The notes under the pieces are model-generated. The model had not been told where the DNA came from. It did not search any database and was given only the letters and a program-made list of their open reading frames with translations. A program made the position numbers and the translations under genes. A DNA stretch of 64,000 bases from an uncultured Spirochaetaceae bacterium (GTDB lineage: Bacteria; Spirochaetota; Spirochaetia; Sphaerochaetales; Sphaerochaetaceae), in assembly GCA_944389975.1 (NCBI GenBank), contig CALXOH010000018.1:1-64000 (forward strand). Reading direction: 5' to 3'. Below, one piece after another: positions 1 to 64,000 of the stretch. Each line of letters begins with the position of its first letter. The first letter of the stretch is position 1.

Positions 1-1
1 T

Positions 2-91
2 GAGGAATACATTGAGTACTACAACAATGAAAGGATACAGATGAAACTAGGCTACCTTCCTCCATTGATTTTCAGAGAGAAGATAGCCTAA
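2..91 (+). CDS. IS3-family transposase, C-terminal end (partial)
   Basis: Only the last 29 codons are in the window, ending at TAA 89-91; the rest lies off the left edge. The visible peptide contains YNNERIQMKLGYLPP, which matches the conserved tail of IS3/IS150-type OrfB transposases after the last catalytic Glu of the rve (DDE) domain. The catalytic triad cannot be seen, so activity cannot be judged. I could not assign the right terminal inverted repeat with confidence. The element end should lie within the next roughly 60 bases. Confidence 0.8.
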   Translation, partial: EEYIEYYNNERIQMKLGYLPPLIFREKIA

Positions 92-434
92 GCTTATTTC
101 AGGTCCAGCTTTGAGGGTTCACCTCACTTACACCTGCGCTTTTTTCGCACTCAGTATTCAATTCACCTGTTGCAGAAGCCACCATACTCCTTTCATCCCA
201 CATGCCATATAGAGTGCGATCTACCCGGGGAAAAACGATGTGATAAGGACTCTTATGGACGTATCGCGAGCGGCGATCGAAAGCGGAAAACGCGACAGCG
301 TCATCGCAATCTACGCAGAAGAGTACATGCCTCTGGAAAACAGAACTATCAGTACAAGTCCACGCTACACTTATTACCTAACAGCTATTCTGATTGCACG
401 GAATGTATACTACAAGCAAAGGTAAAAAGTCATT
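92..434. other. Intergenic stretch without a convincing gene
   Basis: Roughly 340 bases between the transposase end and the first ATPase promoter. It should contain the right end of the insertion sequence. A 61-codon open frame at 240-425 (+) has no recognisable domain and no Shine-Dalgarno, and overlaps another open frame at 170-442. I treat both as non-coding or as remnants. Confidence 0.4.
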
Positions 435-475
435 TTTCATGAAATTCAGCTTTTTAAAAATCATTTTTCATGAAA
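435..475. repeat. Two TTTCATGAAA palindromes upstream of ATPase 1
   Basis: The perfect 10-bp palindrome TTTCATGAAA occurs at 435-444 and 466-475, each inside a longer direct repeat (TCATTTTTCATGAAATT). The copies start 31 bp apart, about three helical turns, so they would face the same side of the DNA. The second ends 5 bp before the -35 hexamer. This is the layout of a paired operator for a dimeric regulator. The binding protein is unknown; the ATPase itself, which has a winged-helix segment, is a candidate. Confidence 0.7.
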
Positions 476-480
476 TTTGA

Positions 481-509
481 TTGCTAGTATTCGGATTTCA
501 GTTTACGCT
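481..509 (+). promoter_or_regulatory. Predicted promoter of ATPase 1 (leaderless)
   Basis: TTGCTA at 481-486, a 17-bp spacer, TACGCT at 504-509, then 6 nt to ATG 516. Transcription would start at or next to the start codon. No Shine-Dalgarno is present. Confidence 0.55.
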
Positions 510-515
510 ACCTGT

Positions 516-1688
516 ATGCGATACATAAAAAGAATACTGGACATCAATCGTGATCTTAACAGGAAATCCCAATTCCTTTTCGGCCCCAGACAAACGGGGA
601 AGACCTCATGGATAAGAGAAGAATTGGATGGTGTGCGTTACCGTTTCAACCTGCTTGATAAAAAACTGGTCAAGGCTTTGGAGAACGATCCGGCACTATT
701 TGGTGGTATGCTGAAAAGGGAAGGTATCGAGAGCGGACTGGTCGTTGTCGATGAAATACAAAAACTTCCATTACTTTTGGATGAGGTTCACAATCTGATC
801 GAAACAACAGACATCAGGTTCCTTCTGACAGGTTCCAGTGCAAGGAGACTCAGGGAGCAAGGAACAAACCTTCTTGGCGGCAGAGCTGGCAAGAAAGAGA
901 TGTTCCCCCTCGTATGGCCCGAGATCAGAGGGGATGAACCGGAACTTGATTCAATTTTCAAGACAGGGCTCCTTCCTTCAATATATCTCTCAGATGATCC
1001 AGATACAGATATCTACGATTATGTGCAACTCTTTCTAAATGAGGAAATACAAGCAGAAGGACTTGTAAGAAACCTCCCTTCATTTGAACGCTTTCTTGAA
1101 GTCGCAGCATTGGGCAACAGCGAAATACTTAACTATGAGAACATATCCAAAGATGTTGGTGTCAGCCGATCTGCCGTCATCAGCTGGTTCCAGATTCTCT
1201 ATGACACCCTGATTGCCTTTGAGCTTCCCGCATACGGCAAGACCAAGAAACGCAAAGCATATGCATCATCCAAATTCTACATGTTCGATCTTGGTGTCAT
1301 ACGTCATCTTCTCGGATTTGAGAAGATCGAAGCAGGCAGCACTGAATACGGAAAATTCTTTGAGACGTATATTGCAATGGAAATGCGGGCATACATCGGA
1401 TATAGATTGAGACCGAAAATCAACAACACACCTTTGTGTTATTGGCGTAGCCTTTCTGGATTCGAGGTCGATTTCATCCTTATGGAGAAAGTCGCCATCG
1501 AGACAAAAACGACGCGCCGACATACATCAAGGGATCTAAAGGGCCTCAAGGCACTGAAGGAAGAAGGGCTTTTCTCCCGATACATCCTTGTGTGCAATGA
1601 AGATTATGCCCAGATGACGGATGATGGCATAGAGATAGTGCCATGGCAACAGTTCCTTGAAGAGCTCTGGAATGGGAAAATCTTATAA
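516..1688 (+). CDS. AAA family ATPase with DUF4143 (ATPase 1)
   Basis: A 390-residue predicted ATP-binding protein of the AAA_14/DUF4143 class. Walker A is GPRQTGKTS near residues 23-31, Walker B is VVVDEIQ near 77-83, and a sensor-like FLLTGSSARR follows. A winged-helix-like segment (ISKDVGVSRSAVISWF) sits mid-protein. The C-terminus has a PD-(D/E)xK-like core (FEVDF followed by AIETK). The family is widespread in gut bacteria and its cellular role is unsettled; proposals include DNA transactions and defence. I start it at ATG 516 rather than at the in-frame codon 477 because a promoter ends 6 nt upstream and the conserved N-terminus begins there. It is close in sequence to the broken copy at 21132-22301. 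Confidence 0.88.
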   Translation: MRYIKRILDINRDLNRKSQFLFGPRQTGKTSWIREELDGVRYRFNLLDKKLVKALENDPALFGGMLKREGIESGLVVVDEIQKLPLLLDEVHNLIETTDIRFLLTGSSARRLREQGTNLLGGRAGKKEMFPLVWPEIRGDEPELDSIFKTGLLPSIYLSDDPDTDIYDYVQLFLNEEIQAEGLVRNLPSFERFLEVAALGNSEILNYENISKDVGVSRSAVISWFQILYDTLIAFELPAYGKTKKRKAYASSKFYMFDLGVIRHLLGFEKIEAGSTEYGKFFETYIAMEMRAYIGYRLRPKINNTPLCYWRSLSGFEVDFILMEKVAIETKTTRRHTSRDLKGLKALKEEGLFSRYILVCNEDYAQMTDDGIEIVPWQQFLEELWNGKIL

Positions 1689-1749
1689 AGAACAAAGGCC
1701 CTTGTCCATCTCTGACCAAAGGCCAAAACACATACTTATTTAAAAGAAC

Positions 1750-2661
1750 TTACAATGCAGCAATCAAGCTTCCGGAAAATTGAGGAGCATTAAATGAATC
1801 AATGGCATCCTTTGTAAGTGAAATGTCATCATACTTGGCACTTACCAAAGTATTGTTACCACTATCACCAGGTGTAATGACTACATCTACGCTATAAGTT
1901 TCACTTCCGTCACTCCAAGTTCCGGTGAATGTTGATGTCTCGGAATTATAAGTACAAGTTACAGTCACATCATCAATTGGTATTTCAGTAGTTGCATTAG
2001 ATGTCTTGTATTCTGTTGCAGCAGAAACAACCTCATCGATTATTCCGAAAAGCTTAGCTTCTGAAGTATCATAGGTTCTACCTTCAACGGTTGCATTGGT
2101 AGATGTAAGGGCACAGGATTTATCGAGATTAGCTTCGAGCATTGTCATTGTACTTCCCATGGAAACAATGATATTGCATGTCGTTCCAACGGGGACTGAA
2201 AGCGAAAAGTAACTTTCATCTGCAGACAGTTTTTCATATGTGACATCCGAAGTTCCCGTGATATGGTATGTAACAAGTCCACCAAGTGCAGTTCCATTTT
2301 CTACAGGCTTGAAACTTGCACTATATGAATAGTCATTGATACTGTCAAAATAGTCATATTTAATCGAGCCAAGCTTTATGGAATCTTCACCTACATTGAG
2401 AACGAACTCACCATCACTCGGCTTCGCGCCTTCCGCCAGGCTTTGTTCCATAAAACCATTCAAGAGAACTAGAAGGCTCTCGAAATTGCCAATATAATTG
2501 ATATCAAGTACGCCCTGGCTGAGGGATTCAGAAGTCAATGGAGTGGTGTCCTCTCCTGATTCTCCAGCCGGGGTTTTTCCTTGACTGTCGCACGATGTAG
2601 ATAGAGCGACAACGAATAGCGCAAAGATAAGGAAAAGTGTCCATTTTTTTTTCGTTGACAT
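1750..2661 (-). CDS. Hypothetical lipoprotein
   Basis: 303 residues with a lipoprotein signal: basic start, hydrophobic stretch and lipobox STSC, with the cysteine near residue 24. The rest is rich in Ser, Thr and Asp, probably beta-rich, with repeated short strands and no domain I recognise. A good Shine-Dalgarno (GGAGGTG) sits just before the ATG, and a near-consensus promoter lies upstream at 2689-2718. It is probably an inner- or outer-membrane-anchored periplasmic or surface protein; function unknown. Confidence 0.85.
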   Translation of the reverse strand: MSTKKKWTLFLIFALFVVALSTSCDSQGKTPAGESGEDTTPLTSESLSQGVLDINYIGNFESLLVLLNGFMEQSLAEGAKPSDGEFVLNVGEDSIKLGSIKYDYFDSINDYSYSASFKPVENGTALGGLVTYHITGTSDVTYEKLSADESYFSLSVPVGTTCNIIVSMGSTMTMLEANLDKSCALTSTNATVEGRTYDTSEAKLFGIIDEVVSAATEYKTSNATTEIPIDDVTVTCTYNSETSTFTGTWSDGSETYSVDVVITPGDSGNNTLVSAKYDDISLTKDAIDSFNAPQFSGSLIAAL

Positions 2662-2688
2662 TTTTCACCTCCGTGTGAATTTGTTCAG

Positions 2689-2718
2689 ATTATAGTTGTT
2701 GGAGGTTCATAGCGTCAA
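2689..2718 (-). promoter_or_regulatory. Near-consensus sigma70 promoter of the 2661 lipoprotein
   Basis: On the minus strand TTGACG at 2718-2713, an 18-bp spacer, and TATAAT at 2694-2689. Unlike many genes here, this one has a leader of about 25 nt carrying a Shine-Dalgarno. Confidence 0.7.
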
Positions 2719-2755
2719 GATAACGAACACTTTTAGTTATTTTTGTTCGTTATCT
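2718..2755. repeat. 12-bp perfect inverted repeat at the mutT 3' end
   Basis: AGATAACGAACA at 2718-2729 pairs with TGTTCGTTATCT at 2744-2755, loop 14 nt. It covers the mutT stop codon and touches the -35 of the downstream lipoprotein promoter. It could be a transcript-end hairpin, although no U-run follows on the minus strand, or a regulatory site. Confidence 0.6.
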
Positions 2756-3147
2756 CTATGCTTATTGACGATGTCTGATGCAATTTGCCTGTCCGATGGA
2801 GCAAGATCGTAATCAAGTAGTTTATCTAGCGGGACCATCTCTAGTGTCGTATGCACCGAGAGATGGAAGTTTTGATCGGGTATGTCGATCAGCCTTGACG
2901 TAAGCGTATAGTGCGTGCCTTTGTTTTCGAACTGGCATGAGGAGACTTCGCCATCTTTGACGATGATGTCGACGCCAAGTTCTTCCTTGTATTCCCGCTT
3001 GAGCGTATCCTCAACGCTCTCACCTGTACGGTTCTTTCCTCCGGGGAATTCCCACTTCATCGACAGCGCTCCACCCTCTACCCTTCGCGCAAGGAGCACT
3101 TTCCCGTCCTTTATGTATATTCCAGCAGTAGTAAGCCTTTCGTTCAC
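2737..3147 (-). CDS. NUDIX hydrolase, MutT-like (8-oxo-dGTP diphosphatase type)
   Basis: 136 residues with a complete Nudix box: Gx5E (GKNRTGE), seven residues, then REYKEELGV. The protein would hydrolyse nucleoside diphosphate-X substrates. The overall length and the MKWEFPGGK stretch before the box are typical of MutT enzymes that clear 8-oxo-dGTP, but substrate is not decided by sequence alone. It starts with GTG at 3147, directly after the stop codon of the upstream membrane-protein gene (TGAGTG). It is the last gene of a three-gene minus-strand operon with the Nnr-type repair gene, so both would be metabolite-repair functions. Confidence 0.88.
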   Translation of the reverse strand: MNERLTTAGIYIKDGKVLLARRVEGGALSMKWEFPGGKNRTGESVEDTLKREYKEELGVDIIVKDGEVSSCQFENKGTHYTLTSRLIDIPDQNFHLSVHTTLEMVPLDKLLDYDLAPSDRQIASDIVNKHRDNEQK

Positions 3148-3495
3148 TCATATGAGTATGAACGAGGGGAAAAGCAAATGCAACAACAAGAAAATCAAAA
3201 TCAAGAGGCGGAAACTTTTAAGATCGAGTGAGTTCCTTGAGACAAGATATGAAAGAAGAAAGAGCGAAAGTGATGGCATAAGGTCGCCGAATACGATCAT
3301 CCCCGGCCAGATCGGAAATAGAAGCTTCAAGATGGCAAGCACAAATAGAATGATCGAAAAGTTCCTTGAACTCTTCTTGTTTTCCGCAATCTTCTTCTTG
3401 TACTCCCTGAATGGAAAAAGGATCTCAAAATCCTCTGAATATGCAAGTAAAAGGAAGAATGCGGATGCAAGGACGTAGAGAAACGACGAAGTCAT
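3148..3495 (-). CDS. Small integral membrane protein
   Basis: 115 residues with about four hydrophobic segments and a charged stretch (REYKKKIAENKK) near residues 29-40. No family recognised. Its start overlaps the stop of the upstream Nnr gene (ATGA), and mutT begins directly after its own stop, so the three are surely co-transcribed and probably translationally coupled. Confidence 0.75.
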   Translation of the reverse strand: MTSSFLYVLASAFFLLLAYSEDFEILFPFREYKKKIAENKKSSRNFSIILFVLAILKLLFPIWPGMIVFGDLMPSLSLFLLSYLVSRNSLDLKSFRLLILIFLLLHLLFPSFILI

Positions 3496-4640
3496 ACCTT
3501 CCCCACCTGATCAATGAGATCGAACGCATCGTAATACCCGAATTTCCCGGACGCAAACTTTCCGGCAATCTGATGATGTATCACACCATTGAGAGCAGCA
3601 TCCAATACATCCTGGTGCGCAAGGTAAAAACCAATTATGCCGGATAACACATCCCCTGAGCCGGCAACTCCCAAGCTCGGGTTCACCCCGTCATATATGT
3701 ACTTCTCAACGCCGTTTGTGATCGTCACCGTCGATGCTTTCAATACGATTACGCACTCAAGTTCGGTTGCTACATCCTCTGGCTTCGCACCCTCCATACC
3801 GAGGTTTTCAAGAAGGTTTTCAAACTCGCCGACGTGTGGGGTGAGGACTGCGCTGGATTTGAACTTGTCTCCCCTTCTGATGAGTTTTATCGCATCTGCG
3901 TCAATCACTTTCCTTCCCTCGATGAAAAGGTAATCGCGAAATCCTTCGTTCCCCCATCCCGGACCGATGACGTAGGAGTCATACTTCATGTCCTTCCCGA
4001 AGTTCCGTTTCATGATGAATGGAGAAAAGAGGGATATCGGAAGAAATGATTTTTCTCCTGTAAATACGCTTACAAGCCCTGCTCCTGCGTGGAACGCAGC
4101 TTCCCCCGCCATCTTCACAGCCCCTGTAAAGTTCTCAGATCCCCCGAAGAGCGCTATATGCCCCCGCACGTTCTTATACGCAGTGCTTGGGAAACCCACT
4201 TTCTTCAGATCTTCATCCTCTAGTAGATGGACATGGCTTTCAACATCATCCTTTTCCCCAAGTAAAACTATCTTCCCGTACTTTCCTCGTCCTTTCGGAT
4301 CGTAGTACTTTCCAAGCAGATGGAAGAAAGCGAAAGTCAGATCGGAATGTGCTAACGAAGATGATGAAGCAAGCGTAACTTTCATCGCGCTTTCAGGAAC
4401 GGATATATCGAAAACCCTACTCCCGCTTCCATCTATCACGACTTCAGCGTCAGCACCACTTTCGTAGACCCTTGCGTTTCCATCGAGTTCGAGTATTTTC
4501 TTTGCAACATCCCCTTCAAAACCGTCTCCTATGATCAGATGAGGATGCTTCGGAGAGAGGTATGAAAGTATTTCCCTTGCAAGCGGAAGAACATCCTCTT
4601 CGCCATATCCAGTGCTGTAACCATCGACCAAGCTTTTCAT
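3492..4640 (-). CDS. nnr: ADP/ATP-dependent NAD(P)H-hydrate dehydratase with degenerate epimerase domain
   Basis: 382 residues. The C-terminal half is a YjeF-type carbohydrate-kinase fold: GHIALFGGSENFTGA, VIGPGWG, ADAIKLI, LTPHVGEFENLL, and the catalytic GVAGSGDVLSG. It would repair damaged NAD(P)H hydrate. The N-terminal part (about 150 residues) sits where bifunctional Nnr proteins carry the NAD(P)HX epimerase. It keeps the opening MKSLVDGYS but is short and lacks recognisable catalytic motifs. I choose ATG 4640, not 4733, because a promoter (TTGTCA-17-TATCCT) ends 7 nt before it, giving a leaderless mRNA. It is divergent from the TPP riboswitch of the thiamine operon. Confidence 0.82.
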   Translation of the reverse strand: MKSLVDGYSTGYGEEDVLPLAREILSYLSPKHPHLIIGDGFEGDVAKKILELDGNARVYESGADAEVVIDGSGSRVFDISVPESAMKVTLASSSSLAHSDLTFAFFHLLGKYYDPKGRGKYGKIVLLGEKDDVESHVHLLEDEDLKKVGFPSTAYKNVRGHIALFGGSENFTGAVKMAGEAAFHAGAGLVSVFTGEKSFLPISLFSPFIMKRNFGKDMKYDSYVIGPGWGNEGFRDYLFIEGRKVIDADAIKLIRRGDKFKSSAVLTPHVGEFENLLENLGMEGAKPEDVATELECVIVLKASTVTITNGVEKYIYDGVNPSLGVAGSGDVLSGIIGFYLAHQDVLDAALNGVIHHQIAGKFASGKFGYYDAFDLIDQVGKV

Positions 4641-4647
4641 CAAAATG

Positions 4648-4676
4648 AGGATAAGTCTTTTAAGATAAACTGACAA
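4648..4676 (-). promoter_or_regulatory. Promoter of nnr operon (leaderless)
   Basis: Minus strand: TTGTCA at 4676-4671, 17-bp spacer, TATCCT at 4653-4648, then 7 nt to the ATG at 4640. No Shine-Dalgarno is present. This fixes the start codon and is one of the clearest leaderless signatures in the window. Confidence 0.65.
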
Positions 4677-4737
4677 CAAACGAAAACGGGCATTGTCCGA
4701 GGTGGGCACTTGGCTATACAATCTAGCTATCAAATAC

Positions 4738-4808
4738 GTCCAGGGGTGGCCTTGAGGCCTGAGATCATACCCGACCTGATCTGGGTAATGCCAGCGTAGG
4801 TAAGGATA
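4738..4808 (+). promoter_or_regulatory. TPP riboswitch (THI element)
   Basis: The conserved thi-box segments are all present: GGGGTG, GCCTGAGA, ACCCGACCTGATCTGG and GTAATGCCAGCGTAGG. The aptamer lies about 50 nt before thiB. Its ligand is thiamine pyrophosphate and it should repress the importer genes when TPP is plentiful. The bases between the aptamer and thiB (AAACCAAAGGAG) include the ribosome binding site, so control of translation is plausible; no obvious U-rich terminator is seen. Confidence 0.95.
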
Positions 4809-4856
4809 AAGCGAAAAACCCCAAAGACAGGAAAGAAAACCAAAGGAGAAAAGGAA

Positions 4857-5864
4857 ATGAAAAAATTATTTTTCGCACTATGCGTTCTGCTACTCCCTCT
4901 TTCCATCTTTGCACAGGCAGAGAGCGAGAATGACGGAAACTCAGTGACAGTCTACGCTTACGATGTATTCACAGGCGAATGGGGAGCGGGCCCCGAGCTC
5001 ATCCCGCTCTTTGAGGAAGAGACCGGAATCAAAGTAAACCTCATCACCGCAGGGGGTGCAACCGAGATGCTCTCACGCGTCATTGCAGAAGGGGAAGGGA
5101 CGGAAGCTGACGTCGTACTCGGGATATCGGATGACATGGCGGATAAAGCGTATGATGCCGACATCTTCGCGCCGTACGAATCAAAATACCTCTCAGAGAT
5201 CGACGACGAGTTGGAGTTCGACAAAGAGCACAGGCTTCTTCCTTTCGACTGGGGTGCATACGCATTCGTATTCGACACAGAAAGCGGAATAACGCCACCC
5301 GGGAGTCTTGGGGATCTGACAAAAAGCGAATACAAAGACAATTTGATACTCGTTGATCCGAGGACAAGCGACGTGGGCCTCGGCCTTCTGCTCTGGAGCC
5401 ATGAAGTATTCGGAGACGAGTACCTTTCGTGGTGGAAGGAAGTTTCAAAGAACGCACTTACGATCGCTGACGGATGGTCGAGTGCATACGGACTCTTTAC
5501 GGAGGGGGAGGCACCGATAGTACTTTCCTACACCACAAGTCCCGTATACCACGTCATGAATGAAAATTCGACACGCTACAAGGCCCTTGTATTCCCCGAG
5601 GGGCACCACGGGACCATCGAGGGGATAGGAATAAGCAAATATGCAAAGAACAGGGAAAACGCTGAAGCGTTCGTGGACTTCATTCTCTCAGAGGGGCAGG
5701 CTACGATGGCAGTCAAGAACTCGATGTATCCTGCAAACGGAAACACGGAGCTTCCCGATGCATACGAGTACGCACCACTACCTGAAAAGCTTCTAAGGAC
5801 CACGGACGAAGAAATGGCGGCAAAGGATGATATGCTAGACTCGTGGGCCGAAGCGATGATCTGA
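4857..5864 (+). CDS. thiB: Thiamine ABC transporter, periplasmic substrate-binding protein
   Basis: 335 residues. An N-terminal signal peptide (MKKLFFALCVLLLPLSIFAQA) precedes a mature protein with the TbpA/ThiB family features: VTVYAYDVFTGEWGAG at the start, FEEETGIKVNLI, and the FDWGAYAFVFD and DPRTSDVGLGLL stretches that line the thiamine pocket. It binds thiamine or TPP in the periplasm and delivers it to ThiP. It is the first gene of a three-gene operon under the TPP riboswitch, with a purine-rich AAGGAGAAAAGGAA leader as ribosome binding site. Confidence 0.95.
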   Translation: MKKLFFALCVLLLPLSIFAQAESENDGNSVTVYAYDVFTGEWGAGPELIPLFEEETGIKVNLITAGGATEMLSRVIAEGEGTEADVVLGISDDMADKAYDADIFAPYESKYLSEIDDELEFDKEHRLLPFDWGAYAFVFDTESGITPPGSLGDLTKSEYKDNLILVDPRTSDVGLGLLLWSHEVFGDEYLSWWKEVSKNALTIADGWSSAYGLFTEGEAPIVLSYTTSPVYHVMNENSTRYKALVFPEGHHGTIEGIGISKYAKNRENAEAFVDFILSEGQATMAVKNSMYPANGNTELPDAYEYAPLPEKLLRTTDEEMAAKDDMLDSWAEAMI

Positions 5865-5874
5865 GGGGACCCGG

Positions 5875-7488
5875 ATGATAGGAGGAAAAGCAAAAATATT
5901 TTATCTGAAGCTCTCGCTTTTTGCGCTTCTATTGCTTCTTTTTCTATTCATCATCCCTCTTTCGATGACACTCTCCCGCGCGCTGACATCCGCGGGGGAT
6001 GTGTTCTCATCCGCATACACATACCGCGTACTCTCATTCACCCTGTTTGAAAGCTTTCTCTCGGCTTTGATATCCGTACTCTTGTCTCTTCCTTTCGCAT
6101 ACTTCTGGTCCCACCACAAGTTCTTCATGCGCTCATTCGTGCTCTCGCTATCGACGCTATCCTTCACAATCCCTTCGATTCTTGTAGTGCTTGGCTTTGT
6201 AATCTTCTACGGAAGAAGCGGAGTCCTGAGCGATGTTCTGTCCCAGCTTCTCGGAAGGGAAGTGAAAGTCAAAGTGCTCTACTCGTTCTTCGCGATAATA
6301 TTTGCCCATGTATACCTCAACCTCCCGGTCGCGTTCAATCTGATAGCAAACGGATGGGAGAAGATAGACCCGATCTACGAAGAGTCGTCATATTCCCTGG
6401 GAAGGGGGAAGATGAGGACTTTTATTTCGGTCACACTACCCATGCTCAAAAAAGAGATATTGTCTGCATTCATCCTGATATTCTTCTTCTGCTTCACTTC
6501 GTTTTCAATCGTACTGGTACTCGGTGGATCCCCGAAGTTCTCAACGCTCGAAGTGGAGATCTACAGGAGGGTGCACGTGTCACTTGAACTGGATGAAGCA
6601 AGCGCGTTTGCACTCTTCAATTTCCTCGTGACGCTCGTAATACTCCTCGTATCCGGGAAAATCGGGAGGATGGGGAGAGAAAAACGCATGGCAGGAGGAA
6701 TGGCGAAGCTTGAAAAGCTCGAAGGAAAGAAGAAGCTTGTTGCAATTGCACTTGTTTTACTGATGCTGCTATTCATCCTTCCACCGCTCTTGTCGATTCC
6801 TTACAGGTCGCTTGTAGATAGAAACGGAGAGTTCTCCCTTTCTTCCTGGGAGAAGATATTCTCACGCTCCCAGATGAGCGTATCAATCGTAAACTCACTT
6901 CTGATCGCGCTATCCGCAGCGCTGTTCTCAGCATACTTAGGGGAAACCCTCGCGCTCTTTTCAGCGCGGACTGGATCAAGGATCGTACCGCTCTTTGCAA
7001 CACTTCCGCTTGCAACGGGGAGTGCAACCCTCGGACTCGGGATGAACATAGTTCAACGAAGCCTGATGCCACAAAGCCTCGTGGCAAGCTATCTGATGGT
7101 GACATTGATGCATCTGATGATAACAATCCCGTTCTCAATCAGAACGATACTACCCGGAGCTGCTCTTCTAGGGGAGGAGAAGACTCTTTCATCGTACACC
7201 CTCGGGAAATCGTACTTCACTACGTTCGCTTCGATCGAACATCCCCTGCTCTCCTCATACAGGAGAAAAGCGTTCCTATTCGCGTTTGCTCTCTCGCTGG
7301 GGGAAGTGAATGCTACGATGACGCTGTCATCGGGCAAAGTCACCACCCTACCCGTGTTGCTATATAATCTCATTGGAAGTTATGACTACCAGGGTGCCAG
7401 CGCACTTGGCACCGTACTGCTTCTTCTGGCATTCATGGTCTTTTTCATCCTTGGCGCCGGAAGGAAGGGGAAAGCTGATGTTACTTGA
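5875..7488 (+). CDS. thiP: Thiamine ABC transporter permease
   Basis: 537 residues of a double-length binding-protein-dependent permease with about 12 membrane helices in two homologous halves, the second starting near residue 280. Each half has an EAA-like loop (EESSYSLGRGKMRTF in the first, GEEKTLSSYTLGKSYF in the second). This is the usual architecture of ThiP. It follows thiB by 10 nt with a GAGGGGA ribosome binding site and overlaps thiQ by 11 nt, so it is translationally coupled. Confidence 0.93.
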   Translation: MIGGKAKIFYLKLSLFALLLLLFLFIIPLSMTLSRALTSAGDVFSSAYTYRVLSFTLFESFLSALISVLLSLPFAYFWSHHKFFMRSFVLSLSTLSFTIPSILVVLGFVIFYGRSGVLSDVLSQLLGREVKVKVLYSFFAIIFAHVYLNLPVAFNLIANGWEKIDPIYEESSYSLGRGKMRTFISVTLPMLKKEILSAFILIFFFCFTSFSIVLVLGGSPKFSTLEVEIYRRVHVSLELDEASAFALFNFLVTLVILLVSGKIGRMGREKRMAGGMAKLEKLEGKKKLVAIALVLLMLLFILPPLLSIPYRSLVDRNGEFSLSSWEKIFSRSQMSVSIVNSLLIALSAALFSAYLGETLALFSARTGSRIVPLFATLPLATGSATLGLGMNIVQRSLMPQSLVASYLMVTLMHLMITIPFSIRTILPGAALLGEEKTLSSYTLGKSYFTTFASIEHPLLSSYRRKAFLFAFALSLGEVNATMTLSSGKVTTLPVLLYNLIGSYDYQGASALGTVLLLLAFMVFFILGAGRKGKADVT

Positions 7489-8449
7489 AATTGATGGAAT
7501 AAGAAAAAGCTACAAGGACTTTTCACTCGAGGCATCATTTTCTGTCGAAGAGGGCGAATTCATCTCGATCCTCGGGCCGTCGGGGTGTGGGAAAAGCACG
7601 CTGCTTGCCTTGATTGCCGGGCTTGAGAAACCAGATGCAGGGCGCGTGGTACTTGACGGAAAGGAAATCACCGGGATGGAGATACAGAAAAGGGGCATAG
7701 GCATAGTCTTCCAAAGCTATGCGCTCTTTGAGAACATGTCGGTCGGAAAGAACATCACGTATGCAATGGATAAGAAGAAGAGCGGGAAAGAGAAGAAGGA
7801 GGGAATGCTTGCGCTCCTGGCACTCGTAGGTCTCAAGGGATATGAGAAAAGGAACGTTTCATCCTTATCCGGAGGGGAGGCGCAGCGCGTTGCACTTGCC
7901 CGTTCCCTTGCAGCGGAACCCCGGATGCTTCTTCTCGATGAACCGCTATCTGCACTCGATGCCCCGATGCGTCGCAGGCTGAGGGGGAAGATCCGGGACA
8001 TCCACGACAGACTTGGCATTACGATAATCCACGTGACTCACGACAGGGAGGAAGCGTACGCGGTAAGCGACAGGATGATCGTGATGAACGCAGGGAAGAT
8101 CGAGGGGATCGGAAGAGCTGAAGAGATGTACAAACGCCCGGACACCCCGTTTCTCGCATCATTTCTGGGGGAAGGTACGTTCTTGTCCAAAAAGAGCGTT
8201 TCTGAGGGCGACGGGTACTACTTCTTCCGCCCCGAGTCGGTACTTATAAGCGAGAACGAAGGTACGGACGCGGGTTCCACGTACCTTGTACTTAAGAATG
8301 CAAAGGTCATGGGAATCGAATTCCAAGGCTCGTCTTACTCGGTGAAACTCAACTACAACGGAGAGATGGTGACCGCGCTATCGAATACAAGACCCAGAAA
8401 AGAGTATGTGAACCTGATGATAATGCGGAACTTTTTGAACATATTCTGA
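7478..8449 (+). CDS. thiQ: Thiamine ABC transporter ATP-binding protein
   Basis: 323 residues. Walker A GPSGCGKST, Q-loop FQSYALF, signature LSGGEAQRVALARSL, Walker B LLLDEPLSALD and switch HVTHD are intact. A C-terminal TOBE-like extension makes it longer than E. coli ThiQ (about 230 residues) and more like the Fe3+/polyamine type of importer ATPase. The operon and riboswitch decide for thiamine. I start it at ATG 7478 inside the end of thiP; the in-frame codon at 7373 would overlap thiP by more than 100 nt and lacks a ribosome binding site. Confidence 0.92.
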   Translation: MLLEIDGIRKSYKDFSLEASFSVEEGEFISILGPSGCGKSTLLALIAGLEKPDAGRVVLDGKEITGMEIQKRGIGIVFQSYALFENMSVGKNITYAMDKKKSGKEKKEGMLALLALVGLKGYEKRNVSSLSGGEAQRVALARSLAAEPRMLLLDEPLSALDAPMRRRLRGKIRDIHDRLGITIIHVTHDREEAYAVSDRMIVMNAGKIEGIGRAEEMYKRPDTPFLASFLGEGTFLSKKSVSEGDGYYFFRPESVLISENEGTDAGSTYLVLKNAKVMGIEFQGSSYSVKLNYNGEMVTALSNTRPRKEYVNLMIMRNFLNIF

Positions 8450-8479
8450 CCCGGATGCACTTCTTGTTACGGAGGAAAG

Positions 8480-9016
8480 ATGAGAAAGAAAGCGTTTCTT
8501 TTACTTTTTCTTTTGATAACTCTGATGCCTGTTTTCCCAAAGACAGGCTATGAAGCGACGATAAGGGGAGAAGGGATGTTCACATCTGTTTTCGCTCCGG
8601 CAGACCAAATGCGTTCAAGCCCCACGTTCGGGGTGGAACTCGACGTACTTGCACTCAAATTCGCCGAGAGGCACGTTCTATCCCTTCCTGTGTACGTCGG
8701 CTATACGTATCCGACGAGGCGAAACGGGAACGTAAGGCTCCAGGAGCACGTCGACATGGCATTGACTCTCTCATACAGGTACAAGGTCAACGACTTCTTC
8801 CACTTCAGCATCAAGGGAGGATTTGGAATCGACTACTACAGTGCGATCAAAGGAATAGTAGGAAAGGTCGTAGGAGAGTGTGCGCTTTGGTTTCTACCCA
8901 CCGATTGGCTTTCTTTCACATTCCCTGCAAGGGTATCGTACGGAAGTGGCGTTTACTACCTCTCGTACGGCGTAGGGCTCTCTGTACTCATCGGAAACAA
9001 GGGGGTGGAGAATTGA
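8480..9016 (+). CDS. Small secreted, probably outer-membrane beta-barrel protein
   Basis: 178 residues with a signal peptide (cleavage likely after residue 21) and alternating hydrophobic/polar strands with many Tyr, Phe and Gly, as in small 8-10-strand barrels. No family recognised. It has a good GGAGGAAAG ribosome binding site, and its last codons overlap the start of the caspase-like lipoprotein gene, so the two are coupled. It could be transcribed from the thiamine operon, since only 30 nt separate it from thiQ. Confidence 0.75.
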   Translation: MRKKAFLLLFLLITLMPVFPKTGYEATIRGEGMFTSVFAPADQMRSSPTFGVELDVLALKFAERHVLSLPVYVGYTYPTRRNGNVRLQEHVDMALTLSYRYKVNDFFHFSIKGGFGIDYYSAIKGIVGKVVGECALWFLPTDWLSFTFPARVSYGSGVYYLSYGVGLSVLIGNKGVEN

Positions 9017-9981
9017 AAAAGGTAATGTTGATTCTTCTCTCCGTATTCATCATACTCGCTCCTTCATGCGATTTCTTCACGCCATCGGATGACGACGGGA
9101 AGATATACCTCCTTGCATTCGGACTGGAATACAATGAGAAATTGAATAAACTCGAAAACACGGTCTTGGACATGAGGGGTGTTACAAGCGCATTCGAAGC
9201 CCTGGCAAAGAACTACGGAAAGGATTACGAGATAGTGGCATACACGGACGATGATGTGGGACTCGGGAGCACTTTCTCAATAGAGAGGATCACGACGGGT
9301 GGGATAGATCGGGAAGTCTTCTCCCCCATGGACGTCGAAAACGTCGATGACGAACTCTTGGCTGCACTTGATGCTTCGTTCTCCACAACCCCGATGGAAG
9401 GTGATATTTTCATACTCTACTATGCAGGGCACGGGGAGGACGGTACAGGGGCCCCTGTAATCTACTACGAAGAGAACGACGGGAAGATGAACTACAAGAC
9501 CCTTCCGCTGAGGAAACTCATCGACTACGTACAAAGCCACAACTCAAACACGCTGATGATAATGGATTCGTGCTACAGCGGAATGGCAGTCGAGGAGGAT
9601 GAGATCGGGGATTTATTGGATCCGATAACTGCGTTTGGAAACCTCTTTTCCGAAATAACGGGGAAAGAGAATGCGAAGTTCAAGGATTTCGTGATCACTG
9701 CAGCGCACTACAACCAGCTCAGCTACGACAGCGACCCTTACATCGGAAAGGATGGAAGCGACAGGCATGGAGCGTTCACTTACCAGGTGTTGAAATACCT
9801 CGGATATGACTTTGAATCTGAAAGTGGAGTGTATGGAAACAATAACAGGACGATCACAGTATCCGGGATGTATGAAAGCGCGCTGGACGGAATAAGCAGT
9901 CAGATGAAGCTGATGATGATGCCGGATGCGAGAAAAACAAGGTACGACCTGGTCTTGTTTTCCCCCAACTTCAAGAATTGA
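9013..9981 (+). CDS. Caspase-like (peptidase C14/metacaspase fold) lipoprotein
   Basis: 322 residues from TTG 9013, or ATG 9025 as an alternative. Lipoprotein signal with lipobox APSC. The body has the two C14 hallmarks: catalytic His in YYAGHGEDG near residue 140, and catalytic Cys in IMDSCYSGMA near 185. A C-terminal GAFTYQVLKYLGYD matches the rear of caspase-like p20 domains. Bacterial proteins of this clan cleave after Arg/Lys or Asp, and membrane-anchored examples are uncommon. Its start overlaps the stop of the preceding barrel-like gene, suggesting the two act together at the envelope. Substrate unknown. Confidence 0.85.
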   Translation: MKKVMLILLSVFIILAPSCDFFTPSDDDGKIYLLAFGLEYNEKLNKLENTVLDMRGVTSAFEALAKNYGKDYEIVAYTDDDVGLGSTFSIERITTGGIDREVFSPMDVENVDDELLAALDASFSTTPMEGDIFILYYAGHGEDGTGAPVIYYEENDGKMNYKTLPLRKLIDYVQSHNSNTLMIMDSCYSGMAVEEDEIGDLLDPITAFGNLFSEITGKENAKFKDFVITAAHYNQLSYDSDPYIGKDGSDRHGAFTYQVLKYLGYDFESESGVYGNNNRTITVSGMYESALDGISSQMKLMMMPDARKTRYDLVLFSPNFKN

Positions 9982-10099
9982 TTCCATTTCAATTGCGATT
10001 GCTGTGATTGACATTATACCGCACTACAGGCATAGCCTATGAATCTCTTCAGACCGTTAACAAGGCAGAACGTCCAAGAGACATTTCATATATTAGATT

Positions 10100-10187
10100 T
10101 TCGCAAATGCGAATGATTCATTCATGGATTGACCACAATCACAGCATATCGTACCATTCAGATAGATGAAATCTTCGCAAATGCGAA
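10100..10187. repeat. Two TTCGCAAATGCGAA palindromes bracketing the ATPase 2 promoter
   Basis: Identical 14-bp sites at 10100-10113 and 10174-10187 (arms TTCGCA/TGCGAA around AA). Their centres are 74 bp apart, about seven helical turns. The first lies just upstream of the -35, the second in the predicted 5' leader. A repressor bound to both could loop out the promoter. Confidence 0.75.
10129..10157 (+). promoter_or_regulatory. Predicted promoter of ATPase 2
   Basis: TTGACC at 10129-10134, 17-bp spacer, TACCAT at 10152-10157. Transcription should begin near 10165. Any start codon upstream of that (including the TTG at 10129) is therefore unlikely for the ATPase. Confidence 0.6.
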
Positions 10188-10197
10188 AAATTCAACT

Positions 10198-11463
10198 ATG
10201 GACTACAATATGGAAATGAAGAGAGCGCAGTACATAAACCACCTGATGGAACAAAGACGAAACGGATTCATAAAGGTCATTACAGGCCTGAGAAGAGTTG
10301 GCAAGTCCTACATACTCAACAAGCTCTTCTACCGCTATCTCATAAACGAAGGATTCTCCAATGACCACATAATCCAAGTGGAACTGGACAGGAGGGAAAA
10401 CAAGGAACTCAGGAATCCTGACAGGCTGTACGGGCATATACTCTCCAAGATGATCGACCAAAATGAATATATAGTCCTACTCGACGAGATACAGCTTGTC
10501 CCGGAATTCCCAGATATCCTAAACTCCCTGCTCCACTATGATAATCTCGATATATACGCGACAGGCAGCAATTCCCGCTTTCTCTCCTCCGATATCGTCA
10601 CCGAATTCAGAGGCAGAAGCCGCGAGATACATATACTCCCTCTCACATGGACAGAATTCCTTGAGGCATATCAAGGGGATGAAAGCAAGGCCTGGGAGGA
10701 ATACTACACATACGGAGGACTTCCACAGGTAGTCCTAGCCTCCACAAGGAATGAGAAGGCCGATATACTCGACGAGCTATATCGTCTTGTGTATATCAAG
10801 GATATAGTAGAAAGGAACAATATAAAGGATCCGGAGAATCTTTCCGAGCTGATATCCGTACTGTCATCCCAGACAGGCTCCCTCACAAACACAGCAAAGC
10901 TTGCCAATACCTTCAGCAGCCTCAAGAAAGCCAAGCTAAGTGAAGGAACAATAAACCGCTACATAAGCCACCTGGAGGATGCATTTCTCATAAGCAAGGC
11001 AGAGCGGTATGACATAAAAGGAAAGAAATACATCGGAGCGCTCCGCAAGTATTACTTCGAAGATACGGGACTGAGAAATGTAAGACTCGGCTTCACCCAG
11101 ACAGAGATCAACCATCTCATGGAATCCATCGTATTCAATGAACTCAGATACAGGGGATTCTCCATCAGGGTCGGAGTGATTGAGCAGAACTACACCAATG
11201 AGAAAGGAAGCAGGGCAAAAAAACAGCTTGAGATAGACTTCTATGCCACACGTCATGACAGAAGCTTTTATATACAATGCACTCTCTCTTTGAAGGATGC
11301 AGGAAAAAGACTTCAAGAGGAAAGGCCTTTCATGCTCATAAGGGATTCCTTCAGGAAAATCATCATAGTCGAAGAAAACGTGATTCCACATAACGATGAA
11401 AACGGCATATTCATCATAGGCATCAAGGACTTCTTGTCAAACAAGGACATCTTGGAATACTAA
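10198..11463 (+). CDS. AAA family ATPase with DUF4143 (ATPase 2)
   Basis: 421 residues from ATG 10198; ATG 10210 or 10216 are alternatives, none with a strong ribosome binding site. Walker A is GLRRVGKSY, Walker B is IVLLDEIQ, and the sensor is YATGSNSRFL. A winged-helix-like region follows near residue 240, and a nuclease-like core (EIDFYATRHDRSFYIQC) lies near the C-terminus. It belongs to a different subfamily from ATPase 1 (Walker A GLRRVGKS versus GPRQTGKT). Role in the cell unknown. Confidence 0.88.
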   Translation: MDYNMEMKRAQYINHLMEQRRNGFIKVITGLRRVGKSYILNKLFYRYLINEGFSNDHIIQVELDRRENKELRNPDRLYGHILSKMIDQNEYIVLLDEIQLVPEFPDILNSLLHYDNLDIYATGSNSRFLSSDIVTEFRGRSREIHILPLTWTEFLEAYQGDESKAWEEYYTYGGLPQVVLASTRNEKADILDELYRLVYIKDIVERNNIKDPENLSELISVLSSQTGSLTNTAKLANTFSSLKKAKLSEGTINRYISHLEDAFLISKAERYDIKGKKYIGALRKYYFEDTGLRNVRLGFTQTEINHLMESIVFNELRYRGFSIRVGVIEQNYTNEKGSRAKKQLEIDFYATRHDRSFYIQCTLSLKDAGKRLQEERPFMLIRDSFRKIIIVEENVIPHNDENGIFIIGIKDFLSNKDILEY

Positions 11464-11509
11464 AGGGGCTGTTTCATGGGAAAATCAAGATGATGCAGAA
11501 AAACTGTTA

Positions 11510-13555
11510 TTAGTCGATCATGCCGCCCTTGACGCGTGCAATCTCATCGCGGATCGTTGCAGCTTTCTCGAACTCAAGCTCCTTTGCATAAGCGAGCATC
11601 TCTTTCTCAAGCTCCTTGATGTACTTCCTCCTCTCTTTTTCAGATAGAAGATTGTACGCACCCTTACGGAGTTTGATCTCATCCTTTGCATCAGTGCGCT
11701 TATCCTCCTCTTCCCTTTCGATGATGTCCTCAATCGCCTTCTTTATGGTCTTCGGAGTGATGCCATGCTTTCTGTTGTACTCTTCCTGTACGCTTCTTCT
11801 GTGCTCGGTCTCTGCAATCGCTTCAGCCATCGCAGGGGAGATCTTGTCAGCATACATTATCACGCGCCCGTGCTCGTTTCGGGCAACGCGCCCTATCGTC
11901 TGGATCAAGGATGTTGCAGAACGGAGGAATCCGATCTTGTCTGCATCGAGGATCGCACAGAGTGATACCTCAGGCATATCCAAACCTTCCCGGAGGAGGT
12001 TTATCCCGACAAGCACATCGAACTTGCCTTTCCTCAGATCCCTTATTATCTCGACCCGTTCTATAGTCTCTATCTCGGAGTGGAGGTACCGGACTTTGAG
12101 GCCGAGGGAAGATAGGTAATCGGTCAGATCCTCGCTCATCTTCTTCGTCAAAGTCGTCACGAGAACCCTCTCGCCTTGTCCTATGGTCTTTCTTATCTCC
12201 CCGTACAGGTCTTCCATCTGACCTTCCGTGCTTCTCACTTCGATCGACGGATCCAAAAGCCCGGTGGGCCTTATAAGCTGTTCGACTATCTGGCTCGACT
12301 CACTCTTCTCCCTCTCCCCGGGTGTTGCCGACACGTAGATCCTGGGACCGACTTTCTCATCGAACTCACTGTATTTGAGCGGTCTGTTATCCAGGGCAGA
12401 GGGCAGTCGGAATCCGTACTCGACGAGGTTCTCCTTCCGCGATCTGTCGCCTTCGTACATCGCACCTATCTGGGGGAGGGTGACATGCGACTCATCGATG
12501 AATGTCACGAAATCGGAAGGGAAGTAATCGAGAAGCACCTGCGGCCTTTCGCCCGGGGCGCGCCCGGAAAGGGGCCTCGAGTAGTTCTCGATACCAGAGC
12601 AATAGCCAACCTCGGAGAGCATCTCCAAGTCGTACTCCACCCTTGTCTTTATCCTCTCGGCTTCAACCAGCTTTCCAAGGCTCTTGAAGTACTCCACCCT
12701 CTCTTCCTTCTCTTCGTTTATCCTCTCGATACCTTTCTTTATGAACTCCTCGGGAAGCACGAACTGCTTTGCCGGGTATAGCGTTACGGAATCTACTGAC
12801 TCAAGCTTCTCCCCGCTCACCGGATCGAACCATACGATCGATGCAATCTCATCCCAGTCAAGTGAGATGCGGAACGCTGTCTCGAGGTATGCCGGATAGA
12901 CTTCGATCACATCACCGCGGGAACGGAAAGTTCCACGCTCAAGTACCACGTCGTTCCTCTCATACAGCATTCGCACGAGGCGTGCAAACTCTTTCTTGTG
13001 GTCAAATGGATCTCCTACGTTGAATGTATTGACCATATCGGTGAGTGCAACGGGGTTTCCAAGTCCGTATATGCATGAAACGGTCGCAACCACTATCACA
13101 TCGCGTCGCTCAAGAAGGCTGAATGACGCTTTAAGCCTCAAGCGGTCTATCTCATCGTTTATGTCCGTTTCCTTCTCTATGTACAGGTCTTTCCCGGGTA
13201 CGTACGCTTCAGGCTGGTAGTAGTCGTAGGTCGATACGAAGTACTCGACTGCATTTTCCGGAAAGAACGATTTGAACTCCCTGTATAGCTGTGCAGATAG
13301 CGTTTTGTTATGAGAAAGCACCAGCGTAGGCTTTTGGATCTTCTCTATAAGCTTTGCCATCGTAAAGGTCTTTCCACTGCCGGTGACACCTTTCAATGTC
13401 TGTGCCCTGTCCCCCGCCAGATAGCCTTGGTAAAGTTTCTCTACGGCATCCCCCTGGTCTCCGGAGAGAGAAAAGGGGCTTACTACATGAAATGGTCTTG
13501 AGCGTCCAGTCTGGAAATCATAGATCGCAGGCTCCGCCAGATTCATCTCTGCCAT
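11510..13555 (-). CDS. uvrB: Excinuclease ABC subunit B
   Basis: 681 residues, the usual UvrB length. Helicase motif I is GVTGSGKTFT, the beta-hairpin that clamps DNA contains YDYYQPEAYVP, and further motifs include FIDESHVT and QTIGRVARN. A C-terminal UVR domain (KELEKEMLAYAKELEFEKAATIRDEI) binds UvrC or UvrA. It loads on damage with UvrA and recruits UvrC in nucleotide excision repair. It starts within the end of htrA (13-nt overlap), with an AGGGGG ribosome binding site inside htrA, so it depends on htrA translation. Confidence 0.97.
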   Translation of the reverse strand: MAEMNLAEPAIYDFQTGRSRPFHVVSPFSLSGDQGDAVEKLYQGYLAGDRAQTLKGVTGSGKTFTMAKLIEKIQKPTLVLSHNKTLSAQLYREFKSFFPENAVEYFVSTYDYYQPEAYVPGKDLYIEKETDINDEIDRLRLKASFSLLERRDVIVVATVSCIYGLGNPVALTDMVNTFNVGDPFDHKKEFARLVRMLYERNDVVLERGTFRSRGDVIEVYPAYLETAFRISLDWDEIASIVWFDPVSGEKLESVDSVTLYPAKQFVLPEEFIKKGIERINEEKEERVEYFKSLGKLVEAERIKTRVEYDLEMLSEVGYCSGIENYSRPLSGRAPGERPQVLLDYFPSDFVTFIDESHVTLPQIGAMYEGDRSRKENLVEYGFRLPSALDNRPLKYSEFDEKVGPRIYVSATPGEREKSESSQIVEQLIRPTGLLDPSIEVRSTEGQMEDLYGEIRKTIGQGERVLVTTLTKKMSEDLTDYLSSLGLKVRYLHSEIETIERVEIIRDLRKGKFDVLVGINLLREGLDMPEVSLCAILDADKIGFLRSATSLIQTIGRVARNEHGRVIMYADKISPAMAEAIAETEHRRSVQEEYNRKHGITPKTIKKAIEDIIEREEEDKRTDAKDEIKLRKGAYNLLSEKERRKYIKELEKEMLAYAKELEFEKAATIRDEIARVKGGMID

Positions 13556-14715
13556 ACTACATCCCCCTCTCCCACCAGTTCGATATTCATCGTAACAATC
13601 CTTCCGTTCCTCTTTGCTTCAAGCACCACTTCATCCCCTTTCTTGTGGTAGAAAAGCGCTCTCTCCAAATCTGCCTGGCTCGATACGGCCACCCCATCGA
13701 CGCTGAGTACCAGATCGCCCCCGAGGAATATTACGCTCTGTCCGTACTTCACGCGCTCATCTCCGCCTCTCAGTCCGCTCTTTTCGGCATTTCCACCTGA
13801 GAGCACTTCAGAGACAAGCAGGCCGCTTTCCCCTTTCATCTTCCCGTACTCGCGTATGTTCTCATCAAGTGGAATCAATACGGCATCGATGTATGCCCGT
13901 TCGAAAACGCCATCGGAGTACAGGGAGGGAATCATTGCCCTAAGCTTATCCACGGGAAGCGAAAAACCGATGCTGCTTGATGAGAAATTGGAGTTCACAA
14001 GTCCCACTACCCGTGCATTCCCATCCAAGAGCGCACCTCCGCTGTTTCCCGGGTACAGCGCCATATCGAGTTGGATCAAGGAGGGGATCGTCCCCCCGTT
14101 CTCCATCCTCACCGAGCGCTCCAATCCGCTTACCATGCCGGACTCGAAGCTCCAATAGTTGGAATATGGGTGTCCAAGAGAATATACAGTCTCCCCTACA
14201 AATACCTCGTCGCTTGAGAACTCGGCAAATGCAAAGTCCCCTCCCGGGACTTTCAATAGCGCGACATCGGATTTCTCATCCCTTGCGATCACATTTCCAT
14301 CGAACTTTCTTCCGTCGGAAAACTCGATTACGGCACTCTTTCCAGGCACTACGTGGCTTGCAGTAAGCACAACACCGTCGGGGGAGATTACAATGCCGGC
14401 CCCGGATGTCTGGGATGTTATCTTGACAGTAAATGAAAGTGCCTTCCTATATACAAAGCGACGTTCCGTCTCATCTTTGTCATCGCCTTTGCCGATACCA
14501 AGTTCATCCTCGATGGTCGGCAAAGAGTATCCGAAAAGAGACAAGATACCCTCATCCCCCTCGCTTTCCTTGATAGCGCGTATGTATTCAAGTGCATCGG
14601 AACGTACGCGGGATCTTTCAATCCTTGAAGTAAGGGAATGAAGAATCAAAAGTATAAGAAGTATCAATATCAGAGGAAAGAGGATGAGAAATATCCTCTT
14701 TTGTTTCTTATCCAT
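13543..14715 (-). CDS. HtrA/DegP-like trypsin-type serine protease with PDZ domain
   Basis: 390 residues with one N-terminal membrane helix (residues 7-26) that anchors it facing the periplasm. The trypsin-like domain has all three catalytic residues: His in LTASHVV, Asp in EKSDVALLK, Ser in YPGNSGGAL. One PDZ domain follows (residues about 285-385). It should degrade or refold damaged envelope proteins. Its promoter is TTGACG-17-TAGATT with the ATG 8 nt later and no ribosome binding site, so the message is probably leaderless. The pairing with uvrB in one transcript links envelope and DNA damage responses. Confidence 0.93.
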   Translation of the reverse strand: MDKKQKRIFLILFPLILILLILLILHSLTSRIERSRVRSDALEYIRAIKESEGDEGILSLFGYSLPTIEDELGIGKGDDKDETERRFVYRKALSFTVKITSQTSGAGIVISPDGVVLTASHVVPGKSAVIEFSDGRKFDGNVIARDEKSDVALLKVPGGDFAFAEFSSDEVFVGETVYSLGHPYSNYWSFESGMVSGLERSVRMENGGTIPSLIQLDMALYPGNSGGALLDGNARVVGLVNSNFSSSSIGFSLPVDKLRAMIPSLYSDGVFERAYIDAVLIPLDENIREYGKMKGESGLLVSEVLSGGNAEKSGLRGGDERVKYGQSVIFLGGDLVLSVDGVAVSSQADLERALFYHKKGDEVVLEAKRNGRIVTMNIELVGEGDVVWQR

Positions 14716-14723
14716 CTTTGATG

Positions 14724-14752
14724 AATCTAAACTTAAGAAAAGTTATCGTCAA
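14724..14752 (-). promoter_or_regulatory. Promoter of htrA-uvrB (leaderless)
   Basis: Minus strand: TTGACG at 14752-14747, 17-bp spacer, TAGATT at 14729-14724, then 8 nt to the ATG at 14715. Confidence 0.65.
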
Positions 14753-14829
14753 CGCCCAGGGATAGTACACATCGACGTATTCGATGACTGCTACTGGTTA
14801 TTCCCCCGGAGGAATGCTGATGGCATCAT

Positions 14830-15457
14830 CATTTGGAATCGGGAAATCATCAAAGCGATACGGTCAAATTACCCGCTCCGGATACATTAAACGCCAGAAA
14901 AGCGGAATTGAGAAGATCATCAGCGGCACCTGAATTACGAATCAAAATCAGGTGTTTGGATGGAGAAATCCGGTGTATGAAACTCAAAAACAGGTCTATT
15001 GCGAAAAGAAAACAGGGCTATGAAGACTTGTTCGATATATTCTTCACACTGACAAAACCAACGCTGAAATGATTATCGAAATCCAAAAAGTTGCGATTGA
15101 CTCCCAAAAAGTTATGATTGCTCCCAAAAAGTTATGATTGCTCCTAAAAAAGTTGCGATTGACCCTGAAAATCCGGCTATTGACCCTGAAAATCCGGCTA
15201 TTGAATCCCCAAATCAATCTATTGAGAACGCAATCAACAGTTTGGAAGCAAACAAAAACACAAAAAGCAAGGTATTGATACTGTTCAATGAGTTTAAGTA
15301 TGAAGGTGTTTTTGGACGAAATGATATTGCTAAGTTAATTTCAATATCATATTCATCAGCAGGAGACTTGATAAGTAAATTGAAAGATTCTGGATTGATT
15401 ATAGAAGTAAAAGGGCAAGGAAAAGGGAAATATTGTTTTGCCAAAAAGAAGAATTAG
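14830..15457 (+). pseudogene. Decayed gene ending in an intact winged-helix domain
   Basis: The segment 15134-15457 encodes a 7-residue repeat region (AIDPENP-like) followed by a winged-helix domain (VFGRNDIAKLI, then SYSSAGDLISKLKDSG and GKGKYCF). Such a C-terminus with acidic heptads is typical of AlbA_2-type 'ATP-binding' regulators; that identity is an inference. Upstream, short stretches in other frames look like more of the same gene (GYIKRQKSGIEKII near 14880), interrupted by stops and frameshifts. Nothing between 14716 and 14830 could be assigned. A short product from ATG 15134 may still be made. Confidence 0.55.
15081..15201 (+). repeat. Tandem repeats of 20 and 21 bp
   Basis: Two perfect 20-bp copies (CTCCCAAAAAGTTATGATTG) lie at 15101-15120 and 15121-15140, flanked by diverged 20-22-bp copies. 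Two perfect 21-bp copies (15160-15180 and 15181-15201) follow. The 21-bp units encode a 7-residue repeat; the 20-bp duplication shifts the frame. Confidence 0.85.
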
Positions 15458-15518
15458 AAGCATTGCCTGCACTGGTCATAGCTTGTCATCTTGAGATAGT
15501 GCTGTAAGAATTATTGGC

Positions 15519-16289
15519 ATGGACAGTGCAAAACTCAATGAGAAGGCATGGGATGAAGAGGGAAAGAGAGGGAACTACTGGACACAGATGGTAGCTTGGG
15601 ATGATGTTGAGAAAGCAAAAAGAGGGGAGAAATCAATCTGGGTCACCCCGTCTCACGACATTCCACTCTCGTGGCTTGGGGAAAGCCGGGATAAAAGCGT
15701 ACTTCTACTTGCCTCGGGCGGAGGGCAGCAGACTGTACTTTTGTCTGCAATGGGTTTTTCAGTGACTTCAGTAGACATTTCCGAACATCAAGTCGGGGAA
15801 GATAGGAAAGCGCTTGAGAAATACGGATTGAAAGGTAAAGTCATAAAGCGTGACGTGCGGGATTTGTCATTCCTTCCTCCATCGAGTTACGACATCGTAA
15901 TCTCTCCGCACTCGCTGAACTTCATCCCCGATGTCGTGTCATTCTTCGCTGAAGTTTCACGCGTAATAAGAAAGGATGGCTTATTCATATTCGGAAGCGC
16001 AAACCCCGTCTTGTACATCTTCGATGAAAAGAAGATCGGAAAAGGGAAACTTGAAGTTAAATACACGATCCCCTACTCCGATGAAAAGAGCTTGGGAAAG
16101 AAAGAGATCAAAAAGATGATCAAAAGGAAAGACACGTTCGAGTACTCCCATACCCTTTCAGATATCATCGGGGGCGTTTTGAAAGCAGGATTCGTAATCG
16201 AAGACTTCTTCACAGACGAAAGCTTGTCAGAGGTCGTCGACTCATTCATCCACGACTCGTTCCTCGCAATCAAGGCGAAGCGTTTGTAG
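15519..16289 (+). CDS. Class I SAM-dependent methyltransferase
   Basis: 256 residues. Motif I is LLLASGGGQQTVLL near residue 65, motif II VTSVDISEHQ and motif IV YDIVISPHSLNFI, as in Methyltransf_11/25-type enzymes. Substrate unknown; the WTQMVAWDDVEKAKRG N-terminus is seen in small-molecule methyltransferases. A promoter (TTGTCA-17-AAGAAT) ends 7 nt before the ATG. The gene is convergent with apbE and their 3' ends overlap by 20 nt. Confidence 0.85.
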   Translation: MDSAKLNEKAWDEEGKRGNYWTQMVAWDDVEKAKRGEKSIWVTPSHDIPLSWLGESRDKSVLLLASGGGQQTVLLSAMGFSVTSVDISEHQVGEDRKALEKYGLKGKVIKRDVRDLSFLPPSSYDIVISPHSLNFIPDVVSFFAEVSRVIRKDGLFIFGSANPVLYIFDEKKIGKGKLEVKYTIPYSDEKSLGKKEIKKMIKRKDTFEYSHTLSDIIGGVLKAGFVIEDFFTDESLSEVVDSFIHDSFLAIKAKRL

Positions 16290-17259
16290 CATCGTATGTT
16301 TCGATGCTCTGATCCCCTTTCAGTGCAATAATCCTTACGGAAAACTTCTCAGAGAGTTCTTCCAGACCTTCGCTTCCGACTACGTATGATGCAGTGGAAA
16401 GCGCATCAGCAAGGGATGCGTCCGTACTCACTACGGTAACCGACGCCAAATCTCCTTCCACAGGGTATCCGGTCTTTGGGGATATTATGTGCGAATACCT
16501 CTTTCCGTCGTCGAATATGCTGTAGCGCTCATAGCCTCCGCTGGTTGAGACATTCCTCCCGGAAGAGACTTCGATGACATCCACATAGTCGCTCCGGTCA
16601 TCCTCTGGCCTTCTTATCCCGATCCGCCAGTACTTCCCGTGTTCTCCATCCCCAAGCAGCGATATGTTCCCTCCGAGGTTCAAACTCGCCCTCTCTACTC
16701 CATTCTCCTTCAGATATTCCATAAGAAGGGATGCTATGTATCCCTTGCCTATCCCTCCGAGGTCGAGGCTCATGCCATCCTTTTGAAATCTGATCGAATG
16801 CTTCTCTTCATCCAAATCAAGGTATTCCCAACTCGATAAAGATAGCGCTCTCTCGACATCTCCACCTTCAGGAAGGCTCGTCCTGGTTCCGATCTGCCAT
16901 AGATCGACCAACGGTCCGATCGCTATATCGAATGCGCCGTCAGTTTCCCGCGCGATCTCAAAACCCTTGGAAATTACATCGAAAAGCACATCCGAAAGGA
17001 CAACTTCCTCCGAGTACGCCTTCTCGTTCACCATCCGTAGTTCGCTCTTCTCATCGTACCTGTCGAGTATCCCCTCGAGTTCTCTCAGATACCTGAAGAA
17101 AGGTTCGATGATCCACTCATCCTTTCGAGAGTATAGGTTGAGCGTTACTACAGTATCGAGCGCAAACTCGCTTTTTGTGATCCTTTCATTCCCTCTGCAT
17201 GAAGAGAAGATCAAAAGAATCAAAAGAGTGCTAACGGCGAACCTTTTCAAGCGCTTCAT
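16270..17259 (-). CDS. apbE: FAD:protein FMN transferase (ApbE lipoprotein)
   Basis: 329 residues with a lipoprotein signal (lipobox FSSC). ApbE features: ALDTVVTLNLY at the start, DLGGIGKGYIAS, the NLGGNISLLG segment, NVSTSGGYERY, HIISPKTGYPV, and the metal-binding DASLADALSTA. It transfers FMN from FAD to a Thr of target flavoproteins outside the membrane (for example Nqr/Rnf subunits). No Rnf or Nqr gene lies in this window. It starts inside the preceding PfkB-like gene (29-nt overlap). Confidence 0.95.
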   Translation of the reverse strand: MKRLKRFAVSTLLILLIFSSCRGNERITKSEFALDTVVTLNLYSRKDEWIIEPFFRYLRELEGILDRYDEKSELRMVNEKAYSEEVVLSDVLFDVISKGFEIARETDGAFDIAIGPLVDLWQIGTRTSLPEGGDVERALSLSSWEYLDLDEEKHSIRFQKDGMSLDLGGIGKGYIASLLMEYLKENGVERASLNLGGNISLLGDGEHGKYWRIGIRRPEDDRSDYVDVIEVSSGRNVSTSGGYERYSIFDDGKRYSHIISPKTGYPVEGDLASVTVVSTDASLADALSTASYVVGSEGLEELSEKFSVRIIALKGDQSIETYDATNASP

Positions 17260-17854
17260 CTACAGATCTTCCCTCGTCAAGCAACTTCAATAGTTCTGCA
17301 GTCGATTCGACATCAAGTTCACCACTCTCAAGTGTGATGTCAACGTATCCGTCGAGCATTGAAATGGTGCGCTCCAATACGTTTTGGTTTTCACACGCAT
17401 TCCCCTTTTCCAATACCACTACGGGCTTGGGGCTGTAGAAAGTGACTCCATCGACATAGGTTGATGCAAGCGGCATCTTGGATAGGCTATCGGTCGAGAG
17501 ATACATGACGCGTATATCTTTCACCCCGGAAAGGGCATGTGAAAGATCATCTGACAAGAGGCTCGATGAGGCTTTTGTGCCTTTCGCCATCACTATACCC
17601 TTGGAAAAACTTATTGAAATGCCAGTGGAAACATCCGAATCGATATCCGGAAGGGTCGACGCAAACTCCTCCACTCCAGCCTTCAGCATCCCACCGACAC
17701 TGTCGCGTGCGAACGAAGAGATGAGCAAGGGACGCTTCTTCATTGAAAAAAGAGCTTTGGCAACCCAAAGTCCCGGGCCCACTGGGGACGAGGAGAACCT
17801 TCCGTCCTTTTCTTCCGAAAAGAGTAAATCGACTTCTGAAAAGATTGCAATCAT
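17231..17854 (-). CDS. PfkB/ribokinase-like protein, short
   Basis: 207 residues. The first part resembles PfkB-family kinases (SSPVGPGLWVAKALFSM then LLISSFARDSVGGMLKAGV, which recall the substrate-binding glycine region and VGxDxxG). The protein is about 100 residues shorter than PfkB enzymes, and the anion-hole/catalytic motif (DTxGAGD) is not present, so it is probably not an active kinase. A -10 hexamer (TATCAT) 6 nt before the ATG and no Shine-Dalgarno suggest a leaderless mRNA. It is co-transcribed with apbE. Confidence 0.6.
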   Translation of the reverse strand: MIAIFSEVDLLFSEEKDGRFSSSPVGPGLWVAKALFSMKKRPLLISSFARDSVGGMLKAGVEEFASTLPDIDSDVSTGISISFSKGIVMAKGTKASSSLLSDDLSHALSGVKDIRVMYLSTDSLSKMPLASTYVDGVTFYSPKPVVVLEKGNACENQNVLERTISMLDGYVDITLESGELDVESTAELLKLLDEGRSVDEALEKVRR

Positions 17855-17918
17855 GAAATGATGATAACAAAATCAAGGGTAGCTAAACACCCTTCTTCCG
17901 TCACTTTTTCCTCTGGTC

Positions 17919-17924
17919 TATAAT
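17919..17924 (+). promoter_or_regulatory. Consensus -10 hexamer, leaderless start of the 17932 gene
   Basis: TATAAT followed by exactly 7 nt and the ATG at 17932. The -35 is weak (TTCCGT at 17896-17901). Confidence 0.55.
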
Positions 17925-17931
17925 TGCTTTC

Positions 17932-18357
17932 ATGCAAATCAAGAAAGTCGACTGGATAGGAAAACCCGGAAGCGTAAGGGTGAATGCGCACTCACTTCGC
18001 TTCATCGACGAGAAAACATCGTACGCCCTATACACGATCGGGGAATGCGATTCGCTCAGGCTTGTGCGATGTGGAACGGGCATATCTTTCGCTCTTCTAC
18101 ATACGGACAAGGATTACATCCTCATCTCTAAAGAGGATGCTACGATATCATTTGCCGGCTCACTGACGAAAGTCGAACTCAAGTGTCCCGATGTAGTCAT
18201 CGTAAAAAAGGAAGGCGGGAAAGTAACGTTTTCAACAGAAGAGGGAAAGGTGTTGGCTTCTTTTTCCTATCATGCGCTTTTCAAATCGACATCGATAGGT
18301 TTCAAAACATCAGCATCGGGCTTTGAGACGACCCTCTCGTTCTTCCAAGAAAGTTGA
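17932..18357 (+). CDS. Hypothetical small beta-rich protein
   Basis: 141 residues, no signal peptide and no recognised domain. It reads as alternating short strands (for example VKFT- and VELK-like runs), so an all-beta fold is likely. A consensus TATAAT 7 nt before the ATG supports transcription from its own leaderless promoter. glnS follows 43 nt later with its own ribosome binding site. Confidence 0.65.
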   Translation: MQIKKVDWIGKPGSVRVNAHSLRFIDEKTSYALYTIGECDSLRLVRCGTGISFALLHTDKDYILISKEDATISFAGSLTKVELKCPDVVIVKKEGGKVTFSTEEGKVLASFSYHALFKSTSIGFKTSASGFETTLSFFQES

Positions 18358-18400
18358 TTGGATGGTAATATCAGGGGAAATTGGATTCAGGAGAACTCTT

Positions 18401-20080
18401 ATGGAAGAAAGACCATTGAATTTTCTCGAGAAGATAATCGAGGATGACCTAAAGAACAACAGGGTGCCGGGGGGAAAGATCGTAACGAGGTTTCCACCTG
18501 AACCGAACGGGTATCTCCACATCGGACATATAAAAAGCATAGTAATCAACTTCGGACTGGCAGAGAAGTACGGGGGAAAGTGTCATCTCAGGCTCGATGA
18601 CACAAACCCTGCAAAGGAAGAGACCGAGTACATCGATTCCATCAAGGAAGACATCAAGTGGCTTGGCTACTCCTGGGGAAATGACGAGTACTACGCATCC
18701 GACTACTATGACAAGCTCTACGAGATTGCAATCAACCTCATAAAGGAAGGGAAAGCATACGTCGACAGCCTCTCTGCAGAGGAGATGAAAGAGTACAGGG
18801 GAACGCTCACCGAAGGTGGAAAGGAAAGCCCTGACAGGAACCGCCCGATAGAAGAGAACCTCCGCCTCTTTGAAGAGATGAGGGAGGGAAAGTATCCTGA
18901 AGGGAAGTACACTCTGAGGGCGAAGATCGACATGCAGAGCCCGAACATCAACCTCCGCGATCCTGCGCTTTACAGGATCAAGTATGCCGAACACCCGAGG
19001 ACTGGCAAGAAGTGGTGCATCTACCCGATGTATGACTTCACGCACCCGATAAGCGATGCGATCGAGGGGATCACGCACTCGATATGCACGCTTGAGTTCG
19101 AGGACCACAGGCCTGCATACGACTGGGCCACGAGCATCGACGGAATTGAATTCACACCCCATCAGTACGAGTTTGCAAGGCTGAATATCTCATACCTGCT
19201 GATGAGCAAGCGAAAGCTTCTCTACCTTGTGAACAACAACTTCGTAACAGGCTGGGATGATCCGAGGATGCCTACGATTTCAGGTGTAAGGCGAAGGGGT
19301 TACTCTCCTGAGTCGATGAAGGATTTCGTAACCAGAGTCGGAGTTGCAAAGGTTGAAAGCATGGTCGACTATGCCTTGATGGAGTTCTGCGTCAGGGAAG
19401 ACCTGAACAAGAGGGCAAAGAGGTTGATGGCGGTACTCGATCCGGTGGAACTGGTTATCGACAACTACCCGGAAGGCAAGGTCGAATATTTCGAAGCTGT
19501 CGACAACCCGGAAGATGAGAACTCCAAGACCCACATGATACCTTTCTCGAAGCACCTTTACATCGAACGGGAGGATTTCATGGAAACCCCGGTCAAGGGC
19601 TACCACAGGCTATACATCGGGAACGAAGTAAGGCTCAAGTATGCATACTACGTAAAGGCAACGAGCGTTGAGAAAGACGAGAATGGAAAGATCACTGTAA
19701 TCCATGCAACGTATGATCCGGAAAGCAGGGGAGGTACCACGCCTGACGGAAGGAAAGTCAAGGGTACGAGCCACTGGGTCGACGCATCAAGCGCACTCAA
19801 AGTCGAGGTAAGGCAGTACGACAAGCTCTTCAAGAGCGAAGTGCCCGGAGCAAAGACCGGCAACTACCTTGACGACCTCAATCCCGATTCACTGATCGTA
19901 CTGAACGATGCGTACGTCGAAGAGGAAGCGAAGAACGTAAAGCTTGGAGAATACCTCCAGTTCATAAGAAACGGCTACTACATCCTCGACAAGGACACTA
20001 CGGAAGACCACCTGGTGTTCAACCGCACGTGTACGCTCAAGGACAGCTGGTCGAAGGAAAAAGCCAAGATGGGCCTTTGA
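18401..20080 (+). CDS. glnS: Glutaminyl-tRNA synthetase
   Basis: 559 residues. Class I catalytic motifs are present: HIGH as PEPNGYLHIGH near residue 40 and KMSKS-like LMSKRKL near 270. The tRNA-recognising insert and the two C-terminal anticodon-binding beta-barrels are at full length. It charges tRNA-Gln directly. I use ATG 18401 because AGGAG sits 7 nt upstream; the in-frame codon at 18323 overlaps the previous gene and has no site. Confidence 0.97.
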   Translation: MEERPLNFLEKIIEDDLKNNRVPGGKIVTRFPPEPNGYLHIGHIKSIVINFGLAEKYGGKCHLRLDDTNPAKEETEYIDSIKEDIKWLGYSWGNDEYYASDYYDKLYEIAINLIKEGKAYVDSLSAEEMKEYRGTLTEGGKESPDRNRPIEENLRLFEEMREGKYPEGKYTLRAKIDMQSPNINLRDPALYRIKYAEHPRTGKKWCIYPMYDFTHPISDAIEGITHSICTLEFEDHRPAYDWATSIDGIEFTPHQYEFARLNISYLLMSKRKLLYLVNNNFVTGWDDPRMPTISGVRRRGYSPESMKDFVTRVGVAKVESMVDYALMEFCVREDLNKRAKRLMAVLDPVELVIDNYPEGKVEYFEAVDNPEDENSKTHMIPFSKHLYIEREDFMETPVKGYHRLYIGNEVRLKYAYYVKATSVEKDENGKITVIHATYDPESRGGTTPDGRKVKGTSHWVDASSALKVEVRQYDKLFKSEVPGAKTGNYLDDLNPDSLIVLNDAYVEEEAKNVKLGEYLQFIRNGYYILDKDTTEDHLVFNRTCTLKDSWSKEKAKMGL

Positions 20081-20089
20081 TGATTCCAT

Positions 20090-20113
20090 CCCCTCTCCGG
20101 AGGGGAATTTTAA
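20090..20113 (+). terminator. Intrinsic terminator after glnS
   Basis: Stem CCCCTC/GAGGGG (20090-20095 and 20100-20105) with a TCCG loop, followed by AATTTTAAT. It starts 10 nt after the glnS stop codon. Confidence 0.75.
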
Positions 20114-20151
20114 TCCCCAAACATTCAGTATGCTTATAGAAGAGGTACTCG

Positions 20152-21075
20152 ATGAAAAAACTGATTCCTTTGCTTATTTTACTTTCAATGATTTGCTCAT
20201 GTGCTGACACGCCCGAAAGCGGGAAAGTACCGGCTCCGGTATTCATAAATGATGCCCAAACTACACAAGAAAGAGCACTCGACATCAATGTGGATATTAC
20301 CGACAGTAATAATTCGCGAAAAGAAGAAGCAAGGGTCATGTACTACACAGAGTTTCCTTTGATCTCTTCTTTCATCCCGAATGGCGCGCGAATCGGAGAA
20401 GAGATCAGATCGGATATTGCCACAGACTCCATATGCCTTTCAGTGACAAAGGTTGGAAACATAATCATATACGAAGGTCAGACCGATGACGATATATATG
20501 TTCGCATCACTTTGGATACCGAGACAAATACTTTTGATTACAAACAGGTTGCGATTGCTGATGTCACTTTAATGACCTCAGGTCCATCCACGGAAGACAC
20601 TGTTACTTCCAACTTGAAATATTCATTCATTACAGAAGGAACAGATATGAAAGTTCATGAAGATGGTGGGATTGAAGGCGCTGTCAGGGCCCTATATTTC
20701 AGAAAGAATGACGAAAAAACGAATCCGGAGCGAATGATTGATGTCGAGATGCTCAAAGAAGAGATGTACTCGGACGGGAATACACATGCGATTGCAATGC
20801 TAGGGAATTACCAAATGAATGAGTCTGCAACAATCGTGAATGAGATTCCGACTTTGACCGAAATGAAAGAAATGTCTATTGATTCTTTTGAAAGTCAATT
20901 ATCAAAGGCAAATCCTAATATCTGTCTCTACTTTCATAATGAGAATGGTTTTGACTCGGCAAAGCTAGAAAATGATAGTGATCCTGATGATTACACTGAG
21001 GAACTTACATTCTTGCAAACCAAAGCAAACGAGCTTTTTGGTGAAGGCAAGTGGGAGCTTTCGATACAAGAATAA
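20152..21075 (+). CDS. Hypothetical lipoprotein
   Basis: 307 residues. Lipoprotein signal with lipobox ICSC, cysteine near residue 17. No recognised domain; the sequence is acidic, with a C-terminal ELFGEGKWEL. Ribosome binding site GAAGAGG precedes the ATG. Base use is slightly more AT-rich than neighbouring housekeeping genes. Function unknown; probably periplasmic or surface-anchored. Confidence 0.8.
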   Translation: MKKLIPLLILLSMICSCADTPESGKVPAPVFINDAQTTQERALDINVDITDSNNSRKEEARVMYYTEFPLISSFIPNGARIGEEIRSDIATDSICLSVTKVGNIIIYEGQTDDDIYVRITLDTETNTFDYKQVAIADVTLMTSGPSTEDTVTSNLKYSFITEGTDMKVHEDGGIEGAVRALYFRKNDEKTNPERMIDVEMLKEEMYSDGNTHAIAMLGNYQMNESATIVNEIPTLTEMKEMSIDSFESQLSKANPNICLYFHNENGFDSAKLENDSDPDDYTEELTFLQTKANELFGEGKWELSIQE

Positions 21076-21094
21076 TTGGAACGCAACTACTATC

Positions 21095-21125
21095 AAAGTG
21101 GAGGAATTTGGAACGCCTCCACTTT
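21095..21125. terminator. Bidirectional hairpin between convergent genes
   Basis: Perfect 10-bp stem AAAGTGGAGG (21095-21104) / CCTCCACTTT (21116-21125), loop 11 nt. It lies between a plus-strand lipoprotein gene and the minus-strand ATPase, so it can end both transcripts. Confidence 0.75.
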
Positions 21126-21131
21126 CTCATC

Positions 21132-22301
21132 TCAAATGATCTTGCCCTCCCATAGATCTGAAAGGAATTCCTTCCATGGATATACAAGGAAAGTTCCATC
21201 CACCAGCCGTTTTCTCTCCTCTCGTGAGACTATGATGTATTTTTTTGCTATTCCTTCTTCAAAGAACGCAGAAAGTCCCCTGAAATCTCTTTTGACAAGA
21301 GCTTTTGCGGTTTTGAATTCTAGTGCAACTTCATCACCTATGATCGCATCCACTTCAAAACCACCAGTGCTACGCCAGAAGGAAAGCGGGTATTTCCTAT
21401 CTTTTTCAGTGTAACTCAAGTATGCTCTGATCTCATTCAAAAGAAACATCTCAAAGAATATTCCGTATTCAGTCTGATTCTCCCTAGGAGGATTTAAATT
21501 CAGAATGGAACGAAGTACTCCGACATCGAAAAGGTAATACTTTGCAGTCACTATCGGTTTTCTTTTCTTTGTCTTCGTAAAAGGCGATAGTTCAAACCCC
21601 AGAAGTGTATCGGTAAGTATCTGATACCACTCTCTGATTGAAGTCTTCGATAGACCGACATCGCTGGCTATGTTCGAGAAGTTCAGAATGATGCCAGTCG
21701 ACAAGGTAGCAATTTCAAGGAACTTTGAAAACGCTGGAAGATTACGAACAACCCCTTCGCTTTGGATTTCATCGTACAGATATGTATCAACGTAATCTTC
21801 AAGAACAGAATCCGGATCGTCAGATAAATATGCAGAAGGAAGAAGACCAGAGTAAAATATATGGTCCAAGGAGTAATCAATATTGCAAACTTCGGGATAG
21901 ACAAAAGGGAACATGTAGCATTTGCCGGCTCTTCCCCCAAGGAGATTAACGCCGCTTCGCACAAATTTCCTTGCACTTGATCCGGTCAAAAGAAAGCGTA
22001 GCCCCTTGTTCTACTCAATCAGGCGATGGACTTCATCCAATAGATCAGGTACCTTTTGAATCTCATCAATCACGACTATCCCTTCACTCTTTTCGAGGGC
22101 CATGACTTCCTCATACAAAATCCCAGGCTCTCTCTCAGCCTGTCGTCTGATCCTTGTATTCAGCAAATCCCATCTTAAGATTACATCATCCGATAGTTCG
22201 CTGGAGATATACGACGTCTTACCAGTCGAACGAGGACCAAAAAAGAATTGACTTTTCCGCACTAATTTGGAGGCTGTATTCACTTTCCGTTTGATATACA
22301 T
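21132..22301 (-). pseudogene. AAA/DUF4143 ATPase interrupted by an amber codon (ATPase 3)
   Basis: Reads as one 389-codon gene except for a single in-frame TAG at 22013-22011. Upstream of it are Walker A (GPRSTGKTS) and Walker B (IVVIDEIQKVP); downstream are the sensor (FLLTGSSARK), the winged-helix segment and the nuclease-like core (FEVDAI, ALEFKTAK). The reading frame is otherwise open, so the lesion is recent. Close relative of ATPase 1, with shared NLLGGRAGK, YLSDDPD and VVRNLPAF-type motifs. The start ATG 22301 has an AGAGG ribosome binding site. A 285-residue C-terminal piece could only be made by internal initiation. Confidence 0.85.
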
Positions 22302-22326
22302 GTTCTACCTCTAGTATCAGTGTAGC

Positions 22327-22359
22327 ATAATAATCGCAACCAATACTTCCGATTATTAT
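22327..22359. repeat. 10-bp inverted repeat between ATPase 3 and the antitoxin gene
   Basis: ATAATAATCG at 22327-22336 and CGATTATTAT at 22350-22359, spacer 13 bp. It lies in the divergent promoter region and could be the operator of either the ATPase or the toxin-antitoxin pair. Confidence 0.65.
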
Positions 22360-22434
22360 CATTTTGAATGAAGGTATATACAACTGTGTTGCTGATTGTA
22401 TCACACTCGTGTATATTATTTATGGGAGCAAATC

Positions 22435-22707
22435 ATGGAATTCTTTTCGGCAAGAGAACTGAGAACAAATACGAAATCAATATGGGACAATCTCGCAAAA
22501 GACAACGATGTCGTCATAACGAACAACGGAAAACCCTATGCACTGATGATGGGAATACCAGAGGGAAGGTTTGATGAAACTGTACGTGCGATCAGACAAG
22601 CCAAAGCGATTGCAGCGATGGAAAAGATGAGGAATAGCGCAGCAAAAAGTGGATTCATGTCGGATGAGGAAATCGAGAATGCCATAAAGGATGCGAGAAA
22701 AGAATGA
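22435..22707 (+). CDS. Phd/YefM-like antitoxin
   Basis: 90 residues. The N-terminal FSARELRTNTKSIWDNLAKD and the following VVITNNGKPYALMM match the Phd/YefM fold, in which the N-terminus binds DNA and the C-terminal helix neutralises the toxin. I start it at ATG 22435, where GGGAG lies 7 nt upstream. The stop overlaps the start of the PIN gene (ATGA). Expected to repress its own operon. Confidence 0.85.
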   Translation: MEFFSARELRTNTKSIWDNLAKDNDVVITNNGKPYALMMGIPEGRFDETVRAIRQAKAIAAMEKMRNSAAKSGFMSDEEIENAIKDARKE

Positions 22708-23096
22708 ACGTTGTACTTGATACAAATGTACTTGTATCGGCAATGCTCTCCCCCGGACGTAAGGCATACAGCATACTGCAAGCTGTCATCTTCGGTGACT
22801 TCCAAATCATTTACGACTACAGGATCATGGATGAATACAAAGATGTGTTGCATTACAAGAAATTCGGATTTGAAGAGAATGACATAGAAGCCGTATTGAC
22901 CCCTATAAGGGAATACGGACTGAATATTGTCGCACATCCAATCAAGAATATTGCATTCACCGATGAATCTGACAGAAAGTTCTTTGAGGTCGCAAAGAGT
23001 GCTGATGCCGTACTAGTAACAGGAAACTTGAAACACTACCCCGAAGATTTTCTGGTAATGAGCGTATCAGACTTCCATGTACGTTTTATTGGATGA
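22704..23096 (+). CDS. PIN-domain toxin (VapC-like ribonuclease)
   Basis: 130 residues of the COG1569-type PIN family. Acidic catalytic residues are seen as NVVLDTNVLVSAML (Asp 6), MDEYKDVL, DESDRKFFEVA and the VLVTGN strand. It would cleave RNA with Mg2+ when freed from its antitoxin. It overlaps the Phd-type gene by 4 nt, the usual order for a type II module. Pairing of a Phd antitoxin with a PIN toxin is a known combination. Confidence 0.87.
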   Translation: MNVVLDTNVLVSAMLSPGRKAYSILQAVIFGDFQIIYDYRIMDEYKDVLHYKKFGFEENDIEAVLTPIREYGLNIVAHPIKNIAFTDESDRKFFEVAKSADAVLVTGNLKHYPEDFLVMSVSDFHVRFIG

Positions 23097-23190
23097 ATCT
23101 TATGAGACAGCCCGGCATCATATGGTGAATCGTTTCCAAGCATTGCCCTCGCTTTTGAGTACGAATATTCACATTATCAAATATGTATAA

Positions 23191-23754
23191 TCAAAGTATC
23201 GGTTCGATGACGGCCCTGAAATACACATCAAGTTCTTCAGGTTTCTCTTTCATTCCTCTATTGATCCACCAGAGAACCATCTCAACAAAACTTCCTGAGA
23301 TGTGATTTATGAGAAATGCATGAGGAATGCTTTCATCATCCACGCGGTAATCCTTCATCACGCTGCTCTCCACCAGTTCGTTCATACTGTCCTTGAAATA
23401 GCGGATGAACAAATCGTTGTTGCTGCTTGAGAGGAGCGGAATGATGTTCCTGCCATCTTCCTTGAGATGTTGCAACAGATGACAGAAAACCGGCAGGGGA
23501 GCATTCTTTTCCGAGTACAATCCGTGGGTGTGCGCATAATCCGATGCGCTCTGGATGATGTGTGAAAAGAGCTTCTCGCAAAGCGCTCTCAAGAGATCAT
23601 CCTTTGTCTCGAAATGCGCATAGAATGTAGTTCTGCCGACATTTGCCTCATCTATGATCTCCTGCACGGAGATCCTGCTGTAGCTCTTCTTGGTCAAAAG
23701 CTCGCTGAACGCATCGAGAATCGCTTTCCTTGTCTTTTGCTTTCTTCTATCCAT
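23191..23754 (-). CDS. TetR/AcrR family transcriptional regulator
   Basis: 187 residues. The N-terminal helix-turn-helix is canonical: RKAILDAFSELL, ISVQEIIDEANVGRTTFYAHFETKDDLL. The C-terminal ligand domain resembles the TetR_C_7/8 type (YFRAVIEPIL end). I start it at ATG 23754, where AAAGAGG lies 5 nt upstream, rather than at 23772 or 23811. It is divergent from the heavy-metal ATPase gene and probably regulates it, though TetR repressors for P-type ATPases are less common than MerR or ArsR. Confidence 0.85.
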   Translation of the reverse strand: MDRRKQKTRKAILDAFSELLTKKSYSRISVQEIIDEANVGRTTFYAHFETKDDLLRALCEKLFSHIIQSASDYAHTHGLYSEKNAPLPVFCHLLQHLKEDGRNIIPLLSSSNNDLFIRYFKDSMNELVESSVMKDYRVDDESIPHAFLINHISGSFVEMVLWWINRGMKEKPEELDVYFRAVIEPIL

Positions 23755-23923
23755 CGCCCTCTTTCCATACATTTTTGCGAAAGTGTTCCATAAGGAACAA
23801 GTAAGCAACATTGACCATTGAGTTCCAATGCTTCTTGTGCATACTTGGAAAAGTAAAGATGTTTACACTTTCAAACTTATTTTATGGCGTTGGTGTTTTG
23901 CAATCAACTACGGAGGATACAGC

Positions 23924-25804
23924 GTGCTGAAACGTTTTTGTGATTTTCTCTCAAGGCTTCCAATGACTATCGTTGCAGGTGCCTTCCTTCTGTTGGATCT
24001 GATCCCCCACATTACGGGAAAGAGTTCGAACTTGCTGCCATTTGACCCTGCCTGGGTCACTGTTTTCATCAGTGGCATTCCACTACTCTACCTTGCTCTT
24101 TGGAGAGTCGTTCACAACAAGGGAATCAGCAAGATCTCATCGGCACTGCTTATTTCCATCGCGATGTTTGCAGCAATCGCAATCGGAGACCTTTTCGCAG
24201 CAGGCGAAGTCGTATTCATCATGGCAATCGGTGCGCTACTGGAGGAGGCAACGACAAACAGGGCGAAGAAAGGATTGAAGAATCTCATAAGCCTTGTTCC
24301 AGCGAAAGGGCGCATAATCAGAGACGGAAAAGAGGAGTTGATCGATGCAGGGAAGATCGAAAAGGGGGATGTTGTACGCATCCTCCCGGGCGAGACGATA
24401 CCAGTTGATGGAGTTGTCATAAGCGGCGAGACATCGATCGACCAGGCTGTCATCACAGGGGAGTCCCTCCCTGTCGACAAGAGCGTCGGGGACAGCGTTT
24501 TCTGCGGCACGATAAACAGATTCGGGGCAGTCGATATCACCGCGACAAACGTAGGAGAAGAGAGTTCGATCAAAAAGCTTATCCGCATGGTGGAGGAGGC
24601 TGAAAAGAAACAGGCGCCGATGCAGCGTATTGCAGACAAGGCGGCAAGCTACCTGGTTCCCGTTGCACTTCTGATCGCAGTTCTATCCTACGCCTTCTCA
24701 GGCAATATCGTAACGGCAGTGACCGTGCTTGTCGTCTTCTGTCCATGCGCACTTGTACTGGCCACTCCGACAGCAATCATGGCGGCAATCGGACAGGCCA
24801 CGAAACATGGTGTGATAATCAAATCAGGGGAAGCGCTTGAGAAGATGGGAAAAGTCGACACCATCGCTTTCGACAAGACAGGCACGTTGACATACGGGCG
24901 CCTTGAAGTCTCTTCTATCCTCTCATTTGACAGTGCAATCAGTGAAGATGAATTACTATCCATTGTCTCTTCCGCGGAGAAAAGGAGCGAACATCCGCTT
25001 GGAAAAGCGATCGTCGCATCAGCAGAAGCAAAGGTTGCCAAGATCGCCGAACCTACCCTTTTCAGAATGAACGCAGGAAAAGGAGTTTATGCAGAGTTTG
25101 AAGGTCACAAATTATTCTGTGGAAGCGAAAAATTCATCGAAGAAAACGGAATTGGAATCAGAGATGAAGTCAAGAATGCATTGACTCGTCTCAGAAACGA
25201 GGGGAAGGCATCGGTCATCGTGGCAGATGGGGGAAAGTGCATCGGCATCATCGCACTATCCGATGTAATCCGATCCGAAGCTGAGAAGATGATATCGGAT
25301 CTGAAAGCGATGAACACCCGCGCTGTTTTGCTCACAGGCGATAATGCAAAGACGGCAGAATACTTTGCAAGACAAGTGGGTATATCGGAAGTGAATGCAG
25401 AACTCCTTCCAGAGGAAAAGGTCAATGCAATAGAAAAACTCCAAAGTGAAAACCACAAGGTATGCATGATCGGAGACGGAGTCAACGATGCACCTGCACT
25501 GAAGAGTGCCGACGTAAGCGTTGCAATGGGAAACATGGGAAGCGATATCGCAATCGATGCAGCCGACGTTGCCTTGATAAGCGACGACATATCGAAAATC
25601 CCGTACCTCAAGTGGCTTTCAAACGAGGCAGTCAAAACGATCAAGATCAGCATTACGCTTTCGATGACAATCAACTTCATCGCGATTGTATTGTCGCTGA
25701 TGGAAGTGCTGACGCCCACGACTGGTGCGCTTGTGCATAACGCAGGTTCATGCTTCGTCGTCTTGATCGCAGCGTTGCTTTACGACAAGAAATACAAGGA
25801 ATGA
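23924..25804 (+). CDS. Heavy-metal-transporting P1B-type ATPase
   Basis: 626 residues starting at GTG 23924, which has CGGAGG 7 nt upstream. Motifs in order: actuator TGES, metal-site CPCALVLATP, phosphorylation DKTGTLT, HP-locus SEHPLGKAI, ATP-binding GDNAKTA and hinge GDGVNDAPAL. The last helix carries HNAGSCFVVL. It lacks an N-terminal HMA metal-binding domain. CPC with this last helix fits Zn/Cd/Pb or Cu exporters; I cannot choose. It would pump metal out of the cytoplasm. Confidence 0.93.
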   Translation: MLKRFCDFLSRLPMTIVAGAFLLLDLIPHITGKSSNLLPFDPAWVTVFISGIPLLYLALWRVVHNKGISKISSALLISIAMFAAIAIGDLFAAGEVVFIMAIGALLEEATTNRAKKGLKNLISLVPAKGRIIRDGKEELIDAGKIEKGDVVRILPGETIPVDGVVISGETSIDQAVITGESLPVDKSVGDSVFCGTINRFGAVDITATNVGEESSIKKLIRMVEEAEKKQAPMQRIADKAASYLVPVALLIAVLSYAFSGNIVTAVTVLVVFCPCALVLATPTAIMAAIGQATKHGVIIKSGEALEKMGKVDTIAFDKTGTLTYGRLEVSSILSFDSAISEDELLSIVSSAEKRSEHPLGKAIVASAEAKVAKIAEPTLFRMNAGKGVYAEFEGHKLFCGSEKFIEENGIGIRDEVKNALTRLRNEGKASVIVADGGKCIGIIALSDVIRSEAEKMISDLKAMNTRAVLLTGDNAKTAEYFARQVGISEVNAELLPEEKVNAIEKLQSENHKVCMIGDGVNDAPALKSADVSVAMGNMGSDIAIDAADVALISDDISKIPYLKWLSNEAVKTIKISITLSMTINFIAIVLSLMEVLTPTTGALVHNAGSCFVVLIAALLYDKKYKE

Positions 25805-25820
25805 GAGTGCAATATCACAA

Positions 25821-25862
25821 TTTTGTCATCACTTCAGAGCCCAAGCCGAGGTGATGACAAAA
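25821..25862. terminator. Bidirectional terminator between P-type ATPase and ATPase 4
   Basis: Stem of about 15 bp (TTTTGTCATCACTTC at 25821-25835 with GAGGTGATGACAAAA at 25848-25862, one G-T pair), 12-nt loop. U-runs are formed on both strands by the stem ends. Confidence 0.85.
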
Positions 25863-25898
25863 ACATGGCAACAAACGAAATCTCAAAAGCTTGTAGAC

Positions 25899-27167
25899 TT
25901 AATCTTTCAATGCTGTCAAAGGAATGACAAAAACGCCATCTTCACGCTGGTATGCAGCTATCGACAACCCGCATATTACGCATAGTACCTTTGGGGGAGT
26001 GAAACCCTCTTCACGCTCAAACATCGATTTGATCTTCAAGAGGTTTTCCGCAGCCTTGTCGATTTGATTAGCTCCCAGCTTGATTTCAAACGCACCCCAT
26101 GACCCATCTTCCATTTCCACAACTGCATCGATCTCATTATTCCTGTAGTCTTGGTAGTGATATACTTCCCCGCCAAATGCAGATGCATATGTCAAAAGAT
26201 CCCTGAGGCAAAGTGATTCGAAAAGAAAGCCGAAAGTCTTCAAGTCATCGATGAGTTTTTTCTCCGTTACCCGCAATAGCGAAGCCGGGAGCGAAGGATC
26301 AGGAAAATGCCTCTTCCCTGCTTGCTTTACGCGTATTGGAGAGCGGATCTTATCAGAGAACGGAGGAATATTTTCAGTGACATAGAGGTGATCCAGTACA
26401 GAAAGATAATCAACCACTGTATCGAGACTCATGCTCTGATGATCATTTTCCGAAATATCCTGCCATATCTTACGCGTAGTACATGTAGTGCTTTCATTTC
26501 TCGCAAGGGATCTCAAAAGCAAGCTCATCCGATGGGAATCACGATGGACTTTGTCTACCTTGAACATGTCGCTTTCCAAAAGAGCCTTTATATACTCATC
26601 TGCAACGAGGCGGCTTCCCCCCTCAGGCCATCCTCCGTTGACTATGAATCCGGCAAGACGCTCAATCCCTACATCCCCCGTCATAGATGCCTTGACCTTC
26701 CCTTCCATCAACTCTTTCAAGGAAACTTCCCCTGATGAGTCACCGGACTCAAAAAGTGACATAGGGCGCATCCTTATTCTTGCAATCCGCCCGGCCCCGC
26801 TATGTTTCGGACGCTCCTCATCATTTCTTAAAAGAGTTGCAGATCCTGTGAGAATGAACTGTCCCTTCTTCCCTCTTTTATCGATTTCGTGCCTGACTGC
26901 ATCCCGGATTTTCGGGACATCCTGCCACTCGTCTATCAAACGAGGGGTATCTCCCTGGATAGCAATGTCGGGAGAGATCTCCGCAAGCATTCTGGCTTGG
27001 AAATTATTCCTGCTGTCATCAAGGTAGATTGCACTATTTGCGTGATGAGCGCTTGTCCAAGTTTTTCCAGTCCATTTCGGGCCCCGGATCCATACCCCGC
27101 AAAACGCATTCAAATATTTTTCGATCACTGGATCTATGATCCGAGGGCGATAGGATGCATTTTCCAT
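25899..27167 (-). CDS. AAA family ATPase with DUF4143 (ATPase 4)
   Basis: 422 residues. Walker A is GPKWTGKTW, Walker B-like RLIDEWQDVP, and sensor FILTGSATLL. The C-terminal nuclease-like core reads NNEIDAVVEMEDGSWGAFEIKLG. This is the 'RGPKWTGKT' subfamily, distinct from copies 1, 2 and 5. The ATG has AGGAG 8 nt upstream. A strong promoter (27190-27218) and four 23-bp iterons lie upstream. Function unsettled in the literature. Confidence 0.9.
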   Translation of the reverse strand: MENASYRPRIIDPVIEKYLNAFCGVWIRGPKWTGKTWTSAHHANSAIYLDDSRNNFQARMLAEISPDIAIQGDTPRLIDEWQDVPKIRDAVRHEIDKRGKKGQFILTGSATLLRNDEERPKHSGAGRIARIRMRPMSLFESGDSSGEVSLKELMEGKVKASMTGDVGIERLAGFIVNGGWPEGGSRLVADEYIKALLESDMFKVDKVHRDSHRMSLLLRSLARNESTTCTTRKIWQDISENDHQSMSLDTVVDYLSVLDHLYVTENIPPFSDKIRSPIRVKQAGKRHFPDPSLPASLLRVTEKKLIDDLKTFGFLFESLCLRDLLTYASAFGGEVYHYQDYRNNEIDAVVEMEDGSWGAFEIKLGANQIDKAAENLLKIKSMFEREEGFTPPKVLCVICGLSIAAYQREDGVFVIPLTALKD

Positions 27168-27189
27168 AATTCATTCTCCTCAAATATGA

Positions 27190-27218
27190 AGAGTAGTTTA
27201 CGAACCAATAAATGTCAA
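27190..27218 (-). promoter_or_regulatory. Promoter of ATPase 4
   Basis: Minus strand: TTGACA at 27218-27213 (perfect -35), 17-bp spacer, TACTCT at 27195-27190. Confidence 0.75.
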
Positions 27219-27225
27219 AGCAAAT

Positions 27226-27317
27226 CCTACAAATTCAACTGTTTTGTTCCTATAGATTTAACTGATTTATTCCTATAAATTTCATGGATTTGATCCTATA
27301 GATTTACTTCAAGAAGA
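27226..27317. repeat. Four 23-bp iterons upstream of ATPase 4
   Basis: CCTAYARATT-type units begin at 27226, 27249, 27272 and 27295, an exact 23-bp period. The inner part (AACTGATTT-like) is also conserved between units 2 and 3. A fifth, weaker copy may start near 27204 and overlap the -35. The array ends 8 bp from the -35 of the ATPase promoter. It looks like a cooperative binding array for a regulator. Confidence 0.85.
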
Positions 27318-27347
27318 GGAAAAGCACCTCAGGTCATCGCTGAGGTG
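27315..27347 (-). terminator. Intrinsic terminator after the large LRR gene
   Basis: Stem CACCTCAG (27325-27332) / CTGAGGTG (27340-27347), 7-nt loop. On the minus strand it is followed by CTTTTCCTCTT. It abuts the iteron array. Confidence 0.8.
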
Positions 27348-27366
27348 AGAATTGAAACTGATTGCT

Positions 27367-29637
27367 TTATCGATATGTGACTTCACACCCATCCGGTACA
27401 CCCCAATTATCTGCAGGGGCGTTATCATTCATACTTCCAGGAAGGCTAAGTTTAGAGAGAGCGGTACATTCACTGAACGCAGACGCTCCGATCTCCTTTA
27501 CACTATCGGGAATGCAGAGTTCAGTCAGATTGAAGCAGCGAGCAAATGCAGCCTCCCCGATTGATTCGAGGTAGTCTGGCAATTTGATAGTAATGAAATC
27601 ACAGTTGGCGAAGGCACGTGCCCCGATTACCCTAAGATTGACTGGTAGGTCGATCTCACTAAGCGAACTCTCACGGAAAGCGCCTTCTCCGATTGTCGTT
27701 ACACTATCAGGAAGAGTTACGGAGGAAAGACCATAACAGCTGCTGAAAGTAAAGTCTTCTATGGAAGAGATATTCCCTTCAATCACCACCGAAGTGAGTT
27801 TTTCACATCCACTGAAAGCTGCTGCTCCTATTTTCTCTACGCTTTGAGGTATTGTGATCTGAATCAAAGACGAACAATTTGAAAATGCATTCTCCGCTAT
27901 CTCTTTCACTCCATTTTCAATAGTGACGACAGAAAGCGAATCACAATAGATGAATGCACCATCTCCTATCTTGCTGACGCTACCCGGGATTTTGACTTCA
28001 GTCAGTTTATCGCACTCAAAGAATGTGTTTGCGCCTATTTCTTCAACTCCATTTTCGATTGTTACTGTGGTAAGTCCAGAACATTGGGAGAAGGCGTTAT
28101 CTCCGATCTTATTGACACTACCGGGTATTGAAACATCGGAAAGGGAACTACAAGCAGAGAATGCTCCGTCCCCTATCTCAATCAGCGTCTGAGGCAATGT
28201 TATGCTCTTCAAAGAATCTATGCCGGAAAATGCTACGGGTTCGATTGCTTCTACACCTTCGCAAAGAGTAATCTTTTCCAATGCCGAACACAAAATGAAA
28301 AGCTCATCAACTCTTTTTACGCTACCGGGGATCGTTATCTCTTCAAGTTTGGAACAACCATGAAATGCATTGACATCTATTTCAGAAATTCCATCCTGCA
28401 GTTCAATACTCGTCAAGGATGTGCAATATCTGAATGCAGAATGTCCGATCGACTCAACACTCCCGGGAACGACAACATTATTCAATGACGAACATCTCAT
28501 AAAAGCTTCTTTTCCAATAGTTTTTACGCCTGATGGAATAGTAATTCCACTCAAAGCCGTACAATCTCTGAAAGCAAACTGTTCAATCGACTCAACGCCT
28601 TCGGGAATCGTAATATTTTCAAGTCCTTCGCACCCATAGAATGCCCCTTCCCATATTGTCGTTAGTCCAGCAGGGAAAACGAACTCAGATATGCTTGAAC
28701 CGTCGAATGCCAGATTCAGCGTAGTGATGGTTGATGGTATTTCAATCTTCTTCAGGGCAGAACAGTTATCAAAGGCACTTTCTCCTATACTCTCAATTCC
28801 CTCTTTGAGAGTAACAGAGGAAAGTTGCGTGCACCCTGAGAATGCATATGATCCTATCGATTTTACGCTTCCGGGAATTTCAACGGATGTCAATTGAGTA
28901 CAGTTGGTGAACATATTTTTCCCTAACAAACTCAACCCATCGGAAAGAATCACATTCGTCAATGCCCTACATCCATTGAACGCGAAATCGCCAATAGAAA
29001 CTACGCTTCCGGGTATGGTTATCTCTGCAAGGGAAGACATCTGGAATGCTTTTGCACCTATATGCGTGACAGTGTCTGGAATGTCCATATTTACGAGAGC
29101 GTCACAAGAAGCGAATGACTCATCTCCTATAGACACCAGCCCATTGGGAAGTTCTACTTTTGTCAGAGCCTTGCAATCACTGAAAGCACTGTTGCCTATT
29201 TCCTTGATGCTTCCTGGAATCTCAATGCTGGTCAGGGCCCAACATGAGGAGAATGCACCATCCCCTATACTTGTCACGCTTTCAGGGATTGTGATTTCCT
29301 CCAGGTTTTGACAGAAGTAGAACGCATTATCTCCTATCGTAGTGACACTATCAGGAATGACCACCTTGTCCATCAAAGCTCCGTAGAACGCGTTCTCCCC
29401 GATTACCTCAACCCCATCGGGAATAACGATTTCGGATATCGAGGCATTCGTACAATCCGTGACAGTTATCTTTCCATCGATAATCTCATAGAACAATAAA
29501 CCTTCAGGAGTGAATGGAAGATCCAGTTCTTCTTTACTTCCCGATTCTTCTTCGGTAAGTCCACCTGTCGACTCAGAACAGGACGCAATAAAAAGAACAA
29601 CAAAAAGAATCAATGCAATGCGGAATACTCTATTCAT
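27367..29637 (-). CDS. BspA-like leucine-rich-repeat (LRR_5) lipoprotein
   Basis: 756 residues. Lipoprotein signal with lipobox IASC. After a short Ser/Glu-rich linker come about 28 repeats of 22-23 residues with the LRR_5/TpLRR pattern (IGDGAFSSCSSLT, then ITIPxSV). Such proteins in Treponema and Bacteroidetes act in host adhesion, coaggregation or fibronectin binding; the ligand here is unknown. The protein would sit on the surface or in the periplasm. I choose ATG 29637, with AGAGG 6-7 nt upstream, over a TTG two codons earlier. A second, shorter paralogue lies directly upstream. Confidence 0.92.
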   Translation of the reverse strand: MNRVFRIALILFVVLFIASCSESTGGLTEEESGSKEELDLPFTPEGLLFYEIIDGKITVTDCTNASISEIVIPDGVEVIGENAFYGALMDKVVIPDSVTTIGDNAFYFCQNLEEITIPESVTSIGDGAFSSCWALTSIEIPGSIKEIGNSAFSDCKALTKVELPNGLVSIGDESFASCDALVNMDIPDTVTHIGAKAFQMSSLAEITIPGSVVSIGDFAFNGCRALTNVILSDGLSLLGKNMFTNCTQLTSVEIPGSVKSIGSYAFSGCTQLSSVTLKEGIESIGESAFDNCSALKKIEIPSTITTLNLAFDGSSISEFVFPAGLTTIWEGAFYGCEGLENITIPEGVESIEQFAFRDCTALSGITIPSGVKTIGKEAFMRCSSLNNVVVPGSVESIGHSAFRYCTSLTSIELQDGISEIDVNAFHGCSKLEEITIPGSVKRVDELFILCSALEKITLCEGVEAIEPVAFSGIDSLKSITLPQTLIEIGDGAFSACSSLSDVSIPGSVNKIGDNAFSQCSGLTTVTIENGVEEIGANTFFECDKLTEVKIPGSVSKIGDGAFIYCDSLSVVTIENGVKEIAENAFSNCSSLIQITIPQSVEKIGAAAFSGCEKLTSVVIEGNISSIEDFTFSSCYGLSSVTLPDSVTTIGEGAFRESSLSEIDLPVNLRVIGARAFANCDFITIKLPDYLESIGEAAFARCFNLTELCIPDSVKEIGASAFSECTALSKLSLPGSMNDNAPADNWGVPDGCEVTYR

Positions 29638-29655
29638 TTCCAACCTCTACAGATG

Positions 29656-30348
29656 TCACACGAATTTGATATCACAGTCATCAGAAAGTCCCCACTTATC
29701 CGCCGGCACTTTTCCTTCAAAATGCTTAGGAAGCTCGATCTTCTTGAGATTGCTACAACCTGAAAACGCGAATCCTTCAATGGTCGTCAAACCGGAAGGT
29801 AGCGTAACACTCTTCATGTTCATACAGTTATAAAAGGCCATGTAGCCTATGGATTTAACTTTATCGGGGATGATGATGCTTTCAAGGGAAGTGCATCCGC
29901 TGAAAGTACAGTAACTTATCGATGTGATATTCTTGGAAAGGACAACGCTTTTCAATCCAGTGCAATCTTCAAATGTCCATCCAATCATCGTAGTGACGCT
30001 ATCAGGGATAACTACATTTTCAAGAGAAGTACATTTGCTGAAAGCAGCTCCTCCGATCTCTTCAATTCCATACGGGATTGTCACATTCTTAAGGTTTTTG
30101 CATAAATCGAAAGCACGTCCACCGATGACTTCGACATCGGATGGAATTACAACCTCTTCAACCGTCAGGTATGAAGTACAATCAGTTACTGTCAGTCTGC
30201 CATCGATTTCTTCAATTACAAGCCCGGCATCGCCTGCAGGCTTCACATCAGGATTCCCCGGGTCGTCAAGGCTTTCCATAAGATCGCAGGAGACAAATGA
30301 GAACAACAACAGCAGGAGACATAAAAGGCTTGTGATCTTCTTCAACAT
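29656..30348 (-). CDS. BspA-like LRR_5 lipoprotein, short paralogue
   Basis: 230 residues with lipobox FVSC and about six LRR_5 repeats. Its opening after the signal (GLVIEEIDGRLTVTDCTS) and its end (PADKWGLSDDC) closely match those of the larger neighbour, whose end is PADNWGVPDGC. The pair therefore arose by duplication with change of repeat number. Only 18 nt separate the two genes, so they are one operon. A 10-bp palindrome (TAGATATCTA, 30374-30383) lies upstream of the start and might be an operator. Confidence 0.9.
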   Translation of the reverse strand: MLKKITSLLCLLLLLFSFVSCDLMESLDDPGNPDVKPAGDAGLVIEEIDGRLTVTDCTSYLTVEEVVIPSDVEVIGGRAFDLCKNLKNVTIPYGIEEIGGAAFSKCTSLENVVIPDSVTTMIGWTFEDCTGLKSVVLSKNITSISYCTFSGCTSLESIIIPDKVKSIGYMAFYNCMNMKSVTLPSGLTTIEGFAFSGCSNLKKIELPKHFEGKVPADKWGLSDDCDIKFV

Positions 30349-30445
30349 ACCACCCCTTGGGTAGATTAGAGTTTAGATATCTACCTCATTTCCAGTCTAA
30401 AATGCATTTTTTTTTCTCTCAAGGTTAAGGTAGTCATTTTGGCAA

Positions 30446-30474
30446 AAAAATTAAAGCCGGGGTTGCCGGCTTTT
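30446..30474 (-). terminator. Intrinsic terminator after the rRNA methyltransferase gene
   Basis: Stem AAAGCCGG (30453-30460) / CCGGCTTT (30466-30473), 5-nt loop. On the minus strand it is followed by AATTTTTTT. It lies right after the TGA stop. Confidence 0.9.
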
Positions 30475-30475
30475 A

Positions 30476-32080
30476 TCAGTCTTTCTTCTTTGATGACCTG
30501 AAGTCATCCATTCCATATGGCACAGGGGGTTTCCTATGGGTCTTTCTCTCTCCGAACTCCCTCTTGCCTTCGCTTCTATAATCCTCGCGATCTTCCCTGC
30601 CCCTATAAGGCTTCATCACGCTTCTCTCCCGTCTCGGGCGATCCGAGTCAAACCTTCTTTCCCTGAAAGGTCTTCTCTCCCTCGGGTACTCATCGTCATC
30701 CCTTCGCTCTCTGAACGGCCTGTGGTTCCTGTAATCCGGCAGGTCATCGTCGTGGAATCTTCTTCCCGGGTACTTCTCGTCAGTTCCGTCAAAGCGCCTT
30801 CTTTCATCCTCGTACCGGGGGCGGCGTTCCCTCCAGTCATCCCGATCGCGCCTTGGCCTCTCATCGCGGTACGAACGATCATAAGACCTTCGCTCATCCC
30901 TTTTGTCGAAAGAATCCCTCTTTTCAAACCTCGAGTGACCTGGTCGGTCGGAATTGAACCTCGGACGCTCATCGCGTTCCCTCCATTCCCTTCTCTCTTC
31001 TCTCGGCCGTCTATCCTTCCAGCCGTCTCTTCTCTGCCCTTCTTTTCTTCCACAAGAACCATTGGTTCTCTTTTCCTTCCCACTTCCGAAACTCAATCTT
31101 TCCAGTGAGAAATCGTCATCAATTCTCTTCATTATAAATTCCTTACTGTCGTATATCTTCTCCAGAAGGTAACAGCGCATCGTACTTCTTCTGGTGAAAC
31201 CAATCGCCTTGACATCTTCGGTTATCTCATCGATCTTGTAAAACCGCCTCAGATCCTTCTTGTCAAACTCAAACGATGATAAGTTTTCGCTGAATATGAC
31301 CCGTCCTGAATCCTTCAACAGCGCGTTGATTACCAATAGATATGCCTTGTAATCCTTCTTGACGTCGAATGTCACAGCCTTGTTGCTGTTTGAGAACGAC
31401 GGGGGATCGAAGATCACGAGATCCCATTTCATTCCTTTCTCGAAACTCTCCTTCAGGAACGCATTTGCATCCTGACAGATGCACGGGTATTTCCCTTCGT
31501 CGAGAAAACCATTACGTTCGAGGTTTTCCTTCGCCCACTGGGTATACACGTTCGATAGATCCACGCTCGTGACTTCCTCAGCGCCCCCTGCTGCGGCATA
31601 AACCGAGAACGAACCGGTGTATGAAAAGAGGTTTAGCACCGATCTGTTCATCGTTGATGCCTCCACAAGCCTCCGGGTCTCCGCATGATCCAGGAAAAGC
31701 CCTGTGTCGTTGTATTTCAAAAGCTCGACTTCAAACTCATGTCCGCTTTCGCGCACAACAGTCCTCAGGCTCTCTTCCCCTTTCTCGTGCTGCTCCCTTC
31801 CTTCCCTCTTCTTGCAATGCCTGTAGATGATGTTTCCCGATTCGACGTAAAGATAACGGGATGCGATATCCTTTATCTCATCTTCATCCTCCAAACCGTC
31901 ATCGGAGAAGTCGACGATACGGGCATACTTCCCGTAAAGTTCCACAGTTACGGGCAATTCATCGATATTCCTGTCGTAGACTCTGACGCACGTGGAATCC
32001 GTGGCCTTCATCATTCTATGTCCAGAGAGTGCATTCTGCTTGAGTATCTTGGCAAAATCCTTCTTCAGATAATCCTTCAC
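30476..32080 (-). CDS. RlmK/RlmI-type 23S rRNA methyltransferase with long charged tail
   Basis: 534 residues. Residues 1 to about 330 match the RlmK half of E. coli RlmKL: DTGLFLDHAETRR, NLFSYTGSFSVYA (SAM motif I), TSVDLS, and the catalytic loop FDPPSFSNS. That enzyme makes m7G2069 in 23S rRNA. From about 335 on, the protein is a 200-residue low-complexity tail of Arg, Asp, Glu and aromatic residues (RDERPRRDRDDW-type repeats), absent from the family and resembling RNA-binding disordered tails. It starts with GTG; a promoter (TTGGAC-17-TACCAT) ends 7 nt before it. Confidence 0.88.
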   Translation of the reverse strand: MKDYLKKDFAKILKQNALSGHRMMKATDSTCVRVYDRNIDELPVTVELYGKYARIVDFSDDGLEDEDEIKDIASRYLYVESGNIIYRHCKKREGREQHEKGEESLRTVVRESGHEFEVELLKYNDTGLFLDHAETRRLVEASTMNRSVLNLFSYTGSFSVYAAAGGAEEVTSVDLSNVYTQWAKENLERNGFLDEGKYPCICQDANAFLKESFEKGMKWDLVIFDPPSFSNSNKAVTFDVKKDYKAYLLVINALLKDSGRVIFSENLSSFEFDKKDLRRFYKIDEITEDVKAIGFTRRSTMRCYLLEKIYDSKEFIMKRIDDDFSLERLSFGSGKEKRTNGSCGRKEGQRRDGWKDRRPREERREWRERDERPRFNSDRPGHSRFEKRDSFDKRDERRSYDRSYRDERPRRDRDDWRERRPRYEDERRRFDGTDEKYPGRRFHDDDLPDYRNHRPFRERRDDDEYPRERRPFRERRFDSDRPRRERSVMKPYRGREDREDYRSEGKREFGERKTHRKPPVPYGMDDFRSSKKKD

Positions 32081-32087
32081 AGCCCTG

Positions 32088-32116
32088 ATGGTACATTAAA
32101 AAATGATGCTGTCCAA
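32088..32116 (-). promoter_or_regulatory. Promoter of the RlmK-like gene (leaderless)
   Basis: Minus strand: TTGGAC at 32116-32111, 17-bp spacer, TACCAT at 32093-32088, 7 nt to the GTG at 32080. It supports a GTG start with no leader. Confidence 0.6.
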
Positions 32117-32124
32117 CAGAGTAG

Positions 32125-32634
32125 ATGAAAAAACTATCTACAAGAGTGAAAAAAGAATATGATGGATGTTGTATGGACGACATGGATGCTGCACTCTTTT
32201 TGAAAGAGAGGGAAGAAAAACTCGGAGGAAAGATAACATACCGCGCATACGCCCTCTTCTACGGCTCAAGCGGGGGTGAGAAGAGAGAGTACGGGGTATT
32301 CTTATACAGCGATGGCAATACGTTCTGTTTCGAAGACTTCGAAAGAGAACCCCAGATACTTGGAATACCGATCAAAAGAAAGAACAAGGAGCCGTATGTA
32401 AAGCTTGAACATTCATTCAAGAAAAGCGATGTAGTCGACGTTGAAAAGGTCTACCAAAGCAGCGCTCTTGACGTGATAGCCGGCTTGGCTTCCAAAGCAA
32501 AGCGCGCAAGTGGAATCGGGAAGGTGCTGAAAAAGACTGTCACCGCAGTGACACTATCCGACGGTACCGTCTACTTTTTCGAGTTGATGGACAAGAACAG
32601 GCTTGACGACATTCTCTTGTCAAAGGAGGGGTGA
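32125..32634 (+). CDS. Hypothetical protein
   Basis: 169 residues, no signal peptide, no family recognised. It is a soluble, mixed alpha/beta sequence with a basic patch (SKAKRASGIGKVLKK, residues 122-136). Its last codon overlaps the start of the phosphomannomutase gene by 1 nt, so it heads the manB-galE-dpaL transcript. Confidence 0.7.
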   Translation: MKKLSTRVKKEYDGCCMDDMDAALFLKEREEKLGGKITYRAYALFYGSSGGEKREYGVFLYSDGNTFCFEDFEREPQILGIPIKRKNKEPYVKLEHSFKKSDVVDVEKVYQSSALDVIAGLASKAKRASGIGKVLKKTVTAVTLSDGTVYFFELMDKNRLDDILLSKEG

Positions 32635-33980
32635 TGAAAGCTTTCAAAGCATACGACGTACGCGGTGTATGGAAAGTCGAGTTCGATGAGGATACGGTAT
32701 ACAAAATCGGGTATTTCATCCCTTCCCTGCTGAAAGCTGACAAAGTGCTCGTAGGAAGGGACATGAGGCTCTCAAGCCCGGTTATCCACGACCAACTCGT
32801 GAAAGGGATTTTGGATTCGGGTGCATCGGTTATAGACATCGGGCTTTCGACAACGCCGCTAGTGTACTTCTCGAACGTGCATTACCAGGTCAAGGCATCA
32901 TTGATGATCACTGCAAGCCACAACGGGAAGGAGTACAACGGGCTCAAGATCTCGGGGGAGAATGCATTCCCTATAGGATACGAGACCGGGTTGAAGGAGC
33001 TTGAAAGGCTCGTCGGGAATGGGAAAGTAGAGAAAAAACCACGCGGTGAAGTGATAGACAAACGAAGTGAAGCCAGAAGCGAGTACATCAGATATTTATC
33101 AGAGTTCATACCATCCCTCGATGGCTTCAAGATCGCAATCGATGCATCGAACGGGATGGCATCTACGATATTGAAGGATATATATGGAACGACAGGGCGG
33201 TATTACATCAACGATGAGCCGGACGGATCGTTCCCTGTGCACGATCCAAATCCCCTTGTCAGGAAAAACCTCGACGGCCTGATCAAACTGGTGAAAAAGA
33301 CAGGTTCGGACGTCGGAATGATATTCGACGGGGACGCGGACCGCGTAGTCTTCGTAGATGAAAAGGGCAACCCGGTGCAGCCCGATTACATGACTGCAAT
33401 CCTCTCCCTTTACTACAAGAGAAGGAACATGACGGGTAAGGTCGTCGTAGACATCAGAACGAGCAACAGCACTATAAACGCACTCAGGGAGAACGGATTT
33501 ACACCTGTCTTGTGGAAAGTCGGGCACGCTTATGCCACGGAGAAGATAATCAAGGAGAATGCGATATTCGGCGGAGAGCTTGCGGGGCACTACTACCTTG
33601 CACACGAATTCTTCTCTGCAGACGGGGCAATCCTTTCCTCTCTTCTGGTGATGACCGTACTCAAGGAGAGCGGGAAAAGCCTGTCTGAACTCATCTCTTC
33701 GATCGTACGCTATTCAAACTCAGGGGAAGTGAACTTCCAAGTCGGGAACAAGGATGAAGTGATATCTCACCTTTTGGAAGAATATGGGAAGGGTGCGGAT
33801 AGGATATATGACTTCGACGGCTACAGGATCGAGTATCCGACGTGGTGGTTCAACGTAAGAAAGAGCAACACCGAGCCTCTTCTGAGGATCGTAGTCGAAG
33901 CGGAGAGCGAAAGCGAGATGGAAAAACATCTGGAAGATATAAAATCGATAATTAATAATTTCGGGAGTGATAAAGCATGA
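32634..33980 (+). CDS. Phosphomannomutase/phosphoglucomutase
   Basis: 448 residues of the alpha-D-phosphohexomutase family. The phosphoserine loop is ITASHNGKEYNG, the metal site is DGDADRVV, the sugar loop GGELAGHYY, and the phosphate-binding C-terminal loop RKSNTEPLLRI. It interconverts hexose-6-phosphate and hexose-1-phosphate to feed sugar-nucleotide synthesis. I use ATG 32634 with AGGAGG upstream, not the GTG 3 nt earlier. The stop overlaps galE (ATGA). Confidence 0.94.
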   Translation: MKAFKAYDVRGVWKVEFDEDTVYKIGYFIPSLLKADKVLVGRDMRLSSPVIHDQLVKGILDSGASVIDIGLSTTPLVYFSNVHYQVKASLMITASHNGKEYNGLKISGENAFPIGYETGLKELERLVGNGKVEKKPRGEVIDKRSEARSEYIRYLSEFIPSLDGFKIAIDASNGMASTILKDIYGTTGRYYINDEPDGSFPVHDPNPLVRKNLDGLIKLVKKTGSDVGMIFDGDADRVVFVDEKGNPVQPDYMTAILSLYYKRRNMTGKVVVDIRTSNSTINALRENGFTPVLWKVGHAYATEKIIKENAIFGGELAGHYYLAHEFFSADGAILSSLLVMTVLKESGKSLSELISSIVRYSNSGEVNFQVGNKDEVISHLLEEYGKGADRIYDFDGYRIEYPTWWFNVRKSNTEPLLRIVVEAESESEMEKHLEDIKSIINNFGSDKA

Positions 33981-34948
33981 AAGTTCTTCTTTTCGGAGGT
34001 GCCGGATACATAGGCACGCATGTGGCGATCTCATTTCTTGAACGAGGGGATACGGTAGGCATCTATGACAACCTCTCCTCAGGGCTCTTGGAGAACGTGC
34101 AAAAGGGAAGCAAATTCTACCTTGGCGACATAATGGACAGGGAAAAAGTCTCTGAAGTGCTCTCGGAGGGATGGGATGCGGTCGTGCACCTTGCTGCCGC
34201 AAAGGCTGCCGGAGAGTCGATGACAAACCCTGAAAAGTATTCAAGGTACAACATCACAGGATCCCTGATACTCATCACCGAGTGCATCAGGCATTCCGTG
34301 AAGAATTTCATACTCTCCTCCTCCGCCGCAACATTCGGAGAGCCCGGGTACGTACCGATAGACGAGAAGCATCCTACGAATCCCACGAACTACTACGGAT
34401 ACACGAAACTCCTGATAGAAGAGAACCTCAAGTGGTACTCGAAACTCAAGGGATTGAATTTCGTTGCGCTCAGGTATTTCAATGCCGCAGGGTACGACAC
34501 CGAAGGAAGGATGACGGGACTCGAAAGGTCTCCGCAGAACCTCATCCCGATCGTGATGGAGGCTGCAACAGGGAAAAGGGAGAAAATAGTCATCTTCGGA
34601 GATGATTACGACACACCGGATGGAACGTGCATACGCGACTACGTACACGTTTCGGATCTTGCAAGGGCACACGTGATGGCTGCAGATTTCCTCATCAAGG
34701 AAAAGAGGAACCTCATCGTCAACCTCGGAAGCGAGAAAGGGCTTTCCGTCAAAGAGATAGTCGAAGCTTCAAGAAGGATCACAGGTGTGGATATAAGGAG
34801 CGAGATCGGGCCAAGGCGCGCGGGGGATCCTGCGAAGCTCATCGCATCATCCAAGCTGGCTGAAAAAGAGCTCGGATGGAAAGCCGAAGAAAGCGATCTT
34901 TATACGATAATCAAATCGACATGGGACGTATATAAGAGGTACAACTGA
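33977..34948 (+). CDS. galE: UDP-glucose 4-epimerase
   Basis: 323 residues of the extended SDR family. NAD-binding GGAGYIGTH at the N-terminus, catalytic YxxxK as YYGYTK near residue 140, and substrate loop LRYFNAAG. It interconverts UDP-glucose and UDP-galactose. With the downstream glf gene (41.4 kb) it could supply UDP-galactofuranose for surface glycans. It overlaps both neighbours by 1-4 nt, hence a tightly coupled operon. Confidence 0.96.
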   Translation: MKVLLFGGAGYIGTHVAISFLERGDTVGIYDNLSSGLLENVQKGSKFYLGDIMDREKVSEVLSEGWDAVVHLAAAKAAGESMTNPEKYSRYNITGSLILITECIRHSVKNFILSSSAATFGEPGYVPIDEKHPTNPTNYYGYTKLLIEENLKWYSKLKGLNFVALRYFNAAGYDTEGRMTGLERSPQNLIPIVMEAATGKREKIVIFGDDYDTPDGTCIRDYVHVSDLARAHVMAADFLIKEKRNLIVNLGSEKGLSVKEIVEASRRITGVDIRSEIGPRRAGDPAKLIASSKLAEKELGWKAEESDLYTIIKSTWDVYKRYN

Positions 34949-36186
34949 TGGAGATCAAGAGGGATTACGACTTCATCGTGAGGATGAAGAAGAAGGACAC
35001 GAGGAAAGCTGAAGAACTTTTTGACATCAAATACTCCCGCATTGCACGGAAATTCCATAGGGAGATCCCTGGGTACAAGGTAACTCCCCTGAGGAGCTTG
35101 GAGAACCTTTCGAACATGATCGGGCTTGGCGGGATATACGTGAAGGACGAGGCTCAAAGGCTGACGTTGAACTCATTCAAAGTCATGGGCGGGTCTTTTG
35201 CGATCTTCCGCTTGATCGAGAAAAAGCTCGGCCTTTCGGATGACCAGATGAGCTACGAGTACCTTCTGAGCCCCGAGTGCCACGAGAAAATCGAAGGGCT
35301 CGTGATCACAAGTGCAACCGACGGCAACCACGGCAAGGGTATTGCATGGGCATCACAGAAACTCGGGCTCAAGTGCGTGATCTACGTGCATAAGGAGACG
35401 TCGAAGCCGAGGATCGAAGCGATCGAGAGGTACGGCGCGAAAGTCATCGTAGTGGATGGCAACTACGACGATGCGGTCCGTAAGTGCGCAGAGGATGCAA
35501 ATGAAAACGGATGGCAGATCGTCTCCGACACGTCGTGGGACGGGTATACCGAAATCCCGACCTGGATCATGCAAGGCTATACTACGATGCTCTTGGAAGC
35601 GCAGGAGCAATTCCTTGGAATCGGGCTGACAAAGCCGACACATGTATTCGTACAAGCAGGAGTCGGAGCATTGGCTGCATCTGTAATCGGATTCTATGCA
35701 GCCCTTTTCAAGGATGATCCGCCGAAGTTCATCGTAGTCGAACCGGAGAAAGCTGCATGCGTTTATGAGACGGCGAAGGCAAACGACGGGGAGATACACT
35801 CGGTGAAGGGAGACCTCGACACGATCATGGCAGGTCTTGCATGCGGAGATCCATCCCCGATTGCATGGGAAGTGCTGGACGGATGTGCAGACGTATTCAT
35901 GAAAGTCCCGGACTACACTGCAGCGCGTGGAATGAGAATCCTTGCAGTCCCACTCAAGGGAGACCCGTTCGTGATATCCGGCGAGTCGGGTGCAGTCACA
36001 CTCGGGGCGCTATACGCGATCATGACTGAAAAAGCTTCGGAGGGGTTGAAAAAGACGCTCGGACTCGGACCTGATTCGAATGTTTTGTTGATCAACACCG
36101 AAGGAAACACAGACCCGATACACTTCAGGCAGATAATCTGGGATGGCGTTGACAGCGTCCCCGACGCATATCTGACGAAAAAGTAA
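34948..36186 (+). CDS. dpaL: Diaminopropionate ammonia-lyase
   Basis: 412 residues of a fold-type II PLP enzyme. The PLP lysine lies in LNSFKVMGG, the substrate/phosphate loop is TDGNHGKG, and the family segments VIYVHKETSKPRIEAI and SDTSWDGY are intact. It cleaves 2,3-diaminopropionate to pyruvate and ammonia. Overlapping galE by one base (TGATG), it is in an operon of sugar-nucleotide genes, an unusual pairing. An AAGAGG site precedes the ATG. Confidence 0.95.
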   Translation: MEIKRDYDFIVRMKKKDTRKAEELFDIKYSRIARKFHREIPGYKVTPLRSLENLSNMIGLGGIYVKDEAQRLTLNSFKVMGGSFAIFRLIEKKLGLSDDQMSYEYLLSPECHEKIEGLVITSATDGNHGKGIAWASQKLGLKCVIYVHKETSKPRIEAIERYGAKVIVVDGNYDDAVRKCAEDANENGWQIVSDTSWDGYTEIPTWIMQGYTTMLLEAQEQFLGIGLTKPTHVFVQAGVGALAASVIGFYAALFKDDPPKFIVVEPEKAACVYETAKANDGEIHSVKGDLDTIMAGLACGDPSPIAWEVLDGCADVFMKVPDYTAARGMRILAVPLKGDPFVISGESGAVTLGALYAIMTEKASEGLKKTLGLGPDSNVLLINTEGNTDPIHFRQIIWDGVDSVPDAYLTKK

Positions 36187-36190
36187 ACTT

Positions 36191-36219
36191 GCGGCATCCC
36201 CAGGGGTGCCGTGTTTTTT
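36191..36219 (+). terminator. Intrinsic terminator after dpaL
   Basis: Stem GCGGCATCCC/GGGGTGCCGT with a short CA loop, then TTTTTT at 36213-36218. It can serve only the plus strand because the U-run lies inside the 3' end of the opposing gene. Confidence 0.88.
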
Positions 36220-37142
36220 CATAGTTCAACATTATCCAGAGCCTCCCCTGTCTCTGCAAAGTACGGGAAGATGTTCAACTTTCCATCTTCCTCACCTAGT
36301 TCAACGATGTACCAGTAGCCCTTGCTCTCAAGGGAAGAGTCCCTTCTATGGAACGATGAGAATGTGAATGCCTTTGACTCGTCGCTGAATACAGTTGCGA
36401 TGTTTCCGATGTGATGGTGCCCTGCAAAGTACCACGATTTACCCCACTTTCCCATCAAACGAAGCATTCTTGCACGCTCTTCCTGGGATGCGAACGTGAA
36501 CTGGAAAAGGCTCATGTCGAGCGAATCGGATGCAAGGGGGATGTGCGATAGGTATATCCTGTACTTTCCGTCGTCATCCGACTTGAGATGTTTTTCAACT
36601 TGATCAAGCTGGTACGGGCCGAACGTTCTGAGCGCGCTGTCGAGTTTGTAGATCGATACGTTTCCTATGCTGTAACGGGCCATCCTGGAAAACGATGAGA
36701 AAAGTTCCTTTTCCTCCTCGGTGAAAATGCCTTCCCATTCCTCGTACGAGTTGTGCTCAGTCTCATGGTTTCCAATTGTATAGATTATCGGGATATCCCT
36801 GCTCTTTAGTGATGAGCGTACGAACGAGATGAATTTCTCTTTTGAAGCTTCATCGGTTCTGTCCATCATATCCCCCAACAAAAAGACTGCATCGATTACC
36901 TTTCCGTATGAAGTGTAAAAATCGTTGAATGAATCCAAATAGTGATGAACTCCATCATCTTCGCTTTCCCTGTCGAAGTGCGCATCGGTAAGAACCAGGA
37001 AACGATAAACGCCATCTTCGCTTCTCTTCTCCAGCTTGACCGCATCTTCAAACTGATCTTCCTTCGGAAAGAGATCCGGAACATAGCCGAACTGGCATGA
37101 AAGGAAGAGAAAGAGAACAAGAACGGCAAGCAGTTTCCTCAT
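36219..37142 (-). CDS. Metallophosphoesterase lipoprotein
   Basis: 307 residues. Short lipoprotein signal with lipobox LFLSC. Calcineurin-type phosphoesterase motifs: LTDAHFD, LLGDMMDR, GNHETEH, SHIPL and AGHHH, which place the two metal ions. It would be a membrane-anchored phosphatase, phosphodiesterase or nucleotidase outside the cytoplasm. A consensus TATAAT lies exactly 7 nt before the ATG, so it is probably leaderless. Confidence 0.9.
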   Translation of the reverse strand: MRKLLAVLVLFLFLSCQFGYVPDLFPKEDQFEDAVKLEKRSEDGVYRFLVLTDAHFDRESEDDGVHHYLDSFNDFYTSYGKVIDAVFLLGDMMDRTDEASKEKFISFVRSSLKSRDIPIIYTIGNHETEHNSYEEWEGIFTEEEKELFSSFSRMARYSIGNVSIYKLDSALRTFGPYQLDQVEKHLKSDDDGKYRIYLSHIPLASDSLDMSLFQFTFASQEERARMLRLMGKWGKSWYFAGHHHIGNIATVFSDESKAFTFSSFHRRDSSLESKGYWYIVELGEEDGKLNIFPYFAETGEALDNVEL

Positions 37143-37276
37143 AACTTTGATTATAAGCTAATCTGATCGGAAAAGAGGAGAGGTTCGACATCGTGAATAA
37201 TCTGCATCCATACGTATAAAACTTAAATTACATTTTATGATTTATATTCTATATATTAAAATTTACTTTAAATATT
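37143..37276. other. AT-rich intergenic stretch
   Basis: Apart from the phosphoesterase promoter (TATAAT on the minus strand at 37155-37150), nothing is seen. The strongly AT-rich segment 37215-37276 leads straight into the ATPase remnant, as expected at the edge of decayed horizontally acquired DNA. Confidence 0.4.
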
Positions 37277-37609
37277 TACTATTACAGGTCAAAGGAAGAT
37301 TATGAAACGGATTTTCTTGTTGCAGATGAAGATCTCGTACCTATCATGCTCATACAGGTAACGGATGATCTTGCAACAAGCCGGGAACGGGAAATCAGGG
37401 GATTGCTGTCAGCCATGAAGGAATTGGGTCTCAACGAGGGTTACGTGCTCACCTATGATGATTATGAAGACATCTCGATTGATGGTTGCAGAATATATGT
37501 CAGACCTGTATATGAATTCCTGCTTTATGACAGGGTCTCTTCCAAATTCCCTCACAGCAACAACCGACAATCATTTCGATCCCTATCAGTTCCATTAATC
37601 GGACTTTAA
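37277..37609 (+). pseudogene. C-terminal fragment of a DUF4143-type ATPase (copy 6)
   Basis: The open frame encodes only the nuclease-like C-terminal domain: YRSKEDYETDFLV, LIQVTDDL, then ERAIRGLL-like EREIRGLLSAMKELG and VLTYDD. These are the end of another DUF4143 subfamily. There is no ATPase domain, start region or promoter upstream, only AT-rich DNA, so it is a truncated remnant. The last 25 residues look like read-through past the original end. Confidence 0.75.
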
Positions 37610-37638
37610 AATAACTTCTTGCAAATCAAGTAGTTTAT

Positions 37639-38129
37639 TTAAGATTTATTCAGCATCCTATAAAAAGTCGCATACACAACCCTAACCTCTTCTGAATTTG
37701 GGCAGCAGTTATCTCTTTTGCCCTGTAGAGACTGATGACGTAATCCCACTCCGTAGGTTTTGCAATGGGTCTTCGTCCTTTATATTTACCTTCTGCCTTT
37801 GCGATGGCAATTCCCTCTGTCTGACGCTGAAGAGTACACTCTCGTTCAAACTGTGCAAGGCCCGAGAATATAGTAAGCATCAGCTTCCCCTGTGATGTAG
37901 TTGTGCCTATATTTTCTTTCAATGAAACAAACCCAACACTCTTCTCCTGAAACTTATCAACAAGGAACAGAAGATCCTTTGTGCTACGGGCAAGACGAGA
38001 GTATGACTCAACAACGACGTCTTCATCCCTTATAAATCTCAAGCAGAACCTTAAGTCCAGGACGATTCAGATTCTTGCCCGAAACTTTTTCCTCAAAAAT
38101 CTTATCAGCACCATAATTTATGCTTGCAA
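37639..38129 (-). pseudogene. Serine resolvase/invertase remnant with two frameshifts
   Basis: Pieces in different frames together give the rear of a resolvase: GADKIFEEKVSGK then NRPGL, a frameshift near 38043, FIRDEDVVVESYSRLARS, ENIGTTTSQGKLML, FERECTLQRQTEGIAIAKAEGKYKGR, then a second frameshift near 37675 and YATFYRMLNKS. The N-terminal part with the catalytic Ser is gone; the gene abuts the stop of the barrel-like gene. It is dead and probably the relic of a mobile element that also brought the ATPase fragment. Confidence 0.85.
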
Positions 38130-38783
38130 TCAGAACACGTACTCGTAAACTGCACGAAAACTTATGCGAGATACATCAAATCTTCCGAGGTAGTCTGCTA
38201 TCGAGATGTTGAAATCGAAGGAGAGTGCGTTATGCTCATCCACCATCCAGTCACCTCTCGCTCCGAATATGGGGAGTGCCTGGAAGGAGCGCCTGAAGAA
38301 TGTCGATCCTGTCAGATAGATCTCAGCAGAGACCCTCTCGAATGAAAGCCCAAGTGCAAATAGCGCGGCAGGGGAGAATGCAATCGGATGAAACCGAGGT
38401 GAGTAATCTGAATAAGAGAACGAAAACTCCCCTCCGAGGCGGTAGCGCATGTATAGCGGACGATAGATGAAGAAGTCCTGGCCTATTGAAAAGCCTAGCG
38501 TCATGAAACCGCCTTCATCTTTCAGCGAATGCCAGTAATAGGAATATAGGTCGTATGCGAAAGTGTTATCCAAGGTATCTGAATATTCAAGCGAGAGCAT
38601 CAGGTCCTCGAATGAGTTTTGAAAGAGCACGTCAAAATCCCCCACCCGTCCGATGACTCCGACTGAATATCCATTCCCGTGCATCACATCGTTCTCGTAC
38701 GAGAGCGTGATGCCAAGGGAGTGCGGGAATACGGGAAGAGCGATGAAAATACAAAGTATCAGTGCCTTCAGTTTCCTTTCCAC
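38130..38783 (-). CDS. Small outer-membrane-like protein
   Basis: 217 residues from GTG 38783, which has AAGGA 8 nt upstream; longer in-frame starts run into the opposite gene's promoter. Signal peptide ends near PHS. The mature part is a series of amphipathic strands ending in YEYVF, the aromatic C-terminus that the BAM machinery recognises. No family assigned. It is divergent from the 38825 gene. Confidence 0.75.
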   Translation of the reverse strand: MERKLKALILCIFIALPVFPHSLGITLSYENDVMHGNGYSVGVIGRVGDFDVLFQNSFEDLMLSLEYSDTLDNTFAYDLYSYYWHSLKDEGGFMTLGFSIGQDFFIYRPLYMRYRLGGEFSFSYSDYSPRFHPIAFSPAALFALGLSFERVSAEIYLTGSTFFRRSFQALPIFGARGDWMVDEHNALSFDFNISIADYLGRFDVSRISFRAVYEYVF

Positions 38784-38824
38784 AGGTTCTATCCTTCGTG
38801 AATTGATGCTAACATGTTTTACAG

Positions 38825-39625
38825 ATGAAAACCAACGGAAGCAGAATACCCTCGGCATCAGATGAGGTGCTCGTATATCAAAAGAGCGCTCGAAGATTGA
38901 TCAAACTCTCTTTCTCTGAAGAGAAGTGGTTCAGAAGATACCGTTTCCTGATGATGGATTTTGCGATCGGGGAGAGAACGGAACTGGCTGAGTCGCTTTT
39001 TCACTGGAAAGATGATGTGATCATCAGAAAGGGAAAGGGTCTCACATATGCTTCGAACGACTTCACGCTCTGCTTCGTCAGAAAGGAGGATCGAAGGCGC
39101 ACGCTTGCAACTGCGCCGGGAACGCTCTTTCCGGGGAACATCCAAGGGGTGAAGATGGATTTGCTGATGAGGATGGGCGAAGAGAGGGAGAACGAATTGA
39201 ACGCACCCTTGTCGAAGGCAGGGTTCATGAGGCTTTCCGGAGATGACTTCGACCTTTCATCAAACGACTTCGAAGCATTCTACATCCCGATGCGTTTTGA
39301 TTTCCAAAAGAGAAAAGATGAAAGTACCTTGATACTCTTTCATGGCGATGAAACGCTCTTTTTCCGAGGAGCGGGCACACGCTTCAACCTCGATGGCGAT
39401 GACTCGTCTCTTGATCTGGAAGGAGCTGAGTTGACGTTTGAAGGTACGAAGTCGCACCTTGAGGGGAAAGTGCTATCGAACATCTTCTGGAAGGATGGGA
39501 AGGTAAGGCACTACGAGAGCTACATCGAAATCTCGGGGAACATCGGGGAAAGGAGGATGGAACGCACCGATGCAGTTTTGTATTCTGAAAATATTATATT
39601 GCCCCTTGGTGGCAAAATGAAATAA
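38825..39625 (+). CDS. Hypothetical protein
   Basis: 266 residues, cytoplasmic by sequence, no recognised family. Basic N-terminal part (residues 20-45) and an acidic, strand-rich C-terminal half. It is followed 39 nt later by the DEAD-box helicase gene, which has its own promoter. Function unknown. Confidence 0.7.
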   Translation: MKTNGSRIPSASDEVLVYQKSARRLIKLSFSEEKWFRRYRFLMMDFAIGERTELAESLFHWKDDVIIRKGKGLTYASNDFTLCFVRKEDRRRTLATAPGTLFPGNIQGVKMDLLMRMGEERENELNAPLSKAGFMRLSGDDFDLSSNDFEAFYIPMRFDFQKRKDESTLILFHGDETLFFRGAGTRFNLDGDDSSLDLEGAELTFEGTKSHLEGKVLSNIFWKDGKVRHYESYIEISGNIGERRMERTDAVLYSENIILPLGGKMK

Positions 39626-39629
39626 GCTA

Positions 39630-39658
39630 TTGCAGTTTGAAAACTTACTTTGTATGAG
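39630..39658 (+). promoter_or_regulatory. Promoter of the DEAD-box helicase gene
   Basis: TTGCAG at 39630-39635, 17-bp spacer, TATGAG at 39653-39658, 6 nt to the ATG at 39665. A GAGGA coincides with the -10, so it would lie outside the mRNA; the message is probably leaderless. Confidence 0.6.
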
Positions 39659-39664
39659 GAACAT

Positions 39665-41368
39665 ATGGAAGAACTTTCTGGATTCAGGGAATTGGGGCTC
39701 TCGGAAAGAACGATCAAAGCGCTTTGGAAAAAAGGTTTTTCAGAACCGACCGAGATACAGAAACTCTGCATACCGCTTCTATTGAAGGAAAACACGGAAG
39801 TGATCGGACAGGCACAGACAGGAACCGGCAAGACCGCAGCCTTTGCACTTCCGATAATCGAAACGCTCGAAGGAAGCAGCCCGGACGTCGAGGCCCTGGT
39901 ACTCTGCCCTACCCGGGAGTTGGCGATGCAAGTTGCAAATGAGATCGAGTCACTCAAGGGAGAGAAGAACATACGGATTGCCGCGATATACGGAGGCGCA
40001 TCGATGCCGCTGCAGATCAAGAAGCTGAAAAGCGGACTGGACGTAGTCGTAGGCACCCCGGGAAGGATACTCGACCACCTGAGGCGGGGAACGCTCGATC
40101 TGAGCCACCTCAAATTCTCCGTACTCGACGAAGCTGACGAGATGCTCGACATGGGCTTTATAGAAGACATAGAGGGTATACTTGAGAAAACGCCAGAGGA
40201 GAAACGGATGCTGATGTTCTCGGCAACCATGCCCGAGATGGTACTCAGGATTGCAAAGAAGTTCATGCACGAGTACACGCTGGTACGCACCGAGATAAAA
40301 GACACGAGCAGCAAAAACACGCACCAGAGTTTTTATGTCGTCAAGGAAGGCGACAAGCTCGAAGCGCTCTCCAGGTTGATAGACATCCAAGAAGCGTTCT
40401 ATGGCGTTGTGTTCTGCAGGACCAAAGTCCAATGCGAAGAGATTGCAGAAGCACTCTTGAAGAGAGGGTACAACGCGTCAAGCCTCCATGGAGACCTGTC
40501 CCAAAGGGAAAGGGAATCGATTCTGAAGAAGATGAAGGAGAAGTACATCTCGATCCTCGTTGCAACAGACGTTGCTGCAAGGGGTCTCGACATCAGGGAG
40601 CTCACGCATGTAATAAACTACTCAATCCCCGAAGATCCCGAAGTGTACATACACCGCGTAGGTAGAACCGGGCGCGCTGGAAAGGAAGGGAGCGCGATCA
40701 CACTCGTAACACCAAGGGAGATGAGGCGCTTTTCGAGAATGATGAAGGAGACTTCATCAAAGATCGAAGAGAAGGATATACCGAGTGCGGAAGAGGTGGT
40801 TGCAGCCAAGAAAAACCACATAATCGAAAAGCTTTCGCTCATCGCATCAGGCACTCCGAATGAGAAATTCATCGATCTTGCGGCAGAGATATCGGAAGAA
40901 AGCGATCCGCTTACAGTACTTGCATCCCTTTTGGAGAATTCGTATGGCAAGATGCTCAACGAGAAAGAGTACAAGACGATCTCATCACGCTCAGGAAAAA
41001 GAAGCAAGGATGGAAAAGCGCAGGATGAGAAGAAAGGGAAAGAAGGAAGGAAAGAGCGGAAGGATGGCGGAAGGGAAAAGCTCGTACGCCTATTCATCGC
41101 ACGCGGGAAGAAGGACGGCATGAGCCGCAAGCTTGTCAGGGACATCCTGGTGGAAGAGACAGGGGTGAGTGACGCCGACCTCGATGGAATTGAAGTGATG
41201 GATGACTTCTCGTTCGTCAACGCAAAGGAGAGGGCAAGCGAGAGGATACTGAGATATTACAAGAAAGTGACTCCCAAGAACCCGATCGTCGTCAGGGCGA
41301 AGGAAGATGGAAAGGCCCGGGACGAAAGAAGGGAGAGGGGAAACGATAAGAAAAGGAGGAGAAGGTAA
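39665..41368 (+). CDS. ATP-dependent DEAD-box RNA helicase
   Basis: 567 residues. Q motif, motif I AQTGTGKTAAF, PTRELAMQV, GTPGRILDHL, DEAD (LDEADEMLDMGF), SAT, and motif VI HRVGRTGRAG are all intact. The C-terminal segment (LVRLFIARGKKDGMSRKLVRDIL) is a DbpA-type RNA-binding domain, followed by a basic tail. It would remodel rRNA or mRNA, for example in ribosome assembly or cold adaptation (CsdA/DbpA group). Its stop overlaps the glf start by 1 nt. Confidence 0.95.
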   Translation: MEELSGFRELGLSERTIKALWKKGFSEPTEIQKLCIPLLLKENTEVIGQAQTGTGKTAAFALPIIETLEGSSPDVEALVLCPTRELAMQVANEIESLKGEKNIRIAAIYGGASMPLQIKKLKSGLDVVVGTPGRILDHLRRGTLDLSHLKFSVLDEADEMLDMGFIEDIEGILEKTPEEKRMLMFSATMPEMVLRIAKKFMHEYTLVRTEIKDTSSKNTHQSFYVVKEGDKLEALSRLIDIQEAFYGVVFCRTKVQCEEIAEALLKRGYNASSLHGDLSQRERESILKKMKEKYISILVATDVAARGLDIRELTHVINYSIPEDPEVYIHRVGRTGRAGKEGSAITLVTPREMRRFSRMMKETSSKIEEKDIPSAEEVVAAKKNHIIEKLSLIASGTPNEKFIDLAAEISEESDPLTVLASLLENSYGKMLNEKEYKTISSRSGKRSKDGKAQDEKKGKEGRKERKDGGREKLVRLFIARGKKDGMSRKLVRDILVEETGVSDADLDGIEVMDDFSFVNAKERASERILRYYKKVTPKNPIVVRAKEDGKARDERRERGNDKKRRRR

Positions 41369-42459
41369 TGCTTTCGCACTATGACTACCTTGTCGTCGGT
41401 TCAGGGCTGTTCGGCTCTGTATTTGCCTCCCAGGCATCGAAAGCGGGAAAGAAAGTACTCGTACTTGAAAAGCGGAGGGGTGTGGGTGGCAACATCAGCA
41501 CAGTAAAGAAGGACGGCATAACGGTCCATACCTACGGTGCCCACATATTCCACACCAGCGATGAAGAGATCTGGTCGTTTGTCACGAACCACGTGAGGAT
41601 GAAGAACTTCATCAACAGCCCCATCGCCTATTACAAAGGCGAAGTGTACAACATGCCTTTCAACATGAACACGTTCTCGCGGATGTGGAACATCTCCACC
41701 CCTCTAGAGGCAAGGAAAATCATAGAAGAGCAAAGAAAAGGGATCGAAAAACCCACGAACCTTGAAGAGATGGCGATAAGCCTCGTCGGAAGGGATATCT
41801 ACACCAAGCTTGTCAAGGACTACACTGAAAAGCAATGGGGACGGCCGTGCAAAGAGCTTCCACCCGAGATCATCAAGCGCCTTCCGGTACGCTTTACATA
41901 CGACAACAACTACTTCAACGACAAATACCAGGGAATCCCGGAAGAGGGATATACAGCGCTTGTCGAAAAACTCCTGGAATCATCTGATGTGATCACCGGG
42001 GAAGATTACCTTGCAAATAGGTCAAAGTGGGATTCGCTTGCAGATAAAACTCTCTACACGGGATGCCTTGACGCACTCTACGGCGAAGAGGGGGCGCTCG
42101 AATACAGAAGCCTGAAGTTCGAAGAGGTGATGTACGAAGAGGAGAACAGGCAGGGCGTTGCCGTCGTGAACCACACAAGCCATGAAGTCGAGTACACGAG
42201 AAGCATCGAGCACAAGCACTTCTTAAGCGAAAGTTCACCTGTGACGTGGATAAGTTACGAATACCCGATGCCGTTCGAGAAGACAAAAGAGCCCTACTAC
42301 CCTGTAAACGATGAGAAGAACCAGAAGCTTTATGCAACTTACAAGGAAAGAGCAGGAAAGGACGGGGTTCTGATCGGCGGGCGCCTGGCCGAATACAAAT
42401 ACTACGATATGGATAAAACGATAAGGAGCGCATTGGATCTGGCTAAGAAAGTACTTTGA
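41368..42459 (+). CDS. glf: UDP-galactopyranose mutase
   Basis: 363 residues. FAD-binding GSGLFGSVFASQASKAGK near the N-terminus, the family signature GGNISTVKKDGITVHTYGAHIFHT, and the VKDYTEKQWG and SRWDS-like segments. It contracts UDP-galactopyranose to UDP-galactofuranose for surface polysaccharide. It is translationally coupled to the helicase gene, a functionally odd partner, and is matched by galE 6 kb upstream. Confidence 0.95.
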   Translation: MLSHYDYLVVGSGLFGSVFASQASKAGKKVLVLEKRRGVGGNISTVKKDGITVHTYGAHIFHTSDEEIWSFVTNHVRMKNFINSPIAYYKGEVYNMPFNMNTFSRMWNISTPLEARKIIEEQRKGIEKPTNLEEMAISLVGRDIYTKLVKDYTEKQWGRPCKELPPEIIKRLPVRFTYDNNYFNDKYQGIPEEGYTALVEKLLESSDVITGEDYLANRSKWDSLADKTLYTGCLDALYGEEGALEYRSLKFEEVMYEEENRQGVAVVNHTSHEVEYTRSIEHKHFLSESSPVTWISYEYPMPFEKTKEPYYPVNDEKNQKLYATYKERAGKDGVLIGGRLAEYKYYDMDKTIRSALDLAKKVL

Positions 42460-42471
42460 TAATGCATCATG

Positions 42472-42510
42472 CGGATAGGTTTCCAAAAGAAATGGCGACC
42501 TATCCGTTTT
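42472..42510 (+). terminator. Intrinsic terminator after glf
   Basis: Stem CGGATAGGT (42472-42480) / ACCTATCCG (42498-42506), 17-nt loop, then TTTT. The bases 42511-42689 that follow hold no gene I can support. Confidence 0.78.
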
Positions 42511-42689
42511 GGATTTCCGATGGAGGCTTGACAATCCTGAACATCTCCAAAATCCCAGACGCATTACAATTGTTTCACTTCGATAATATCGAAGGGCAAA
42601 AACAAAGTGAGAATCACAACACAACAGGGAAGAGAAGCCTTTTCGAAGTTGATTCGAGACGGAAGGTTCATCACGTTTGGCTTATTTAT

Positions 42690-42738
42690 AATATTTAAAT
42701 ATTAAATCTTGAAAGATTAAATATTGTAGAATTATAAT
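42690..42738 (+). promoter_or_regulatory. Palindromes and promoter of ATPase 5
   Basis: AATATTTAAATATT (42690-42703) is a perfect 14-bp palindrome. Directly after it AATCTTGAAAGATT (42705-42718) is a 6+2+6 palindrome that contains the -35 TTGAAA (42709-42714). The -10 TATAAT is at 42733-42738, spacer 18 bp. A protein on the second palindrome would block RNA polymerase. Confidence 0.7.
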
Positions 42739-42755
42739 CAATGCAGGAGGTCACC

Positions 42756-44138
42756 ATGTTCATCGGAAGGGGAGTGGAACTACAAAGACTTGAGAAGATG
42801 TACAAAAGCAACAAACTGGAGTTCGCTACGGTATATGGAAGAAGAAGAGTCGGGAAAACAACTTTGATCAACCACTTCATCAAAGGAAAGAGAAGCATAT
42901 TCTTTGCTTGCCAGAAATCATCTCCGAGCGAAAACCTTGCAGAACTATCCCACCAGGTCAGTACGTTCCTCGGCTATGGCGTAACCTTTCCTTCGTTCAC
43001 CGAAGCATTCCGCGCGATTGTCAGGTATGCAATCGAAGAAAGGCTGCTTTTCGTCATCGACGAGTACCCGTATCTTGCAAAAAAGGATGACAATGTAATT
43101 TCCTCGATCATCCAGAATATACTTGATCACGAAGCAAAGGAATCAAAATTATTCCTGATCCTTTCCGGTTCATCAGTTTCCTTCATGGAAGATGAAGTTC
43201 TTGGAAAGGAAAGCCCGTTGCACGGGCGCATCACAGCACAATTTTTAGTCAAACCTTTCGATTACCTCGATTCCAGTCGATTCGTTCCCTCGTACAGTTC
43301 CGCGGACAAAGCCATCGTATATGGAGTTACCGGGGGAATACCCCGCTACCTTGAACTCTTCGACGACAGCGAGAGTCTGAAGGAAAACCTTCTCTACAAC
43401 ATCTTTGATAGCAATTCAGTGCTTTTCAACGAGAGGGAAAACTATCTCAAGGAGGAATTCTCTGAAGTTTCAACATATAGTTCGATACTTAATGCCATTG
43501 CTAATGGCTGTACCAAAGTTACAGATATTGCATCGCGTGCAGGAATCCAGACGGGGGCACTCCCTTCATACCTCAAGAAATTGAAGGGAGTCGGAGTCAT
43601 AGACAAACTCGTCCCTCTCGGGGAGAGCGAGAAGAAAGGCATATGGCGGATATGTGATCTATTCTTCAGGTTCCACTCATTCTTTGTCTCCAGAAACATC
43701 TCTACGATAGTTTCAGCTCGTATGGGTGAGTCTTTTGACAAAGTAGTCTCCCCCTTCATAAACGACTACATGGGAAAGGTTTTCGAAGAGATCTCAAAAC
43801 AATACATACAGCGGTATGCCGATCTTCCCTTTCCTCTTTCCCTTGTCGGGACATGGTGGGGTGGTAGCAGAACCCTACACAAGGAAATAGAGATCGATAT
43901 CGTAGCCGAATCGGCGGTAAGCAGCGATAAAATAATCGGAAGCGTGAAGTTCAGGGAACGAAAGACCGGATCAGAGGAACTTGATCTGATGCGTTCGTAC
44001 TCAAGGGAAATGGGAGGCGCGGGGAATTTCCTCTACTGGTTCTTCTCCAAGTCAGGGTTTGATGAAGATTTCAAGAAACTCGCAACAGAAGACAAGAGCA
44101 TCAGGCTCTACACAATCGATGACATCTATCACAAGTGA
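42756..44138 (+). CDS. AAA family ATPase with DUF234 (ATPase 5)
   Basis: 460 residues. Walker A is GRRRVGKTT, Walker B is LFVIDEYPYL, and sensor LILSGSSVSFM. The C-terminal half is the DUF234-type nuclease-like domain (EIDIVAES, then GSVKFRERKTG). Related to 'archaeal ATPase' COG1672. I start it at ATG 42756 with AGGAGG 5 nt upstream. Role unsettled. The gene ends overlapping the TrpR-like gene on the other strand. Confidence 0.9.
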   Translation: MFIGRGVELQRLEKMYKSNKLEFATVYGRRRVGKTTLINHFIKGKRSIFFACQKSSPSENLAELSHQVSTFLGYGVTFPSFTEAFRAIVRYAIEERLLFVIDEYPYLAKKDDNVISSIIQNILDHEAKESKLFLILSGSSVSFMEDEVLGKESPLHGRITAQFLVKPFDYLDSSRFVPSYSSADKAIVYGVTGGIPRYLELFDDSESLKENLLYNIFDSNSVLFNERENYLKEEFSEVSTYSSILNAIANGCTKVTDIASRAGIQTGALPSYLKKLKGVGVIDKLVPLGESEKKGIWRICDLFFRFHSFFVSRNISTIVSARMGESFDKVVSPFINDYMGKVFEEISKQYIQRYADLPFPLSLVGTWWGGSRTLHKEIEIDIVAESAVSSDKIIGSVKFRERKTGSEELDLMRSYSREMGGAGNFLYWFFSKSGFDEDFKKLATEDKSIRLYTIDDIYHK

Positions 44139-44458
44139 AGGTGGTCGTCATAGCGCGACGATAAAAGGCGGTGCATGAAGCCGTCTTTCTTCTTAAGCAT
44201 CCTCGAACCACGGGTGATCCTGCAAAGGCTGATCTTCCTCTCCTTTGCGATGTTCCTCTGGCTCTTGCCCTTGTATAAATCATCCATCAGCTGCCAGCGA
44301 AGGATGAAATCGTTTATCTCAGCATCCGAGAAAAGATCGGCAAAAAGCTTCTCCATATCCTCTTTGGTCTCAACCGAGGCAAACACCTCGATCATATCCT
44401 TGTAGCTCTTCTTTCCCTCGGGAGTGTCTATCAAACCGGTTTTCGTTCTTTCGCCCAT
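44129..44458 (-). CDS. Trp repressor-like (TrpR/YerC family) regulator
   Basis: 109 residues. The helix-turn-helix region (AEINDFILRWQLMDDLYKG, then SQRNIAKERKIS and CRITRGSRMLKK) matches TrpR, whose recognition helix has ITRGSNSLK. Whether it binds tryptophan cannot be told. No trp gene is in the window. The -10 TAGGAT lies 7 nt before the ATG, so the mRNA is probably leaderless. The last codons overlap ATPase 5 on the opposite strand. Confidence 0.87.
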   Translation of the reverse strand: MGERTKTGLIDTPEGKKSYKDMIEVFASVETKEDMEKLFADLFSDAEINDFILRWQLMDDLYKGKSQRNIAKERKISLCRITRGSRMLKKKDGFMHRLLSSRYDDHLHL

Positions 44459-44476
44459 ATGTAGAATCCTAACACA

Positions 44477-45991
44477 CTAAAGAACAGGGCTGAAGAGAGA
44501 ATAGAAAAATCTCGTGCACTTCTTGATCGGGTTCCTGACCTTGATCCGGCCGTCCACTTCCTCCGAATAGTCCAATATCTTCATCATGTCCTCTTTGACA
44601 TCCTTTATTATCGAGGAGGAGAAGAACACTACAGATAGTTCGAAGTGTAAAAAGAACGACCTGTAGTCGAGGTTGGTGGTTCCGACGACTGCAACATCAT
44701 CGTCAGCGATGAACATCTTGGTATGTACGAATCCCGGAAGGTACTCGAATATCCTCACGCCCGATTTTATCAACTCATCATAGTTGGCCCTGGTCACTTC
44801 AAAAACCTGCTTCTTGTCAGGGTACCTTGGAGTTACGATCCTGACATCCACACCGCTTTCGGCTGCGCTTTTCAACGCATCTATCATCGCATCATCCGGA
44901 ATCAGGTACGGCGTTGTTATATACACATACCTTTTTGCGTTGTTCACGACCTGGAGGTATGCCTTCTCACCTATGCTCTCTGAGAAGAACGGGCTTGAGC
45001 CGAATGCCTGGATGACGCCGTCGCTTTCCACGTTGGAAACTGCACGGAACAATTCCTTGTCCTCTTCCGTTTCCGTAATCGCATCCCAGATCTCCAGGAA
45101 CATGCTCGTCAGAGAGAACACGACATCCCCTTCCAACTTGATCGCGTTATCCTTCCAGAAGCCGAATCGGATCTCGTCGTTCATATACTCATCCGCAAGG
45201 TTCAGACCTCCCGTGTAGCACACTTTCCCGTCTATCGAGAATATCTTCCTGTGGTCACGGAAATTAAGACGCGGATTGAAGTGCCATTTCACCGGATTGA
45301 ATGCAACTGCCTTTATGCCCATCTTCCCCAGGCTCTTGTAATACTTGTACGGAAGGGTATTGATCGATCCCACGTCGTCGTATATCACGCGGACATCCAC
45401 CCCGGCCTTTGCCTTCTCGACGAGCACTGGAAGGATCTTCGACCAAAGCATCCCCTCCCCTATGATGAAATACTCGATGAATATGAACTTCTCCGCCCTC
45501 TCCAATTCCTTCGCAAGATCTGAGTAAAATTCATCGCCCGACTGGAAGTACGTACCCTTCGAATTGAGATATGCAGGGTTCTCCGTGAGGTTGTAGATGT
45601 ATCTCGAGAGCCTCTTCATTCCATCGTCCTTGATCATATCGACCGCTTCATCGCGGTAGTCCGATTTCGAAAACCCGTGCGCAGATCGATATTTCTCAAG
45701 CTTCTTCTTCGCCATGTGCCCTATCTTCTTGTTTCCGACAAAAAGGTAGAGGACACCACCGAGTGTGGGAAAAACAGTGATTATCAAAAGCCATACGAGC
45801 TTGTATGCGGGTTCTTCCTTACGCGTCATGACTATCAATGTGACGACAAGGGATACAAGATAGAATAAGAAATAGAAGTTCTTGACGAACGCCATCCAGT
45901 AGAAGATGCGTAGTGCAAACAGTATCTCGACAAGGAACAAAACGATCGTGATGAAAAGCCGGGATGTGATGAACCTCAGAAACTTACCCAT
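44477..45991 (-). CDS. cls: Cardiolipin synthase
   Basis: 504 residues. Two N-terminal membrane helices and two phospholipase D HKD motifs: HRKIFSIDGKVCYTGGLNL (first) and HTKMFIADDDVAVVGTTN (second). It joins two phosphatidylglycerols into cardiolipin at the inner membrane. It starts 8 nt inside the end of queH, with a GAGGAAGG ribosome binding site, so it shares that transcript. Confidence 0.96.
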   Translation of the reverse strand: MGKFLRFITSRLFITIVLFLVEILFALRIFYWMAFVKNFYFLFYLVSLVVTLIVMTRKEEPAYKLVWLLIITVFPTLGGVLYLFVGNKKIGHMAKKKLEKYRSAHGFSKSDYRDEAVDMIKDDGMKRLSRYIYNLTENPAYLNSKGTYFQSGDEFYSDLAKELERAEKFIFIEYFIIGEGMLWSKILPVLVEKAKAGVDVRVIYDDVGSINTLPYKYYKSLGKMGIKAVAFNPVKWHFNPRLNFRDHRKIFSIDGKVCYTGGLNLADEYMNDEIRFGFWKDNAIKLEGDVVFSLTSMFLEIWDAITETEEDKELFRAVSNVESDGVIQAFGSSPFFSESIGEKAYLQVVNNAKRYVYITTPYLIPDDAMIDALKSAAESGVDVRIVTPRYPDKKQVFEVTRANYDELIKSGVRIFEYLPGFVHTKMFIADDDVAVVGTTNLDYRSFFLHFELSVVFFSSSIIKDVKEDMMKILDYSEEVDGRIKVRNPIKKCTRFFYSLFSPVL

Positions 45992-46523
45992 TTTCCTTCC
46001 TCAGCGAAAACTCGCATCCGCAATACTCCTGTCTGTAAAGCCCCATCTCCTTTGAAAGGCGTACGGACTTCTCAAAGCCCCCTTTCTTCTTGAAATCAAT
46101 TTCCAAGAACCCCGGGTAATCCCGTCCGATCGCGAATATGACCTTCGACGGCTTGAACCTCGATACAGTCAGCGTAGTGGTGAAGTATGGAATTCCAAGC
46201 TCTTTTGCCTTCCTGCAAGTTCGTTCCAGGTTGTACCTGAAACATACCGGGCAGCGCGCACCCCCTTCCTTCTCACATTCAAGTCCTTTCACCTTCTCCC
46301 TCCATGCTTCGTGGTCATACTCGTCGACTATCACATCCAACGAATGGAGCGATGCAACCTTCTTAAGCTCCCCTTCCCTCTTGATAAACTCGCTTTCGGG
46401 ATAGATGTTTGAATCCGAATAGAACAAAACAGGCTTGTAACCTTCCTCCAGAAGGCGGAGTATCGAACTCGTGGAACACGGACCACAGCATACGTGTAGA
46501 AGTACGCGCTTATCTTCTTCCAT
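45984..46523 (-). CDS. queH: Epoxyqueuosine reductase QueH
   Basis: 179 residues. HVCCGPCSTS near the N-terminus, YSDSNIYPESEF, CPVCFRYNLERT and the C-terminal CGCEFSL supply the cysteines for the metal centre of QueH (DUF208). It reduces epoxyqueuosine to queuosine in tRNA. A TATCCT -10 lies 7 nt before the ATG, and there is no Shine-Dalgarno: probably leaderless. Confidence 0.94.
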   Translation of the reverse strand: MEEDKRVLLHVCCGPCSTSSILRLLEEGYKPVLFYSDSNIYPESEFIKREGELKKVASLHSLDVIVDEYDHEAWREKVKGLECEKEGGARCPVCFRYNLERTCRKAKELGIPYFTTTLTVSRFKPSKVIFAIGRDYPGFLEIDFKKKGGFEKSVRLSKEMGLYRQEYCGCEFSLRKENG

Positions 46524-46558
46524 GGCTGAAAGGATAAATCAAAAAGTGAAACAAGTCA

Positions 46559-48565
46559 TCAGAACTTGGTTCCGAATATGCATGAGACGCATAAGCCGTC
46601 GGGTTCGGAGAAAGTCTCGTATCCTATCCTCAGGCGGAACGGAATCTCGATCAGTCCGATTACAGAGAACACGCATTGCATCTCGGCGCCCGTCGAGTAA
46701 TAGAAATCCCCTCCGTCGAACAGCATGTCGAAATATCCTCCGAGTTCTATGTCTTTGAATATCAGGAATTCGGCAAGGGTAGGATTCATCGGAAGCTTGT
46801 AGCCGAGTGCGAGGTTGACTATGGAGACCAGGCTTTCGCTGCTGTCGTCGCTTCCGACGCCCGGGGTGATCGCATTGGTCTCAAACCCGTCAGCGTAATA
46901 GATCGGCACACCGCTTTGTCCGTCGATCGAACCTCGGATCGTACCACCGACGTCGATGTATATGTCTATCGGGGTCAGAAACCTTGTTGAAAGCCCGCCC
47001 TGCGCGAAGTTCTTGGGCAGCACTGAAAAAGAGCTTGCAGTCATCTGATATCCGACGTTCGCGACAAGCGTACCCCATGGCACGTTGAAAGAGAATGCAA
47101 ACTGGCAAGTAAGGAGGTAACGCTCCTTCTCTGCATCAGGCCTCGTGGGCCCTATGAAGTATTCAAAGCCTTCATTGAACTGGATCATGCCGATATCGGG
47201 GGATGAGAAGAGGTTGATGTCAAAACCCTGACGCACGTACACGGATGGTATGTACCAGTTCTTCTCACCTACCAGGTCGAAGTTCACCGAAGTGTCCAAA
47301 GAAAGGCGCATAAGATCCAACGGATAGTAGTTCATCAAGAACGAAACCACCGGGTATGCATCTGCCTTGCTGGTGTTTCTGGTTTCGAACGCACCTCCCA
47401 AAAGGAGCCTCACTTCCACCGGCTTGTAGCGGAAGAAGTACTCCAGTCCGAGCTCGATGTTGTCCCTCAGATAAAACGGGCGTTCGTTCTCCTGATAGCT
47501 TTTGAATCCTATGTCGATGATGTGCGACGGCACGTTCGATTCTATCCTGTCGAAGTAATAAAGGTTGTTTCGCGTCCTGACGATGTTCTCTTGATAGAGT
47601 TCCCTCACCTGATCAAAGTCCCCTCCGGAGGATTTATGCAACGCGGAAAGCTTTTCCTTCTCCCTCACCGCAGCTTCGTACCCGAGAGCCATCATCTCCT
47701 CTGCCGCCGAAAACTCCATGAACGAGTACTGCTCGACTTCGGGGCGTATCCAGATCAGGGAATCTCCGTGTTCCTTGATATCCTCTGCAGCCCGCTGCCT
47801 CTTTCCGACGTCGAATGCGCTGTTGAGTATCGTGATCGGATTGAGCAGGTTCAGATCGTCATTGTCATAGAACGCTGATGATATGACGACCGTATCGGTA
47901 TATTCGTACGCTGCATCGATCGGCGCAAGTGATTTCACTCCCCCGTCAAGAAGCAAATGTCCACGGTACCTGACAGGTGGGAAATACACTGGAAGTGCAA
48001 ACGATGCGATCAGGATGTCAGCGAAGTTTCCTTCACAGATCCTTATCTCACGTTTTGTCACCAAGTCATCACATACGACCATCACAGGGATTGGAAGGTC
48101 CTTCAAATCCAAATCCTCCCCGACCACGCTCTTTACGAGCGTCTTGAAAGAAGAAGGAAGAAGGATTCCGCCTGTCAGCGGGATTGTGAAATTGAAGTAG
48201 TTCGAAAGCTCTCCGACGTTCATCAGCTCCGCTATCTGCTCCGGGCGCATGCCTGCAGCATATAACAGCCCGATGATCGACCCCATGCTGTTCGAGATGA
48301 TGAAATCTGGGACGATCCCCTCCTCTTCCATGTATTTGAGCACTCCGAGATGTGCCAATGCCCTGGCACTTCCTCCGGTGAGAACAAGTCCGATCGGATC
48401 GCGCTTTCCCTCAGTCCTGTCCAGTATCCTCGTTCTGAAATGCTCCTCTCCATACGTTATTGCGACATCCGCTTCGAGAAAATAGTCTTGGAAAGTCTCC
48501 TCCTCCGCTCCAAGAAGTGGAAACAGCATCAACAGAACCAGAAGTAGGGAAATCAAGCGGCGCAT
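46559..48565 (-). CDS. Patatin-like phospholipase with C-terminal outer-membrane barrel
   Basis: 668 residues with a signal peptide. Patatin domain (residues about 40-240): oxyanion GGSARA, nucleophile in SNSMGS, catalytic Asp in DGGVKS. After a linker comes a POTRA-like and BamA/Omp85-type barrel of about 300 residues ending in GTKF. This is the PlpD/type Vd autotransporter architecture, with the lipase on the periplasmic or outer face. I choose ATG 48565 because TTGAAT-17-TATTCT ends 6 nt before it; the in-frame ATG at 48583 would lie within the promoter. Confidence 0.9.
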   Translation of the reverse strand: MRRLISLLLVLLMLFPLLGAEEETFQDYFLEADVAITYGEEHFRTRILDRTEGKRDPIGLVLTGGSARALAHLGVLKYMEEEGIVPDFIISNSMGSIIGLLYAAGMRPEQIAELMNVGELSNYFNFTIPLTGGILLPSSFKTLVKSVVGEDLDLKDLPIPVMVVCDDLVTKREIRICEGNFADILIASFALPVYFPPVRYRGHLLLDGGVKSLAPIDAAYEYTDTVVISSAFYDNDDLNLLNPITILNSAFDVGKRQRAAEDIKEHGDSLIWIRPEVEQYSFMEFSAAEEMMALGYEAAVREKEKLSALHKSSGGDFDQVRELYQENIVRTRNNLYYFDRIESNVPSHIIDIGFKSYQENERPFYLRDNIELGLEYFFRYKPVEVRLLLGGAFETRNTSKADAYPVVSFLMNYYPLDLMRLSLDTSVNFDLVGEKNWYIPSVYVRQGFDINLFSSPDIGMIQFNEGFEYFIGPTRPDAEKERYLLTCQFAFSFNVPWGTLVANVGYQMTASSFSVLPKNFAQGGLSTRFLTPIDIYIDVGGTIRGSIDGQSGVPIYYADGFETNAITPGVGSDDSSESLVSIVNLALGYKLPMNPTLAEFLIFKDIELGGYFDMLFDGGDFYYSTGAEMQCVFSVIGLIEIPFRLRIGYETFSEPDGLCVSCIFGTKF

Positions 48566-48571
48566 GGTGTA

Positions 48572-48600
48572 AGAATAGCGCAAAAGGGTATTGCATTCAA
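48572..48600 (-). promoter_or_regulatory. Promoter of the patatin gene (leaderless)
   Basis: Minus strand: TTGAAT at 48600-48595, 17-bp spacer, TATTCT at 48577-48572, 6 nt to ATG 48565. Confidence 0.62.
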
Positions 48601-48652
48601 CGCAGGAACGCTTTACCTCTTCTTACTTTTCTGTTAACATTGCAACAGCAAC

Positions 48653-48736
48653 GCCGGCGTGGTGAAATCGGTAGACACAGTAGACTCAAAATCTGCCGGG
48701 AGCAATCCTGTATCGGTTCAAGTCCGATCGCCGGTA
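48653..48736 (+). tRNA. tRNA-Leu (anticodon CAA)
   Basis: 84 nt. Acceptor GCCGGCG pairs with CGCCGGT (G-T at the end pair). Anticodon arm GTAGA-CTCAAAA-TCTGC gives CAA. A long variable arm is present as in all tRNA-Leu, and the T arm is ATCGG-TTCAAGT-CCGAT. The CCA end is not encoded. The prophage begins directly after it, so its 3' half is probably the attachment site. Confidence 0.95.
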
Positions 48737-48752
48737 TACTATTTTTAACAGT

Positions 48753-48785
48753 ATCTACTTGCAATGCAAGTAGATATTTTATTTT
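48753..48785 (+). terminator. 23-bp perfect hairpin after tRNA-Leu
   Basis: ATCTACTTGCA (48753-48763), one A, TGCAAGTAGAT (48765-48775), then ATTTTATTTT. It would end the tRNA transcript and lies just inside the prophage edge. Confidence 0.7.
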
Positions 48786-48858
48786 AGAAATCATTAGTGT
48801 TACCAAAAGTGTTACAAAATTTGTTATTTTTAGGAAAATTGTGGCTATACTCTTACAT

Positions 48859-50073
48859 ATGAGGAAGCCTTATCATCTTAGAAAAATCAAAGGTCGTAAC
48901 ATCAGCGTCGAGTTCGATTTCGCTCCGGGCAAAAGGATATCAACAGGCACAACGGACATGTCGGAAGCCGTGCTCTTCGCCGAGAACTTTCTGAAGAAAC
49001 AGGGATTGCTTTCCATCTCAGCAAAAGTCCCTACCCTCTCTGTCTTTGCAAAGGATTTCTTTATCCGCACGGATCCACAAAGCATCCAAGCACTGGACAA
49101 GCGGTACAAAAGGCAGAAAAGCGATCAGGCATACCTTAACAACCAGTCTTATCTTGAGTACTATATCCTGCCTACTTTCGGCATGTACCTCGTGGATGCC
49201 ATCACGTCCAAAATGATCGAGGACTGGCTGCCATATCTCAAAAGCAAGAAAAGGCCTGACCAAGAACTGGCAGACAACTCTAAAAACAAGGTACTCAACG
49301 CCTTCCGCATCCTTATGGATGATGTCAAAAGAATGGGATACAGGCAAGATAATCCCGCATCCGAAGTGACTATGATAAACGAGCAGGGCAAAGAGAGGGA
49401 GGCTTTGCCTATCGAAATTCTCAAGGTACTCTTCCCTCCTGCACCTGAAGAACGAATAACAGTATGGGGAACCTTGATGTGGGCCACTTATTTTTCCGTT
49501 TTCTACGATACAGGATTCCGCCCAGGAGAAATTGCAAGCTTGAGAGTGTCCGATGTATATCAGACGAGACAAGGCCTTGCCGTAAGCACATCCCATTCTG
49601 TCGACTACAAGACTAGAAAGATAAAGAACCGCGTGAAGACTACAGGCAAAGGATATAGTCAAAGAGCCGGTTTACTTTACTCGGATACGGCCGAGTTACT
49701 CGTAAGGCTGGTCGAGCAGGAAAGACTACACGACGACGATTTCCTTTTCCGCACATCCACGGGACAGCTACTCCGCCCCGAAACCTCCAACAAACACTTC
49801 CAACTGACGATGAAAAGACTGGGTTTTTTCAAAGAAGGTATGGTGCAGTACTGCCTCCGACATACTTACACAACGCAACGACGAGGTGACATGCCTGATG
49901 AAATCCTTGCGATATCGATGGGCCATACGAAGCTAAGGGAAGACTATGACCATCAGAAGGCAGTCGATCTGATCCGTAGGCTTGATGCAGTCAGGGACGA
50001 ATTTTTCCTCAACAGGGAAAGGATGAATCAAGCCCCGGATGTCATACCTTTCGAACTGAAGAAAGAAGGATAA
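48859..50073 (+). CDS. int: Phage integrase (tyrosine recombinase)
   Basis: 404 residues. C-terminal catalytic residues: Arg in DTGFRPGEIASL, His-x-x-Arg in YCLRHTYTT, and the GHTKLREDYDH region with the nucleophile Tyr. An SAM-like core-binding domain (residues about 60-180) precedes it. The -10 TATACT ends 7 nt before ATG 48859, which fixes the start; the frame stays open back through the tRNA, but that is not coding. It should integrate the phage at tRNA-Leu. Two GTGTTAC direct repeats (48797, 48809) upstream may be arm-type binding sites. Confidence 0.93.
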   Translation: MRKPYHLRKIKGRNISVEFDFAPGKRISTGTTDMSEAVLFAENFLKKQGLLSISAKVPTLSVFAKDFFIRTDPQSIQALDKRYKRQKSDQAYLNNQSYLEYYILPTFGMYLVDAITSKMIEDWLPYLKSKKRPDQELADNSKNKVLNAFRILMDDVKRMGYRQDNPASEVTMINEQGKEREALPIEILKVLFPPAPEERITVWGTLMWATYFSVFYDTGFRPGEIASLRVSDVYQTRQGLAVSTSHSVDYKTRKIKNRVKTTGKGYSQRAGLLYSDTAELLVRLVEQERLHDDDFLFRTSTGQLLRPETSNKHFQLTMKRLGFFKEGMVQYCLRHTYTTQRRGDMPDEILAISMGHTKLREDYDHQKAVDLIRRLDAVRDEFFLNRERMNQAPDVIPFELKKEG

Positions 50074-50099
50074 GCAAAGGCCCGAGCCATAAGCCCGAG

Positions 50100-50297
50100 C
50101 TACCCTTTCATCCTTATCACATCTCGAATAAAGGCACTGACTGAAATTCCTTTCTTCTCAGCTTTGCGCTTCAGCTCTTCTGCTTCCTCCAAAGGAAAAG
50201 CAACGGAGATATTAACCCAAGGTTTCTTTACGCCTTTCGGTCTGCCGGCTCCGGGGCGCGCGCCACCCCGTCCGGTTGTCTTCTTTTCTTCTTCCAT
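50100..50297 (-). CDS. Small ribbon-helix-helix-like protein
   Basis: 65 residues. The second half (VNISVAFPLEEAEELKRKAE, then ISVSAFIRDVI) fits an Arc/CopG ribbon-helix-helix domain. The first half has the GGARPGAGRPKG linker found in many phage and plasmid regulators of this type. Likely a DNA-binding regulator of the small minus-strand genes or of the nearby recombinase. Its ATG lies 2 nt after the stop of the 26-residue peptide. Confidence 0.75.
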   Translation of the reverse strand: MEEEKKTTGRGGARPGAGRPKGVKKPWVNISVAFPLEEAEELKRKAEKKGISVSAFIRDVIRMKG

Positions 50298-50299
50298 GC

Positions 50300-50380
50300 T
50301 CAGTCCTTAATCAAATTCAAAAATGAGAGAACCGTATTCAACATAATCATCACAAATAGAAACTTTTCCAATTTAGTCAT
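50300..50380 (-). CDS. 26-residue membrane peptide
   Basis: MTKLEKFLFVMIM, then a hydrophobic run to LNLIKD. A clear ribosome binding site (AAAGGAGT) lies 9 nt upstream, and the stop codon is 2 nt before the ribbon-helix-helix gene. One membrane helix. Its size and composition recall small holin-like or type I toxin peptides; no homologue can be named. Confidence 0.6.
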   Translation of the reverse strand: MTKLEKFLFVMIMLNTVLSFLNLIKD

Positions 50381-50410
50381 TTTTCTTTACTCCTTTAAAT
50401 TTCTTTGATA

Positions 50411-50447
50411 TTTTAAAGGCAGGGGTGTTGCATCACCCCCACCTGCC
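50411..50447 (-). terminator. Intrinsic terminator after the 32-residue peptide gene
   Basis: Stem GGGGTG (50422-50427) / CACCCC (50434-50439), extended by GGCAG/CCTGCC after a bulge. On the minus strand it is followed by TTTAAAA. It separates the strongly expressed 32-residue gene from the two genes downstream. Confidence 0.72.
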
Positions 50448-50449
50448 GA

Positions 50450-50548
50450 TTACCTGAAGAGGTCAATCAGCGCACAAGCCGCTTGGATGATGACTGCAAT
50501 CGCTTCTGCAATCAACCAAGCGTTTTCTTTTTTCCATGGTGGTTTCAT
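50450..50548 (-). CDS. 32-residue membrane peptide
   Basis: MKPPWKKENAWLIAEAI followed by a hydrophobic stretch to CALIDLFR. It has the best ribosome binding site in the region (AAGGAGG, 6 nt before the ATG), a strong promoter (TTGACT-17-TATACT) and its own terminator. One positively charged end and one membrane helix. It could be a type I toxin, a holin-like peptide or a superinfection factor. Confidence 0.7.
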   Translation of the reverse strand: MKPPWKKENAWLIAEAIAVIIQAACALIDLFR

Positions 50549-50578
50549 GCTTTCCTCCTTCTCTTGATTTCTGTATAT

Positions 50579-50607
50579 AGTATAGTCTTTAATTATGATT
50601 TAGTCAA
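50579..50607 (-). promoter_or_regulatory. Strong promoter of the 32-residue peptide gene
   Basis: Minus strand: TTGACT at 50607-50602, 17-bp spacer, TATACT at 50584-50579. The 8-bp sequence TATAGTCT here (50581-50588) recurs inverted as AGACTATA (50659-50666) at the -10 of the opposite recombinase gene, so the two divergent promoters may share a regulator. Confidence 0.7.
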
Positions 50608-50670
50608 TTAATTTAATTCAAATAAACATAAATAATATAAATATTTGATTTAAGTTTTAGACTATATTTC

Positions 50671-51489
50671 ATGAAAAATTTAAAATCATTCAAAACGTAT
50701 CTGAAGAAGAAAGGATTATCGCCCAACACCATCTCAACATATGTGCAGGCAGTGATCGACTATCAAAAGACATATTCGACACTGACCGAGAAAAATGTCC
50801 TAGCATGGAAGGAAAGTTTGAATAGCCGATATAAACCTGCATCAATGGCTGCAAGAATCAAAGGCATGAATGCTTATCTTGAATGCAACGGCATGACTTT
50901 ACGACTTACTGGCGTAAAGCTCCCTCGCATCCATCACTTGGAAAACGTGATATCCATGTCGGACTATCACAAGCTGATCCGCAAGATGTCCGAAAACACC
51001 AGTTTGCTCACACGCAAATGGATGCTACTTTTCAAGACGATAGCTATGACAGGTATGCGAGTGTCTGAAGCCAGACAGATCAGAGTTGAACATGTGGAAG
51101 CTGGCAAGGCCCAAATCTATGCAAAAGGAGGAATATACCGCATCATCCTCTTACCCAAGCGTCTATGTAAGGAACTGCAAAAATACCTGTCGGACATCAA
51201 CCAGGAAGAAGGCTATATCTTTGGGAAGACTACTGAAGAACCATATGCCATAGGAACGATAGAAGCCAAATTGCATTACTATGGGAAGAAGTTCAAGATT
51301 CCGAAGGAAGTTTGCCATCCACATTCACTGAGGCACCTTTTCGGAAAAGGTTTCATGGCATCGAAAGGTGCAGACATTACCGTTCTTGCTGATCTACTGG
51401 GACACGCATCAATCGAGACAACCCGCATCTATACAAGGCGAAGCATGGATGAACAAAGGGATGCTTTAGATAAGATCGTTACGTGGTAA
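50671..51489 (+). CDS. Tyrosine recombinase of the tail-fibre shufflon
   Basis: 272 residues, XerC/XerD-like size. N-terminal core-binding domain (SPNTISTYVQAVIDYQ) and catalytic residues Arg in MTGMRVSEA, His-x-x-Arg in HSLRHLF, His in GHASIETT and nucleophile Tyr in RIYTRRS. The -10 TAGACT lies 7 nt before the ATG. Its stop (TAA 51487-51489) is directly followed by the first TGACGGGTAT crossover core. Position and site arrangement make it the probable cassette invertase; the integrase at 48859 is a separate enzyme. Confidence 0.88.
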   Translation: MKNLKSFKTYLKKKGLSPNTISTYVQAVIDYQKTYSTLTEKNVLAWKESLNSRYKPASMAARIKGMNAYLECNGMTLRLTGVKLPRIHHLENVISMSDYHKLIRKMSENTSLLTRKWMLLFKTIAMTGMRVSEARQIRVEHVEAGKAQIYAKGGIYRIILLPKRLCKELQKYLSDINQEEGYIFGKTTEEPYAIGTIEAKLHYYGKKFKIPKEVCHPHSLRHLFGKGFMASKGADITVLADLLGHASIETTRIYTRRSMDEQRDALDKIVTW

Positions 51490-51499
51490 TGACGGGTAT
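51490..51499 (+). repeat. Crossover core 1 (TGACGGGTAT)
   Basis: Identical 10-bp core, directly after the recombinase stop. It leads into cassette 1 (CTTACATTGCC follows, matching the wider consensus TnACATTgCC). Confidence 0.9.
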
Positions 51500-51751
51500 C
51501 TTACATTGCCCTCTGGCGTGCTGGTACTTTGGGGACGTGTATCAAGATCTTCTTCCGGCTATGCAACCGTTTCGTTTTCGCCAAGTTTCCTGTATGCACC
51601 TACCGTATTCTCAACTTGTGCTTATGCAACCAATAGTCATTCCACTGCTAGTGGAAACGGGTATGTCACATCCGTAACAACAACAGGCATGAAGGTTGGA
51701 ACTATAGATAAATACTACTCTTATTGGATGGCTATAGGGCAGAAAGGATAG
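51491..51751 (+). other. Silent fibre C-terminal cassette 1
   Basis: 86 codons starting DGYLTLPSGVLVLWG and ending YYSYWMAIGQKG. No start codon with ribosome binding site and no promoter. Length, opening and the WxAIG ending match the other four C-termini, so it is a donor segment for the tail-fibre gene. The orientation is opposite to the expressed gene; one inversion with core 5 would fuse it. Confidence 0.88.
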
Positions 51752-51794
51752 GCAAGAATTCAACATCCAATATTCAAGTAATAAGATGTCAAAT

Positions 51795-52058
51795 TTACGT
51801 TTTCCCTATTGCTATCCAATAACACTGCTTAGAGCTGTCGGCCCAGTATCTTCCCAAATAAAAACCTGTTTCGGATGGGTTATATAGATTCATTCCTTCA
51901 TCTTGTAAAAGACCTGCTGTAAGTGAAATAAGACCATATGTAATACAAAATAATTTAGAAAAAGGGGGATTAAAGCTAACATATTGAAGCCCGGCTTTCG
52001 AAAGAGACAAAATCCCCCACCTAAGTTGAATTTCATTGTTCAATGTGACATACCCGTC
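51795..52058 (-). other. Silent fibre C-terminal cassette 2
   Basis: 87 codons starting DGYVTLNNEIQLRWG and ending CYWIAIGKT. Promoterless. Same strand as the expressed gene, so it needs two steps (inversion then re-inversion) to reach it. The middle is quite different from the others, as expected for receptor-binding variants. Confidence 0.88.
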
Positions 52059-52059
52059 A
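52050..52059 (-). repeat. Crossover core 2 (TGACGGGTAT)
   Basis: Identical core on the minus strand, first bases of cassette 2 (GTCACATTGAA follows). Confidence 0.9.
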
Positions 52060-52097
52060 ATATATTGTAATCAAACGATTTATGATATACTTTGTCT

Positions 52098-52541
52098 ATG
52101 CTTACAGACGAACGGAGAAAACAGATTATTTACTATTGGGATCCTGTTGAAGAATGCTATTATATCGGCAGGCAATTCGTTACTAAATCAGAAGAGATCA
52201 AAGCTCGTTGTACACAGATAACTAACTACGAGTGGAGACAACTCATAGAAAATCCAGTCGAAGGGAAACATATTGGGAATGACCCTGCAACAAATAAGCC
52301 AGCGTATATTGATGACCCCCAACCATCGACTGAGGAGCTTTTGAGACAAGAACTGTCGGAACTTAAACAATATCTTTCGGCTACCGACTACCAGGCGATC
52401 AAATGCGGGGAACTTGGTCTATCAATGGCAACGGAATATCCTGAGAGTCATGCGAAAAGAACAGAAGCGCGAGCGAGAATCAACGAAATTGAATCAACTC
52501 TATCAATAACACCACAAGTAATAATATATCCGTCGTATTGA
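52098..52541 (+). CDS. Phage tail-fibre assembly-type protein inside the invertible region
   Basis: 147 residues. Opening LTDERRKQIIYYWD, a middle TEELLRQELSELKQYLS with a coiled-coil look, and ATEYPESHAKRTEAR near the end; similar layouts occur in small proteins encoded next to phage fibres (XkdW/tail chaperone type). It starts at ATG 52098 with TATACT 6 nt upstream (leaderless). Its stop codon TGA is the first three bases of core 3. Confidence 0.7.
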   Translation: MLTDERRKQIIYYWDPVEECYYIGRQFVTKSEEIKARCTQITNYEWRQLIENPVEGKHIGNDPATNKPAYIDDPQPSTEELLRQELSELKQYLSATDYQAIKCGELGLSMATEYPESHAKRTEARARINEIESTLSITPQVIIYPSY

Positions 52542-52548
52542 CGGGTAT
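52539..52548 (+). repeat. Crossover core 3 (TGACGGGTAT)
   Basis: Identical core. Its TGA is the stop of the assembly-type gene, and shifted by one base it opens cassette 3. Confidence 0.9.
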
Positions 52549-52800
52549 ATCACTTTGCCAAACGGAATACTAATTGAATGGAGACAAATCAGTACTAAGC
52601 AAAATGAAGATAAGTCAGTTGAATTTATAAAGCCATTCAAATCGAATAACGTACAAGTTGTTGCTCAAGCAGGAGCAAAAACAGGAGAATCGGCCACCTA
52701 TATAAATGGAATTCAGATTTATTCAATCACTAAATCGTCATTCCGTATATTTTGTGCCATGGCCGCTACTACCGTACGATATATAGCAATCGGATACTAA
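52540..52800 (+). other. Silent fibre C-terminal cassette 3
   Basis: 86 codons starting DGYITLPNGILIEWR and ending TVRYIAIGY. Opposite to the expressed gene. One inversion between cores 3 and 5 would place it behind the fibre N-terminus. It shares SITKSSFRI with cassette 4, so these two are closest relatives. The stop codons of cassettes 3 and 4 overlap on opposite strands. Confidence 0.9.
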
Positions 52801-53060
52801 TATCCGATCGCAAAAATTAATACAGTAGTTGCTGTTCTTCTCAAAATTATTCTAAAAGAGGATTTTGTCATATCACCTTTAGGTATCATTATCCCATTTG
52901 TGTAATCTGAGTAATGGTTAGTACCAGCATCTTGAGCAACAATTGCAAGGCAGTCATTAGGGAAAGGCTTCGCAAAATTCTTTGTACTGTCGGAGTCTTT
53001 CGCTACGAAATAAAATTCCCAGAAGAGTATCTTTTCATTAGGTAATGTAATATACCCGTC
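52797..53060 (-). other. Silent fibre C-terminal cassette 4
   Basis: 87 codons starting DGYITLPNEKILFWE and ending VLIFAIGY. It begins in the stop codon of the expressed fibre gene, head-to-tail with it. Recombination between cores 4 and 5 (same orientation) would delete the present C-terminus and install this one. Confidence 0.9.
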
Positions 53061-53061
53061 A
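53052..53061 (-). repeat. Crossover core 4 (TGACGGGTAT)
   Basis: Identical core on the minus strand. Its TGA ends the expressed fibre gene; ATTACATTACC follows. Confidence 0.9.
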
Positions 53062-53628
53062 ATAGCCAACTGCAATCCAAAAATGACGCCGTCCCCATTC
53101 TATAGTATTCAAATAAAATCCAGACTTTGATACTTTGTTGGATACCGGAGGATTAGCAGCTGGACACCATTCTTGATTGGAGACATCACCTCTGCCAACG
53201 ATCACGCTTGGTATCTTCTGATAAGATGGAGAGAAAGGAATCCAATGAGCCGGGCCATTTGAATAATCAGCATATCCCCAGTGAATTAGTAATCCATTAA
53301 CCAATCTTGCATACCCGTCATTATCATTTATTTCCCAGTCCTCTCCTTCTACGCCTAAAGTCATCCCCATGCTATAGATATGCTTTATCATCTGTGACAA
53401 AGAGCCTATGTCATAGGTGTTGTTGGTCGCAGGCAGATTCGACTGGTTGTTCTTCCACGCTTTTCCCGACAAGTCAGAAACAGTTTGAGCCAGCTCGTTA
53501 AGAGATTGAAGGGTTTCTGCATCTGCTTGCCGCAGTAATTGAATGAGTGTATCGAGCAGTTTCGCCTGTCCGTCTTTTGAGTCTTTAACTGTTACAAGTT
53601 CGCCTGTAGTTTTCGGATAATCTGGCAT
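53059..53628 (-). CDS. Phage tail fibre, expressed copy with switchable C-terminus
   Basis: 189 residues. N-terminal 103 residues are constant (TLIQLLRQADAETLQSLNELAQTV, probably a trimeric coiled coil); from DGY at 104-106 on is the current variable part, 86 codons ending RRHFWIAVGY. The ATG has AGAGGAGAG 8 nt upstream. It sits downstream of another fibre gene in the late operon, so all variants are expressed from the same promoter. The variable end should form the receptor-binding tip. Confidence 0.88.
   Translation of the reverse strand: MPDYPKTTGELVTVKDSKDGQAKLLDTLIQLLRQADAETLQSLNELAQTVSDLSGKAWKNNQSNLPATNNTYDIGSLSQMIKHIYSMGMTLGVEGEDWEINDNDGYARLVNGLLIHWGYADYSNGPAHWIPFSPSYQKIPSVIVGRGDVSNQEWCPAANPPVSNKVSKSGFYLNTIEWGRRHFWIAVGY
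53311..53320 (-). repeat. Crossover core 5 (TGACGGGTAT) in the expressed gene
   Basis: Identical core, codons 104-106 of the expressed fibre. Downstream bases (GCAAGATTGGT) diverge more than in the other copies. Confidence 0.9.
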
Positions 53629-53644
53629 TTGTATTCTCTCCTCT

Positions 53645-54709
53645 TTATAATGCGGCGTATGATGATGTGCCGAAAATTGTGCGATTCAGCTGTGTCTGCA
53701 CATTTCCGTTCAACCCTGATAGATAGTTCAGTATTGCTGTAGTGATATCCGAAGCGGAAAACTTGCCTTCGGCATTGGAAACCAAAACACGATCGGGAGT
53801 AAGCGAAGTACCAACAATCCCTTGTGCCTCGTCCCTGAAGTCTTTCGCTTGCAGTGCATACTTTTTTGCAGAGTATTCCGTGCCGTCGACAGTACCGTCA
53901 GTCTTTGTTGCCCAGGCTTCCGCAAGCGCTGACGCGTCTTCGGCGTTACCTTTAGCGGCAATCGCATCTGTTTTGGCATTATTCGCTTGAGTTGCACTGT
54001 CGGATGCATTCTGTGCCGATTGTCCCGCATTTGTCGCTGACTCAGAGGCCGCAGTAGCACTAGTACCAGCCTTTGCCGCATAGTGCTTAGCAGAGTACTC
54101 GCCGTTTGCTACGACACTGTTCTCAGGGTCGTTGGCCCATCTTTGTGCAAGGGTTGCGCTCTCTTCTGCGTTGGTTTCCGAGGTATGCGCTTCACTCGCT
54201 TTTTGGACTGCGGTGTTGGCAAAGCCGGAGGCGTCCTGAGCAGATTTCGAGGCATTGGATGCAAGCTGTTGCATAGACTCAACCAAGGAGTCGTAGAGGT
54301 TTTGGATTGAGGTTAGGGCCGCTCCCCTGGCACCTGAATTGTTGTCTTGCCCTATCGCCGCAAGCGCCTTGTTCAAAGCTACCTGCAGAGCGCCAAGATC
54401 TTCGGATACTTTGGCATCCCAAGTCTGATTGTCGCTGGAGATCTTTTGACTAAAAGCCGATATGGCATTTTCGATCGCACTCTTGAGCTGTTCTACCGCG
54501 GCCTCTGCTGCGACAGCTCCAGCCTCGGCGTCCGTTGCGACTTTGCCGAGAGTTTGGATAAGTGTCTTTATCGCGTAGTGCTTTGCCGACTGGGGCACGC
54601 CTGATACAACACGGAAGGCAAGAAGCACATCGTCTTCCAGCGGTGTGCCCGTGTCTTCCGTACTTAACGCCTTGTCTATGTTCAGATCTGAGATATCTTG
54701 TAACGCCAT
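53645..54709 (-). CDS. Phage tail fibre/collar protein with AKHYA repeats
   Basis: 354 residues, rich in Ala, Ser and Asn. Three repeats of the type YSAKHYAxKA (residues about 40, 205 and 285), and a long Ala-rich segment that looks like a trimeric coiled coil (ASKSAQDASGFANTAVQKA). This is the usual shaft of T7 gp17-like or collar fibres. It should connect the tail tip to the switchable fibre encoded downstream. Confidence 0.83.
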   Translation of the reverse strand: MALQDISDLNIDKALSTEDTGTPLEDDVLLAFRVVSGVPQSAKHYAIKTLIQTLGKVATDAEAGAVAAEAAVEQLKSAIENAISAFSQKISSDNQTWDAKVSEDLGALQVALNKALAAIGQDNNSGARGAALTSIQNLYDSLVESMQQLASNASKSAQDASGFANTAVQKASEAHTSETNAEESATLAQRWANDPENSVVANGEYSAKHYAAKAGTSATAASESATNAGQSAQNASDSATQANNAKTDAIAAKGNAEDASALAEAWATKTDGTVDGTEYSAKKYALQAKDFRDEAQGIVGTSLTPDRVLVSNAEGKFSASDITTAILNYLSGLNGNVQTQLNRTIFGTSSYAAL

Positions 54710-54771
54710 GACTCAACTATGCCACAGATCGAAAAATCAGATGCGGATAGCGATGGTGTTAACCTATGTTG

Positions 54772-57700
54772 TTAAAACTTCATATGCACAAATCCCTCAG
54801 AATCAACATAAACTTGGTACTCTTTTATGTTGTATAGTAAATCATCCTCTGACGGAGATATAGGACAATTTAAAAACAACTTATTACCTCCTGTTACTTT
54901 ATAAATTGTAAGAGCTTGATTTATGTATATGCTCTGATTTGGTACGGATACATAGTTTTTATTTTGTATATAAGGTGTCCAGGCAGTTGTTGGTTCAAAA
55001 TCCTCAAACGCATTATCTCTACGTAGAACTTCAAAATATTCAGTGAGATCAATTCCGCTTCCATAAGAATCAAGAAAAGAAACTTCATAATTGGCACTTC
55101 TTCCATTATTTGCAACTTCGCAACTCGCCTTGAGAAAAACCAATTCCGGCAAGTCTGGACATCTAACACGAATTAAGTCAGATGAAAAATATTGATCTTC
55201 GTTCAACCATGTTCGGATCTCATCGACTAGTTTTTTTGCCTGATCTACACTTACTGACAAAGTCCATTGCGTTCCTGTATCTACTTCGGGAGCAGGTTCT
55301 GTTCTTATCACATCGCAATCAAAGGATCCTGAAAAATATCCTTCTGTAATTCGAGAAGCTTTTGCCTCAAGTCCATAACACTCGATTGTTCCGTTGCTCT
55401 TGATAATCGTTTGACGATTTGCGGACACTATTTCCTGATTTTCCGGGTCATACATGAACCCTGCAGCTGGAGCTGTAAGCTGTTCGTCCGGCTGTCCGAA
55501 GAAAATCCGACCCGACGCCGGATCTATCTGAAAGAGCGTCTTGTCGTCGTACATAACGACAAAAACCGGGGTGACCTTCTGCCCGTTTTGATAGTCGTAG
55601 ATCCTGACAGACAAGCCCGAGCCTGCAGTTCCATTGCCGTCCCCTACCAAGAGATTGCGGAACTTGGCATAGAAGCTGAAGATATTGAAGCTCCCGAGGT
55701 TTGCACAAAAGAGATTGATGACACTTTGGATCGTCTGTGTTCCCGGTGCCTGCAGTGCATCGAAGATCGTGTCTTGGAATACATCAAAGGCAATGGATGC
55801 CGGAGTACTCCCGTCCGCAATCGCCCACTGCGTGCCCGTCCAGTAATACGGGATGCGGGCACCTGTCGCCAAGTCCGTGACAAGGATGTGATCGCCGAGA
55901 ATCAACGGCCCTTCGGTCGTGGATACGGGAACCTGATCCAAGGAAGGATAAATCCCTAGGTACTCCGTCTTCTCCTGTCCTTCCTGGACTCCAGTAACGA
56001 CAAAACTCTTGGTAATGCCTATATCCGCAACGGAGCATGTCACAGTTATGCTTTTGACATCCTGACGGTTTGCGGGAATTGTTATCTCTATCTCAGAATC
56101 AACGCCCGATGTGACATAAGCCCAAGTTGCCGGGGCCTGTACTTCCCAAGCGCAGGGAGCAGCCGTGTTTATCCTCCTGCAGATAGCGGAGATCTTCTGG
56201 TCGGGCCGAGTTACGCCACGCGAAGAGAGCCTGAAGGTCGTCGGGTTTATCTCAAGGGAAAAATCAGCAGAGGGAGGTCCCGAAAGGCATACATACTCCC
56301 ATTTGCTTTCCTTGTAGTTCCAGAACTTCTGCCATAGATACGACTCCCCTTCCGTCGGCCGTTCGGGAACGGACGGAGACCAAACGCCTGAATTGGTGAT
56401 GAATGCAATATTGTCCCATACGATCGCGATATCACCCCAAGTGATGATGTCTACGGTATCGTCGGGCTGTACGTCGTAGGACGCACCCCACTGGAAATAA
56501 TACTGCGGATCGCCCCCATTCTGCCCATCCTGCAATCTTGTGATCGTGAGGCCTTTGGTAATACCTCCGGCTGTCACTTCCACCAATAGGTTCTCCCTTT
56601 CCCCCATCACAGAGATCGGAATGGATAGAGTGTCGCCTGTGCCCTGCTGCGCAACTCCCCCGAGCTTCCACAAGCACTGTGATGCGATATTTACCCGCTG
56701 GGCATGCGCGATAATCACTTGGCTTGCCGGATCCGCTTCGCCGTTTGAATTGTAGTGGAAGTATGTCTGCGATAATTCCAGGAAGAGATATCGGAATCCA
56801 TTCGAGGGTTTTGTTCCCGAGTGGGAAATTCCTGTCGTGCTCTCGACGACGACAAGAGGAACGAAGTCGTACTTATATACTGGCGTTTTCCTTCCCTCGA
56901 AGGTAGTCTGCACCCCGACGCAAAGAAGCTTGTATGGCAGCCCCGAAATCTGTACAACCTCACCAACCGTTATCTCAACCTTGGATGAAGAAAGGGATAT
57001 GTCCGCATTCTCCGCATATTCCTGCATGTGGTAGTTCTTGATGAAGGCCTCCGCATCCTCGGAGTCTGCTATATAGTCCGCGTCGTACTCTTCCTCCTCG
57101 CCCTCTTTCTCAATATCCTTGATTTCCTTCGAATACTTTTTCCAGTATGCACGATCGGAAAGGACTCTGTAACGCTGCACCCCGACGGAAACGTTCTCGG
57201 TGTTAGTAAAGAGTACGGTGGCCTCCGTAGGAGTGACTTCGGCATCTATCTGTATGTTGGCCGCAGTAGTCGCTCCATCCTCGACCTTGACTATCGTCGT
57301 CTCAAGCCTTGCATTCTTTGCATAGACTATGTTCTTCTCATCTTCTTCCTCGCATGTATAGTCGAGCTTCTCAGGATCCCCATCCTCCGGGTATGTCGCA
57401 CCCGGTTCCAATGTCTGAGCACCACTTCCCTCTTCGTCCGGATCCCCGCTATCGTAAACGTAATAGTTGTCGTCGTACGAATACTCGGCAAGGGACAGAA
57501 CCATATGTGATCTCGTACGTATCGGCTGTTGCTTTATCGTAGGTCGGGACATAAAGGAGGAAAGCAACAACTGCCGAGGCGTAACTCCGTCAACCTTCCA
57601 AGGATCCAAGATCAAAAGCTGGCCGAGTTTGACTACATAGGCAAGCCTGTTTTCGTAAAGGATTGTCTCGAGGCATTCGAATATCGACTCGCCTTCAGGT

Positions 57701-58251
57701 ACGAAAACAATCGGGAGGGTTTTTGTCCTGATGACTCCGTCGGGGACGATGATCTTTTCCGTAAAGTCTGCCAAGACGCCCTTGTATAGATCGTCGACGT
57801 TGTCGTATACGGCCTCAAGAAGAAGATGCACAAGAGAATCACTTTCGTCTGATGGATATAGGATTTTCTTTCCCTCGAATACTACACCCCCTTCCGGTGC
57901 AAGTACATCGGAAAAAAGTGAAGCATAGGACTTGAATGAGATCTTGACGTGCACCCAGTCAGGATCGTTGGCCATATCCACTGTCGCCTTTCCGTCGCTG
58001 AAGCCCTCGAAGATAATGACATCGTCGTTTGTTATCCGCACGAGTTTATCCGTCGTATGGAAAAGTGCAGCATCCTCCAAATTCAGCGCACGTATTGTAA
58101 GGGAGACGTTGGATATGTCTGAGCTCTTCCCGCCAAGGGAAAAGCCCTCCTTTATCTTGATGCTCGTATCCACTACGCGATAGGAAATATTGGTCCACTC
58201 CTTTGCAATGCCGTCCGCTTGTAGTTCCCTGATATATACCTTCAATCCCAT
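54772..58251 (-). CDS. Phage tail tip / central fibre protein
   Basis: 1159 residues. The N-terminal 450 residues look like a tail-hub domain (MGLKVYIREL start, LLILDPWKVDG, TVGEVVQISGLPY). The middle holds Ig-like or lectin-like strand repeats (residues 520-760). The C-terminal part has a tail-tip signature (KASRITEGYFSGSFDCDV). Analogous to lambda gpJ or siphovirus Tal. It overlaps the tape-measure gene by 10 nt. Confidence 0.8.
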   Translation of the reverse strand: MGLKVYIRELQADGIAKEWTNISYRVVDTSIKIKEGFSLGGKSSDISNVSLTIRALNLEDAALFHTTDKLVRITNDDVIIFEGFSDGKATVDMANDPDWVHVKISFKSYASLFSDVLAPEGGVVFEGKKILYPSDESDSLVHLLLEAVYDNVDDLYKGVLADFTEKIIVPDGVIRTKTLPIVFVPEGESIFECLETILYENRLAYVVKLGQLLILDPWKVDGVTPRQLLLSSFMSRPTIKQQPIRTRSHMVLSLAEYSYDDNYYVYDSGDPDEEGSGAQTLEPGATYPEDGDPEKLDYTCEEEDEKNIVYAKNARLETTIVKVEDGATTAANIQIDAEVTPTEATVLFTNTENVSVGVQRYRVLSDRAYWKKYSKEIKDIEKEGEEEEYDADYIADSEDAEAFIKNYHMQEYAENADISLSSSKVEITVGEVVQISGLPYKLLCVGVQTTFEGRKTPVYKYDFVPLVVVESTTGISHSGTKPSNGFRYLFLELSQTYFHYNSNGEADPASQVIIAHAQRVNIASQCLWKLGGVAQQGTGDTLSIPISVMGERENLLVEVTAGGITKGLTITRLQDGQNGGDPQYYFQWGASYDVQPDDTVDIITWGDIAIVWDNIAFITNSGVWSPSVPERPTEGESYLWQKFWNYKESKWEYVCLSGPPSADFSLEINPTTFRLSSRGVTRPDQKISAICRRINTAAPCAWEVQAPATWAYVTSGVDSEIEITIPANRQDVKSITVTCSVADIGITKSFVVTGVQEGQEKTEYLGIYPSLDQVPVSTTEGPLILGDHILVTDLATGARIPYYWTGTQWAIADGSTPASIAFDVFQDTIFDALQAPGTQTIQSVINLFCANLGSFNIFSFYAKFRNLLVGDGNGTAGSGLSVRIYDYQNGQKVTPVFVVMYDDKTLFQIDPASGRIFFGQPDEQLTAPAAGFMYDPENQEIVSANRQTIIKSNGTIECYGLEAKASRITEGYFSGSFDCDVIRTEPAPEVDTGTQWTLSVSVDQAKKLVDEIRTWLNEDQYFSSDLIRVRCPDLPELVFLKASCEVANNGRSANYEVSFLDSYGSGIDLTEYFEVLRRDNAFEDFEPTTAWTPYIQNKNYVSVPNQSIYINQALTIYKVTGGNKLFLNCPISPSEDDLLYNIKEYQVYVDSEGFVHMKF

Positions 58252-61200
58252 GATCCTATGACTCCTTCCGTCTGCAAGCTCTTGATGTTACGATACACGG
58301 CTCTGCCTACTTCTTCCGAATCAAGCCCGTAAATATCCCCGTCGATGCGAATTACTATCGTGCTCGAAGAGTACGAATCGCGCTGCATTTCCGCAGCGGC
58401 TTCCCGTGTCGTCAAAAGTGCTGCAATGTTTTCCTGTTGTGCCTGATTGAGGATGAGTTCTCCCGGGTTTACCCTTGCAAGATGCTGATCTCCAGTCGAG
58501 GGCACTCCTGGAACCTTCGGGACTATACCACCGGTTGCATACTTTGCAGCCAATCCACTGACGATGCCAGATGCAACATACGCAGCTATCGACCCTGCAG
58601 TGGCGATGCCTGCCTGTACCCAGTTCATCGATATCATCTGGGCAACGGCCTCTGCCGCAAGCTGATGGCCCAAGGACATGAGGATATCTGCAAGAGCCTC
58701 GAGTGCAGCCTTTCCCAAGGAGTGCCATGCATCCTCTCCCGACGCCGTGGCTTCCCTTTCTTCCTCCAGGCTTTTGATGTTTTCATCCAAACCCTTCTGT
58801 TTGTCCTCTGCAATCTTCAGGGCATCTTCGGCGGCCGCGATATCCGCTTCGTTTCCCAAGAGTACTGCCTCGTCGTACTCTTTCTGCTTTTCGTTTACTT
58901 CTTCAAGAGCGGCTGCCCTTTCATCTTCTTTTTCTGCTATCAGCTCATCGATTTCCGCCACCCTTTCATCGATGGTAAAAAGACTAGAAATGGAATCGGA
59001 AAAAGCAGATCCCATCGTCTGCATGAAGGATGTGGCTGAGCCTTTCGCAAATGCCTCCATGTTTGCACCGAATTGTTCCCAGCCCTCGGTATTGGAGAGC
59101 TCTGCGGAGAGATCTTTAACCTTGTCTGCCATTGCATCGAGTTCTTCGCTGGTGGCATTTCCGCTGGCGGCCATACTCTCCATTTCTTTCGTGTAGTCTC
59201 TGATTGCAGACTTGTATGCCGCGATCTTCGCGGAGTTCTCGTCGTAGTATTCACCAAGTCTTGCTTCAACTTCAGAAGATGCCGCAAGCTTTGAGTCGAG
59301 AGAGGCTCCGATGTCATCGCCCGGACTAGAAGAAGGAGTACCACCAGAACCTCCATCCGAGGCCTCCGGAACACCCCCGATCAAAGGTTTTCCCGTTGCT
59401 TTCGCCAGCTCGTTGTAAGACTCGGTCAGACTATCGATCTGTCCCTTCAGATAACTGTACCTAGCACTTCCGAGCTCAACCGTATCCAGCTCATCCATGA
59501 GCGTGGTGATGTAGTCCTCGGATGCCTCCATGTTTGCCAGCGTGATCTCGCCATACTCCATAGCCTCGACATTGCCTGCTGAGTAAGCGTTTGCAAGCCG
59601 TAAGACTTCGTTTGCCGCCTTTGCATTTGTCGCAGATAGCCCGTCTAGTACTTCGGTAAAGCCCTCGGAGTACATTTCCGCAGCTTCCTGCATGGATGCT
59701 GCCATATTCTCCTTCAGACGATCGTAGCCTCCGGAAAGTGAGTCGATACGGGCCTTCTGCTCCACGATTTCATCCGTCCATCTTTGCCAATCTGAAGCAA
59801 TGTTTTCATCCAGCAACAACGAGCGACCAAGATGATCCAGTTCCTCCCGGCTTATCCCTGCCTGATTTGCAAGCCCGTCAAGCTTTAAATTCATCTCGTC
59901 AATGACATTGTTTGCCGCGGCTATGTCTGACGCATTGGATCTCATCGCCCTCTCTGCATCCGCAAGAGCCGTCCCCATCTCCGTAAGGGCTCGGATAAAG
60001 GCTTCCTGCGACTGCTCGGCCATTGCCGCCGATGTCTCGTCGGTTGCGGTCTTGGCGTTCTCCTGCGCCGTCTTGTATCGTTCCAAAGCAAGCTTGACAT
60101 TACCAAGCGCTGTGTCGAGGTTCTCGGCCTCGGAAGTGTTACCGGTAAAGCTGTCTATCATGTCCGCAAGCATGCCCGCCACATCCTGTACAGTGGGTTC
60201 GAAGAAGCTACCGATGGAACGGCCCGCATTGGATAAGGAGGTTGCAAGTTTCTCGACACCAGTGGTAACAGATGCGGCCGCTGCAGCTGTAAGACCCGCT
60301 GTATCTTCCATCGCTTCGAGATTGTTCGCAAAGCGTTCTGCATTCGTACCCGCAAGCTGTAGTGCAGTCCTTCCCGCCTCAACGGAACCGAAGAGGTCTA
60401 TAAGTGTCTTGTCGGTGCTCTCTGCATAGTCCTCCATCACAGTGAGAATTTCGGCAAGAGTCATGCCCGATGCGGTAAGCTCTGCGAAAGTTGTAGCACC
60501 AAGTCCAGCCGCTTCTGCCGCAAGGGCAAGGTTCTCCGCACCGACTTGTCCTTGCTTTCCAAGCTCTGACAGCAGCTGGTTCAAGCCCGTGATGGCTTGG
60601 CTTGTCTGGGTACCTGCCGCAGTGGATGTTGCAAGTGCAGCTCCGATCTGCTCAAAGGACACTCCGAAGGCTGATGCCGTAGGGATGACTTGGGCAAGCG
60701 AGGATGCAAGCTGTCCTATAGTAGTCATGCCGAGGTTCTGTGTCTGTATCATCACGCCCTGGACTCTTTCGGCTTCTTCCACAGACATCCCGTATGCGTT
60801 TATAACCGCCGCCGTTGCAGTAACCGTCTCCGATAGATCTGCAAAGCCGCCCTTTGCCGCCGCTGCGGAAGAACGAAGGAAATCCATCGCAATTCCCATG
60901 TCTTCCGTCACCGGAACGCCCGAAGACAGTGCCTCGTAAAGTGCATTACCTATCTGATCTGCAGCAATGCCTGTCTCGGAAGAGAGGGAAAGTATCCTGT
61001 CCCGGAGATTCGAGACATTGACCGAAACATCCCCAAACAGAGTCGATGCCGCACGGATGCTGTTCTCAAGCGCTGCAGTATCCTCTGCTATCTTTCTGAT
61101 TCCAACACCTATAGCGGCGAGGAAAAGCCCTGCCTTGAATTTGCTTGTAAGCGATTCGATTCCCTTCAGACTGTGGGAAATCCTGCTGTTGAGGTTCTTC

Positions 61201-61262
61201 AAATCCCTGTCGAGCTGTGTCTGATCTATCCTGGTATCTATCCTGATGTCGCCGTCACTCAT
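58242..61262 (-). CDS. Phage tail tape measure protein (TP901 family)
   Basis: 1006 residues. The N-terminal 350 residues match the TP901 tape-measure core: NSIRAASTLFGDV, SSETGIAADQIGNALY, AVINAYGMSVEEAE, GTQTSQAITGLNQLL. Then comes a long Ala-rich helical region with coiled coils (residues about 800-880, EEKQKEYDE type) and a short hydrophobic segment near the end. Its length sets a tail of roughly 140-150 nm. A strong AAGGAGGT site precedes the ATG. Confidence 0.95.
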   Translation of the reverse strand: MSDGDIRIDTRIDQTQLDRDLKNLNSRISHSLKGIESLTSKFKAGLFLAAIGVGIRKIAEDTAALENSIRAASTLFGDVSVNVSNLRDRILSLSSETGIAADQIGNALYEALSSGVPVTEDMGIAMDFLRSSAAAAKGGFADLSETVTATAAVINAYGMSVEEAERVQGVMIQTQNLGMTTIGQLASSLAQVIPTASAFGVSFEQIGAALATSTAAGTQTSQAITGLNQLLSELGKQGQVGAENLALAAEAAGLGATTFAELTASGMTLAEILTVMEDYAESTDKTLIDLFGSVEAGRTALQLAGTNAERFANNLEAMEDTAGLTAAAAASVTTGVEKLATSLSNAGRSIGSFFEPTVQDVAGMLADMIDSFTGNTSEAENLDTALGNVKLALERYKTAQENAKTATDETSAAMAEQSQEAFIRALTEMGTALADAERAMRSNASDIAAANNVIDEMNLKLDGLANQAGISREELDHLGRSLLLDENIASDWQRWTDEIVEQKARIDSLSGGYDRLKENMAASMQEAAEMYSEGFTEVLDGLSATNAKAANEVLRLANAYSAGNVEAMEYGEITLANMEASEDYITTLMDELDTVELGSARYSYLKGQIDSLTESYNELAKATGKPLIGGVPEASDGGSGGTPSSSPGDDIGASLDSKLAASSEVEARLGEYYDENSAKIAAYKSAIRDYTKEMESMAASGNATSEELDAMADKVKDLSAELSNTEGWEQFGANMEAFAKGSATSFMQTMGSAFSDSISSLFTIDERVAEIDELIAEKEDERAAALEEVNEKQKEYDEAVLLGNEADIAAAEDALKIAEDKQKGLDENIKSLEEEREATASGEDAWHSLGKAALEALADILMSLGHQLAAEAVAQMISMNWVQAGIATAGSIAAYVASGIVSGLAAKYATGGIVPKVPGVPSTGDQHLARVNPGELILNQAQQENIAALLTTREAAAEMQRDSYSSSTIVIRIDGDIYGLDSEEVGRAVYRNIKSLQTEGVIGSWD

Positions 61263-61276
61263 GGATCCGTACCTCC

Positions 61277-61885
61277 TTACAAGGACGAGAAGGCCGCCGA
61301 GATGATATCCTCGCCGCTTACGTCCGGGTCTTTCTGTACGTGCAATCTAACGGATGCCTTTGCCTCCCTCTTTTTCTTCTTCACTTCCGGGGAGTCCTTC
61401 GGGGATATCTTCATTCCCCGAATGCTCATCACATTTCCCAAGACAGTTGATTCGGGGATTCCCGTAAGGAGCGCACGGAATTCCCACCAGTGTAAAGCCT
61501 TGAGCTCTGCAAGGCTGATGCCGTATGCCTGACGGAATGCGGCGAGGATAAGCGCATGATCTTCCGAGTATGAGAGTATTTCCTCGGCACTTTTCTTGTG
61601 CGGTATCTTTACGTAACTCTCCGGTTCGGGCCAGCCCTTGAGAAAAGCAATTATCCCGTCATGGACTGCGAGGATATCCTGTTTGTTTGCATCCAAGTGC
61701 ACACGGGCCGCCCCCGTCAGCATCGTATCAAGCACCCTTTCAATGCGATATCCTTCGGGCATCTCTCGCTCGTCGAGTATGGCCAAGGCTTGAAGAGCCT
61801 TGGTTGTCCTGGTATCTATCATATACGTTCTGTCTTCGACAGTGATTCTATCTTTCAAGCTGTGGGTTATAAGTGAGTAATCCAT
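61277..61885 (-). CDS. Phage tail assembly chaperone (Gp15 type)
   Basis: 202 residues. The central AAFRQAYGISLAELKALHWWEFRALLTGI is typical of the bacteriophage Gp15 family, encoded between the major tail and tape-measure genes. It helps assemble the tail around the tape measure. Its start overlaps the end of the previous chaperone-type gene, the position where many siphoviruses use a programmed frameshift; here both have proper starts. Confidence 0.85.
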   Translation of the reverse strand: MDYSLITHSLKDRITVEDRTYMIDTRTTKALQALAILDEREMPEGYRIERVLDTMLTGAARVHLDANKQDILAVHDGIIAFLKGWPEPESYVKIPHKKSAEEILSYSEDHALILAAFRQAYGISLAELKALHWWEFRALLTGIPESTVLGNVMSIRGMKISPKDSPEVKKKKREAKASVRLHVQKDPDVSGEDIISAAFSSL

Positions 61886-61886
61886 A

Positions 61887-62276
61887 TCATGCCTCCAGCC
61901 CTTTCAGGCGTTCCTTGTAGTAGCTTGTATACGAAGCAAGCACCTCTGCTGCGATCTTTATCATGTCCCCGATCGGAATGTAATCGACGAGCTCCTCGAT
62001 CTGTGCAAATTCACGTTCTCCAAAAACCTTTGAAAGTGCTTTCTTGAGTTTCTCCAGCGTTTCCCTTTCAAGCGACAGCAAGAGGACACCTGCGGCAATG
62101 TCTGTTTCCTTCGTGCCCTTTGTTTTGAGAATGATCTGTCTGAAGCCCGATTCGTAGTAATTCAAGGCATCCACGATCTCCTCGTATCCCCGGGGTTGGC
62201 ACGGGGAAAAGGAAAGCATATATTCCTTCTGCTCCGTCGTAATTCTGACAGTCTTTACATGGGTCTTTACTTCCAT
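61887..62276 (-). CDS. Phage tail assembly chaperone, first component
   Basis: 129 residues, mainly helical (LSLERETLEKLKKALSKVFG). No strong family match by eye; place and size fit lambda gpG-like chaperones. A GGGAGGAAAG site precedes the ATG. It lies just after a hairpin that follows the major tail gene. Confidence 0.7.
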   Translation of the reverse strand: MEVKTHVKTVRITTEQKEYMLSFSPCQPRGYEEIVDALNYYESGFRQIILKTKGTKETDIAAGVLLLSLERETLEKLKKALSKVFGEREFAQIEELVDYIPIGDMIKIAAEVLASYTSYYKERLKGLEA

Positions 62277-62311
62277 CTCGTCTTTCCTCCCAATTTCTCC
62301 TTTTTATGTGG

Positions 62312-62353
62312 AAAGCCCCTGTCCCCCGAAAGGAGTGAACAGGGAACAGGGGC
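62312..62353 (-). terminator. Attenuating hairpin after the major tail gene
   Basis: Stem GCCCCTGT (62315-62322) / ACAGGGGC (62346-62353), long loop, then TTTCC on the minus strand. It would lower expression of chaperones and tape measure relative to the major tail protein. Confidence 0.65.
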
Positions 62354-62376
62354 AAGGCTAGAATTGGAAAAGAAGG

Positions 62377-62895
62377 TCAAGGTGCAGAAGGCTCTGTCTC
62401 CGTGAAAGCTTTTGTTGCGGTATCAAACCAGCCTTCGACGGGATCGCCATCCGTGTATATCGTCAGACTCATCGCCTGTGTCGCGCCGCCTTCAACGCTG
62501 AAAGGCTGATCCACTCCGATTGTCGCCTCGTACTTTTTCGCAGGATATGCGGTAGTGACCTGTGTGGATGCCGCTTTCGTAAGGTACACGACAACAATCT
62601 GGGTCTTTACATCGTCCCCCGTCTTGTCGTCGAGCTCGGCAAAGTAATCGTTCGCCTCGTCTCCGACATACCTTTCGGCCGTAATTGCGAAAGTCTTCTC
62701 AAGTCCTGTCACCGAGTGCGTCGGGGATGCTGCATCGATATAGTGCTGTGTCTGTACCGTCGGGGAGTTGGACGGAGTTGCCGCCGTCACGCCCTTGCCT
62801 ATCCTCGACCACTTCTCCGTTTCCTCCTGCGGCGTAGTGTTTACAAAAAGATGTATTTCCGTATTTTTCGGAACTGTAATTGTGCTCTCTGGCAT
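62377..62895 (-). CDS. Phage major tail protein
   Basis: 172 residues. MPESTITVPKNTEIHLFVN, KGVTAATPSNSPTVQTQHYID and the CTD-like SVEGGATQAMSLTIYTDGDPVEG fit tail-tube proteins of Gram-positive-type siphoviruses. I use ATG 62895 with GGAGG 6 nt upstream, not the longer frame at 62919. Expected to be the most abundant tail protein. Confidence 0.82.
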   Translation of the reverse strand: MPESTITVPKNTEIHLFVNTTPQEETEKWSRIGKGVTAATPSNSPTVQTQHYIDAASPTHSVTGLEKTFAITAERYVGDEANDYFAELDDKTGDDVKTQIVVVYLTKAASTQVTTAYPAKKYEATIGVDQPFSVEGGATQAMSLTIYTDGDPVEGWFDTATKAFTETEPSAP

Positions 62896-62908
62896 AGTAA
62901 TCCTCCAA

Positions 62909-63325
62909 CTACTGGACATAGTTCAGGGTGACAGCCACCCCGTATGTCACATTTCCCTTGTCGTCTCTCGATATGATCGAAGGAGTCGAAACCGCCTCCG
63001 CCGACCTTATCACCCGTCCTGAAGGAAGTGAAAAGTCGTGCATCTGGGAAAAGATGAACGACAGCTCCTGCAGGGCCTCTATTGATTCCAGGAGGACGGC
63101 CGAAGAGCCACCCTCCGCCTTTTTGCTTAATGCAAACCGTATCGATATCCGCATCAGGCACGTGCCGTCTATATACGACCTCGTCACGCTCTCTGCCGCC
63201 ACGCTTTGGATTGCAAGGGAATTTTCAGGGACTCCGATATAATCGATATACGCAACAGGAAGCCCCAATGTCTCCCTGTTTGCATTTACAAAGTCCAAGA
63301 TGTCTTCCATGATCGTGGATGTCAT
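62909..63325 (-). CDS. Phage minor capsid / tail terminator protein
   Basis: 138 residues. The order in the operon and the LLESIEALQELSFIF plus VTYGVAVTLNYVQ segments fit minor capsid C / tail-completion proteins that cap the tail tube. Identification is mainly positional. Confidence 0.68.
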   Translation of the reverse strand: MTSTIMEDILDFVNANRETLGLPVAYIDYIGVPENSLAIQSVAAESVTRSYIDGTCLMRISIRFALSKKAEGGSSAVLLESIEALQELSFIFSQMHDFSLPSGRVIRSAEAVSTPSIISRDDKGNVTYGVAVTLNYVQ

Positions 63326-63329
63326 TCCC

Positions 63330-63686
63330 TCATCTCCCCTTCAAGATCTTCTCCGCATCCTTCAGCCACTTCTTGAGGTTCTTCTGCTTGGATGCTTCGA
63401 ACCAGTGCGAAGAAGCTAAAGGATGATGAACTTTTTTGAAAGCATAGTCGCCGTAGTAGCATCGTTTTGCATAAGGCGTGTCGTAGATCAGCATGCCGGG
63501 AATCGAGTATGTCCGTAAGACACTGGATGCGAGCATCCCCGTATCCATCGGCACGTAAGTGTCCGTGTCTGCAATGACTGCCATATCCAAAACCCTCTGC
63601 GCCAGCTCTGTCCGATCTGCGAACTTCGCAAGCAAAGCCATCGTGGAAATGTTTACATTTACAGTAATCTTCAATCCATCAGGCAA
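63330..63686 (-). CDS. Phage minor capsid protein 2 (HK97 gp10-like)
   Basis: 118 residues. VPMDTGMLASSV, MLIYDTPYAKRCYYGDY and HPLASSHWFEASK are hallmarks of the minor capsid protein 2 family, which joins head and tail. Its start overlaps the end of the next gene upstream by 8 nt. Confidence 0.85.
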   Translation of the reverse strand: MPDGLKITVNVNISTMALLAKFADRTELAQRVLDMAVIADTDTYVPMDTGMLASSVLRTYSIPGMLIYDTPYAKRCYYGDYAFKKVHHPLASSHWFEASKQKNLKKWLKDAEKILKGR

Positions 63687-64000
63687 GGCGCACCTCCAGA
63701 TGATGCAGATCTCCGGAAGGAGCGAACATTTGATCCACTCCCCTCACTGTCCACGTTCCGCCAAGCGGAGAGACAACCTCGTCGCCGTCTTTTATCCCAG
63801 GGAGGTTCGTATCTCCATCACATGACGAAAACCCAAATGCAAAAAAGAGCGTTGCGGAGTACTCGTAGGAACGGCCTGTTGCATCCACACGTGTAGCCCT
63901 GGACGATATCGACACCCTGATTTTCCCAAGTGCATGGGTTTTCTCTGTTACCTTGTCCTTAGAGTTTTCAGGCGCGACCTTTTCAATCCATGTTCCCGTC
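63679..64000 (-). CDS. Putative phage head-tail connector protein (5' end beyond the window)
   Basis: The frame is open to the right edge; at least 106 codons are visible. A GTG at 63915 is in frame but has no ribosome binding site, and similar coding continues upstream of it (EKVAPENSKDKVTEK), so the true start lies outside. PLGGTWTVRGVDQMFAPSG near the end fits a minor capsid or connector protein placed before minor capsid 2. Confidence 0.65.
   Translation of the reverse strand, partial: TGTWIEKVAPENSKDKVTEKTHALGKIRVSISSRATRVDATGRSYEYSATLFFAFGFSSCDGDTNLPGIKDGDEVVSPLGGTWTVRGVDQMFAPSGDLHHLEVRLA

Follow-up and report, generated by a model that had tools for sequence, protein, structure and literature searches.

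Results

Organization of the locus

The window (the whole stretch of DNA that was analysed, 64,000 nucleotides) contains the left part of a prophage on contig C18 of genome G000, which is of Spirochaetaceae type. The likely attachment site is a tRNA-Leu(CAA), and a weak 15-bp repeat of the tRNA 3' end (E 0.06) at C18 86691-86705 suggests a prophage length of about 38 kb. Among the prophage proteins, the terminase, portal, head, major tail and tape measure could be identified. Because its tail genes were recognisable and no tail sheath was noticed among the recognisable prophage proteins, the phage is probably long-tailed and siphovirus-like. These genes agree with a sequence-only reading of the locus, which had spoken of siphovirus fibres. 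The spirochaete host named there was supported by congeners with a related recombinase (L034 and L035, described below), which are uncultured Spirochaetaceae. The features that bear on the analysis are as follows.

48653-48736, plus strand: tRNA-Leu(CAA), likely attachment site; a tyrosine integrase gene then follows and ends at 50073
50671-51489, plus strand: XerC/D-like tyrosine recombinase (272 aa; PF00589, E 6e-24), candidate shufflon recombinase
51490-51499, plus strand: core 1 (TGACGGGTAT), at the recombinase stop codon
51491-51751, plus strand: putatively silent tip cassette c1 (86 aa; PF21882, E 7.8e-8)
51795-52058, minus strand: putatively silent tip cassette c2 (87 aa; PF21882, E 1.6e-3, below the cut-off; aligns full-length with the other cassettes)
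52050-52059, minus strand: core 2, exact TGACGGGTAT match
52098-52541, plus strand: tail-fibre-assembly-like (Tfa) gene, about 148 codons (phrog_188, E 1.2e-4)
52539-52548, plus strand: core 3, exact TGACGGGTAT match
52540-52800, plus strand: putatively silent tip cassette c3 (86 aa; PF21882, E 2.7e-8)
52797-53060, minus strand: putatively silent tip cassette c4 (87 aa; PF21882, E 5.7e-7)
53052-53061, minus strand: core 4, exact TGACGGGTAT match
53059-53628, minus strand: expressed tail-fibre gene (189 aa; PF21882, E 2e-4 on residues 109-189)
53059-53319, minus strand: tip cassette c5, fused to the stem, part of the expressed fibre gene
53311-53320, minus strand: core 5, the expression-site core, exact TGACGGGTAT match
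53320-53628, minus strand: constant fibre stem, part of the expressed fibre gene
53645-54709, minus strand: upstream late-operon tail-fibre gene (354 aa; weak tail-fibre phrog matches, best E 7e-7)
58242-61262, minus strand: tape measure protein (1006 aa; phrog_1533, E 6e-40)

The recombinase is separate from the prophage integrase, and its stop codon (TAA, 51487-51489) directly abuts core 1, just as had been described for a XerC/D-like enzyme ending at that core. The family residues are in place (R130, K152, H218, R221, H245 and Y254), and the best relatives among solved structures are XerC-like, XerA and XerD. Pfam profile search gave weak matches to SAM-like core-binding domains and found no arm-binding domain. 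A serine recombinase system of the Gin/Min type was rejected, since the enzyme belongs to the tyrosine family (PF00589).

Core sites and tip cassettes

All five cores are exact copies of TGACGGGTAT, two on the plus strand and three on the minus strand, at the places where they had been reported. The chance expectation for this sequence in the window is 0.10 copies, and five copies were reached in 0 of 100 shuffles. Outside the window array, no exact TGACGGGTAT core was found in the rest of the same assembly. A near-core on contig C8 of the same genome (41268) was taken as a chance occurrence because no gp53-like cassette is opened there. With its flanking bases, the conserved site reads TA-W-TGACGGGTAT.

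From every core runs an open reading frame, all five in one phase (D-G-Y...), giving cassettes of 86, 87, 86, 87 and 86 codons whose products can be aligned end to end. The earlier description of DGY-starting cassettes beginning at the core held for all five. Three of them match Gp53-like_C (PF21882, Pfam) above the curated cut-off and two fall below it (E 2e-4 and 1.6e-3). Outside the core, DNA identity among the cassettes is 50-58%, yet the D-G-Y codons are GAC-GGG-TAT in every one (p ~3e-5, from codon usage, for five cassettes agreeing on any one D-G-Y codon set). The cassettes have thus diverged while these codons have remained identical, and therefore the constraint acts on the DNA, as expected of a recombination site.

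The fibre gene is the final member of the minus-strand late genes, and c5 is the sole cassette fused in frame to the stem. Cassettes c1-c4 are plausibly silent, given that they have neither the constant part nor a recognisable promoter. Promoter-like matches in the region were no commoner than in shuffled sequence in a promoter scan, and therefore no promoter is claimed; a terminator scan gave results no better, or barely better, than shuffles.

The predicted structure of c5 (mean pLDDT 84.7) resembles R-pyocin fibre tips (6cl6, 6ct8), H-type lectins (SLL-2 and Helix agglutinins) and gp53 of phage AP22. A sequence profile built from 25 tips matched gp53 and pyocin fibres in the PDB. On the strength of these structural and profile matches, the tips are likely to function in receptor binding, probably of surface sugars. 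The tips c1-c5 may bind different receptors.

A Tfa-like gene within the array

The earlier list of parts was right about the cores, cassettes and recombinase and overlooked a Tfa-like gene, which sits within the array between c2 and c3. Its listed ORF starts at a TTG (52092), and its stop codon, TGA, forms the opening three bases of core 3. Tfa homologues were found within all four of the sister arrays described below (L019, L020, L034 and L035); the tfa stop again lies inside a core in L019 and L020, and a few bases ahead of the core in L034.

Sister arrays and an inversion between orthologous prophages

A search of 48 congeners for the gp53-like family placed all matches in five arrays of the same plan: that of the window, a second one on contig C6 of the same genome (L019, 3 tips), and L020 in genome G013 (5 tips), L034 (10 tips) and L035 (at least 2 tips, as the contig ends within the array). 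In the five arrays together, 25 of 25 cassettes had an open frame in the phase dictated by the core. The recombinases adjoining the four other arrays are 58-76% identical to that of the window (58% for L019), and in each of the five arrays the recombinase stop codon lies within a few bases of a core. The core differs by recombinase lineage, being TGACGGGTAT in the window, TGAGGGGTAT in L034 and AGTAGCGGTTA in L019.

L019 and L020 allowed a direct comparison of arrangements. The congener G013 carries, in the same chromosomal neighbourhood, a prophage (L020/L036) that is orthologous to L019 and 88-95% identical to it. In L019, tip A is fused to a 1595-aa fibre and tip B lies beside the recombinase; L020 shows the opposite, with tip B on a 1573-aa fibre and tip A as the neighbour of the recombinase. 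BLAST segments between the two stop in the cores, and an in-silico inversion of L019 from one outermost core to the other gave a sequence that aligned with L020 across both junctions (88-94% identity). At the level of the assembled sequences, the two differ in that the entire block bounded by the outermost cores is inverted, and the breakpoints are located in the core. The sequence-only reading had suggested looking in related genomes for the cores in another order, and this pair provides it. L020 also holds additional tips between the swapped tips A and B, so cassettes have been gained or lost too. The tip next to the recombinase in L035 shares 95.6% identity with a tip at another place in the L034 array, where it adjoins the expressed one, and the recombinase genes of these two loci are only about 80% identical.

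Proposed mechanism and alternative explanations

The locus has at least three short sites at the starts of cassettes, some of them in opposite orientation, one fused cassette and a linked recombinase, as is characteristic of shufflons. We interpret it, with a probability of roughly 0.9, as a system in which multi-way DNA inversion exchanges the receptor-binding tip on the prophage tail fibre. The recombinase encoded at 50671-51489 is most likely the shuffling catalyst, judging from its genetic linkage and from precedent. It would pair two oppositely oriented cores and invert the DNA in between. Exchange at core 5 would then place another tip in frame on the constant fibre stem, because each core occupies the first codons of the tip domain (xDGY). 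When inversions only were enumerated, the window array had 64 arrangements and all five tips reached the expressed position; the same enumeration for the 10-tip array of L034 gave 967,680 arrangements. The Tfa-like gene, being flanked by cores, would turn over together with the array, and so it lies on the fibre strand in half of the 64 arrangements. With three of the cores pointing the same way, deletion between direct repeats would be possible; such deletion must be rare or suppressed for the array to persist. A pilV-type target as in R64, that is, a type IV pilus tip adhesin, was considered and set aside, the target being a prophage tail fibre.

The anatomy of the window array, its homology and its in-frame design can be read directly from the locus, and comparison of the sister prophages revealed an inversion product with breakpoints in the core; we infer that the window copy is active. 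The earlier claim that the recombinase shuffles these segments thus gained support for its mechanism through the orthologous L019/L020 pair. For the window locus itself, no alternative arrangement was present in its own assembly, and a junction-pattern search found its exact junctions on no IMG/VR contig. This single observed state, together with the strong divergence of the cassettes (50-58% DNA identity), would also suit a decayed fibre cluster, in which tips arose by tandem or inverted duplication and horizontal acquisition, shuffling has ceased and the recombinase is an unconnected, integrase-like neighbour. Decay is nevertheless improbable in view of the core-set phase kept open in every cassette of the five arrays, the identical core codons of the window cassettes, the recombinase stop codon at the core in 5 of 5 arrays and the core-to-core inversion between the orthologous prophages.

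Tips of L020 and L034 are 64-69% identical despite a different recombinase and a different core, and so cassettes move between lineages. Such movement would fit an array that acts as a store of tips for exchange by homologous recombination or gene conversion, with co-infecting phages swapping cassettes at the short conserved sites and the recombinase playing a minor part. We regard this as still less probable than decay, because L019 and L020 differ by a clean whole-block inversion and every gp53-like array that was found in the genus has the recombinase linked to it; moreover, a homology of 10-14 bp, which is the length of the core, is too short for RecA-type exchange. The true target of the recombinase might also lie elsewhere, for example in a type I restriction specificity locus, with the fibre cluster merely adjacent, and its next relatives (41-43% identity) do flank HsdS loci. 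This is the least probable of the alternatives and, in our judgement, very unlikely: no HsdS homologue was detected beside the window locus or its close relatives, and the cores begin at the recombinase stop codon and delimit fibre tips.

Other cassette arrays in the recombinase clade

Recombinases that lie further off in the clade (about 32-38% identity) adjoin arrays of collar-type tips, with seven cassettes in L024, nine in L025 and at least 21 in L089, from another genus of the family, where the contig ends in the array. The recombinase stop codon lies at or inside a core in L024 and L025. The contigs of L087 and L023 end soon after a collar-clade recombinase, with core-like sequence at its stop codon. 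By profile comparison, the collar-type tips are apparently unrelated to the lectin-like tips. The HsdS loci with relatives of the recombinase were found in Treponema-like genomes and on two viral contigs. In the recombinase tree, the HsdS and collar recombinases occupy well-supported parts, and the lectin set groups together on a branch that is itself weak (40/60).

Two protein-pattern scans found no relatives of the recombinase in IMG/VR. Six loci there matched a DNA pattern for the DKIVTW end, and two of them were informative: L038 (HsdS) and L040, a contig with six tips of a third type, which start with NYNYE. Among annotated phages, neither the DNA of the window locus nor the fibre protein had a match; no recombinase match reached 60% identity, and the top one, MT836828, is an HsdS locus.

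The cargoes found in the clade comprise lectin-like tips, collar-type tips (in arrays that reach at least 21 cassettes), fibre tips of a third type and HsdS specificity genes. Conceivably, one clade of small XerC/D-like recombinases serves spirochaetes and their phages as a general platform for shuffling unrelated cassettes, and, since in the phage versions the fibre-assembly gene would turn over in the array, expression of this chaperone would be coupled to the choice of tip. We offer this broader proposal tentatively and consider it doubtful at present.

Discussion

The R64 pilV shufflon has a tyrosine recombinase, Rci, at one end and short asymmetric sites at which its C-terminal cassettes undergo multi-way inversion. 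The window system shares the terminal tyrosine recombinase and, as proposed, the multi-way cassette inversion, whereas R64 varies a plasmid pilus tip through 19-bp sfx sites and the target here is a phage fibre tip. In the Gin, Cin and Min systems of Mu, P1 and p15B, inversion switches tail-fibre C-termini, and those of Mu and P1 also switch the cognate fibre-assembly genes along with the fibre. For the gin shufflon of FR-phi, which also uses a serine recombinase, the tip was found to determine entry into the host (PMC13418256). All of these phage systems employ serine recombinases, in contrast to the tyrosine recombinase found here. The HsdS type I restriction shufflons belong to the same broad recombinase clade (41-43% identity), but their cargo is DNA-recognition specificity and not a fibre tip.

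The closest likeness is to Rin, a tyrosine-recombinase RBP shufflon of Bifidobacterium prophages with 11-bp rix sites, for which inversion was seen in reads (PMC6109161); a Rin-type RBP shufflon of Eggerthella lenta carries H-type lectin cassettes (PMC8778435). Both kinds of locus are prophage RBP loci with a constant N-terminal part, several C-terminal cassettes, short asymmetric sites at the cassette starts (11 bp in Rin) and an armless XerD-like recombinase at one end. As in Rin, the armless tyrosine recombinase of the window is distinct from the integrase and the cassettes encode predicted receptor-binding C-termini, and the window tips resemble the H-type lectin domains of the E. lenta cassettes. 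The window system differs in its host phylum and its core, in the Tfa-like gene contained in the array, in cores that abut the recombinase stop and overlap the tfa stop, and in the relationship of window-type recombinases to HsdS and collar-fibre invertases. Furthermore, Rin inversion was observed in reads, whereas the window system is known from assembled sequence. We do not apply the name Rin to it, because the likeness is one of locus plan and not of established recombinase orthology.

The sequence-only reading had held tyrosine-recombinase shufflons to be typical of plasmid pili and rare among siphovirus fibres. This needs qualification, in that RBP shufflons of this kind have already been described in siphophages (PMC6109161, PMC8778435); therefore the combination of a tail fibre with a tyrosine recombinase is not new as a principle. 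The new elements are the host phylum, the presence of a Tfa-like gene in the array, the arrangement of stop codons and cores, the link of the recombinase to HsdS shufflons and the size of some arrays. No spirochaete paper on such a system was found in the open-access literature, and within the searchable papers this is apparently the first such shufflon in Spirochaetota.

These results extend tyrosine-recombinase RBP shufflons from phages of Actinobacteria to Spirochaetota. Through the recombinase, RBP shufflons are connected to HsdS shufflons as well as to collar-tip arrays that reach at least 21 cassettes, and the recombinase-core pairs, with three related lineages and three cores, form a set for the study of target-site specificity. 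Very little is known about the phages of gut-type spirochaetes and their choice of host; the locus looks like a tip switch, and exchange of its tips may alter the host range of the phage.

Tip arrays beside related recombinases

More distant XerC/D-like tyrosine recombinases related to that of the window (the clade) lay at loci with collar-type tips.

L089:70-4946 (G148:C3): collar-type fibre-tip array of at least 21 cassettes, 5 plus and 16 minus (a lower bound; the contig start falls within the array), core TGAGGCATT
L024:8013-10930: collar-type tail-tip shufflon, 7 cassettes, core TAAGGAACATTA
L025:1-4006: collar-type tail-tip shufflon, 9 cassettes, core RGGGACATT

The L089 cassettes encode 67-85 aa each and are adjoined by a recombinase of the same clade; to our knowledge, no phage shufflon of this size (≥21 cassettes) has been described. 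In both L024 and L025 the recombinase stop codon lay at or in the core, and in L024 the stop of the tail-fibre-assembly-like gene (tfa) also fell within it. A third tip type was found on a viral contig that also encodes a related recombinase.

L040:1563-5160 (IMG/VR 3300035502_000186): palindromic core ATAATTATAATTAT, at which six interchangeable C-terminal ends of a fibre (NYNYE...YRRIGTNT) stand head to head

Other genomic settings

HsdS type I restriction genes adjoined clade recombinases at L021, L030, L038 and L091-L095, in Treponema-like genomes and two viral contigs. Two further clade recombinases lay beside mraZ/mraW/ftsW cell-division genes at contig ends, which suggests that these assemblies broke inside invertible arrays.

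L023:11719-12627: clade recombinase
L029:11689-12330: clade recombinase

Apparent cassette movement

The window's genome carries a second, independent tail-fibre shufflon, whose recombinase and core are both its own.

L019:7133-13801 (G000:C6): second tail-fibre shufflon

Between the orthologous prophage of a congener (L020) and a 10-tip array in another MAG (L034), recurring tips were 64-69% identical, although the arrays differ in core and recombinase; cassettes thus seem to move between phage lineages.
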